This document shows, in pieces, positions 1-37,659 of a DNA stretch of 37,659 nucleotides. Below the pieces are notes generated by a model. It saw nothing but the letters and a program-made list of their open reading frames with translations, did no database searches and was not told the origin of the DNA. Position 1 is the first letter of the stretch. Each line of letters opens with the position of its first letter. The translations under genes and the position numbers were made by a program. This stretch comes from Sulfurovum sp. (lineage in GTDB: Bacteria; Campylobacterota; Campylobacteria; Campylobacterales; Sulfurovaceae). Location: positions 1 through 37,659 of the forward strand of contig JAUUDF010000027.1 in assembly GCA_030826885.1 (NCBI GenBank), written 5' to 3'.

Positions 1-1
1 A

Positions 2-88
2 GAAAAAGATCGTACATCCAGTGCCATTGACTGTGAATTGCATAAAGCAGCAACATCAACCGTCTTTATGCTAACACAACTTGGTTAG
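2..88 (+). CDS. 3' end of an unidentified protein (partial)
   Basis: An open frame enters from the left edge and stops with TAG at 86-88, giving a 28-residue tail ending in the residues STVFMLTQLG. Other plus frames stop earlier, at 30 and 74. The tail matches no family I recognise. The stop codon lies inside the left arm of the following hairpin, a common arrangement for a gene that ends at an intrinsic terminator; this is the main support for coding. It could equally be chance. Confidence 0.3.
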   Translation, partial: EKDRTSSAIDCELHKAATSTVFMLTQLG

Positions 89-130
89 CAGACCCCATCC
101 CCTACGGTGATGGGGTCTGCTAAATTTATT
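85..130 (+). terminator. 15-bp perfect stem-loop before murG
   Basis: The arm TTAGCAGACCCCATC (85-99) is exactly complementary to GATGGGGTCTGCTAA (109-123), with a 9-nt loop, and is followed by an A/T-rich but not pure-T tract. It fits an intrinsic terminator of the upstream gene. Because the tail is weak and the murG ribosome binding site begins only about 9 nt later, attenuation or mRNA processing in a read-through transcript is also possible. Confidence 0.55.
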
Positions 131-145
131 ATAGGAGGAGAGGGT

Positions 146-1183
146 ATGAGCATAGTTATGACAGGAGGCGGAACGGGCGGACATTTGGCGATTGTAAGGG
201 CAGTCAAAGAGAAGCTTGTCACTTCTGAGAGCAAGGGTGCTGAGCATTCGACACTGGTCTATATGGGCTCTACCAGAGGACAGGACAAACAGTGGTTTGG
301 GGATGATGCCGATTTTGCAGCAAAATATTTTCTTGAGACCAAAGGGGTGGTCAATCAGCGCGGCCTGGGAAAGATTATGTCGCTTTGGATGATGTTCAAA
401 GCATTGATGCAGGCACGCAGCCTTTTGAAAAAACATGATGCCAAAGTGGTTTTTTCGGTAGGAGGCTTCTCATCTGCGCCTACGGCTATTGCGGCAAAGA
501 CGTTAGGGATTCCGCTGGTCATTCATGAACAGAATGCCGCACTCGGGTCGCTTAACAGGCTGCTCAAACCCTATGCCGATGTATTCATCAGCTCCTACCT
601 CGACGAGAGTCCCGTCAAGGCATATCCGGTCAAAGAGGTTTTTTTTGAGAATGCACGTATCAGGGAGCGGGTTGAGTGTGTCATCTTTCTGGGCGGTTCA
701 CAGGGGGCCAAAGCCATTAACGATCTGGCTCTTTCTATTGCCCCTGTGCTTAAAGAACGGGGCATTAAAATCATCCATCAGGCGGGAGAGCGTAATATTG
801 ACGATGTGCGAAAGGCCTATGAGAAGCTGGGAATAGAGGCGGAAGTTTTCGGGTTTACAGAGAGGCTTGCCGAATATATGAAAGAGGCGGACCTTGCCAT
901 TGCCAGAGCCGGTGCCTCGACACTCTGGGAACTTGCTGCAACGGCACTGCCTGCTCTCTTTGTCCCTTACCCCTATGCGGCGAGTGACCATCAGTACTAC
1001 AATGCAAAGTTTCTTGTAGAAAAAGAGCTTGCATGGCTCATGCGTGAAGAGGAGATTGAAACGGAGAAGGTGCTTGCGCTGCTTGACGAAGATCTCTCCT
1101 CCAAAAGCCGTGGACTGATGCAGACGGTAGAGAAGAACGGGGCAGAAGAGATAGCCGATCTGCTTCGATCGTATGTGCAGTAG
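146..1183 (+). CDS. murG: MurG, lipid II-forming GlcNAc transferase
   Basis: MurG transfers GlcNAc from UDP-GlcNAc to lipid I at the inner face of the membrane, giving lipid II for peptidoglycan synthesis. The 345-residue product has the N-terminal glycine-rich loop GGGTGGH (residues 7-13), the motif HEQNAALGSLNRLL in the N-terminal Rossmann half, and the UDP-GlcNAc-binding motifs FLGGSQGAKAIN and ARAGASTLWELAA in the C-terminal half. Length is close to the family norm of about 350-360. The start at 146 was chosen because it follows the ribosome binding site AGGAGGAGAGG and leaves the glycine loop at the usual distance; an in-frame ATG at 107 lies inside the upstream hairpin. It stands alone between a hairpin and a separately promoted lipoprotein gene. 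Confidence 0.97.
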   Translation: MSIVMTGGGTGGHLAIVRAVKEKLVTSESKGAEHSTLVYMGSTRGQDKQWFGDDADFAAKYFLETKGVVNQRGLGKIMSLWMMFKALMQARSLLKKHDAKVVFSVGGFSSAPTAIAAKTLGIPLVIHEQNAALGSLNRLLKPYADVFISSYLDESPVKAYPVKEVFFENARIRERVECVIFLGGSQGAKAINDLALSIAPVLKERGIKIIHQAGERNIDDVRKAYEKLGIEAEVFGFTERLAEYMKEADLAIARAGASTLWELAATALPALFVPYPYAASDHQYYNAKFLVEKELAWLMREEEIETEKVLALLDEDLSSKSRGLMQTVEKNGAEEIADLLRSYVQ

Positions 1184-1226
1184 AACAGGGTTCAGGCAGT
1201 TTCACGATTTTCCAACAATTTTCGTT

Positions 1227-1244
1227 TATACTGCAACGTATAAT
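1227..1244 (+). promoter_or_regulatory. candidate promoter for the lipoprotein gene
   Basis: Two overlapping -10-like hexamers, TATACT (1227-1232) and TATAAT (1239-1244), lie upstream of the start at 1262. The first gives a leader of about 23 nt that keeps the AAAGGAG site intact. The second would start transcription almost inside that site. No convincing -35 is visible. Confidence 0.45.
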
Positions 1245-1261
1245 CCTCAAAGGAGCGTAAT

Positions 1262-1741
1262 ATGAAACGATTGTTTGCAATGGGTATGATAACAGCCGCT
1301 GTGCTTGTATTGAGCGGGTGTGGCGGCAGCGGATATGACGAAGGGTATGATAACGGATATACCGATGGTTTCTATGATGGTGCACGGGTGCCTGTAGATG
1401 GAATGACCACACTGTTCCTGCGCGATATCAACGGCTTTTCCGCCGGTGGTGTGCATTATGTCTGTGTTGATCCTACCGGTGCCGTCAGTGCCGATGCTGT
1501 AACAGCGCCAAACGGCGAGTTCAGTTTTTATCCGGGTGAGCAGTGTGCATTTAATCTGGTTGGTTTTTCCGGAACGCCTGCAGATCCGCTCTTTATTGAA
1601 GATGACATCGGTCAGGGCAAGAACAATATTGCCTATGTTTGTGAGGGAGGTGACACCGGACTGACAGGATACAGTGTCGATTTTGGCAGAGACGGATTTT
1701 TCAACTATCTGCCCGATGATACCTGTAGTTTCTCCTTTTAA
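1262..1741 (+). CDS. small secreted lipoprotein of unknown function
   Basis: The 159-residue product begins with a typical lipoprotein signal: positive start (MKR), hydrophobic core and lipobox LSGC with the lipidated Cys at residue 20. Mature residues 21-36 are rich in Gly, Tyr and Asp in a repeating Y-D-x-G pattern (DEGYDNGYTDGFYDGA). The rest is acidic, with four Cys (in YVCVDP, EQCAF, YVCEGG and DTCSF) that could form two disulfides outside the cytoplasm. A good ribosome binding site (AAAGGAG) precedes the ATG. I recognise no family. Attachment to the outer membrane or periplasmic face is inferred from the signal alone. A separate promoter and a hairpin after it suggest a monocistronic gene. 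Confidence 0.85.
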   Translation: MKRLFAMGMITAAVLVLSGCGGSGYDEGYDNGYTDGFYDGARVPVDGMTTLFLRDINGFSAGGVHYVCVDPTGAVSADAVTAPNGEFSFYPGEQCAFNLVGFSGTPADPLFIEDDIGQGKNNIAYVCEGGDTGLTGYSVDFGRDGFFNYLPDDTCSFSF

Positions 1742-1745
1742 AATT

Positions 1746-1771
1746 AAGGCGGGTATATTCCCGTTTTATCT
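1746..1771 (+). terminator. weak terminator after the lipoprotein gene
   Basis: AAGGCGGG (1746-1753) pairs with CCCGTTTT (1760-1767) using two G-U pairs, around the loop TATATT. The T-rich right arm doubles as the U tract. It lies just after the stop codon. Confidence 0.45.
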
Positions 1772-1791
1772 CCAAATAACGACATTTTCGA

Positions 1792-1797
1792 TAGAAT
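1792..1797 (+). promoter_or_regulatory. candidate -10 of alaS
   Basis: TAGAAT in the context TTTTCGATAGAATATCC would start transcription about 25 nt before the alaS ATG. It is the best -10-like hexamer in the gap between the lipoprotein terminator and alaS; there is no clear -35. Confidence 0.4.
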
Positions 1798-1828
1798 ATC
1801 CATCATTTTATATGCAGGATATTGTTCC

Positions 1829-4402
1829 ATGGACATCAGACAGACCTATTTAGACTATTTTCAAAACAAAGGGCACCGTATAGTGGAGAGCTCTCCACTG
1901 GTTCCCGACGATCCGACACTGCTCTTTACCAACGCGGGAATGGTACAGTTTAAGAACATTTTCACAGGTGAAGCCCCCATTCCCAACCCGCCAAGAGCGA
2001 CGAGTTCACAGACCTGTATCAGGGCAGGAGGCAAGCACAACGACCTGGACAATGTCGGCTACACCGCACGTCACCACACCTTTTTCGAGATGCTGGGCAA
2101 CTTCAGTTTCGGCGACTACTTCAAAAAAGAGGCGATCGCCTACGCATGGGAGTTTGTGACGGGTGAAGCGTACCTGAACCTGCCGGTCGAAAAGATCTGG
2201 GTGACGGTGCATGAGAGTGATGATGAGGCCTATGAACTCTGGAAAGCGCATATTGACGAAGCGCGCATCATGCGTTTTGGGGACAAAGACAACTTCTGGC
2301 AGATGGGCGATACTGGCCCTTGCGGTCCGTGTTCGGAAATTTTTTACGATCAGGGTGAGGAGCACTTCAACTCTCTCGAAGATGTGATGGGCGGAGAGGG
2401 TGACCGTTTCCTTGAGATATGGAACCTTGTATTCATGCAGTATGAACGTGATGAGAAAGGAGAGCTCCATCCGCTTCCCAAACCCAGCATCGATACCGGA
2501 ATGGGGCTTGAACGTGTGGTCGCCATCAAAGAGGGCAAGTTTAACAATTTCCACTCCTCGCTCTTTATGCCGCTGATCGATGCCATCGGCGCACTGGTAG
2601 GCACACCGTATGACTACGATGCGCCAAACTCTGCAAGTTACCGTGTTATTGCAGACCATCTCAGGTCGGTCAGTTTTCTGCTGGCACAGGGTGTGAATTT
2701 TGACAAAGAGGGGCGGGGGTATGTGCTGCGCCGGATTATGCGCCGTGCGATCCGTCACGGGTACCTGCTTGGTATGCGTGAACCGTTTATGTACAAGCTT
2801 GTAGATGCGCTCGTAGGCGTGATGGGTGAGCACTATACCTATCTTGGGACCAAATCTGAAGCAATCAAAACCTCGATGAAGCTTGAGGAGGAGCGCTTCT
2901 TCGATACGATCGAGGCGGGGATCAAACTTTTCAACAAAGAGCTCGAAAACACGACCGATACCTTCAGCGGTGAAGTGGCATTCAAACTCTACGACACCTT
3001 CGGGTTTCCGCTGGATTTGACGGAAGATATGCTCAGAGAAAAGGGTATTTCGCTCGATATTGAAAGTTTCAATGCCAAAATGGAGGCACAAAAGGCGCAG
3101 TCGAAAGCCAACTGGAAAGGCAGCGGAGATGCAGCGACCACAGGAGACTTCAAAGCGCTTAAAGAACGTTTTGGCGAGAATACCTTTGTCGGCTATGACA
3201 CCACGAAGACGACCACCAAAGTCCTTGCCCTGCTCGATGCAGACTTCAAAGAGGTAGAGCAGATAGACGGTGAAGGCTGGGTCATGCTTGAGAAGACGCC
3301 ATTTTATGCGGAGTCGGGCGGACAGGTCGGTGATCGCGGAACGCTTAAGGTAGTCGGCAGCAGTGCGCAGGTAAGCGTGAAGGATACGAAAAAATTCCTT
3401 GACATGAATCTTTCCGAGGTAGAGGGTAGACTCGCCGTAGGTGACGAGGTGGAAGCGGTGGTAGACCAAAGCCGTGCGGAGATCGAAAAACACCATTCGG
3501 CAACACATTTGCTGCATGCGGCACTGAGAGCTGTTTTGGGCGACCACATCTCTCAGGCAGGTTCACTCAACGATGACAAGCGTCTGCGTTTTGACTTTTC
3601 CCATCCCAAAGCGTTGAGCGCGGAAGAGTTGCAGCAGGTAGAGGAGTGGGTCAACGATAAAATACAAAGAGCGATTCCGAGAAAAACGCAGATCATGAAC
3701 ATAGAAGAGGCAAAGAACTCCGGTGCAATGGCGCTTTTTGGCGAAAAATACGGTGATAAGGTGCGTGTGGTCAGTTTCGATGATGCTTCCGTAGAGCTGT
3801 GTGGCGGTACACACGTGGCCAATGCGGCACAAATCGGGCTTTTCATGATTACCAAAGAGAGTGGTGTAAGTGCCGGTGTACGGCGTATAGAAGCGATCTG
3901 CGGCCGTGCAGCCGTAGAGAAGGTCAAGGGGCTTCGTCATGAAATCGAAGAGATCAAAGAGGAAGTGAAAAACCAAAATCCCGTTGCAGGAATACAGAAG
4001 CTCAAAGAGGAGATCAAAACCCTCAAAGGAGAGCTCAAAGCAGCGCTGAGCGCTACCAAAAAAGAGTTGACACCCGTAGAGGTGAACGGGGTGAACGTGA
4101 TCGTCGAAGAGGTCGATGCCGGAGATATTAAAGAGATGATAGATGAGGCGAAAAACAGATACGACAACATTGCCATTATGCTCTTTCAGAAGAGAGGCGA
4201 CAAGGTACTGCTTGCAGCCGGTAGCAAGAACACACCCGTCAAAGCGGGTGACTGGATCAAATCCATTGCACCTGTCGTCGGCGGCGGCGGAGGAGGACGT
4301 CCCGATTTCGCGCAGGCGGGCGGGAAAAAACCGGAGCAGGTCGCTACTGCAATAGAAGAGGCGAAGACCTATCTTTCAGAAGTGCTTGAAGGTGGTAACT
4401 GA
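1829..4402 (+). CDS. alaS: alanyl-tRNA synthetase
   Basis: AlaRS charges tRNA-Ala and edits mischarged Ser/Gly. The 857-residue protein has the full architecture: a class II catalytic domain from residue 1 (opening [15 protein letters not shown], then [19 protein letters not shown] and the GMGLERV motif), an editing domain with the zinc-binding set H556, H560 (HSATH), C658 and H662 (CGGTH), a coiled segment near 695-740, and a C-Ala domain with the glycine run [15 protein letters not shown]. The 102-residue spacing between the H and C pairs equals that of the E. coli enzyme. The start at 1829 gives the usual N-terminus, with a modest AGGA site 9 nt upstream. The stop overlaps the next ATG by one base, so the two are translationally linked. 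The alaS-maf-pbpA order matches C. jejuni as I recall it. Confidence 0.99.
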
Positions 4403-4935
4403 TGAAACAGAGTATGGTGGACCTTTTTGGTACCTATGCCCATGAAATCGTTTTTCTGCATGTACTTTCGGCCTTTGTTTGGGTTGGAGGAATGATCGCG
4501 GTACGTTTTGCCGTACATCCGGTGATGCAGCGTATTGAAGACCCTGCAATACGACTGGGGAAAACGCTGGAGATTACCAAGAATCTCTTTCATATTGTCA
4601 TACCCTTTATCGCCGTACTGATTGTCACGGCTGTTTTGATGGCAGTCGGTCTCGGCTTCCGTGTTGCAGCGGTTGATGAAAATGGCACTATTATTAACCA
4701 GGCTGCGTATGGCATCTATCAGGTTGTGCATGTCAAAGAGGTGATCTGGACGGTAATGACTGCCAATTTTATTTGGATGTACATCAAGCGGCATAAGGCG
4801 GAAAAACTCTTTCTGTCGGGGGATATGGCCGCGGCAAAAACGAAGGTGGCGCTCATACCGAAACTGCTGCTTCCTGTCAACATTGTACTCGGGATCGCGG
4901 CCCTGTGGCTCGGTGTGACATTGAGAGGGTTTTAA
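4402..4935 (+). CDS. four-helix membrane protein, CopD-like
   Basis: The 177-residue product has about four membrane segments (roughly residues 15-38, 62-86, 108-128 and 153-173). Histidines H14, H20, H39, H64 and H110 lie within or next to helices, a pattern seen in haem- or copper-associated small membrane proteins. The stretch LHVLSAFVWVGGMIAVRFAVHP resembles the first helix of CopD/DUF2269-type proteins, which carry an HxL...WVGG signature. That similarity is by eye and does not prove copper transport. It overlaps alaS by one base and is followed closely by maf, so it belongs to the same operon. Confidence 0.8.
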   Translation: MKQSMVDLFGTYAHEIVFLHVLSAFVWVGGMIAVRFAVHPVMQRIEDPAIRLGKTLEITKNLFHIVIPFIAVLIVTAVLMAVGLGFRVAAVDENGTIINQAAYGIYQVVHVKEVIWTVMTANFIWMYIKRHKAEKLFLSGDMAAAKTKVALIPKLLLPVNIVLGIAALWLGVTLRGF

Positions 4936-4952
4936 ATGGAGCGTAGGCCGAT

Positions 4953-5513
4953 ATGATCCGTCTGTGTTCAAATTCCCAAAGCCGTGCCACACTGCTAACG
5001 CAGTTTGGTATTGACTTTGTACAGTCACCTGCCGATTTCGATGAGGAGAAGATAGAAACAAATCGTGCCGAGGCATTTGTCTATCTCGCCAGCAAAGGCA
5101 AACTTGAAGCAGCAGAGAGACTTTATGGGCTCGATATGCCCTTACTCACAGCAGACAGTGTTATTGCTACGCAGGAGGGGGAGATACTGCGAAAGCCGGC
5201 GAACAGAGAAGAGGCACGTACTATCTTGCAGAAGCAAAGCGGCAGTTGCATCAATATTATCTCGGGCGTACACTTTAAGTGTATGAGATTCCTTTTTGTC
5301 GATGTATCCGCCACACACTACCGTTTTGCGTCGTTTGACGAAGCGGACCTTGAGGCCTACCTTGAAAGCGGAGACTGGCAGGGAAAAGCCGGCGGCTGTA
5401 TGGTCGAGGGGTTTTGTAAAAAGTACATTCAGCAGGTCAGAGGCTTTGAGAGTACGGCGATGGGGCTTCAGGTGGAGACGCTGCTGCCGTGGATAAGGAG
5501 AGCGGATGTATGA
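4953..5513 (+). CDS. maf: Maf-family nucleotide pyrophosphatase
   Basis: Maf proteins hydrolyse non-canonical or methylated nucleoside triphosphates to monophosphates and are tied to septum formation when over-produced. The 186-residue product keeps the family's signatures: an N-terminal S-x-S-x-R form (SNSQSR, residues 6-11), the acidic motif TADSVIA with D68, and the C-terminal WQGKAGG with K145. The usual pattern is SxSxRR near the N-terminus, and here the second Arg is Ala, a mild departure. Its end overlaps the following BioF-like gene by 8 bases, which indicates coupled translation. Substrate preference (dTTP/UTP versus m7GTP type) cannot be assigned by eye. Confidence 0.93.
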   Translation: MIRLCSNSQSRATLLTQFGIDFVQSPADFDEEKIETNRAEAFVYLASKGKLEAAERLYGLDMPLLTADSVIATQEGEILRKPANREEARTILQKQSGSCINIISGVHFKCMRFLFVDVSATHYRFASFDEADLEAYLESGDWQGKAGGCMVEGFCKKYIQQVRGFESTAMGLQVETLLPWIRRADV

Positions 5514-6600
5514 AAAAGAGCTCGAAGCATTGAGGCGGGCGGGGCGCTTTAGAAAAAGAGAGCTCTACTCTGACAGCCTCGATGATTTTGCTTCCAATGA
5601 CTACCTTGGGCTTTCCCAAAAGAAAAAACAGTTTAAAAAAGCGTGCAAACTGGTCGATGAGTATCGTACCATCAGTGCAAAGGCAAGCCAGCTTGTCAAC
5701 GGCTACCACCCCATTCACCGTATTTTTGAGATGGAGATGGCAGAGCAGAACGGTTTTGAGGAGGGAATGGTTGTCGGCAGCGGATTTTTGGCGAATATGG
5801 CACTCATTGAAGCGCTTGTACGTAAGGGTGACATGCTCTTTATGGACGAAGAGTATCACGCCTCAGGCGTAATGGCGGCAGAACTTCTTGGAGACAGGGT
5901 CGTGCGTTTTGCCCATAACGATGTCGACGATCTTAAAGCCAAACTTGCAGCATATCCTGCCCGGCGGCAGATTGTTGCGGTCGAAGGAGTCTACTCTATG
6001 GGTGGCGATCTGTGCGACAAGGCAATCTTTGAAGCCACAGATGAAGCCGGAGCGCTGCTGATTGTCGATGAGGCACACAGTGCGGGGGTGCTTGGGAAAA
6101 AACTGCTGGGTATTTTCGAGCACTATGGTATTGTGCCGCATGAGCGGCATATCAAGATGGGTACACTGGGAAAAGCCTATGGCAGCTATGGTGCCTATAT
6201 TCTTGCGTCCAAAACCATCATCAGTTTTCTGGAGAACCGTGCGAAAACAGTCATTTACGCCACGGCACCCTCCGTGTTCGATACGGCACTGGCGTATGTT
6301 AACATGAAGTACATTCGAAAACATGCCAAAACATTCAGAGCGAAGACAAAAGAGCGTCAGCAGATTGCCAAAGACGTACTTGGCGTTGCGTGTGAAAGCC
6401 TGATACTTCCTGTAGAAGTGTCTGACAACGAATTTGCCATATTCATGCAGAAGGGACTGCTTGAGCAGAACTATCTTGTCGGGGCCATACGACAGCCGAC
6501 CGTAAAAAAGCCTATTTTGCGGGTCATTCTCAATGCCGATGTATCTGTTGAGAAACTTCGTCATCTATTAAAGCTCATTAGGCTTAACCTGATACAATAA
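5506..6600 (+). CDS. bioF: BioF-like PLP-dependent alpha-oxoamine synthase
   Basis: The product belongs to the family that condenses an amino acid with an acyl thioester; 8-amino-7-oxononanoate synthase (BioF) uses alanine and pimeloyl-ACP/CoA in biotin synthesis. Visible signatures over 364 residues are FASNDYLGLS, the motif QLVNGYHPIHRIFE, the active-site strand IVDEAHSAGVLG, and the PLP lysine K223 in GTLGKAYGSYGAY. The segments RFAHNDVDDL, EGVYSMGGD and AIRQPTVKKPILRVIL align well with BioF of E. coli, which favours BioF over Kbl or HemA. The start at 5506 overlaps the maf stop and follows AAGGAG. No other biotin gene is nearby, so the symbol is less certain than the family. Confidence 0.85.
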   Translation: MYEKELEALRRAGRFRKRELYSDSLDDFASNDYLGLSQKKKQFKKACKLVDEYRTISAKASQLVNGYHPIHRIFEMEMAEQNGFEEGMVVGSGFLANMALIEALVRKGDMLFMDEEYHASGVMAAELLGDRVVRFAHNDVDDLKAKLAAYPARRQIVAVEGVYSMGGDLCDKAIFEATDEAGALLIVDEAHSAGVLGKKLLGIFEHYGIVPHERHIKMGTLGKAYGSYGAYILASKTIISFLENRAKTVIYATAPSVFDTALAYVNMKYIRKHAKTFRAKTKERQQIAKDVLGVACESLILPVEVSDNEFAIFMQKGLLEQNYLVGAIRQPTVKKPILRVILNADVSVEKLRHLLKLIRLNLIQ

Positions 6601-6616
6601 ATGAAAAAGAGGTAAT

Positions 6617-8794
6617 GTGTTCAGTCTGATAAAAGGGTCCATCATCACAGCCATAATCTTTGCCGTGGCACTGGTCGCAGCATTTATTTATGCGTACGAT
6701 GAGATCTCCCTGGATGCGGATAAGCTTATCAACTATAAGCCCGAGATCTCTTCCGTTGTCTATGATCGAAACGGCAAGAAGCTTGCGTATGTCTTTAAAA
6801 AAGAGCACCGTCTCTATGCCCGTTACGATGAACTTCCGAGCCACCTCGTCGAGGGGCTCATTGCCATGGAAGATACCAAGTTTTTCGAGCATCCGGGTGT
6901 GAATGTCGATGCGATTTTGAGGGCACTCTTTAAGGACATTAAGGCAGGGCGTTTTGTTGAAGGCGGCAGTACCCTTACACAACAGCTTATCAAAAACAAG
7001 ATCCTCACCAACGAAAAGAAACTGGCACGAAAGATCAAAGAGGCGATTCTGGCGATCAAGATCGAACATGTACTGACCAAAGAGCAGATCATCGAGCGTT
7101 ACCTCAATGAGATCAGCTACGGCAACAACTATCATGGAGTCAAAACGGCTGCAGACGGATACTTTCACAAGAATTTGAATAAACTGACACTCAAAGAGAT
7201 AGCCATTTTGGTTGGTCTGCCCAATGCACCGAGTTACTACAACCCGCTCAGACACTATGAACGTGCACTCAACCGTGCGAACAATGTGCTCTACAGAATG
7301 AAAAGTCTTGGATGGATCAGCGAGAAAGATTACCTCAAAGCGGTAAAGGAGTCACCGAAAGTCTATAAGACTTCCCTGCGGCAGAATATTGCACCTTATG
7401 TTGTAGATGAGGTGGTACGCCGATTTAAAAACAAACTCGGGGATGTACGTACAGGCGGCTATCAGATCTATACGACCATCGATATGAAACAGCAGAAGAT
7501 CGCCAGAGAGGCACTTGGCTATGCCTACAAAAGAGTCTTGAAACGCTATAAGGAAGATCCGAAAACGTCGACCATCAACGGTGCGTTCGTATCGGTTGAG
7601 AGTAGTACGGGCGACATACTCTCCATGGTTGGCGGCGTAGACTACAAAAAGTCGGCATTCAACCGTGTGACACAGGCGGAGCGTCAGCCTGGTTCGGCAT
7701 TCAAGCCCTTCATCTACCAGACGGCACTCGATATGGGCTACAACCCTGCGACGCCTCTGACCGACCTTGCACGTACATTTCAGTATTACTATCACGGAAA
7801 GCCCAAAATCTGGTCACCGAAGAATTATGAGCGTGACTTCAAAGGTTTCATGCCGTTGCGGGAAGCGCTGGTGCATTCACGTAACCTCGCGACGATCAAT
7901 CTCGTTTCAGACATTGGGGTGAGTACTATCCGTAAGCGTCTGGCATTTTTGGATGTGCCGCACATCCCCAAAGATATGTCCATCGCATTGGGAAATTTGG
8001 GACTCAGCCCCTTGAAGATGGCGCAGATCTATACAGTATTTGCCAACAAGGGGCACATGATCGAACCGAGACTGGTCAGTAAGATCGTCTCCAAAGAGGG
8101 TGCGGTGATCTATGAGACCCGCCCCAAAGAGATCGCTAACTTTACCACACCCGAACAGGCGTACCTGATGACTGATATACTCAAAGATGTCATCAAACGG
8201 GGTACCGGACGCAATGCACGTGTCGAGGGGATAGAGCTTGCCGGAAAGACAGGGACGACCAACAAAAACGTTGATGCATGGTTCTGTGGATATTCGCCCA
8301 CCATCGAGACGATTGTCTGGTTTGGAAGAGACAATAACAGACCTATCGGACGGGGTGCGACGGGGGGTGCGACTGCCGCGCCCGCTTTTGCCTACTACTA
8401 CCGCCATCTGCTGCAGCTTTATCCGGACATCAAGCGGGCATTTGACATCCCTGAAGGGGTCTTTGTCGGTGAATATGAAGGCAGAAAAGAGCTCTATACA
8501 AAAACATCGCCGTTGCCAAAAGTGAAAAAAGAGACAGAACCTCTTGAGCAGACAGAAAAACCGGTTTACAAAGAGGATGATGACGGCTATATGATCAGTG
8601 AAGAACCCGTAGAGGATGTCAGTCCGGAAGATGAAACCGTCATTGAGGAAGGCGATGATGACATCAGGTACGCCAAAACGATCAATATCGATGAAGATCC
8701 TCAAGAAGCAAAAAAGGAGAATGCAGACCCTCTGCATCCGCCGCACATAGCTCCCCAAACACCGGCATCCGAAGACAGCGGGACACTCTTTTAA
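6617..8794 (+). CDS. pbpA: class A penicillin-binding protein (PBP1A type)
   Basis: This bifunctional enzyme polymerises lipid II and cross-links the peptides in the periplasm. After a short cytoplasmic start, one membrane anchor spans about residues 5-25. The glycosyltransferase (GT51) domain has E85 in EDTKFFEHPGV, then EGGSTLTQQLIKN and YLNEISYGNNYHGV. The transpeptidase domain has S360-x-x-K363 (GSAFKPF), S421-R-N and K544-T-G. The last 90 residues form an acidic, proline-rich tail of low complexity. Length 725 is ordinary. Translation starts at GTG 6617, preceded by AAAGAGG; no ATG fits better. It follows the BioF-like gene by 16 bases and overlaps the next gene by one. Confidence 0.96.
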   Translation: MFSLIKGSIITAIIFAVALVAAFIYAYDEISLDADKLINYKPEISSVVYDRNGKKLAYVFKKEHRLYARYDELPSHLVEGLIAMEDTKFFEHPGVNVDAILRALFKDIKAGRFVEGGSTLTQQLIKNKILTNEKKLARKIKEAILAIKIEHVLTKEQIIERYLNEISYGNNYHGVKTAADGYFHKNLNKLTLKEIAILVGLPNAPSYYNPLRHYERALNRANNVLYRMKSLGWISEKDYLKAVKESPKVYKTSLRQNIAPYVVDEVVRRFKNKLGDVRTGGYQIYTTIDMKQQKIAREALGYAYKRVLKRYKEDPKTSTINGAFVSVESSTGDILSMVGGVDYKKSAFNRVTQAERQPGSAFKPFIYQTALDMGYNPATPLTDLARTFQYYYHGKPKIWSPKNYERDFKGFMPLREALVHSRNLATINLVSDIGVSTIRKRLAFLDVPHIPKDMSIALGNLGLSPLKMAQIYTVFANKGHMIEPRLVSKIVSKEGAVIYETRPKEIANFTTPEQAYLMTDILKDVIKRGTGRNARVEGIELAGKTGTTNKNVDAWFCGYSPTIETIVWFGRDNNRPIGRGATGGATAAPAFAYYYRHLLQLYPDIKRAFDIPEGVFVGEYEGRKELYTKTSPLPKVKKETEPLEQTEKPVYKEDDDGYMISEEPVEDVSPEDETVIEEGDDDIRYAKTINIDEDPQEAKKENADPLHPPHIAPQTPASEDSGTLF

Positions 8795-9417
8795 TGCCAA
8801 AGAAAACCCTCTATTTTGTGCTTGATCCGATGTGTTCGTGGTGTTGGGGCTTCGCCCCTGTAGTCGATGCCGTCAGGGAAGCTTTTGGTGAGAGATATAC
8901 CATGTCACTGGTTATGGGCGGTTTGCGGGGCAAAGGAGATTTGCTGTGGGATCATGCAGCCAAAGCGCACTTACGTCAGCAGTGGCAGAATGTTGCGGCA
9001 AAGACCGGACAGCCCTTCGATGAAACATTGCTGTATAAAGCGCATTTTGAGTACGATACCACACCTGCATGCAAGGCGGTCGTGACGGTGCGTGAACTTT
9101 TGGGAGAGAGTGCGGCATTCACCTACCTGCATGCCATTGAGCATGCTTTCTATGCACAGGGGATAGACATTACCAACCCCAGACTGCTGCAGGGGTACTA
9201 CGAGCAGCTTTTTGGCAACAGCGGAAAATTCGCTTTCTTTTTTTTAAGCGAACGCGCAGAGGTGCTGACCGAACACGATTTTGCCAAAGCGCGCTCGATG
9301 GGTGCAAACAGTTTTCCCTCTGTTGTGCTGGTTGACGAAGCAGGGCACATGGTATGCCAAAAAGGCTATAGAAATATTGAACAAATATGTACAATGTTAG
9401 GAGAAACAGATGCATAG
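8794..9417 (+). CDS. DsbA/FrnE-like thioredoxin-fold protein
   Basis: The 207-residue product has the redox motif C14-S-W-C17 right after the first strand (YFVLDPMCSWCWGFAP) and a C-terminal SFPSVVLVDEAGH segment that provides the cis-Pro loop of thioredoxin folds; the helical insert between them is that of the DsbA/FrnE branch. There is no signal peptide, so it is probably cytoplasmic, unlike true DsbA. A thiol oxidoreductase or glutathione-S-transferase kappa-like role is plausible, but the substrate is unknown. It overlaps pbpA by one base and the antiporter gene by 8 bases, so it is expressed within the same operon. Confidence 0.85.
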   Translation: MPKKTLYFVLDPMCSWCWGFAPVVDAVREAFGERYTMSLVMGGLRGKGDLLWDHAAKAHLRQQWQNVAAKTGQPFDETLLYKAHFEYDTTPACKAVVTVRELLGESAAFTYLHAIEHAFYAQGIDITNPRLLQGYYEQLFGNSGKFAFFFLSERAEVLTEHDFAKARSMGANSFPSVVLVDEAGHMVCQKGYRNIEQICTMLGETDA

Positions 9418-10717
9418 TTTAGCACCACAGATCATGCTGATCACCATTTTAAGTCTGGTAGTCGTCTCGGATGCGCTGGCAAGCCGTCTCAAAATACCTT
9501 CGGTTTTTTTACTGCTTTCGGGCTCTTACCTTGTCTACACTTACTTTAAGGCGGCAGTACCCATCGATATGGTGGAGCATTTCGATACGATCATTCTCTT
9601 TTGTATTCCGCTGATATTTATGGGTGATGCGCTGCATCTGCATTTTTCAGATATCAAAAAGCACGGGTGGAGCATCTTCTATTTGGCAGTGGTGGCAGTA
9701 GCGCTCTCCATCGCTATAGGGGCAAGCCTGTCGTATTTCGGTGTTTTTGCCGGACTGGGCATCGGAGCGTACGTTTCACTCTTTGCAATCAATATGGCGA
9801 CCGATGCGGTGAGTGTGCAGTCGGTACTCTCACGTTTTGAGGGAATCAGCCACGATATCAAAGTGCTTATTGAGGGTGAATCTCTGGGTAACGATGCAAC
9901 GGCGGTTATTGCTTTTTTCTTCATCGGGCTTCCGTGGATGATGCAGGGAGAAATTGATGCGGCACATGCGGCATCTGAAGCGCTGCGAGTGTTTGTTGTG
10001 AGTATGGGAATGGGCCTGGCGCTTGGGTATGCTTTCTATATGCTTATGAAACTCTTTTCCGACAGGCGGGGTGAGTTTTTCGCATTTATTGTCGAGGGGT
10101 ACGCCGCCTACCTTCTGGGAGAGGAGATGCATGTCAGCGGTATTCTGACACTCATTACGGCGATTGTTGCAACCAAAGCGTGGATCGATATGGATATGCA
10201 GACAGAGGAGGAGAGTCTCGGCGGCAGGCGCAAAAGCTTTTTTCGCTCTGTTCGCTTTGCCAATGTACTGGCGACAACCAGAGAACGTCTGGAGTATATC
10301 TACGAGATGGCAAAAGAGTTTGGCTATATCGCGGCGGTCATGATATTTTTCGTGTTGGCCGAGATGGTCGATTTTGGCAAACTCTGGGAGTATCGCAGCG
10401 AGATTCTCATTATGTTTGGAGCAACTACACTCATCCGCGCACTCTCTATGGCAAAATTTCTTTTTTTCGGTAAGACGATCGACTCTATCCGACCGGTTGA
10501 TGCAGAGGGGTGGTTTATCTTGACCTTTTCAGGTATGAAAGGGGCACTTTCTATTATTCTGGTACATATGATTCCGGCTTCTTTCGAGTACAAAGAGCTG
10601 TTTGAAGCGGTAACCACCGGCGTGGTGATTCTTTCCATTTTTGTCTACGGTACTGTACTGTGGAGCTACTTTACCTTCTTTAAAAAGGAGAAAAAGACAA
10701 AGCTTTTTGTGCATTGA
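9410..10717 (+). CDS. CPA1-family Na+/H+ (cation/proton) antiporter
   Basis: The 435-residue protein is almost entirely hydrophobic, with about 11-12 membrane segments. It carries the CPA1 signature EGESLGNDATAVIAFF (around residues 161-176), where the Asn-Asp pair is the cation/proton site, and NMATDAVSVQSVL in the preceding helix. A basic, charged loop (about residues 260-290) separates the two halves. It exchanges Na+ or K+ for protons across the inner membrane for pH and ion homeostasis; ion specificity cannot be read from sequence. It is the last gene of the operon, and a terminator overlaps its 3' end. Confidence 0.9.
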   Translation: MHSLAPQIMLITILSLVVVSDALASRLKIPSVFLLLSGSYLVYTYFKAAVPIDMVEHFDTIILFCIPLIFMGDALHLHFSDIKKHGWSIFYLAVVAVALSIAIGASLSYFGVFAGLGIGAYVSLFAINMATDAVSVQSVLSRFEGISHDIKVLIEGESLGNDATAVIAFFFIGLPWMMQGEIDAAHAASEALRVFVVSMGMGLALGYAFYMLMKLFSDRRGEFFAFIVEGYAAYLLGEEMHVSGILTLITAIVATKAWIDMDMQTEEESLGGRRKSFFRSVRFANVLATTRERLEYIYEMAKEFGYIAAVMIFFVLAEMVDFGKLWEYRSEILIMFGATTLIRALSMAKFLFFGKTIDSIRPVDAEGWFILTFSGMKGALSIILVHMIPASFEYKELFEAVTTGVVILSIFVYGTVLWSYFTFFKKEKKTKLFVH

Positions 10718-10736
10718 CCGTTTGGCTTTGTTTTTT
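10697..10736 (+). terminator. terminator of the alaS-antiporter operon
   Basis: ACAAAGC (10697-10703, inside the last codons) pairs exactly with GCTTTGT (10725-10731), followed by a further T run to 10736. The A-rich left flank can extend pairing to about 12 bp. The 21-nt loop contains the stop codon. Confidence 0.6.
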
Positions 10737-10815
10737 GGATCCGGCTCTTTTTGCTTCGAATATTATTTGAGTTCGCTGGTTTTAGTGTACTTATGGCACC
10801 TATTGGTTAACTTTT

Positions 10816-10904
10816 TATAATACAAAAGTCTATTGGTCAAAGGTAAAATGATGAAGGAAAAGCATAGAGAGGTTTCCGAGCCGAAGCCCGGGAAGAGGTA
10901 TTAG
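10816..10904 (+). other. possible short transcript or 18-codon ORF antisense to the glnA end
   Basis: The gap between the antiporter terminator and glnA holds a TATAAT box (10816-10821), an AAAGG site (10839-10843), and a short frame starting ATG ATG at 10848 and ending TAG at 10902-10904. It would encode 18 residues, mostly charged. The frame overlaps the last bases of glnA on the opposite strand and contains the sequence of the glnA hairpin. It may be a small RNA, a small peptide, or nothing; there is no further support. The direct repeat CTATTGGT occurs on both sides of the TATAAT. Confidence 0.2.
10876..10891 (-). terminator. glnA: UUCG-capped hairpin after glnA
   Basis: On the minus strand, CCGGGC-TTCG-GCTCGG forms a 6-bp stem with one G-U pair and a very stable UUCG tetraloop, beginning 10 nt after the glnA stop. 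There is no T run right after it, so it may end transcription inefficiently or protect the 3' end. Confidence 0.45.
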
Positions 10905-12331
10905 CAAGAGTATGTTGACTTGAACTCGAATGCTGTCGGACGGGACTCGTCAGGCCATACCTGTGTTTCAAATTTGTAGTGCTGGTAGGTATCGATAAAT
11001 TCTGGTGTAAATACCGGCTGCAGGAACTTGTTGTCGCCAATAAGACCTTCAAGAGATTCACGCAGTGTATGCGGCATTTGAGGAATACCTTTTTCACGGA
11101 TCTCGCCAAGAGAGAGCTCGAAGAGATCTTCATCCATCGGACCGACCGGTACAATCTTGTTTTTGATACCGTCAAGCCCTGCCATCATCATTGCGGCAAA
11201 GGCAAGGTATGGACATGCAGTTGAGTCAGGGAAACGCATTTCGATACGGGTCGCTTTCTCTCCCGCACCATAAGGAATACGGCAGGAAGCCGATCTGTTT
11301 TGGCTGGAGTACGTCAGAATGGATGGAGCCTCAAATCCGGGGATAAGTCTTTTGTAGGAGTTGGTGCTTGGGTTTGTAAAGGATGCTACGGCCGGTGCAT
11401 GTTTGAAGATACCGCCTATATAGTGAATCGCCATTTCCGAGAGGTTACCGTAGTTACCTTCTTTAAAGAAGAGGTTTTTACCCTCTTTCCAGAGTGACTG
11501 GTGCACATGCATACCGTTACCGTTGTCTCCAAAGAGCGGTTTTGGCATGAATGTAGCAGTTTTGCCATTGAGGTGTGCGACCATTTTAACGACATATTTG
11601 TATTTCTGTACATTGTCCGCCGCACCGATGATGTCGGAGAATACGATACCGATCTCACCCTGTCCCTGAGCCACCTCGTGGTGACCGAGAACCACTTCCA
11701 GACCTACCTCTTCGAGAAGAAGCATCATCTCCGCTCTGAGGTCTACCATAGAGTCAGTCGGCTGAACCGGGAAGTAACCGCCTTTTGTTCTTGGTCTGTG
11801 ACCCATATTGCCATAGTCATCAAATCGTGAAGGATCGTTCCATTCACCCTCGTCCGTGTCAACTCTGTAACCCGATTCATTGATATTGTCAGTGAACTCT
11901 ACATGGTCAAAGATGAAGAATTCATTCTCAGGGCCAAAATAGGCTGCATCGGCAATACCGATCTCTTCAGCATGCTTGAGTGCCTTCTTTGCGATGGATC
12001 TTGGACACTTTTCATAAAGCTCACCTTTGTAGATATCATACACGTCACAGAATACAATGATCGTAGGATCAGCAGTGAACGGGTCAAGAAATGCTGTTGG
12101 CACATCCGGCTTGAGGATCATGTCCGATTTGTTGATTGGCTGCCATGCTTCGATGGAAGAACCGTCAAAAGGGAAACCATTCTCGAGGTTTTCAGCGTTT
12201 ACCGCACTCATTCTGTATGTCAGGTGGTGCCATGCACCTTTGATGTCTGTAAAGCGAAGATCAACGAATTCTACTTCATTCTCCTCACAGTATTTAAAAA
12301 ACTCATCGATGTTGTTGACGAACTTGCCCAT
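10901..12331 (-). CDS. glnA: glutamine synthetase type I
   Basis: GlnA makes glutamine from glutamate, ammonia and ATP and is the main ammonium-assimilating enzyme; it works as a cytoplasmic dodecamer. The 476-residue protein has [11 protein letters not shown] in the N-terminal beta-grasp domain, [10 protein letters not shown] (metal-binding Glu), [24 protein letters not shown], and [11 protein letters not shown] with [14 protein letters not shown] in the catalytic barrel. The adenylylation loop reads DLFELSLGE, so the modified Tyr of GSI-beta enzymes is Phe404 here. A comparable loss was reported for Helicobacter pylori as I recall, so covalent control by GlnE is not expected. The ribosome binding site is AGGAGAA, and a TATAAT box sits about 36 nt upstream of the start. 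Confidence 0.98.
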
Positions 12332-12366
12332 GATTGTAATTCTCCTGATTAAAAATTTGTCCCTAC

Positions 12367-12372
12367 ATTATA
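12367..12372 (-). promoter_or_regulatory. glnA: proximal -10 of glnA
   Basis: On the minus strand the sequence GTAGCTATAATGTAGGG contains a consensus TATAAT, giving a leader of about 29 nt before the glnA start. The upstream side is A/T-rich with no clear -35. Confidence 0.55.
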
Positions 12373-12440
12373 GCTACATACATTTAAAATTTTTCCATGG
12401 GGAATGATTAAAAATTAGGCATTTTGGCACAAACACGGAC

Positions 12441-12446
12441 ATTATA
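12441..12446 (-). promoter_or_regulatory. glnA: distal -10 of glnA
   Basis: A second minus-strand TATAAT (context CACCTGTATAATGTCCG) lies about 110 nt before the glnA start. Two promoters are common for glnA genes, but I see no sigma-54 GG-N10-GC element in this gap. Confidence 0.35.
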
Positions 12447-12481
12447 CAGGTGCGTGGTGCATTTTTATTTCGGGATTTGGG

Positions 12482-13270
12482 TTAAAAGACAACACTCTTT
12501 CTTTCCCGGTGGTCGTAGATGCATGCCTGGGTATAGCCAACTTCTCTTGCGAGAGCAACAGCCTCTTCGTAGCCATAACCCACCTGCTCGATCGCATGTG
12601 CATCGGAACTGAAGGTAATGGGAATATCCAGTGTGTATGCCTCTTCAAGGAGCACTTTGGAAGGGTAGGGCTCTCCCACAGGTTTACGCAGTCCCGCTGC
12701 ATTTATCTCGAGTACCATACCGCTTTGTCTGATCGCTTTCAGTGCACTGTATGCCAAAAGGCGGATATCTTTTTTGGGCATGAATTTGAATATTTTGATG
12801 AGGTCAAAGTGACCGACAATGTCGAATTTTCCCGATTTTGCCATTGCTTCTGTCGCTTCGAAGTAGGCTTGCCATATCTCGTCAATATCGCGTGTTTCCC
12901 AGCCGCCGATAAACTCGGGGTTGTCGAAACTCCACTTGTCGATGAAGTGTACCGATCCGATGAGGTAGTCCACATCGGCATTCAGAACCCGCTCATCCAT
13001 ATGCCCGGGAAGCCAGTCTACCTCATACCCCAGGCGAATGTCTATGTCTGCTTTGTAACGTTCCTTCGCCGTGCGTATTTCCTCTTCATAGGTGGACATT
13101 TCATCAAATGAAAGGCGGTACTCCTCGTCAAAGTCCATTGGAGCGTGTTCACTGAATCCGTAAACGTCGATGCCAAGTGCAATGGCACGTTGGATGTATT
13201 CGTCTACCGTGCCTTCGGCGTGGTTGCATCGTGTAGTGTGGTTGTGCAGGTCTATACGTGTTGTTTTCAT
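12482..13270 (-). CDS. PHP-family histidinol-phosphatase-like protein
   Basis: The 262-residue product has all the metal-site motifs of the PHP phosphoesterase fold in order: DLHNHTTRCNHAEGT (residues 7-21), FSEHAPMDFDEEY, GYEVDWLPGH, IGSVHFID, GHFDLIKIF, LEINAAG and FSSDAHAIEQVG. This set matches HisJ/HisK histidinol phosphatases, which make histidinol from its phosphate in histidine synthesis using a trinuclear metal centre. Other PHP enzymes share the motifs, so the substrate is likely rather than certain. No other his gene is nearby. There is no ribosome binding site before the ATG, and a TACAAT box lies so close that the mRNA may be leaderless. Confidence 0.85.
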   Translation of the reverse strand: MKTTRIDLHNHTTRCNHAEGTVDEYIQRAIALGIDVYGFSEHAPMDFDEEYRLSFDEMSTYEEEIRTAKERYKADIDIRLGYEVDWLPGHMDERVLNADVDYLIGSVHFIDKWSFDNPEFIGGWETRDIDEIWQAYFEATEAMAKSGKFDIVGHFDLIKIFKFMPKKDIRLLAYSALKAIRQSGMVLEINAAGLRKPVGEPYPSKVLLEEAYTLDIPITFSSDAHAIEQVGYGYEEAVALAREVGYTQACIYDHRERKSVVF

Positions 13271-13277
13271 AAGAGAG

Positions 13278-13283
13278 ATTGTA
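13278..13283 (-). promoter_or_regulatory. -10 for the PHP gene, possibly leaderless
   Basis: On the minus strand TACAAT ends 7 nt before the ATG at 13270, so the predicted transcript would begin at or next to the A of the start codon. The intervening bases CTCTCTT contain no ribosome binding site, which agrees with leaderless initiation. Confidence 0.4.
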
Positions 13284-13314
13284 GCATAAAACCTGTTCTT
13301 TACTACTAATAGGG

Positions 13315-13320
13315 TAAAAT
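13315..13320 (+). promoter_or_regulatory. -10 for the U32 gene
   Basis: The sequence CTAATAGGGTAAAATAAAG resembles the GGG-TAwAAT promoters seen before rpsP and selD. It gives a leader of about 23 nt. It diverges from the PHP promoter, so this 79-bp gap serves both genes. Confidence 0.45.
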
Positions 13321-13349
13321 AAAGACCATTATTTATATGTAGGAAAGAG

Positions 13350-14690
13350 ATGAGAGAGAATAAAGTAGAACTCCTGGCTCCCGCAGGAAACCTTGAAAAG
13401 ATGAAGATCGCACTAAACTACGGGGCCGATGCCGTGTATGGGGGTACGAGTACCTTTTCGCTGCGTATCCGTTCGGGTAAAGATTTCGATATGGATTCCT
13501 TCAAGGAAGGTATCGACTATGCCCACGAGAGAGGCAAAAAGGTCTATGCCACCGTCAACTCTTTTCCTTTCAACTCTCAGGTAAAGCTCTATGAAAACCA
13601 CATCGCCAAAATAGCCGAGCTGCAGCCCGATGCGCTTATTGTCTCAAGCCCGGGTGTGGTAAAAATCGCGCATCGCATTGCACCGGATATTCCTGTGCAC
13701 CTCTCTACGCAGGCAAATGTGATGAATGCGATGGACGCGGAAGTTTACTATGATCTGGGAGTCAAGCGGATCATCGTTGCACGTGAGATCAGTCTCAAGG
13801 ACTGCGAAGCGATCAAAAACCACCTGCCCGATCTGGAGCTGGAGGTTTTTGTACACGGTTCGATGTGTTTTGCCTACTCCGGACGCTGCCTGATCTCTGC
13901 GCTGCAGACCGGACGTGTTCCCAACCGCGGCAGCTGTGCCAATGATTGCCGTTTCCCCTATGAGATCTATGCGCACAATCCCGAAAGCGGTACAACGTTC
14001 AGGCTTAATGAAGAGGAAGAGGTCGGTACCTATATTATGAATGCCAAAGATATGAACATGGCATCGCATATCGATGAGATCCTAGAGAGCGGAGTGATCG
14101 ATTCACTCAAAATCGAGGGACGTACCAAATCTCCCTATTATGCAGGCGTGGTGACCAAAGCCTACCGCCATGCGATCGATGATTTCTATGCCAATGACTT
14201 TGATGCGAAACGCTACCAGAGAGAGCTGTATACGACACAAAACAGAGGCTTTACCGATGCCTATCTTATCTCCCGTCCTTTTGAACGCAACGATACCGAG
14301 TCGCACGCATTTTCCATCCAGTACGGTACCCATCAGGTAGCGGGACTGGTCAGTGAGGATGGGCTCAGCTGGAAGTGCAAGGACAAAACCTGTGTCGGTG
14401 ACAGCGTGGAGATCGTCCTGCCTGTAGGCGCGAGTGTAGAGCTGGTAGACAATGAGATCGGCCGGATCGATGAGGTAGACGGTCAGTACTGGCTGACTTT
14501 TAAAAAGATAGAAACCGTCGAGGGCAAAGAGCGTGACTGCGTACACAGCGGTTATCTCGAGCCTATCAAGCTGCCGACAAAACTGCCGGGGTACACGATC
14601 CTCAGACGCAAAATCGACGAGGCACTGGAGAAAAAGGGACTCACCGAAGACTCCACACCGATGAAGATGGAGCCCAGATGTGATGGCTGA
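13350..14690 (+). CDS. U32 family protein, TrhP-like (tRNA uridine hydroxylation)
   Basis: U32 proteins were named collagenase-like peptidases, but several are iron-sulfur enzymes; TrhP (YegQ) hydroxylates U34 of tRNA with a prephenate-derived oxygen source. The 446-residue product has the opening LLAPAGNLEKMKIALNYGADAVYGG, the U32 signature EVFVHGSMCFAYSGRCLIS, and four cysteines C173, C180, C196 and C200 that fit a [4Fe-4S] ligand set. The C-terminal part after about residue 330 is a small beta domain typical of the long TrhP form. The ATG at 13350 follows AGGAAAGAG. TrhP is the best match by length and motifs; a peptidase role is unlikely but cannot be excluded by eye. Confidence 0.85.
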   Translation: MRENKVELLAPAGNLEKMKIALNYGADAVYGGTSTFSLRIRSGKDFDMDSFKEGIDYAHERGKKVYATVNSFPFNSQVKLYENHIAKIAELQPDALIVSSPGVVKIAHRIAPDIPVHLSTQANVMNAMDAEVYYDLGVKRIIVAREISLKDCEAIKNHLPDLELEVFVHGSMCFAYSGRCLISALQTGRVPNRGSCANDCRFPYEIYAHNPESGTTFRLNEEEEVGTYIMNAKDMNMASHIDEILESGVIDSLKIEGRTKSPYYAGVVTKAYRHAIDDFYANDFDAKRYQRELYTTQNRGFTDAYLISRPFERNDTESHAFSIQYGTHQVAGLVSEDGLSWKCKDKTCVGDSVEIVLPVGASVELVDNEIGRIDEVDGQYWLTFKKIETVEGKERDCVHSGYLEPIKLPTKLPGYTILRRKIDEALEKKGLTEDSTPMKMEPRCDG

Positions 14691-14700
14691 GGCCTTCACA

Positions 14701-14747
14701 GGAGTATATACATGAATCCAGCCACATTGGGTTGATGTATCTACTCT
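14701..14747 (+). repeat. 47-nt imperfect palindrome upstream of purE
   Basis: Left-arm segments GGAGTA, ATACAT and AATCCA pair with right-arm TGGGTT, ATGTAT and TACTCT around the loop GCCACAT, interrupted by a T/C and a G/G mismatch and using two G-U pairs. No T run follows on either strand, so it is not a classical terminator. It lies between the U32 stop and the purE ribosome binding site, and could be a cis-acting RNA structure or a small repeat. Confidence 0.55.
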
Positions 14748-14773
14748 GGTATTTATAAAAAAAAGGAAGCAAA

Positions 14774-15268
14774 ATGAAATTTGTATCGATCATCATGGGA
14801 AGTAAGAGTGACTATGCCATTATGGAAGAGTGTGCAAAGACACTGGAAAAATTCGGCGTACCCTATGAGCTGATCATCTCATCAGCACACAGAAGTCCGG
14901 AGCGTACCAAAAAGTATATCGAAGATGCAGAAGCCAAAGGGGCTAAGGTCTTCATTGCTGCTGCGGGGATGGCAGCACACCTCGCGGGTGCGGTAGCGGC
15001 CGGTACGACCAAACCGGTACTGGGAGTTCCAATGGAGAGCGGCCCGCTTAAAGGGGAAGATGCCCTGCTGAGTACGGTGATGATGCCTGCAGGGATGCCG
15101 GTAGGTACACTGGCAATCGGCAAAGCGGGAGCGGTCAATGCCGCCTATCTTGCGATCCAGATCATGGCGCTGCAGGATGACGAACTGCGTGTGAAACTGC
15201 AGGAAGACCGCATTTCCAAAGCGAAAAAGGTGGAGCTTGACTCCTCCGAGATCGAAGTACGCCTGTAA
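14774..15268 (+). CDS. purE: PurE, N5-carboxyaminoimidazole ribonucleotide mutase
   Basis: PurE moves the carboxyl group of N5-CAIR to C4, giving CAIR in de novo purine synthesis. The 164-residue protein is the bacterial class I type: IIMGSKSDYAIMEE phosphate-binding start, catalytic-loop SSAHRSPERT with H39, GMAAHLAGAVAAGTTKPVLGVP and the C-terminal GAVNAAYLAIQI helix. The class I pathway needs PurK as partner, which is not in the window. The ribosome binding site is AAGGAAG. A GGTGCGT palindrome fills the short gap to glyQ. Confidence 0.96.
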   Translation: MKFVSIIMGSKSDYAIMEECAKTLEKFGVPYELIISSAHRSPERTKKYIEDAEAKGAKVFIAAAGMAAHLAGAVAAGTTKPVLGVPMESGPLKGEDALLSTVMMPAGMPVGTLAIGKAGAVNAAYLAIQIMALQDDELRVKLQEDRISKAKKVELDSSEIEVRL

Positions 15269-15276
15269 AACTGTAG

Positions 15277-15294
15277 GGTGCGTAAGCACGCACC
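15277..15294 (+). repeat. GGTGCGTA palindromic repeat, unit 1
   Basis: GGTGCGT (15277-15283) and ACGCACC (15288-15294) form a perfect 7-bp stem around AAGC, preceded by CTGTA. The same core with the same left flank occurs twice at 35016-35089, so it is a dispersed element rather than a gene-specific structure. It sits between purE and glyQ. Confidence 0.65.
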
Positions 15295-15325
15295 GAAAAT
15301 AAACCACATTAAAGAGAAATATAAA

Positions 15326-16231
15326 ATGAATAACGATGCTATAACATTTAGTGAACTGCTGCTAAAACTCCAGCAATTCTGGGCAGAGCAGGGGTGCAAT
15401 ATTGTCCAGCCCTATGACATTCCGGCGGGGGCGGGGACGTTCCACCCGGCAACCCTGCTGCGCAGCCTCGATTCGAAACCGTGGGCGACGGCGTATGTCG
15501 CACCAAGCCGCCGTCCGACAGACGGACGCTATGGGGAGAACCCCAACCGTCTGGGTGCCTACTATCAGTTCCAAGTCCTCATCAAGCCCAGTCCGGACAA
15601 TATTCAGGAGCTCTATCTCCAGTCGCTTGAGTATCTTGGGCTGAATCTCAAAGAGCATGATATCCGCTTTGTCGAAGACAACTGGGAATCACCCACACTG
15701 GGTGCCTGGGGGCTTGGCTGGGAAGTATGGCTGGATGGCATGGAAGTGACACAGTTTACCTATTTTCAGCAGGTCGGCGGCATCGCCTGTGATCCTGTCG
15801 CTGTGGAGATCACCTACGGTACGGAGCGTCTGGCGATGTATCTGCAGGGGGTAGAGAGTGTCTTTGACATTGTCTGGAACCGTAACGGCAGTGAGGTGAC
15901 TACCTATGCAGACGTACACAAAGAGAGTGAGTACGAGTTTAGCAAATACCACTTCGAGGTGGCAACGGTCGAGAAACTTTTCCGACACTTTGACGATGCC
16001 AGCGAAGAGTGTAAACTCTGTCTTGAAAAAGGGCTGCCTCTGCCGGCTTACGACGAGTGTATGAAAGCTTCACACGCATTTAACGTGCTTGATGCCCGAA
16101 AGGCAATCTCCCAGGCACAAAGACAGAACTACATCCTGAAAGTGCGTGAACTCGCTATCGGATGTGCGGAGCTTTACAAGGCGCAGGAAGAGGAGCGTAA
16201 TGCTCGCGTGCGGGGAGCAGAGAGCAAATAG
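15326..16231 (+). CDS. glyQ: glycyl-tRNA synthetase alpha subunit
   Basis: GlyQ is the catalytic subunit of the bacterial alpha2beta2 glycyl-tRNA synthetase. The 301-residue product matches the family length (about 300) and shows [21 protein letters not shown], the class II motif 2 region [29 protein letters not shown] and [20 protein letters not shown]. The ATG at 15326 was chosen over an in-frame ATG at 15278: the later one has an upstream AAAGAG and the normal N-terminus ([12 protein letters not shown]), while the earlier one lies inside the palindromic repeat. The beta subunit gene glyS is not in this window. It begins the conserved run glyQ-Nif3-zinc ribbon-waaA. Confidence 0.97.
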
Positions 16232-16243
16232 CAGGAAGCAGAT

Positions 16244-16987
16244 ATGGTATTGCAGGAAGTATATGATTTTTTAAGCACCATCAGCCCCTTTGAACTGCAG
16301 GAGAAGTGGGACAACTCGGGACTGATTGTCGGTGAAATGAAAAGAGAAGTTTCCAGGATTGTCGTTTCGCTCGATATTGATGAAGTGATGATAGATGAGG
16401 TGCAAGAGGGCACGCTGTTTGTCGTACACCATCCGCTGATTTTTGGCAAACTTGCCGCACTGGACTTCGGCAGCTACCCTGCGAACTTTTTGGAAAAGAT
16501 GATCCTCAAAAAGCAGGCATGCATCGCCATGCATACAAACTTTGACCAGACACATCTCAACCGCTATGTCTTTGAGAGGGTACTGGGATTCAGGCTGGAT
16601 CGGCAGGAACCCTTTTTGTGCTATACAGAAGGCTCCTGGGGAAAAGAGGAACTGTATGAACTTCTGAAAGAAAAGTTGGGACTTGCCTGCATCAGAAGTG
16701 TCTCCCCCAAAGAGCAGATAGGTTCTATCGCTCTGTGCACCGGAGCGGGGGCTTCGTTGATGGATGAAGTCAAAGCGGACTGTTTTTTGACAGGGGACAT
16801 CAAGTACCACGATGCGATGAAAGCGGAGAGTCTTGGGCTGATGATGGTAGACATCGGTCATTATGAGAGTGAACGCTTTTTTGCGGAGGCAATGCTGGAT
16901 GAATTGAAAGTTTTACCTATTTTGGCTATAATTGCGAATTCTAAAAACCCGTTTCATTTTGAAACACTTCCAAACGAAGCGGTCTAA
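16244..16987 (+). CDS. Nif3-like dinuclear metal protein (DUF34)
   Basis: The 247-residue product carries the metal ligands of the Nif3/DUF34 fold: HHP (H62-H63-P64), HTNFD (residues 97-101) and the C-terminal GHYESE. It lacks the central insert of the longer YqfO form, so it is the short bacterial type that forms a toroidal hexamer. It is often annotated as GTP cyclohydrolase 1 type 2 homologue. The biochemical role is not settled; metal chaperone or hydrolase are the proposals. It follows glyQ by 12 bases, as in C. jejuni. Confidence 0.9.
   Translation: MVLQEVYDFLSTISPFELQEKWDNSGLIVGEMKREVSRIVVSLDIDEVMIDEVQEGTLFVVHHPLIFGKLAALDFGSYPANFLEKMILKKQACIAMHTNFDQTHLNRYVFERVLGFRLDRQEPFLCYTEGSWGKEELYELLKEKLGLACIRSVSPKEQIGSIALCTGAGASLMDEVKADCFLTGDIKYHDAMKAESLGLMMVDIGHYESERFFAEAMLDELKVLPILAIIANSKNPFHFETLPNEAV
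16920..16932 (+). promoter_or_regulatory. internal promoter before the zinc-ribbon gene
   Basis: TTTTGGCTATAATTGCG inside the 3' end of the Nif3-like gene is a close match to the extended -10 seen elsewhere in the window (TTTGGnTAwAATcgc). It would give a leader of about 80 nt to the gene at 17020. Confidence 0.5.
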
Positions 16988-17019
16988 CGTCTCAAAACGC
17001 TTAACACAAGGATAAGAGA

Positions 17020-17739
17020 GTGAACAAACATTTACATGAACTCATAGAGCTTTCAAAGATCGATCAGGCGATTGACAGCTATACACCACAGCTTGAAGCT
17101 GCCGACAAAAAAGTCGCGAAAGTACAGAAAAAGATTGATGCACTTCAGGGTGAGATCGATGGGCTGAACAAAGATATTACGGACAATGATGAGAAGATCA
17201 AAGCATTTGAAGAGCAGCTGAGCGTACTGAACCAGCAGCTTGCGGACAATGCAAAAAAAGCGAAGGAGATCTCTACTGAAAAGGAGATGAAAGCGCTTTC
17301 TCTTGAAGAGGACATCGCCAAAGAGAAGATGACCTTTGCCAATGAAGAGATTGAAAGACTTCAGAGTGTGAACGAAACAAAAAAGGCACTGCTTGAAGAG
17401 GCGAATGAAAAGCTCGAGGAACTGATGGCGACTTTTAACAGTGTCAACGAAGAGGTTTCGGCTGAAAAGGCGGAGATCGAAAAAGCCAAAGCGGAACTTT
17501 TCGCCAAACGACAGGAGCTGAGCCAGAAGATCGAGCAGAAGGTACTCTCTTTTTATGAGAAGATCCGTGTCTGGGCAGGCAATACAGCGGTTGTACCCGT
17601 GAAGAAGCAGGCATGCTACGGCTGTTACATGAAGCTCAACGACAAAACCTATGCCGAAGTGATCAAGGGCGAAGAGATTGTCAACTGTCCTCACTGCGGG
17701 CGTATTTTGTATATTGAACGTGTGACGGAAGAGGCATAA
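17020..17739 (+). CDS. coiled-coil protein with C4 zinc ribbon
   Basis: Residues about 25-180 of this 239-residue protein are a long charged coiled coil with heptad character. The C-terminus is a zinc ribbon with C199-x-x-C202 (CYGCYM) and C223-x-x-C226 (CPHCGR). This is the CT398/zf-RING_7 type, present next to the Nif3-like gene in C. jejuni as I recall. The coil-plus-ribbon layout suggests a binding or scaffold protein, perhaps for nucleic acids; the function is unknown. The start is GTG at 17020, after AAGGATAAGAG. Confidence 0.88.
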   Translation: MNKHLHELIELSKIDQAIDSYTPQLEAADKKVAKVQKKIDALQGEIDGLNKDITDNDEKIKAFEEQLSVLNQQLADNAKKAKEISTEKEMKALSLEEDIAKEKMTFANEEIERLQSVNETKKALLEEANEKLEELMATFNSVNEEVSAEKAEIEKAKAELFAKRQELSQKIEQKVLSFYEKIRVWAGNTAVVPVKKQACYGCYMKLNDKTYAEVIKGEEIVNCPHCGRILYIERVTEEA

Positions 17740-17802
17740 AAGCGTTTGGCGCTAAGCGCTGACGTTTGGAAAAAGGGATATATTCTCCCTTTTGGAGACA
17801 GC

Positions 17803-18972
17803 GTGGAACGACTATTTTTTTATCTCTATACGATTGTCTCTGTTGTGCTTTATGTCGCAGCACTTCCTTTTCTTGTTTTTCTTTCTTTCAAAAGTAAATA
17901 CCGACACTCCATACCGGCACGCTTCTTTCTCTGGAAGAACCCTCCGCTCACATCTGACGGTATCTGGTTTCACAGCTGCAGTTTCGGGGAGGCCAAAGCG
18001 ATCAAACCGCTGGTTGAAGCGTTCGATGCTTCCGTGGTGCGTATGAGTACGACCACACAGACGGGCTATGAGGTCATAGAAGGGTATACAAAAGAGAGCA
18101 GATATCTGCCGTTCGAGCCCCTGCTTTTTGGCTGGCTGCGTCCGCAAAAGGCACTGGTGGTGATGGAGGCGGAGTTTTGGTATCTGCTCTTTGCACTGGC
18201 AAAGAGACATGGTGCCAAAACGCTGCTGATCAATGCCCGTATGAGTGACCGCTCTTTTCCGAAATACCAAAAAATGGCGTGGTTTTACCGGCGACTCTTT
18301 GCTTACATCGATGAAGTGTATGCCCAGACACCTTTGGATAAGGAGCGACTCGAGCTTTTAGGGGCAAAACATGTTACCGTCACGGGGAACATCAAGCTTG
18401 CCCTGCTGCCGAAAGTGACACGGCGTCTGGTGAAGCCTTCCGGGTTGCTTGTATGTGCGGCAAGTACCCATGAGGGTGAGGAAAAACTGATCCTCGATGC
18501 CTTTGTTGCGTTCAGGCAGGAGCACAAAGAGGCGAAACTTGCGATTGTGCCCCGCCATCCCGAGCGTTTTGACAAGGTGGTACAGCTGGTTGAAAAAGCT
18601 GCCCGGGAGTCAGGGATGACATGGCATCGTTTTTCACAGCAGGGAAATTTTGGGCAGGACATCACTGTGGTTGACAGGATGGGCGAACTGGTCAATCTTT
18701 ATGCCATCAGTGACCTTGTCATACTTGGCGGATCGTTTGTGCCCGTAGGCGGGCACAATGCGGCAGAGGCGGCACAGTTCGGCTGCCGTATGCTTTCCGG
18801 GCCACATTACTTTAACCAGCGTGAGATCTTCGATGCGGTTGAAGGCATTGTGGTGGTCGAAGCGGCAGACCTTGCCAAAAGGATGCAGCAGTATGGGCAG
18901 CTAAAGCCGTGCCGCATCCGCTATGAGAGCGATATAAGCCCTATTGTCAGGAGTCTGCAACGTGTTTTATGA
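17803..18972 (+). CDS. waaA: WaaA (KdtA), Kdo transferase of lipid A
   Basis: WaaA adds Kdo from CMP-Kdo to the lipid A precursor on the inner membrane, the first step of the LPS core. The product has an N-terminal membrane anchor, then the acceptor-side motif IWFHSCSFGEAKAI and, in the C-terminal GT-B half, VCAASTHEGEE, IVPRHPERF and GGSFVPVGGHNAAEAA. The frame is open back to TTG 17746, but GTG 17803 is preferred: it has GGAG upstream and yields the typical short leader before the anchor, giving 389 residues. It overlaps the next gene by 11 bases. Whether it adds one or two Kdo residues cannot be told. Confidence 0.93.
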   Translation: MERLFFYLYTIVSVVLYVAALPFLVFLSFKSKYRHSIPARFFLWKNPPLTSDGIWFHSCSFGEAKAIKPLVEAFDASVVRMSTTTQTGYEVIEGYTKESRYLPFEPLLFGWLRPQKALVVMEAEFWYLLFALAKRHGAKTLLINARMSDRSFPKYQKMAWFYRRLFAYIDEVYAQTPLDKERLELLGAKHVTVTGNIKLALLPKVTRRLVKPSGLLVCAASTHEGEEKLILDAFVAFRQEHKEAKLAIVPRHPERFDKVVQLVEKAARESGMTWHRFSQQGNFGQDITVVDRMGELVNLYAISDLVILGGSFVPVGGHNAAEAAQFGCRMLSGPHYFNQREIFDAVEGIVVVEAADLAKRMQQYGQLKPCRIRYESDISPIVRSLQRVL

Positions 18973-19258
18973 CATAGATAACGGTATGGTGAGTCTGCGT
19001 ATCAAAGCGCAGCCGGCAGCAAGCAGAAACGAATTTTGTGAAATCTATGGTGATGAGGCGATCAAAATACGTATCAAGGCGCCTGCAGTTGAAGGCGCGG
19101 CAAACAAGGAGCTGGTAAAATTCCTCTCCAAAAGTTTCAAAGTTGCCAAAAGTGACGTGGTGTTCAAGACAGGACAGAACAGCAAGATTAAGATCGTTCA
19201 GTTTCCGCTGACGGAACAGTTTGAAGCATGGGCAGCGTCCATGCAGAGTGAAAGGTAA
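18962..19258 (+). CDS. DUF167 (YggU) family protein
   Basis: The 98-residue product has the compact YggU fold signature: LRIKAQPAASRNEF, IKIRIKAPAVEGAANKELVKFLSKSFKV and VFKTGQNSKIKIVQF. The function is unknown. GTG 18962 is preferred to an in-frame TTG at 18944 because AGGAG lies 8 bases before it. The start lies within waaA, so translation is coupled. Confidence 0.88.
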   Translation: MFYDIDNGMVSLRIKAQPAASRNEFCEIYGDEAIKIRIKAPAVEGAANKELVKFLSKSFKVAKSDVVFKTGQNSKIKIVQFPLTEQFEAWAASMQSER

Positions 19259-19263
19259 AAAAT

Positions 19264-20001
19264 ATGGCTAAAGAGAAAGCATACAAGGTACTCGCACAGC
19301 AGCAGGGTATCTCCAACAAGAAGGCCAAAGAGCTAATAGACAGGGGACTGGTCTATGTCGGTGATAAGAAAGTCAAGATCGCCAGAGCGGAGATCAGTGA
19401 CCAGACGACGTTTCGCATAGAGTACCCCGAAGAGATAGAGATAATCTATGAAGATGAAAATATTGTCGCGGTGAACAAACCCGCCCAGATAGACAGTTAC
19501 GACATTCAGGATGCCATTGAAGGTGCGGAGCTTCTGCACAGACTTGATCGTGATACATCAGGGGTATTGCTGCTTGGACGTAACGAAGCGTTTATTCAAA
19601 AAGCGATCAACGAATTCAAAAACAGACGGGTAGAGAAGGAGTATGTCGCATGGGTTGAGGGTGTCGTCTGTGAAGAGATGGAGATCGACGAGCCCATCTT
19701 TACCATTAAAAAAGGCAAAGCCTTCTCCATGATCGACCCTGTGCGAGGCAAAAAGGCGCATACGGTTGTGATTCCCGAAGAGGTGCAGGGCAAAAAGTCA
19801 AAGGTGCATATGCGCATTACGACAGGACGTACACATCAGATACGGGTCCATCTTGCCGATGCGGGGCATCCCATTGTCGGTGATGAACAGTACGGCAGCC
19901 GTACGCAGAGCAAGCGTATTTTGTTGCACTCTGCGAAGATAAAGCTGCTCGATTACACCTTTGAAGCCAAAGAGCCCAAAGATATCGCGCGTTACAAGTA
20001 A
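19264..20001 (+). CDS. RluA-family pseudouridine synthase with S4 domain
   Basis: This enzyme isomerises uridine to pseudouridine in rRNA. Residues 1-50 form an S4 RNA-binding domain (VLAQQQGISNKKAKELIDRGLVYV). The catalytic domain has the RluA signature HRLDRDTSGVLL with catalytic D95, and the C-terminal RTHQIRVHLADAGHPIVGDEQYG. The 245-residue length is short for RluD but usual for epsilon-type family members. The target position is not predictable by eye. It starts 5 bases after the DUF167 gene. Confidence 0.92.
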   Translation: MAKEKAYKVLAQQQGISNKKAKELIDRGLVYVGDKKVKIARAEISDQTTFRIEYPEEIEIIYEDENIVAVNKPAQIDSYDIQDAIEGAELLHRLDRDTSGVLLLGRNEAFIQKAINEFKNRRVEKEYVAWVEGVVCEEMEIDEPIFTIKKGKAFSMIDPVRGKKAHTVVIPEEVQGKKSKVHMRITTGRTHQIRVHLADAGHPIVGDEQYGSRTQSKRILLHSAKIKLLDYTFEAKEPKDIARYK

Positions 20002-20010
20002 CAGCATAAT

Positions 20011-20021
20011 TTTGGTAAAAT
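20011..20021 (+). promoter_or_regulatory. ffh: promoter of ffh
   Basis: TTTTGGTAAAATCGCGG matches the extended -10 seen before rpsP and at 16920. It predicts a leader of about 38 nt. Confidence 0.5.
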
Positions 20022-20065
20022 CGCGGCAGTATTACTTAAAGAAAAAGATAAAAATAGGGCAAAAG

Positions 20066-21424
20066 ATGTTTGATACGTTAACCGACAGTTTTAAAAATGC
20101 CATAGGCAAAATCCGTTTTCACGATGATGAAAAAGCACTGAAAAAAGCGACGACGGAGCTGAAAAAATCCCTGCTAAAAGCGGATGTACACCATAAAGTG
20201 GTCAAAGAGCTTATCACGTCGGTAGAACGTGAGACCAAAAAGAACGGTGTAGGAAAAGACAACTTCCTCAAAGCGCTTCAGGAGAAGCTGACCGATATTC
20301 TCACAATAGAGGGTGCGCCAAAAGGTTTTACTTTTGCCTCCAAGCCACCGACAGTGGTACTGATGATCGGTCTGCAGGGATCGGGTAAGACGACGACGAC
20401 CGGAAAGCTCGCCTATTTTCTCAAAGAGCAGAAGAAAAAGAAAGTGCTCATTGTTGCTGCGGATCTTCAGCGTCTGGCTGCGGTAGAACAGCTGCGTCAG
20501 ATCACCGAACAGATAGAGGTCGATCTGGTAGCCGATGAAGAGGCAAAGCCTGAAGAGATCGTCAAAAGAGGGCTTGAAAAGGCCCAAAAAGAGCTCTATG
20601 ATGTCGTACTCATCGATACCGCCGGTCGTCTGGCGATCGATGAGGAGCTGATGGAAGAGCTTGCCCGTGTCAAAGAAGTGGCGCAGCCGGATGAACTCTT
20701 CTATGTCGCCGATGCGATGACAGGGCAGGATGCGGTACGTACGGCACAGACCTTCAAGGAGAAGATCGGCATCACCGGGGTGATTCTGACCAAGTTTGAC
20801 GGTGACTCCAAAGGGGGTGTGGCACTCGGGCTGACACAGCAGGTAGGTGTACCGCTGCGCTTTATCGGAGCAGGTGAAAAGATGCCTGATCTTGAGCAGT
20901 TCATTCCTGATCGAATCGTCAGCCGTCTGATGGGTGCGGGAGATGTGGAGTCTCTGGCAGAAAAAGCTGCCGCGGCGATCGACCCTAAAGAGGCCAAGCG
21001 CATGACCCAAAAGATCAAGAAGGGGCAGTTCAACTTCAATGATTTTCTTGATCAGATGGAGCAGATGAAGAAGCTCGGAAGTATGAAATCGATCATGGGA
21101 ATGATTCCGGGTATGGGCAACATGGCGAAACAGATCGGCGATATGGATCTGGAAAACTCCGAAGAGATCCGCATGATCAAAGCGATGGTCAGTTCCATGA
21201 CACCCAAAGAGAGAGAGAATCCCGATTTGCTCAACAATACACGAAAACGCCGTATTGCTGCGGGTGCAGGACTCGACCAGGCAAAGGTTAACCGTGTGCT
21301 CAAGCAGTTCAAGAGCGCAGCAAAGATGGCCAAGAAGCTCTCGGGAAAAGGCGGCATGAAACAGATGCAGGATCTGATGAAGCAGATGCAGGGCGGCGGA
21401 GGATTTCCGGGAATGCCGCGTTAA
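20066..21424 (+). CDS. ffh: signal recognition particle protein Ffh
   Basis: Ffh binds 4.5S RNA and signal sequences of nascent membrane proteins and docks with FtsY through its GTPase. The 452-residue protein has an N domain, then G1 GLQGSGKTTTTGKLA, DTAGRLAIDEELM, TKFDGDSKGG and GAGEKMPDLEQF in the G domain, and a Met-rich M domain (GMIPGMGNM to the end GGFPGMPR). The ATG at 20066 is used because it gives the usual N-terminus (MFDTLTDSFKNAIGKIRF). The frame is open to ATG 19961, but that lies inside the previous gene. The 4.5S RNA gene is not in the window. Confidence 0.98.
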   Translation: MFDTLTDSFKNAIGKIRFHDDEKALKKATTELKKSLLKADVHHKVVKELITSVERETKKNGVGKDNFLKALQEKLTDILTIEGAPKGFTFASKPPTVVLMIGLQGSGKTTTTGKLAYFLKEQKKKKVLIVAADLQRLAAVEQLRQITEQIEVDLVADEEAKPEEIVKRGLEKAQKELYDVVLIDTAGRLAIDEELMEELARVKEVAQPDELFYVADAMTGQDAVRTAQTFKEKIGITGVILTKFDGDSKGGVALGLTQQVGVPLRFIGAGEKMPDLEQFIPDRIVSRLMGAGDVESLAEKAAAAIDPKEAKRMTQKIKKGQFNFNDFLDQMEQMKKLGSMKSIMGMIPGMGNMAKQIGDMDLENSEEIRMIKAMVSSMTPKERENPDLLNNTRKRRIAAGAGLDQAKVNRVLKQFKSAAKMAKKLSGKGGMKQMQDLMKQMQGGGGFPGMPR

Positions 21425-21474
21425 GCGGTGAATGCCTATTTTCGGATTTGATTTTATACTAACTTAAAAAATAT

Positions 21475-21485
21475 TTGGGTATAAT
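21475..21485 (+). promoter_or_regulatory. rpsP: promoter of rpsP
   Basis: TATTTGGGTATAATCGCG contains a perfect TATAAT (21480-21485) with the TTTGGG flank. The transcript would carry a leader of about 120 nt before rpsP, unusually long for this window. Confidence 0.65.
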
Positions 21486-21546
21486 CGCGTTCCAAAAGTC
21501 TTGATGAGTGCGTTGGGTCATTAAAAAGCAGTTGTCAGGACTTGAA

Positions 21547-21578
21547 GGTATGGTGTGCCGATCCTCCGGTGCAATACC
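21547..21578 (+). promoter_or_regulatory. hairpin in the rpsP leader
   Basis: GGTAT (21547-21551) pairs with ATACC (21574-21578); after a GG bulge, TGTGCC (21554-21559) pairs with GGTGCA (21568-21573) using two G-U pairs, around an 8-nt loop. An AAGTC/GACTT pair upstream could form a second helix. Such structure before a ribosomal protein operon suggests autogenous control, but I know of no described leader that matches. Confidence 0.35.
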
Positions 21579-21614
21579 TCTCTAAGCAAAAGAAAATACA
21601 TACAAGGAAAAACA

Positions 21615-21845
21615 ATGACAGTGATCAGAATGACAAGAATGGGTAGAAAGAAAAAGCCGTTTTACAGAATCGTAGTAACAGACAGCAGAAAAAGAAGAGA
21701 CGGTGGCTGGATCGAGTCTATCGGACACTACAATCCTGTATCTGCAAACAAAGAACTCACACTTGATGAAGAGAGACTCAACTACTGGCTGAGCGTCGGT
21801 GCACAGATGAGCCCAACCGTTAAAAGACTCGCAGGCAAAAAATAA
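21615..21845 (+). CDS. rpsP: ribosomal protein bS16
   Basis: bS16 is a 30S assembly protein. The 76-residue product shows the family opening [24 protein letters not shown] and SIGHYNPVS, and ends in a short basic tail. The ATG at 21615 follows AAGGAAA; an in-frame ATG at 21555 lies in the leader hairpin and is unlikely. It begins the rpsP-khpA-rimM-trmD-rplS operon. Confidence 0.98.
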
Positions 21846-21850
21846 GCCCG

Positions 21851-22093
21851 ATGGTCAAAGAGTTCCTTCTTACCTATACCACACTGCTGGTGAACCATCC
21901 TGACGACATCTCCGTCGAGATAGAAGAGGTAGATGAAGGCTTCGATGAGATCACCATTTTTGCAAACAGCGAAGATGTCGGTAAACTCATTGGAAAAGAA
22001 GGTCGCATGATCAATGCGATCAAAACCGTCATTTCGGGCTGTAAAGCCAAAGGCGGGAAAAACTACCGTGTCAATGTTAAAGCGGCAGCGTAA
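21851..22093 (+). CDS. khpA: KH-domain RNA-binding protein KhpA
   Basis: The 80-residue protein is a single KH domain with the GxxG loop in GKLIGKEGRMINAIKTVI. KhpA-type proteins bind RNA, often with KhpB, and influence ribosome biogenesis, sRNA action or cell length in different bacteria. It lies between rpsP and rimM as in many bacteria, 5 bases after rpsP. Confidence 0.93.
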   Translation: MVKEFLLTYTTLLVNHPDDISVEIEEVDEGFDEITIFANSEDVGKLIGKEGRMINAIKTVISGCKAKGGKNYRVNVKAAA

Positions 22094-22098
22094 AGACA

Positions 22099-22626
22099 AT
22101 GTCACATGAACAATTCTTCATCGCCCAGATAGGGCGAACGGTCGGACTTCACGGCGACTTGAAACTCCATTTACATACAGATTTTCCGGAACAGTTTAAA
22201 AAAGGCAACAGTTTCCAAAGTTCACGCGGCATGCTGCGTATTGCCGAAGCGAACCTCAAGCGCGGTACGTTGCGTTTTGAAGGGTATGAGAGTATTGACG
22301 AAGCGAAAAAGCTGATCAACGTCAAACTCTATGCCGATGAAGCACAGACCAAAGCCAACTGCAACCTCAAAGAGGGGGAGCACTTCTGGTTCGACATTAT
22401 CGGCTCCACACTCAAAGAGGGTGATGAAGTGCTGGGCAGCATTGAAGAGATACAGCGTATGGCAGATGTCGATTATCTTGCTATCAAAACTGACAGCAAA
22501 CTTGTCGATGCGGGACTCCCCAAACACTTTCTGCTTCCCTATATTGACCGGTACATTATCAAGGCGGACACGGAGACCAAAACAGTCTATGCCAAAGATG
22601 CCAAAGATGTACTGGAGGCAAGTTAG
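22099..22626 (+). CDS. rimM: 16S rRNA processing protein RimM
   Basis: RimM helps mature the 30S head region and binds protein S19. The 175-residue product has the N-terminal barrel motif IAQIGRTVGLHGDLKLH and the PRC-barrel-like C-terminal segment HFLLPYIDRYI. Length and position before trmD are typical. Confidence 0.94.
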   Translation: MSHEQFFIAQIGRTVGLHGDLKLHLHTDFPEQFKKGNSFQSSRGMLRIAEANLKRGTLRFEGYESIDEAKKLINVKLYADEAQTKANCNLKEGEHFWFDIIGSTLKEGDEVLGSIEEIQRMADVDYLAIKTDSKLVDAGLPKHFLLPYIDRYIIKADTETKTVYAKDAKDVLEAS

Positions 22627-22631
22627 TCCCC

Positions 22632-23327
22632 ATGCGCTTTACCTTTGTAACCCTTTTCCCGCAGCTTGTCGAAGGGTATTTTGGCGGCAGTATTCTCGGA
22701 CGCGCCTGTGAAGAGGGGAAGATACGCATTGACTTCCGCAATCCGCGTGACTATACCAAAGACAAGTTCAACCGTGTCGACGCCCCGATGATAGGCGGCG
22801 GTGCCGGTATGCTGATGACACCGCAACCGTTGATGGACACACTCAAGACACTTAAAGAGACCTCCCCTCATGCGCATATTGTGTTTTTGACACCGGTCGC
22901 CAAACGTTTTACGCAGAACGATGCCAAAAGGCTGGCAAAAAAAGAGCATCTGGTACTCGTAAGCGGCCGTTATGAGGGAGTCGATGAACGGGTCATCGAA
23001 GCAATGGCGGATGAGGTCTTCTCCATCGGTGACTATGTGCTTACCGGCGGTGAACTTGCCAGCATGGTGCTTTGCGATACCATCAGCCGTAATGTGGAAG
23101 GAGTCCTTGGAAACAGCGACTCCCTGCAGGTAGAGAGCTTCGAAGAGCCGCTTTTGGAAGCGCCTTCTTTCACCAAGCCCACAAATTATGAAGATCGTGA
23201 AGTCGTTTCAGAGTTCTTAAAGGGTAATCATAGTAAAATCACGGACTTAAAAAGAGGGTTGGCTTTGTGCAAAACAAAGTACTTTCGACCAGACTTATAC
23301 AAAAAAGGTATAACAGATGAGAAATAA
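22632..23327 (+). CDS. trmD: tRNA (guanine-37-N1) methyltransferase TrmD
   Basis: TrmD methylates G37 of tRNAs that read CNN and CGG codons and so prevents frameshifting. The 231-residue protein has [44 protein letters not shown], and [14 protein letters not shown] of the knotted SAM site. Its stop overlaps the rplS start by 11 bases. A TAAAATCACGG stretch near 23233 inside the gene could be an internal promoter for rplS. Confidence 0.97.
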
Positions 23328-23676
23328 ATACATTGAAAGCTTTGAACAAGCACAGTTGGAAGGCAAGAGTGTTCCTGAATTCAGAGCCGGTGACACGATC
23401 AGGGTTGCGGTAAGAATTAAAGAAGGTGACAAAACAAGAGTACAGAACTTCGAAGGTGTCTGTATCGCTATCAGAGGTCAGGGTACCGGAAGAACTTTCA
23501 ACGTAAGAAAGATCGGTGCGAACTCTGTAGGTGTAGAAAGAATCTTCCCTCTTTACTCCGAGTCTATCGAGAGCATCGAAGTGCTTAGACGCGGACGTGT
23601 CAGACGTGCGAAACTTTTCTACCTTAGAGATCTCAAAGGTAAAGCAGCACGTATCAAAGAACTTCGCCGCAAATAG
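23317..23676 (+). CDS. rplS: ribosomal protein bL19
   Basis: bL19 sits at the 30S-50S interface. The 119-residue product has the family features [50 protein letters not shown] and the basic end [20 protein letters not shown]. It closes the operon and is followed by a strong terminator. Confidence 0.98.
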
Positions 23677-23690
23677 TTCTTTTTTCTTCT

Positions 23691-23724
23691 TTCCCGCATC
23701 TTTGCGGGAGAACTTTTCTTTTAT
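23691..23724 (+). terminator. intrinsic terminator of the rpsP-rplS operon
   Basis: TCCCGCA (23692-23698) pairs exactly with TGCGGGA (23703-23709) around TCTT, followed by a T-rich tract (CTTTTCTTTTATT). It starts about 15 nt after the rplS stop. Confidence 0.85.
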
Positions 23725-23792
23725 TAATCGTAAGCTCCTTCATCACAACCAAAAATTAAAAAATATCTTTACACTCCACTCATTTTTTTCAT

Positions 23793-23826
23793 GCATATTT
23801 TATGCGAGTCAAGCTATAAAACATGC
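23793..23826 (-). repeat. stem-loop after the HAD gene
   Basis: On the minus strand GCATGTTTTA pairs with TAAAATATGC (one G-U) around a 14-nt loop, starting 7 nt past the HAD stop. No T run follows on that strand, so termination is uncertain. The rest of the gap between rplS and this gene, 23725-23792, shows nothing I can name. Confidence 0.35.
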
Positions 23827-23832
23827 TATATG

Positions 23833-24300
23833 TTATCTTCTTAACGTTGCAATCAGACGCTTGGTATTGCTAAGGAGCGATAAGGCATCCTCAACGGTTT
23901 TGACTGCAATATCGGAAGCGAGAAGTGTCTGTGTGCAGCACCCCTCATCGCCGATGACGGCAATGCCGATGGCAGCGGCTTTGAGCATAAGGGTATCGTT
24001 GTTTCCGTTTCCAATGGCGACACACTTTTCTTTACCCAGAGCCTCTATGAAGTCGGCTTTCTCCTGCGTATGGTCACTGCTTGAGATGACTTTGATCTTA
24101 ACGTTGTAGTCCTCAAGCTCTTTTTGTACACTGCCGAAGGTGTCGGCAGTGATGACATGGATGGTGAAGTGTTGTTGTAGTGCTTGAAAGAGCGTTTTGA
24201 CGCCGGGAAGGACTTTGCCGTCTTTTGCGATGGTACCGTTATAGTCACAGACAATGTCGCTAAGTGCATAGGTGTCCAAATTGGGTATGGATATGGTCAT
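23833..24300 (-). CDS. HAD-superfamily phosphatase, soluble P-type ATPase-like
   Basis: The 155-residue product is a minimal HAD fold with no cap: motif I D19-Y-N-G-T23 ([15 protein letters not shown]), motif II ITADT, and motif [23 protein letters not shown]. The DYNGT form, with Asn in place of the second Asp, resembles the small proteins that look like the phosphorylation domain of P-type ATPases (COG4087 type). Phosphatase activity is probable; the substrate is unknown. It is divergent from selD and separated from it by one promoter region. Confidence 0.85.
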
Positions 24301-24318
24301 ATTTTACTCCAATAGGGG

Positions 24319-24324
24319 TATAAT
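24319..24324 (+). promoter_or_regulatory. selD: promoter of selD
   Basis: AATAGGGGTATAATCTTGC has a perfect TATAAT preceded by GGGG, giving a leader of about 25 nt with AAAAGGA before the ATG. Confidence 0.55.
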
Positions 24325-24355
24325 CTTGCATAGTATAACCAAAAGGATGTTAACC

Positions 24356-25387
24356 ATGGAAACCGTAAAACTGACAGAGTACAGCCACGGAGCGGGATGC
24401 GGCTGTAAAATTTCACCGATGCTGCTTGAGGAGATACTCGATACAACACGTGAAAACATTGTTTATCCGGAGCTTTTGGTGGGAAACGCCAACAAGGATG
24501 ATGCCGCTGCATATGATTTGGGAAATGGTACATCCGTGCTTTCTACGACAGATTTCTTTATGCCGATCGTAGATGATCCGTTCACGTTTGGCAAGATTGC
24601 CGCGACCAATGCGCTCAGTGACATCTATGCCATGGGCGGCAAGCCTTTGATGGCCATTTCTATTTTCGGCTGGCCGATCGACAAACTCTCCGCCGAAGTG
24701 GGACGCGCGGTCATCGACGGTGGGCGTGCCGTATGCGAGGAGGCGGGTATTCCCCTTGCCGGCGGTCACTCCATCGACTCTCCGGAGCCTATTTTCGGGC
24801 TGGCAGCAACGGGACTGGTGGAGAATGCCAACCTGATGACCAATGACGGCGCTAAAGAAGGGTGTCTGCTCTTTTTGACCAAACCGCTTGGAATCGGTAT
24901 TTTGACAACGGCACAAAAGCAGAAGAAGATCGCGCCGGGTGAGATCGATCCGGCAATTGAAGCCATGACGACACTGAACAAAGCGGGTGAAACATTTGCC
25001 GCACTCGACGGGGTGGTTGCCATGACCGACGTGACCGGGTTTGGTCTGTTGGGACACCTCAAAGAGCTCTGTGAGAGCAGTAACATCGGTGCGACAGTCT
25101 GGTTTGACAAAGTGCCGCTGCTGCCCAATGTCGAGAAGTATCGCCAGATGGGGTGTATCCCCGGCGGTGCAAAGAAAAACTTTGCCAGCTACGGAGAGAG
25201 CATCAGTGAAATGACGCAGCAGCAGCGCGAGATACTCTGCGATGCACAGACATCCGGCGGACTGCTTGTGGTAGTGACCAAAGAGGGAGTCGATGCCTTC
25301 CTTGATGCCGCTGCACAACAAGGACTCTCACTCGATCCGATCGGTGAGACCCATGCACAGGGCGAGAAGCTCATTGAGGTAGCGTAG
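24356..25387 (+). CDS. selD: selenophosphate synthase SelD
   Basis: SelD makes selenophosphate from selenide and ATP, the selenium donor for 2-selenouridine in tRNA and for selenocysteine. The 343-residue protein has the N-terminal glycine-rich active-site loop [12 protein letters not shown] with Cys15 and Lys18, matching C17 and K20 of the E. coli enzyme, so the catalytic residue is Cys, not selenocysteine. Further motifs are [37 protein letters not shown] and [14 protein letters not shown] 24356 is preferred over upstream in-frame codons because of AAAAGGA at the right distance. The stop overlaps the GTG of mnmH, so the pair is a dedicated selenium unit. No selA or selB lies in the window. 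Confidence 0.97.
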
Positions 25388-26493
25388 TGCCGACACTGCC
25401 GCTGACAGACGACTTTAAGCAGATCGTGCTGAACAATACGCCTCTTATTGATGTGCGCGCACCCGTAGAGTTTGCCAGGGGAGCATTCCCCCATGCGGTG
25501 AATCTGCCATTGATGGAAGATGAAGAGCGCCAGCTGGTAGGCATTTGCTACAAGGAAAAAGGCAATGCCGAAGCGGTCAAACTGGGACATCGGCTCGTCA
25601 GCGGCAAGATTAGACAGGCGCGCATCGAGGCGTGGCGGCAGTTCATGCATGCCCACCCCGATGCAATGCTCTACTGTTTCAGAGGCGGACAGCGTTCACA
25701 GATCGCCCAGGAGTGGATTGCCCAGAGCGGAGAGGTTATTACCCGGATCAAAGGCGGTTACAAGGCGTTTCGGAACTACCTGATGGCAGAGACTGAAGCG
25801 TCCGTAAGCCGTTTTGAACCGATCATCCTCGGCGGCAGAACAGGATCCGGCAAGACGCTGCTGATCGAAACACTGAAGGGGGCGGTCGATCTGGAAGGGC
25901 TGGCGAACCATCGAGGCTCTTCCTTTGGACGCCATACCACTCCTCAGCCGACACAGATCGCCTTTGAGGATGCATTGGCGTATGACCTCATACAGAAACT
26001 CGAAGCGGGACACAGAAAACTTGTGTTCGAGGATGAAGGACGCAATATCGGGCGGCTTTACCTGCCTCAGACATTTAGCGACCATCTCGCAGCCGGAGCG
26101 CTTGTCATTCTGGAGACACCGATGTCTGAGCGTGTGGAGATCACCTTCGATGAATATGTACGCGAGGAGCAGCATGCGTTTGAAACAGATTTTGGCAAAG
26201 AGATTGGGATGCAAAAATGGCGTGAGGCGATACTCAATGCCATGAGCCGCATACAGAAACGTCTGGGCGGGCTGCGCTACAAAACACTTGTCGATATGTT
26301 TGAAAGTGCCTACAGAGAGCAGGAACGTTCAGGTTCGCTTGAAGCACATAAAGGATGGGTGGAGTATCTGCTTGGTGAGTATTACGATCCGATGTATGAT
26401 TACCAGATAGCCAAACGAGAGGAGCTGATTGTTTTTAGAGGCGATCGTGCTGAAGTAGAATCGTTTCTTGCTGATCGTATGACCCAAATCTGA
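25387..26493 (+). CDS. mnmH: tRNA 2-selenouridine synthase MnmH (SelU)
   Basis: MnmH replaces sulfur by selenium in mnm5s2U34 of tRNA, via a geranylated intermediate, using selenophosphate from SelD. The 368-residue protein has an N-terminal rhodanese domain with the catalytic Cys97 in YCFRGGQRS (the same number as in E. coli), and a P-loop domain with Walker A GGRTGSGKT (about residues 149-157). Other motifs are HRGSSFGRHTTPQPTQ and FEDEGRNIGRLYLP. The start is GTG 25387, sharing a base with the selD stop. The selD-mnmH pairing strongly supports both calls. Confidence 0.96.
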   Translation: MPTLPLTDDFKQIVLNNTPLIDVRAPVEFARGAFPHAVNLPLMEDEERQLVGICYKEKGNAEAVKLGHRLVSGKIRQARIEAWRQFMHAHPDAMLYCFRGGQRSQIAQEWIAQSGEVITRIKGGYKAFRNYLMAETEASVSRFEPIILGGRTGSGKTLLIETLKGAVDLEGLANHRGSSFGRHTTPQPTQIAFEDALAYDLIQKLEAGHRKLVFEDEGRNIGRLYLPQTFSDHLAAGALVILETPMSERVEITFDEYVREEQHAFETDFGKEIGMQKWREAILNAMSRIQKRLGGLRYKTLVDMFESAYREQERSGSLEAHKGWVEYLLGEYYDPMYDYQIAKREELIVFRGDRAEVESFLADRMTQI

Positions 26494-26531
26494 TTTTGCT
26501 ACAATAATGTTTTATAATTGAAGGTGATCGT

Positions 26532-27107
26532 ATGTTAAAACAGTTTCAACAAAAACTCATTACACTGCTGCAGCTTCTGCTGGTGATTACTTTTATTGTT
26601 TTTGAAGAGCTCATATGGGAGCAGATCGCCTATCCGGTCTATCGTTATGTCCATTCCCTGCAAATCCTGCAGAAGGTGGAGCGGGTGCTTGGACGGGTAA
26701 ACCGTTATGTGGTTTTGGTGATTTTCATTGTACTTCTTGGCAGTGTGGAACTTCTGGGTATGTATGCGGGGGTACTGTTTCTTGGCGGACACATCCTCAG
26801 CGGTCTGCTGCTTTATATCAGTAAAATTCCTATCGCCGCGTTTACCTTCTGGATGTTTCGTGTAACGGAAGAGAAACTGATGCGTTTTGGCTGGTTCAAA
26901 TGGCTTTATGAGAGGCTCATGGGAGCGATTGGCTGGATCAAGTCTCTGGAGATATACAGAGGTACAATGGCACAGGTTCATACAACCAAAGAGCGTATTA
27001 AAATATGGATTCGAACGGTGAAGGCGCGCTACTTTTCCGGAGAATCCGCCTTTGTCAGCCGGCTCAAGCGTCTCTACCGTGGTATCAAACGCATACTCAA
27101 GAGATAG
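26532..27107 (+). CDS. membrane protein of unknown function, basic tail
   Basis: The 191-residue product has about three hydrophobic segments (roughly 8-27, 57-82 and 84-107), followed by an aromatic and basic cytoplasmic-type tail ending KRLYRGIKRILKR. I recognise no family. It has its own ribosome binding site (GAAGGTGATCGT), and TACAAT (26500-26505) at the mnmH 3' end may be a promoter. It is followed after two bases by a second membrane protein of similar character, so they probably form a pair. Confidence 0.7.
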   Translation: MLKQFQQKLITLLQLLLVITFIVFEELIWEQIAYPVYRYVHSLQILQKVERVLGRVNRYVVLVIFIVLLGSVELLGMYAGVLFLGGHILSGLLLYISKIPIAAFTFWMFRVTEEKLMRFGWFKWLYERLMGAIGWIKSLEIYRGTMAQVHTTKERIKIWIRTVKARYFSGESAFVSRLKRLYRGIKRILKR

Positions 27108-27109
27108 GC

Positions 27110-28045
27110 ATGGGAAAACACCCGGTTTGGTTCTGGTCGTTTACGGCAGCGTTCATAGCAGCGGTGGTTCTGGTGCTGGAGGTGCCGTATCTGCATGACA
27201 GCGCAGCTGTATGGGCACAGCGTGCATATGTCTATTTAAAGGTCAACGCCGCTGCCATTTTTGCCGCTTTTTTCCTTGTTAAAGGCAAGTTCGTCCTCAA
27301 GCTCTTTTTACAAAAGATACTTTTCATCTCTGCGACCGGTCTTGGAAAGCGCTATCTTGTTGAACGGGTCTTTGCCTACCATTTCAAAAAACATTTTCTC
27401 GACCACATTAAAGGCGACCTTGTCAAACTCGCTGCCTATATCAAAAAGAACTTCATGCGTTTCCCCCTGACAAAAAAGATCGTTGCGGGGTTTGTGTTTT
27501 TGGGCTCACTGGGGTATGTAGGCAAGTTCATGGGATGGATGCTTGCGGTGAAGGTCTTTGTGGCGAAAATATGGAGCATCCTGCTGGCGGTGGTACTCAA
27601 AACAGGCAGTGCAGTGGTTTACTTTTTCACCGACTATATCTGGGGAAGCTGGCTGGCACCGATTGTTGAGGTGGTCATTTTCTCCTGGCTGCTGGAACTT
27701 CTGGAGAAAATCCCTTTTCTTACCTCTACCATACGGCGCCTCTACCGTGCTTCATTGGCACTGATACGGTGGATGGAAACGCACATAGGAAGTCTGCTGC
27801 ACTATCCCATAAGACGTCTGCTGCGATGGCTGCTTAAACAGGTACGCGGCATGATCTATGCATTTATAGACTATAAACGGGTATCGGCGTGGCATCAGCT
27901 GCAGGAGCTTCGTGTATATGAGCCGAGTATCAGAGAGAGACTGGTTCAAAAACGCAAGCAATACAGGGCAAAGCGTACAAAGGTACGCCTTTCACGGTTT
28001 GCAAAGCGAAGAGTAAAGCAAAAAGAGAAGAAACTGGATCAGTAG
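27110..28045 (+). CDS. membrane protein of unknown function, very basic tail
   Basis: The 311-residue product has hydrophobic stretches near residues 7-25, 45-62, 123-140, 143-171 and 180-198, rich in Trp and Phe. A C-terminal region with about 30 Arg/Lys in the last 75 residues may bind nucleic acid or lipid head groups. The ATG at 27110 is chosen because it follows the previous stop by two bases; the same frame is open further up, inside the neighbour. Family unknown. The last 7 bases overlap the convergent smpB gene. Confidence 0.7.
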   Translation: MGKHPVWFWSFTAAFIAAVVLVLEVPYLHDSAAVWAQRAYVYLKVNAAAIFAAFFLVKGKFVLKLFLQKILFISATGLGKRYLVERVFAYHFKKHFLDHIKGDLVKLAAYIKKNFMRFPLTKKIVAGFVFLGSLGYVGKFMGWMLAVKVFVAKIWSILLAVVLKTGSAVVYFFTDYIWGSWLAPIVEVVIFSWLLELLEKIPFLTSTIRRLYRASLALIRWMETHIGSLLHYPIRRLLRWLLKQVRGMIYAFIDYKRVSAWHQLQELRVYEPSIRERLVQKRKQYRAKRTKVRLSRFAKRRVKQKEKKLDQ

Positions 28046-28500
28046 GAGCGGTTTTTCATGGCTGTTTTGGCTTCTCTGTCAAGTGTTTTGGCTTTGAGAT
28101 CCGCGCGTTTGTCGTACAGTTTTTTACCTTTGGCAATGGCGATACTGACCTTGGCGATGTTGCGTTCGTTGAAGTAGATCATCAGGGGAACAATGGTCAG
28201 TCCGTCTTTATGGACTTTGTTGTGGAGTTTGAGCAGCTCTTTTTTGTGCAGCAGCAGTTTGCGCGGGGTACGGCTGTCTCTGGCAAAGTGGCGGTTGGTG
28301 GTCTCCAGTTCGGCAATATGGGCATTCATAAGGTAGAGTTCACCCTTGATGAAACGGCAGAAGGCATCGTTGAGGTTGGCACGTTTGGCACGCAGTGCCT
28401 TTACCTCGCTTCCCTGCAGTACAATGCCCGCCTCAAACTTTTCGAGTATCTCATAATCGTGTCTGGCTTTTTTGTTCTGTGCGATGATGTTAATGCCCAC
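28039..28500 (-). CDS. smpB: SsrA-binding protein SmpB
   Basis: SmpB binds tmRNA and brings it to stalled ribosomes for trans-translation. The 153-residue protein has the barrel motifs ARHDYEILEKFEAGIVLQGSEVKALRAKRANL and LYLMNAHI, and the KKLYDKRADLKAKTLDREAKTAM C-terminal tail that forms a helix in the mRNA path. The start is GTG at 28500, preceded by AAGGGG on the minus strand. tmRNA itself is not in the window. In relatives smpB sits next to ispE; here about 4.8 kb of other genes separate them. Confidence 0.97.
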   Translation of the reverse strand: MGINIIAQNKKARHDYEILEKFEAGIVLQGSEVKALRAKRANLNDAFCRFIKGELYLMNAHIAELETTNRHFARDSRTPRKLLLHKKELLKLHNKVHKDGLTIVPLMIYFNERNIAKVSIAIAKGKKLYDKRADLKAKTLDREAKTAMKNRSY

Positions 28501-28526
28501 AGTACCCCTTTTGAAATTTTGACAGA

Positions 28527-28532
28527 ATTATA
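28527..28532 (-). promoter_or_regulatory. smpB: promoter of smpB
   Basis: On the minus strand ATATGGTATAATTCTGTC contains TATAAT, giving a leader of about 20 nt. It has the same GG-TATAAT pattern as other promoters here. The rest of 28533-28661 is A/T-rich; a TAATAAT near 28622-28629 is the only -10 candidate for the cytochrome gene. Confidence 0.5.
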
Positions 28533-28661
28533 CCATATAAGGTGACTATATATGACTTGGCAATATGTCAGCAAAATATCTGTAGAATATAACAAGTTCT
28601 GATTGAGTCCTTAAATTATTTGTAATAATGAGGGTAACAAGTGATGATTAAAGGAGCATAC

Positions 28662-29885
28662 ATGCAAAAATGGATACTGATAAGTTTTATCTGTGTGGTG
28701 ACGATAACGATGGCTGCACCGTTGGGAAAAAAGTAGGAGTCGAACAAAAACTGTGAAGCGTGTCATCAGGATATTTCCAAGACATGAGAAACCTCCCGTC
28801 ATGCACATTCACATTTCAGTAAAAATGATCTTTTCAGAAAATCACTCGAGCTTATGGTGCGAAAACATCCGACGATGATACTCGATGAGGTCAAGATAAA
28901 GTGTGCACAGTGCCACAATCCGCGACTGCTGAAGCAGAAAGTCAGTAATGAAGAGAAGGTAGGACTTTTGCTCGGAGACAGTAGTACAAAAAAAACTTTC
29001 CATTCGATGCTGGAGAATGTCACGATGAAAAACGGGATCAACTGTATGGTTTGTCACAATATTGATGAAATTCATTTGGACAAAGCAAAAGGATCCGGTG
29101 GCATGAAGAGTGTGAAGTTCGGCCCTCAGGGAACCATGTTCGGCCCTCAGGGAACCATGTTCGGCCCGTTCGCAGATGCGGTATCGCCTTACCACAAGAC
29201 GGAGCAGCGCAGCCATTTTGTAGGAGATACGCCTACACTCTGTTTTGTCTGCCACTACAGTCAGAAAAATGACCATGGGTTGGAAGTCTATGCCACAGGT
29301 AAAGAATATGACAAGTTTAAGGTAGAAGAGGAAGGGTGTAAAAACTGCCACATGAGCGAACGCTTTAAAGGGGTTGCATCCAACTATGCACCGGCGGGAG
29401 GGGACCCCAAAGAGCGAATGGTCAGAAAGCACCGCTTTGCCAGTGTGGACAACAGCAATATACTCAATGATTATGTCGATGTCAAAGGCAGGAGTCAGGG
29501 GGACAAGTTTGTTCTGACAGTGACCAATCATGCGCCGCACAAAATATCAACGGGATATGGGCTCAGAGAGATTATTCTCAAGGTGACATTCCTTGACAAA
29601 AACGACAAGGAATTGGCACGAAAACGGTACGTACTCGGCAAAAAGTGGACAGATGAAGAGGGAAAACCGACCATACCGCACTTGGCGAAAAAACTTGTTA
29701 AAGATACATCGATGGCGGGCAAAAGTACCAATGCCTACAAGTTCCCTATTCCGCAAGGAGCGGTCTATGCGACTTACAGTTTTTCCTACCGCCTTGTCTC
29801 CGAAGGGCTTGCCAAAGAGATGGGTATTACCGATCCGTTCTTTTTGCGGGAGTATACTTTCTCCGAGATGCGGGTACATCTGTAA
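28662..29885 (+). pseudogene. pentaheme c-type cytochrome with two in-frame stops
   Basis: One reading frame from ATG 28662 (ribosome binding site AAAGGAG) to TAA 29885 would encode 407 residues: a signal peptide (about residues 1-19), five CXXCH haem sites starting at residues 31, 81, 128, 194 and 226, and a beta-rich C-terminal domain of about 160 residues. It is broken by TAG at codon 25 (28734-28736) and TGA at codon 42 (28785-28787), on either side of the first haem site CEACH. The context suggests Gln or Tyr and Trp were lost. The remaining 365 codons are open. Restarting at internal ATG 28854 would lose the signal peptide and first haem site and has no ribosome binding site, so export and haem attachment would fail. 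It is either a recent pseudogene, a sequencing error, or a case of readthrough. The electron-transfer partner is unknown. Confidence 0.8.
29118..29167 (+). repeat. 21-bp tandem duplication inside the cytochrome gene
   Basis: TTCGGCCCTCAGGGAACCATG occurs twice in a row (29118-29138 and 29139-29159), followed by a third partial copy TTCGGCCC. It duplicates the heptapeptide FGPQGTM in frame. The exact identity of the copies points to a recent event. Confidence 0.9.
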
Positions 29886-29909
29886 ACGGAGAATAGGCGT
29901 ATATTTGGC

Positions 29910-29928
29910 TAAAATCGGGTAAAATCGG
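29910..29928 (+). promoter_or_regulatory. doubled -10 region of the Crp/Fnr gene
   Basis: The 9-mer TAAAATCGG occurs twice, 10 bp apart (29910-29918 and 29920-29928), after TATTTGGC. Each copy contains a TAAAAT hexamer. The first matches the extended -10 form found at other genes in this window; leaders of about 18-28 nt follow. Confidence 0.45.
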
Positions 29929-29949
29929 AAAAAAATATGATGGAGCACT

Positions 29950-30618
29950 ATGCAAGAGTCGGTCACTTCTCCCCTTGGCATCTTTGAACCTGTTGTACAA
30001 ACAGCGATCAGCCGCTATACAAAGCGGCTTTTTTTCAAAAAGGGTGAAACCCTTTTCAGTGGTGATGAGCTGCTGTACTACTTCTATATTGTCGTTAGCG
30101 GCAAGGTCAAGAGCTACCAGCTCAACCTCGACAACGGCAAGGAGCAGACAATCTTCATCTTTAGAGAAGGCGATATGTTCGATACGATCGTACTGCTTGA
30201 CGGAGAGCCGCATGATGTGATGTATGAAGCGCTTGAAGACTCCGAACTGCTGCAGCTTCCCATTGCAGAAGTGAGGGAGCTGCTGCGTACCAATGAAGCG
30301 TTTAACAGGATGTTTTTTCCTTACCTTGCCAAGCAGATGCGGCACATGGAGGAGCTGGCGACGGATCTTTCACTCTATTCTACCTCCGAGCGGCTCATCA
30401 AACTGCTGCTGCAAAACCTCGACCCCAACAACAGGCTCAAGTATAAACTTATTCAGGGGCTTTCGAATACCGAAATCGCCAAACTCATCGGTACGGTACG
30501 CCATGTGGTCGAACGCCACCTCAAAGCACTCAAGTCTGACGGTACCATCGCGACCAAAAACAAAGACGTGCAGATTCTCGATGCCAACAAACTGCTTGAG
30601 AAGATCAACCTTTTCTAA
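29950..30618 (+). CDS. Crp/Fnr-family transcription regulator
   Basis: The 222-residue protein has an N-terminal cyclic-nucleotide-binding-type barrel (about residues 25-115, with FFKKGETLFSGDE and VVSGKVKSYQLNLDNGKEQTIFIFREGDMF), a long dimer helix, and a C-terminal winged helix with LSNTEIAKLIGTVRHVVERHLKALKSDG (171-198). The recognition helix carries R184, H185, E188 and R189, which differs from CRP (R, E, G, R) and FNR (V, E, S, R). It has no cysteine, so an FNR-type iron-sulfur sensor is excluded. The signal is unknown; haem, NO or a nucleotide remain possible. It lies between the broken cytochrome gene and yfdX. Two matching palindromes downstream are its probable targets. Confidence 0.92.
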   Translation: MQESVTSPLGIFEPVVQTAISRYTKRLFFKKGETLFSGDELLYYFYIVVSGKVKSYQLNLDNGKEQTIFIFREGDMFDTIVLLDGEPHDVMYEALEDSELLQLPIAEVRELLRTNEAFNRMFFPYLAKQMRHMEELATDLSLYSTSERLIKLLLQNLDPNNRLKYKLIQGLSNTEIAKLIGTVRHVVERHLKALKSDGTIATKNKDVQILDANKLLEKINLF

Positions 30619-30631
30619 CTTCTTTTTGCAA

Positions 30632-30651
30632 AATGCAACTTCAGTTGCATT
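30632..30651 (+). promoter_or_regulatory. palindromic operator upstream of yfdX
   Basis: AATGCAAC and GTTGCATT are perfect 8-bp inverted halves around TTCA. The centre lies 30.5 bp before the first base of TATAAT, about -42 from the expected start of transcription. This is the class II activator position of Crp/Fnr proteins, and a Crp/Fnr gene ends 13 bp upstream. The AAC-N4-GTT core also resembles the NssR site of C. jejuni as I recall it. No T run follows, so it is not a normal terminator. Confidence 0.7.
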
Positions 30652-30671
30652 GCGTGTTTGACTCTCCCCCC

Positions 30672-30677
30672 TATAAT
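30672..30677 (+). promoter_or_regulatory. -10 of yfdX
   Basis: TATAAT in the context CCCCCCTATAATTTTTTC. There is no -35 hexamer, consistent with a need for an activator bound at the upstream palindrome. The leader is about 50 nt and ends in AAGGAGTCAACC before the ATG. Confidence 0.65.
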
Positions 30678-30734
30678 TTTTTCAGATTTAGCCTGTATGA
30701 CTAAACACTAAAACCATGACATAAGGAGTCAACC

Positions 30735-31622
30735 ATGAAAAAACTACTCTTATCGGCCATTGCAGCATCTCTGCTGCTCTCTACAGGTTCTGTTGCCAAA
30801 GAGCAGGCAGCCAAGAACGCGACTGTCGGCGAGGTGAACAAGATTGCCATTGCCAATGCCAAAGAAGATGCGCGAGACCATCAGGCAAAACTGGTCAAAG
30901 AAGCGATTGAATCATTGAAGTATGCACAGGATGCGGTGATTGCACTGGAGCATAAAGAGAACAAAAGAGCGACCGATTCGCTTGAGAAGGCGTTGGGTAA
31001 ACTCGAAGTGATACTTGCGGCAAAAAATGCGCCAAAATTGCTTCCGATAGACAACATCATTCGTGTACAGGAGTTTGTCGGTACAGCAGATGATGTCGAC
31101 AAGGCAGTCAAAACAGTCAAAGAGCTTTTGGATGACGGTAAAGTACAGGAGGCAAGAGCGCTGATGATACCGCTTGTAAGTGAAATTGACATGACTGTAG
31201 TCAATCTGCCTCTTGCATCTTACCCCGATGCCCTGAAACTGGCTGCGAAATACATTCATGACGGACAGCCTGACAAGGCAAAAGAGGTGCTTTACATCGC
31301 CCTGAGTACCTTTACACAGGTAACCCATATTGTACCGATTCCGCTGCTTGAGAGTACCGATCTGATTGCGGCGGCACAGCGTGTTGCCAAAGAGAATAAA
31401 GAGCAGGCACTCAAGTATCTCGATGCTGCTTCCGACGCGCTTGACGTTGCGGAGAAACTTGGGTATGTAAGTGAAAGTGCAACAACCTACAAGGTGCTGC
31501 ATGACCAGATCAAAGCGGTGAAAAAAGAGATCAAAGGCAAGAACAAGGCTGAAAAACTCTTTGAAGAGCTGGCAGCAAAACTCAAAGAGTTCAAGTCTAA
31601 GATAGTTTCCGAGAAAAAATAG
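30735..31622 (+). CDS. YfdX-family periplasmic stress protein
   Basis: The 295-residue product has a clear signal peptide (MKKLLLSAIAASLLLSTGSVA, cleavage after residue 21). The mature part is almost wholly helical and shows the YfdX family pattern: AQDAVIALEHKENKRATDSLEKALGKLEVIL, then VKTVKELLDDGKVQEARALMIPLVSEIDMTVVNLPLASYPDALK, and DGQPDKAKEVLYIALSTF. YfdX proteins are acid- or stress-linked in enterobacteria (regulated by EvgA in E. coli) and occur in heat-resistance loci, but their molecular function is not settled; a periplasmic chaperone-like role is proposed. A palindrome and a TATAAT precede it. The next gene, also behind such a palindrome, is an Hsp20. Confidence 0.88.
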   Translation: MKKLLLSAIAASLLLSTGSVAKEQAAKNATVGEVNKIAIANAKEDARDHQAKLVKEAIESLKYAQDAVIALEHKENKRATDSLEKALGKLEVILAAKNAPKLLPIDNIIRVQEFVGTADDVDKAVKTVKELLDDGKVQEARALMIPLVSEIDMTVVNLPLASYPDALKLAAKYIHDGQPDKAKEVLYIALSTFTQVTHIVPIPLLESTDLIAAAQRVAKENKEQALKYLDAASDALDVAEKLGYVSESATTYKVLHDQIKAVKKEIKGKNKAEKLFEELAAKLKEFKSKIVSEKK

Positions 31623-31626
31623 TGCA

Positions 31627-31646
31627 GATGCTACTTAGGTAGCATC
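31627..31646 (+). promoter_or_regulatory. palindromic operator upstream of hsp20
   Basis: GATGCTAC and GTAGCATC are perfect 8-bp inverted halves around TTAG. The right half ends exactly 20 bp before TATAAT, the same distance as at the yfdX operator, and the shared consensus is ATGCwAC-TTnn-GTwGCAT. A GACTyTC stretch is also conserved at the same place in both spacers. It begins 4 bp after the yfdX stop. Confidence 0.7.
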
Positions 31647-31666
31647 GCTGTAGCGACTTTCTTGTT

Positions 31667-31672
31667 TATAAT
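31667..31672 (+). promoter_or_regulatory. -10 of the first hsp20 gene
   Basis: TATAAT in CTTGTTTATAATAAAAC, without a -35. The leader ends in AAAGGAGTCAATC before the ATG, nearly identical to the yfdX ribosome binding region (AAGGAGTCAACC), which suggests the two control regions share an origin. Confidence 0.65.
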
Positions 31673-31713
31673 AAAACAAAAAAGAGGATGGAAACATCCA
31701 AAAGGAGTCAATC

Positions 31714-32151
31714 ATGTTAGTGACACGATATAACCCATACAATGAAGTCAGAAGAGGTTTTGAACTGCTGAACAGTATGATGCAAAATCTCGATGCCACC
31801 GCAGAAGAGGGTGCCATCGCCTCTTTTGTGCCAAAGGTCAATACCCGTGAAGGCGATGATGCCTATTATGTCGAGATAGACCTGCCCGGTATCAAGAAAG
31901 AGGACATTGAGATTACAACGGAAGACAATGTTCTGACAATCTCGGGTGAGCGTAAAATGAAAGATGAGGTCAAGGAGAACGACTACTACAAAATCGAAAG
32001 TGCCTACGGCAAGTTTTCAAGAAGCTTTACACTGCCCGAGAAGGTGGATGTAGAGAAGATTGAGGCCGAAAGCAAGGACGGTGTACTTGAAGTGGTCATT
32101 CCCAAACTCAAAGAAGAAGAGAAAAAGCCTAAAAAGATTGAAATAAAATAA
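31714..32151 (+). CDS. small heat-shock protein, Hsp20 family (first copy)
   Basis: Hsp20 proteins are ATP-independent holdases that form large oligomers in the cytoplasm. The 145-residue product has a short N-terminal arm, an alpha-crystallin domain (about residues 38-130) with YYVEIDLPGIKKEDIEI, NVLTISGERK, GKFSRSFTLPEKVD and SKDGVLEVVIPKL, and a C-terminal I-x-I anchor (IEIK) at the very end. Its control region copies that of yfdX. It shares only part of its sequence with the second copy, so the pair is an old duplication, not a fresh one. Confidence 0.96.
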   Translation: MLVTRYNPYNEVRRGFELLNSMMQNLDATAEEGAIASFVPKVNTREGDDAYYVEIDLPGIKKEDIEITTEDNVLTISGERKMKDEVKENDYYKIESAYGKFSRSFTLPEKVDVEKIEAESKDGVLEVVIPKLKEEEKKPKKIEIK

Positions 32152-32152
32152 A

Positions 32153-32183
32153 ATGAGAGGGCACAGGGGCTTTCCTCCCTCAT
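32153..32183 (+). repeat. stem-loop between the two hsp20 genes
   Basis: ATGAG-AGG (32153-32160) pairs with CCT (32174-32176) and CTCAT (32179-32183) with a CC bulge. No T run follows. It may tune the level of the second gene relative to the first by partial termination or mRNA processing. Confidence 0.35.
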
Positions 32184-32217
32184 TGATACGAATTCACATC
32201 ACAACAGGAGGTGCAGC

Positions 32218-32643
32218 ATGGATGTTGTAAAAACAGCAAAAGAGGTTGCAAATACAGTAGAGGAAAAAGTCGAAAAAGGCGTTGAGGTTGCAAAAGAGAC
32301 CTTTGCCAATGTAGCGAGCCATCTTCCCTTTGCAAACCTTGCCAGAAAAGGAAGTGATGCATTCAGCATCGAGGTTGATCTTCCCGGAGTGAAAAAGGAA
32401 GATATTGAACTTCAGGTAGAGGACAACATTCTAACCGTCAAAGCGGTAAGAAAGATGAAAAACGAGGTCAAAAAAGAAGATTACTATCTGTGCGAAAGCA
32501 ACTTCGGACTGATCTCAAGAAGTTTTGTCCTGCCTGAAGGGATAGACAAAGAGAAGATCAATGCCACCTATGAGGACGGCAGACTCTACATTACCCTTGA
32601 GAAGGAAGAATCACGCAAAGCCAAAAGCATTGCGGTAAAATAA
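32218..32643 (+). CDS. small heat-shock protein, Hsp20 family (second copy)
   Basis: The 141-residue product has an alpha-crystallin domain from about residue 45 (FSIEVDLPGVKKEDIEL, NILTVKAVRKMK, LISRSFVLPEGID, EDGRLYITLEKE) and ends in an I-x-V anchor (IAVK). Its N-terminal 40 residues differ from the first copy: an amphipathic, valine- and lysine-rich helix (VVKTAKEVANTVEEKVEKGVE) that could bind membranes or form coils. The ribosome binding site AGGAGGTG is near perfect. No separate promoter is visible, so it is likely co-transcribed with the first copy. Different arms suggest different clients or mixed oligomers. Confidence 0.95.
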   Translation: MDVVKTAKEVANTVEEKVEKGVEVAKETFANVASHLPFANLARKGSDAFSIEVDLPGVKKEDIELQVEDNILTVKAVRKMKNEVKKEDYYLCESNFGLISRSFVLPEGIDKEKINATYEDGRLYITLEKEESRKAKSIAVK

Positions 32644-32653
32644 GACTTCAGAG

Positions 32654-32674
32654 GATGCGGTTCATCCGCATCTT
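32654..32674 (+). terminator. stem-loop after the second hsp20 gene
   Basis: GATGCGG (32654-32660) and CCGCATC (32666-32672) form a perfect 7-bp stem with the loop TTCAT, 10 nt after the stop. The T tail is short, so efficiency is uncertain. The loop length of 5 and the lack of a TATAAT at the right distance separate it from the two operators. A single half-site ATGCTAC occurs at 32683-32689, before the next gene. Confidence 0.5.
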
Positions 32675-32718
32675 ACCACGTCTATGCTACGATATGGAAA
32701 ATCTTCACTGGATACTGC

Positions 32719-33300
32719 ATGAATAAAATCATTCAAAGCAACTTTATTATGATGCTGCTTGGTATTACACTTTTTGTAGGAGGCTATTTCTTTTTACGAC
32801 TGGCCTATCATATGTCTGACAAAATGCCTTTTACGCAGGAGATCATCCTGGTGATTCTGGGTACACTCGCGACCATACTCATTACGGCGATGCTGTTGAA
32901 CAAACAGACCTCAGTCGAGCTTGAAAAAGAGCAGAGTATCAAATTTATTGAACTGAAAATGGAAGAGTACCGTGAACTTATCGATCGCATAGAATCGATC
33001 GTGATCCATCGGGAGATCAGTGAAAAAGAGTTGACACAGCTGCAGTTTCACAGCCATAAACTTGCCATTGTCGCCTCTCCCTCCGTGCTCAAGGAGTATC
33101 AGCATTTTTTACAGATTTTCCATCAATGCATCGGAAACGATAAACATGTCAGTGCTACCGACGAGGATTTGCTATCGGAAGCATTGGCACGCCTTACCGT
33201 ACATATTCGTAAAGATCTCATCGGCGAGCTGGATGAACAGAGTACCGTCAGTGCCGCGCAGATTCGAAAACAGATTATGGCGAATGCAGCGGAGCTTTAG
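32719..33300 (+). CDS. small membrane protein with coiled coil, unknown
   Basis: The 193-residue product has two membrane helices (about residues 9-29 and 41-61), then a charged helical region likely to form a coiled coil (66-105), and a mostly helical soluble end. I recognise no family. The ribosome binding site is poor. It follows the hsp20 pair, so it may take part in the same response, but there is no direct evidence. Its stop codon overlaps the convergent end of ispE by four bases. Confidence 0.65.
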   Translation: MNKIIQSNFIMMLLGITLFVGGYFFLRLAYHMSDKMPFTQEIILVILGTLATILITAMLLNKQTSVELEKEQSIKFIELKMEEYRELIDRIESIVIHREISEKELTQLQFHSHKLAIVASPSVLKEYQHFLQIFHQCIGNDKHVSATDEDLLSEALARLTVHIRKDLIGELDEQSTVSAAQIRKQIMANAAEL

Positions 33301-34082
33301 TCCTTTGGTTTGAAGAAGGTACTGCCACTGCCGCTGAAGAACCAGCCTTCGGGCGCGATTTCCTTTAGTTTCGGGTAGGCGATGCGTGCGGCGGCATAGA
33401 GGTCGTTGAGCAGGATGGGATCGTTTATAAGCTCAAGCAGGTCACGGCTTTTGTATCGTTCCCATCCTGTGAATGAGCAGGGGGTAATGTCGTTTAGCAG
33501 TTGGGCTTTAAAGGTTTTGTAGACGAGGGCTGTATCGCAGCCGATGTCAGGGGTAAAAAGCTCGAGCGGCAGCGTCTCTTCTTCGAAAGGTTCGACGACT
33601 TCTCCAAATCCGGAGACATTGGCACTGGGGTAGTTGTAGATGAAAAACGGTACATCGGCACCGATGGTACTGCCCAGCTGTGCCAGTGTATCGAGTGGTA
33701 TCTTGAGGTTGCATACCTCATTGCACAGCCGCATAAAAGCCGCAGCATCCGAACTCCCTCCGCCCAGCCCCGCCTGTGAAGGAATGCGTTTGGTCACGAC
33801 TACCTTATGGTTGTAAAAAAAATGCAGCAGCAGCGGATTTTCAATATGGTTGTTGAGTGTGACAAAGGCTTTGTAGATGGTGTTGGAACTCCTCTCTACC
33901 CCTTCGCATCCTTCAATGGTAAAGTGGTCGAACGCTCCGGGAACAAAGGCAATCGTATCGTAGAGTGATTCTACACGCATGAAGCGTGAGAGCAGTGTAT
34001 GATACATCTGCCCGTTCTCATGCTCTTTGAGTCCGGTGATCTTGAGGAAGATATTGACTTTGGCATGGGCGTTTATTTGCAT
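33297..34082 (-). CDS. ispE: IspE, CDP-ME kinase
   Basis: IspE phosphorylates 4-diphosphocytidyl-methylerythritol in the MEP isoprenoid pathway. The 261-residue protein is a GHMP kinase with AHAKVNIFLKITG at the start, the ATP-binding loop IPSQAGLGGGSSDAAAFM, and the C-terminal FFSGSGSTFF. The start codon and the ribosome binding site (GGGAGG, 7 nt before ATG) are enclosed in a perfect 10-bp hairpin, so translation may be regulated. In relatives the order truB-csrA-ispE-smpB is common. Here csrA is absent from the 91-bp gap. Confidence 0.96.
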   Translation of the reverse strand: MQINAHAKVNIFLKITGLKEHENGQMYHTLLSRFMRVESLYDTIAFVPGAFDHFTIEGCEGVERSSNTIYKAFVTLNNHIENPLLLHFFYNHKVVVTKRIPSQAGLGGGSSDAAAFMRLCNEVCNLKIPLDTLAQLGSTIGADVPFFIYNYPSANVSGFGEVVEPFEEETLPLELFTPDIGCDTALVYKTFKAQLLNDITPCSFTGWERYKSRDLLELINDPILLNDLYAAARIAYPKLKEIAPEGWFFSGSGSTFFKPKD

Positions 34083-34101
34083 GGGGATACCTCCCCATGC
34101 A
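34078..34101 (-). promoter_or_regulatory. ispE: hairpin over the ispE start
   Basis: In the minus-strand RNA the arm TGCATGGGGA pairs perfectly with TCCCCATGCA around the loop GGTA. The 5' arm and loop contain the ribosome binding site (GGGGAGG) and the 3' arm contains the ispE ATG, so both are sequestered when folded. Confidence 0.65.
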
Positions 34102-34106
34102 GGAAT

Positions 34107-34134
34107 GAGGAATGGGGAATGAGGAATGGGGAAT
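34107..34134 (+). repeat. 14-bp tandem repeat in the truB-ispE gap
   Basis: GAGGAATGGGGAAT is present twice without change, with a partial copy before it. The purine-rich ATGGGGAATGA motif also occurs at 12399-12409 near glnA. It fills much of the gap where csrA would be expected. Beyond it, 34135-34173 shows nothing clear. Confidence 0.8.
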
Positions 34135-34173
34135 GGCTGTATGCATTACCGGGCAATATTTTAAGTTGATATA

Positions 34174-35007
34174 TCATTGAGGCTCCTTGAACTTTTCCAG
34201 CCGGTTTAGTTTATAGATGATTTGACCTTCATGGATCTCTATAATACTGAAAAAGTTTTCTGTTTCAACAAGATAAGTACCGTCTGCTTTGGTCTCGAAA
34301 TAGTCCAGAGAGAGTTTTTTGCCCAATTCGAGGTGGCTATCATCCCCGGTGTAGGTGTTCCTCGGGATGTTGAGATAGTTGAATGGATTCAGCGCCTTTT
34401 CATTCTCATAGTAGAATTTCCCCTCATGGATACGGTGCAAAGAGGAGAGTGTGGCATCGAGACCCAGTTTGTCGGCGATCATAGCACCGAGACTGCGAAT
34501 GTAGGTGCCTTCACTTACTGTAGCTTCAAAGTGGACAAAAGGGTGGTTGTAGGAGAGAAGTTTGATCGAATGGATCGTCGAGGTAATTTGTTTCAGTGTT
34601 ATCTCTTTGCCCTCTCTTGCCAGATCGTAGGCACGTTTGCCGCCAACTTTTTTGGCGGAATATTTGGGCGGGTAGTAGGTCAGCTTCCCCTCAAGTGATG
34701 AAAGTACCTCTTTCAGCAGCGTTTCATCTACCTCAGGTACCTCAGTAATGCTGTCGACATTCTCAATGTCCAGGCTGGGAGAGTTGGCACCCAGCCAGAG
34801 TGTCGCTCTGTAGCTTTTGGGGGTTTTGTCAAGGTACTGAAAAAGTTTGGTGTACTGTCCTGTGGCGACGATGAGACAGCCTGTGGCAAACGGATCAAGT
34901 GTACCGGAGAAACCGACCTTTTTGGTGTTGTACTTGCGTTTGACATACCCCATGTAGCTGTTGGAGCTTTTAAAGATCGGTTTGTCGACGACGAATAAGC
35001 GATTCAA
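34174..35007 (-). CDS. truB: tRNA pseudouridine-55 synthase TruB
   Basis: TruB makes pseudouridine 55 in the T arm of tRNAs. The 277-residue protein has RLFVVDKPIFKSSNSYMGYVKRK, the catalytic GTLDPFATGCLIVATG with D38, and YYPPKYSAKKVGGKRAYDLAREG. The start is TTG at 35007: no in-frame ATG precedes the conserved RLFVVDKP segment, and AGGAT lies 7 nt upstream. That upstream bit overlaps the edge of a palindromic repeat. It lies downstream of the helicase gene on the same strand. Confidence 0.96.
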   Translation of the reverse strand: MNRLFVVDKPIFKSSNSYMGYVKRKYNTKKVGFSGTLDPFATGCLIVATGQYTKLFQYLDKTPKSYRATLWLGANSPSLDIENVDSITEVPEVDETLLKEVLSSLEGKLTYYPPKYSAKKVGGKRAYDLAREGKEITLKQITSTIHSIKLLSYNHPFVHFEATVSEGTYIRSLGAMIADKLGLDATLSSLHRIHEGKFYYENEKALNPFNYLNIPRNTYTGDDSHLELGKKLSLDYFETKADGTYLVETENFFSIIEIHEGQIIYKLNRLEKFKEPQ

Positions 35008-35015
35008 ATTTTTAT

Positions 35016-35089
35016 CCTGTAGGGTGCGTAATTACACACCTTTTGTTACGCCTTGTGGTGCGTAGTTACGCACCCTATAGTTATACAGG
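35016..35089 (-). repeat. GGTGCGTA palindromic repeat, units 2 and 3
   Basis: Two palindromic units stand side by side: 35023-35040 (GGTGCGTA and TACACACC, one mismatch) and 35057-35074 (GGTGCGTA-GT-TACGCACC, perfect). The outer TAGGGTGCGTAA (35020-35031) is also an exact inverted match of TTACGCACCCTA (35066-35077), so the whole can fold as one long cruciform. The element includes the last codons and stop of the helicase gene and the edge of the truB ribosome binding region. Unit 1 is at 15277. Confidence 0.75.
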
Positions 35090-37147
35090 CTGTACAAAAG
35101 AACTCAATATCTCTTTTTTGTTGCCGCCGAAATTGATGAGGAGTTTGTACTCCTTGCCTGATTTGTTGGCTGCCTGTACACGTCCGATACCGAAAATCTT
35201 GTGTTTGACAAGGTCGCCTTTTTTGTAGGCAGCCTGTTTGGTGATCTTGAGAGAGGCATCCTGTATGAGCCCCGCTTCACCGAGGAAACGGCTTTTGTCG
35301 ATCATCTTACGGCGGCCTTTGTAGAAGCGGCTGTCGACGTAACAGAGGGTAAGGTCATTTTTGGCACGGGTGATGGCGACATAGCCCAGCCGGCGCTCCT
35401 CTTCCATATTGCATCCCTCGCCAAGCAGCGGGAAGAACTCCTCCTCCATACCGATCACAAAGAGATGTTCAAACTCCAAACCTTTGGCGGCATGGATACT
35501 CATGATGGTGATGGCATCCTCTTCTATCTGGTCCTGATCACTCTGTAGCGAGATGTCATTGAGGAATGTATCGAGGGTAAGGTCGGGGTTTTTGCTGACG
35601 GCATCTCTGAAGTATCCGTAGAATTCGTCGATGTTCATGATGCGTTCAAATCCGTCGACCATGCCGGCATAGTGGTCTTTGAGTTTGATACGCTCTTCAA
35701 AGAGTGTGATGAAATTCGCAAGGTTGTTTTCAATCTCATCCTGGAGCAGTCTAATATCGCTGACAAGTGCGGCAAGGGCAGTGGCGACTTTCTTGCTCAG
35801 TACCATCGGCTGAGTACCCTTTACACTCTGTTCGATATACTCGTAGAGGGAACATCCTGCATCGAAGGCGGCCTTCTGGAGTTTTTCAATGGAGGCTTTG
35901 CCGATACCGCGTTTGGGTTTGTTGATAATGCGTAGCAGAGAAAAGTCGTCATGCGGATTGGCAAGCACACGGAAATAGGAGATGATGTCTTTGATTTCGG
36001 CACGTTCATAGAAGCGCATACCGCCGATGAGTTTGAAGTTGAGGCCCTCTTTTGTAAAGCCCTCTTCGAGTGAACGTGAAAGCGCATTGATGCGGTAAAG
36101 TACGGCGATCTCATCGGGATCGGTACCACTTTCGAGAAGTTTTTTGATCTCGTGTACGATTGCCTTTGCCTCCATCGATTCATCCAGAGAGTGTAGGAGT
36201 TTGACCTCCGGGCCGTCACCCTTGGCAGAGTGCAGTTTTTTGCCAAGGCGCTGGGAGTTGTGCTCTATGAGTGCATTGGCAGCTTTGAGGATCGGCTCGG
36301 TAGAACGGTAGTTTGTTTCGAGTTTGACTGTTTTGCATTCCTTGAAATTGTCTGCAAATTCGAGAATATTGCGGATATTTGCGCCACGCCACCCATAGAT
36401 ACTCTGGTCATCATCACCGACGACACAGAGGTTTTCATGTTCGCTTGCAAGCAGTTCGAGCAGTCTGAACTGGAGTTCGTTGGTGTCCTGATACTCATCG
36501 ACCATAATGTATTTGTAGCGGTTACTGGTTTCTTTTCTGAGGGCACCGTCCGAGGATAGTATCTGGTAGGTCAGCATCAGCAGGTCGTCGAAATCTACCA
36601 GGTTGTTCTCGACGATGTTCGCCTGATATTTTTCGTAGATGGATGCGACCTTCTTGTAGTCTGGAAGTTCCGCTTTTTCAATGACAACTTCCGGAGTGAG
36701 CAGTGTATTTTTGTATTTGGATATCTCAGAGGCGATGAAGGAGAGGTTGAGGTCTACCTTGAGCTCTTTGGCAATACTGCGCAAGAGCCGTTTTTTATCG
36801 TCACTGTCGATGATGACAAAGCGGTTGTCACGTCCTAGTTTTTCAATATGAAATTTTAGAAACAGCAGCCCAAACTTGTGAAAGGTGCATAGCAGCGGAG
36901 GGTAGGAGACTTTGCTCGGCATGAGTCTAAGAGCCCGCTCACGCATTTCCGCAGCAGCTTTGTTGGTAAAGGTGAGTGTCAGGGTATTGACCGGATCGAT
37001 ACCTACTTCTCCTACAAGATAGGCCAGACGGGTGGTCAGTGTTTTTGTTTTGCCGCTTCCCGCACCTGCAAGAATAAGCATGGCGCCATCAATATGTTCG
37101 ACCGCTTCTCTTTGGGAAGGGTTGAGTGTGTTGAGTATCGATTCCAT
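35081..37147 (-). CDS. uvrD: UvrD/PcrA/Rep-family DNA helicase
   Basis: This superfamily 1A 3'-5' helicase works in repair or replication restart. The 688-residue protein has Walker A AGAGSGKT with K33, TFTNKAAAEMRER, DEYQDTNELQ (motif II), VVGDDDQSIYGWRGA (III), LETNYRST (IV), and IMSIHAAKGLEFEHLFVIG with VAITRAK (V-VI). The C-terminal KKGDLVKHKIFGIGRVQ segment is the Tudor-like domain of UvrD and PcrA. The C. jejuni gene next to truB is called rep, as I recall; by domain content UvrD/PcrA fits at least as well. The ribosome binding site AAGGAG is about 12 nt from the ATG, rather far. Confidence 0.95.
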   Translation of the reverse strand: MESILNTLNPSQREAVEHIDGAMLILAGAGSGKTKTLTTRLAYLVGEVGIDPVNTLTLTFTNKAAAEMRERALRLMPSKVSYPPLLCTFHKFGLLFLKFHIEKLGRDNRFVIIDSDDKKRLLRSIAKELKVDLNLSFIASEISKYKNTLLTPEVVIEKAELPDYKKVASIYEKYQANIVENNLVDFDDLLMLTYQILSSDGALRKETSNRYKYIMVDEYQDTNELQFRLLELLASEHENLCVVGDDDQSIYGWRGANIRNILEFADNFKECKTVKLETNYRSTEPILKAANALIEHNSQRLGKKLHSAKGDGPEVKLLHSLDESMEAKAIVHEIKKLLESGTDPDEIAVLYRINALSRSLEEGFTKEGLNFKLIGGMRFYERAEIKDIISYFRVLANPHDDFSLLRIINKPKRGIGKASIEKLQKAAFDAGCSLYEYIEQSVKGTQPMVLSKKVATALAALVSDIRLLQDEIENNLANFITLFEERIKLKDHYAGMVDGFERIMNIDEFYGYFRDAVSKNPDLTLDTFLNDISLQSDQDQIEEDAITIMSIHAAKGLEFEHLFVIGMEEEFFPLLGEGCNMEEERRLGYVAITRAKNDLTLCYVDSRFYKGRRKMIDKSRFLGEAGLIQDASLKITKQAAYKKGDLVKHKIFGIGRVQAANKSGKEYKLLINFGGNKKEILSSFVQPV

Positions 37148-37174
37148 AGATAATACATGCTCCTTAATTCTATT

Positions 37175-37180
37175 ATTATA
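37175..37180 (-). promoter_or_regulatory. uvrD: promoter of the helicase gene
   Basis: On the minus strand CTAGTTATAATAATAG contains TATAAT, giving a leader of about 20-25 nt with AAGGAGC in it. Confidence 0.5.
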
Positions 37181-37264
37181 ACTAGATTTGGGTTAAAGCT
37201 TCTGCCCTGTATAAGTATTAAGAATAAAGTTTAAATAGATAAGACCAGATTATGATATTTTAAG

Positions 37265-37280
37265 TATAATTTGATATAAT
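37265..37280 (+). promoter_or_regulatory. promoter region of the LysR gene
   Basis: Two TATAAT boxes 10 bp apart (37265-37270 and 37275-37280) lie in a very A/T-rich stretch. The 178-bp gap between the divergent helicase and LysR genes may hold a LysR operator, but no clear T-N11-A palindrome stands out. Confidence 0.45.
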
Positions 37281-37325
37281 ACCAATAGTTAAATATTATT
37301 ATGTATAGCATACGAAGGATAGATA

Positions 37326-37659
37326 ATGTTAAAAGATTTTGTCAAACTGGAAACATTTTTGACCGTAGCACGTGAGAGAAGTTTTTCCAAAGCGTCAGCG
37401 AAGCTCGGTATTTCCCAGCCGGCCGTTACACAGCAGATCAAATTCATCGAGAAGTATCTGGGTGTAAAGATCATCGAACGTAAAAAGAACGGTATTAAAC
37501 TCACTGCAGAAGGGGAAGAGCTCTACAAAATTACAACGCGTTTGGAAAAAGAGATCCATGTAGCGGAAAAAGATGTATTGAAAATCATCAATAAAGAGAT
37601 GACTTTCCGTCTGGGCGCTTCCTATACCATAGGGACCTATATTATTCCGGGTGAGTGTC
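37326..37659 (+). CDS. LysR-family transcription regulator (5' part)
   Basis: The frame runs from ATG 37326 off the right edge, 111 codons so far. Residues 1-60 form the LysR winged helix: DFVKLETFLTVARERSFSKA, then LGISQPAVTQQIKFIEKYLGVKIIERKKNGIKLTAEG. After the linker helix the effector domain begins with FRLGASYTIGTYIIPG. The DNA-binding signature is clear, but the target and effector are unknown. The ribosome binding site is GAAGGATAG. LysR proteins often act on a divergent gene; here that is the helicase, an unlikely target. Confidence 0.93.
   Translation, partial: MLKDFVKLETFLTVARERSFSKASAKLGISQPAVTQQIKFIEKYLGVKIIERKKNGIKLTAEGEELYKITTRLEKEIHVAEKDVLKIINKEMTFRLGASYTIGTYIIPGEC

Follow-up and report, generated by a model that had tools for sequence, protein, structure and literature searches.

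Does the interrupted reading frame at positions 28662-29885 of this Sulfurovum sp. contig still yield a haem-loaded cytochrome through some special decoding of its two in-frame stop codons, or is it what is left of a gene that has recently been lost? The window, by which we mean the whole stretch of 37,659 nucleotides that was analysed, lies on contig 37 of a metagenome-assembled genome (MAG) of 57 contigs and 1.65 Mb that is 89% complete. As the earlier note had described, the frame is open except for a TAG at codon 25 and a TGA at codon 42; an AAAGGAG ribosome-binding site immediately 5' of the ATG and a signal peptide precede the stops, and four CXXCH haem sites together with a long C-terminal part follow the codon-42 TGA. 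The features concerned are the following:

28662..29885, + strand: very probable pseudogene of a periplasmic pentahaem c-type cytochrome (read-through frame of 407 codons plus the terminal TAA)
28662..28718, + strand: putative signal-peptide coding part, about 19 codons, with its boundary placed from the sequence and the orthologue alignment
28734..28736, + strand: premature TAG, codon 25 (orthologue codons TGG in eight of nine, TAT in one)
28752..28766, + strand: CEACH, the first haem site (codons 31-35), flanked by the two stops
28785..28787, + strand: premature TGA, codon 42 (orthologue codons TGG in nine of nine)
29118..29159, + strand: exact 21-bp tandem duplication, with copies at 29118-29138 and 29139-29159, without counterpart in the orthologues
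28039..28500, - strand: smpB, which constantly adjoins the cytochrome gene in each of the ten carriers
29950..30618, + strand: Crp/Fnr-type regulator, intact downstream neighbour

Translation of 28662-29885 gives MQKWILISFICVVTITMAAPLGKK*ESNKNCEACHQDISKT*ETSRH..., with asterisks for the two stops, and continues up to the terminal TAA. The read-through frame holds five CXXCH sites (CEACH, CAQCH, CMVCH, CFVCH and CKNCH) and a C-terminal beta domain, the features of a pentahaem c-type cytochrome that its intact relatives also possess, and it occurs as a single copy in the 89% complete genome. Because nine orthologues match this frame over its full length, with identities of 54-78%, the frame is judged to be more than a product of chance. 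Taken together, the signal peptide and the haem sites suggest that the ancestral protein likely functioned in periplasmic electron transfer.

We used the orthologue alignment to ask which residues once stood at the two stops. Codon 25 corresponds to Trp in eight of the nine orthologues and to Tyr in the remaining one, whereas codon 42 corresponds to Trp in every one of them. Since relatives carry Trp codons at both positions, each stop is best read as a TGG altered by one G-to-A change, TGG to TAG at codon 25 and TGG to TGA at codon 42. The earlier note had proposed a single transition for each stop, which agrees with this result, as does its TGG at codon 42; its CAG at codon 25 does not, the relatives having TGG there. 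The codon-42 Trp is retained even in the distant relatives of known structure, PDB 5ze8 and 9wt8, where it forms part of a W..S.HA motif after the first haem site.

The same copy carries further lesions. The exact 21-bp duplication, which the earlier note had overlooked and which is absent from all nine orthologues in the alignment, adds seven residues, and the window copy has replaced two residues that never vary among the other nine proteins (P to S in PTGYGLR, R to S in KDTR). Two observations weigh a little against plain decay. With two nonsense and two missense changes falling on sites that do not vary in the other copies, nonsense is slightly in excess (P about 0.1). All three stops known in this gene, the two in the window and one in the related genome G001, sit in its first 10%, a stretch that holds about 13-26% of the nonsense opportunities, so that three of three is mildly unusual for what is a post hoc observation; such early clustering may come from selection that disfavours truncated haem proteins, or from chance.

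How long ago was the gene disabled? Pairwise dN/dS between the window copy and its sister (G092/L033), with which it shares 77% identity over ungapped columns, is about 0.06, at a dS near saturation. In a relative-rate count with L034 as outgroup, 20 changes fell on the window branch and 28 on the sister branch, and other outgroups likewise gave no marked excess of amino-acid change on the window branch. On the rest of the sequence, the duplication and the two invariant-site changes would speak for relaxed constraint, but the overall rate is not accelerated. Since amino-acid change has not accelerated after the split from the sister lineage, the damage appears to be young: as far as these comparisons tell, selection acted on the gene through most of its existence, and its inactivation is recent. 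The recent damage that the earlier note had read from the long open remainder is thereby borne out by the high conservation, the unaccelerated amino-acid change and the additional in-frame duplication, and also by the repeated loss in relatives.

Across the genus, 10 of 78 genomes, the window's own included, carry the gene (E below 1e-50), and the named orthologue copies come from MAGs of Sulfurovum sp. and of one Campylobacterales bacterium. In all of these carriers the cytochrome gene adjoins smpB, which points to a single ancestral chromosomal place from which it would have been inherited vertically. The orthologue in G001 (L038:1492-2691) has an independent in-frame TAG of its own in the signal peptide, at a position occupied by Gln in its relatives L004 and L037, and is otherwise intact over 400 codons. 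In G079 and G084, both close to the window lineage as judged by smpB, the cytochrome gene is missing and smpB adjoins the Crp gene directly. Carriers and non-carriers are scattered over the smpB tree, a tree of one short gene from which the exact number of losses is not countable. Relatives thus appear to have lost the cytochrome by other stops or by deletion, and the lineage is, on this comparison, one that loses the gene repeatedly.

The surroundings of the locus vary as well. Between smpB and ispE, the window contains a block at 29950-33300 made up of the Crp regulator, YfdX, two Hsp20 genes and a gene for a 193-aa protein. At L030 the Crp/YfdX/Hsp20 block is present together with the cytochrome; at L035 and L038 smpB and ispE flank the cytochrome directly. 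Because smpB, cytochrome and ispE are contiguous at these last two loci, the block seems to be an insertion.

Several explanations would leave the gene functional, and these have to be weighed against decay. The plainest is that both stops are sequencing or assembly errors in the MAG consensus. The assembly is indeed fragmented and incomplete (57 contigs, 89% complete), and the persistence of purifying selection until recently also fits an intact gene; but two independent point errors would both have had to strike conserved Trp codons, and this in the very copy in which 21 bp are exactly duplicated and two invariant residues replaced, between adjacent genes that are intact, while a second species (G001) carries an independent stop. 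We therefore regard sequencing error as an unlikely source of both stops, with a small residual chance of being right; most of the doubt left about decay concerns how well reads would support the stops. The stops could instead be decoded as Trp, through a suppressor tRNA, a change in release or a recoding of the whole genome, which would account for their exact placement at conserved Trp positions and for the open remainder of the frame. The genes for RF1 (prfA) and RF2 (prfB), however, are present and intact, the sole tRNA-Trp found has the anticodon CCA, and none of the 30 tRNAs found in the 89% complete genome bears a suppressor anticodon. TAG and TGA, moreover, are everyday terminators in the window (38 ORFs that we selected end in TAA 20 times, TAG 10 times and TGA 8 times), both UAG and UGA would need reassignment, and the TAG of G001 replaces the Gln of its relatives, not a Trp. 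Such recoding is very improbable, as is, to a marginally lesser extent, the related proposal of a conditionally read frame in which both stops, standing at conserved Trp codons, are decoded as Trp by editing or suppression and the N-terminal stop of G001 is a parallel.

A-to-I editing of the mRNA, restoring UAG and UGA to codons read as UGG, would reverse precisely the difference from TGG that is seen at both stops. Editing by bacterial TadA, however, requires UACG, usually as YUACGAA within a hairpin loop (PMC12255301), and the stops stand in the contexts AGUAGGA and AUGAGA, with neither A within UACG, in a region that folds no better than its shuffles (z 0.24); we consider editing even less probable than recoding. 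A structured readthrough element was likewise rejected, given this ordinary fold and the absence of any Rfam match in the window. Least credible of all is a selenocysteine at the codon-42 TGA, on the model of ExtKL (MccSep), a related multihaem cytochrome that is a selenoprotein. In NCBIfam the intact sister is best matched by the ExtKL family, but with just 79 bits against a cut-off of 250, and selD and mnmH sit a few genes upstream; yet the position of codon 42 is Trp in the relatives and in MccSep itself, where selenocysteine is residue 325 (as given by the PDB molecule name, a U325A mutant), beyond the matched haem part. Nor was a selB above cut-off found in the genome (89% complete), the TAG at codon 25 would stay unexplained, and selD is explained by mnmH, that is, by tRNA selenouridine. 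In sum, readthrough, which the earlier note had left as an alternative to recent damage, found no support from release factors, tRNAs, terminators, the editing motif or selB.

With regard to selenium itself, selD and mnmH (tRNA 2-selenouridine synthase) are adjacent at 24272-26493 of the window. From this adjacency and the lack of a selB above cut-off in the genome, it seems that selenium goes into modified tRNA and not into selenoproteins.

What we see at this locus is ordinary gene decay with no hidden code. The lesions, as read in one MAG consensus, the absence of these lesions from relatives and the patchy loss of the gene are all observed, and with great confidence we take the frame to be a recent unitary pseudogene. 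The MAG belongs to Campylobacterota, within or near Sulfurovum, and the periplasmic pentahaem cytochrome once encoded there would have been dispensable. The cytochrome gene would have been inherited vertically at its fixed place beside smpB until two G-to-A changes turned the conserved Trp codons 25 and 42 into TAG and TGA and inactivated it. Initiation at the original start would then yield a 24-residue peptide, barely longer than the signal peptide and with zero haem sites. An internal restart at the ATG at 28854 was considered and rejected; it opens a frame of 343 aa, but the product would have neither the signal peptide nor the first haem site. We infer the order of events as well as their cause, which would be that selection on this accessory electron-transfer protein had relaxed.

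A literature search on Sulfurovum pseudogenes returned nothing relevant. The locus is a clear example of how Campylobacterota near Sulfurovum lose an accessory multihaem cytochrome step by step: at one chromosomal place the gene is intact in some genomes, carries stops in others and is missing from still others. The interrupted frame requires no special decoding. Its main value lies in annotation, in that a functional protein should not be predicted at 28662-29885; it is also a small example of a respiratory component undergoing loss.

Among solved proteins, cytochrome c552 of Thermochromatium tepidum, a pentahaem protein (PDB 5ze8), comes nearest both in sequence (E 1.3e-17) and in predicted fold (E 2.4e-12). 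Since the haem part of the AlphaFold model is of low confidence (mean pLDDT 55), we used only the model's C-terminal domain and the top fold match. The two proteins have in common the W..S.HA motif after the first haem site, five haems and a C-terminal beta domain with a PTG motif; they differ in sequence, with a low identity of 16% in the fold match, and in the stops that break up the window copy. The haem-binding region is also related to that of ExtKL/MccSep of Geobacter (NF040886; PDB 9wt8; E 1.5e-8), which likewise has five haems (PMC5877670), but the intact sister falls under the family cut-off, as given above, and the window cytochrome lacks both selenocysteine and ext neighbours. As a mode of loss, a close parallel is offered by bacterial pseudogenes that arose through independent nonsense mutations in related lineages, for example the arginine decarboxylase gene of Chlamydia trachomatis, for which independent inactivating mutations in separate lineages are reported (PMC2720952). 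Our case differs from it in concerning Campylobacterota and a c-type cytochrome, and in that some relatives lack the gene entirely.
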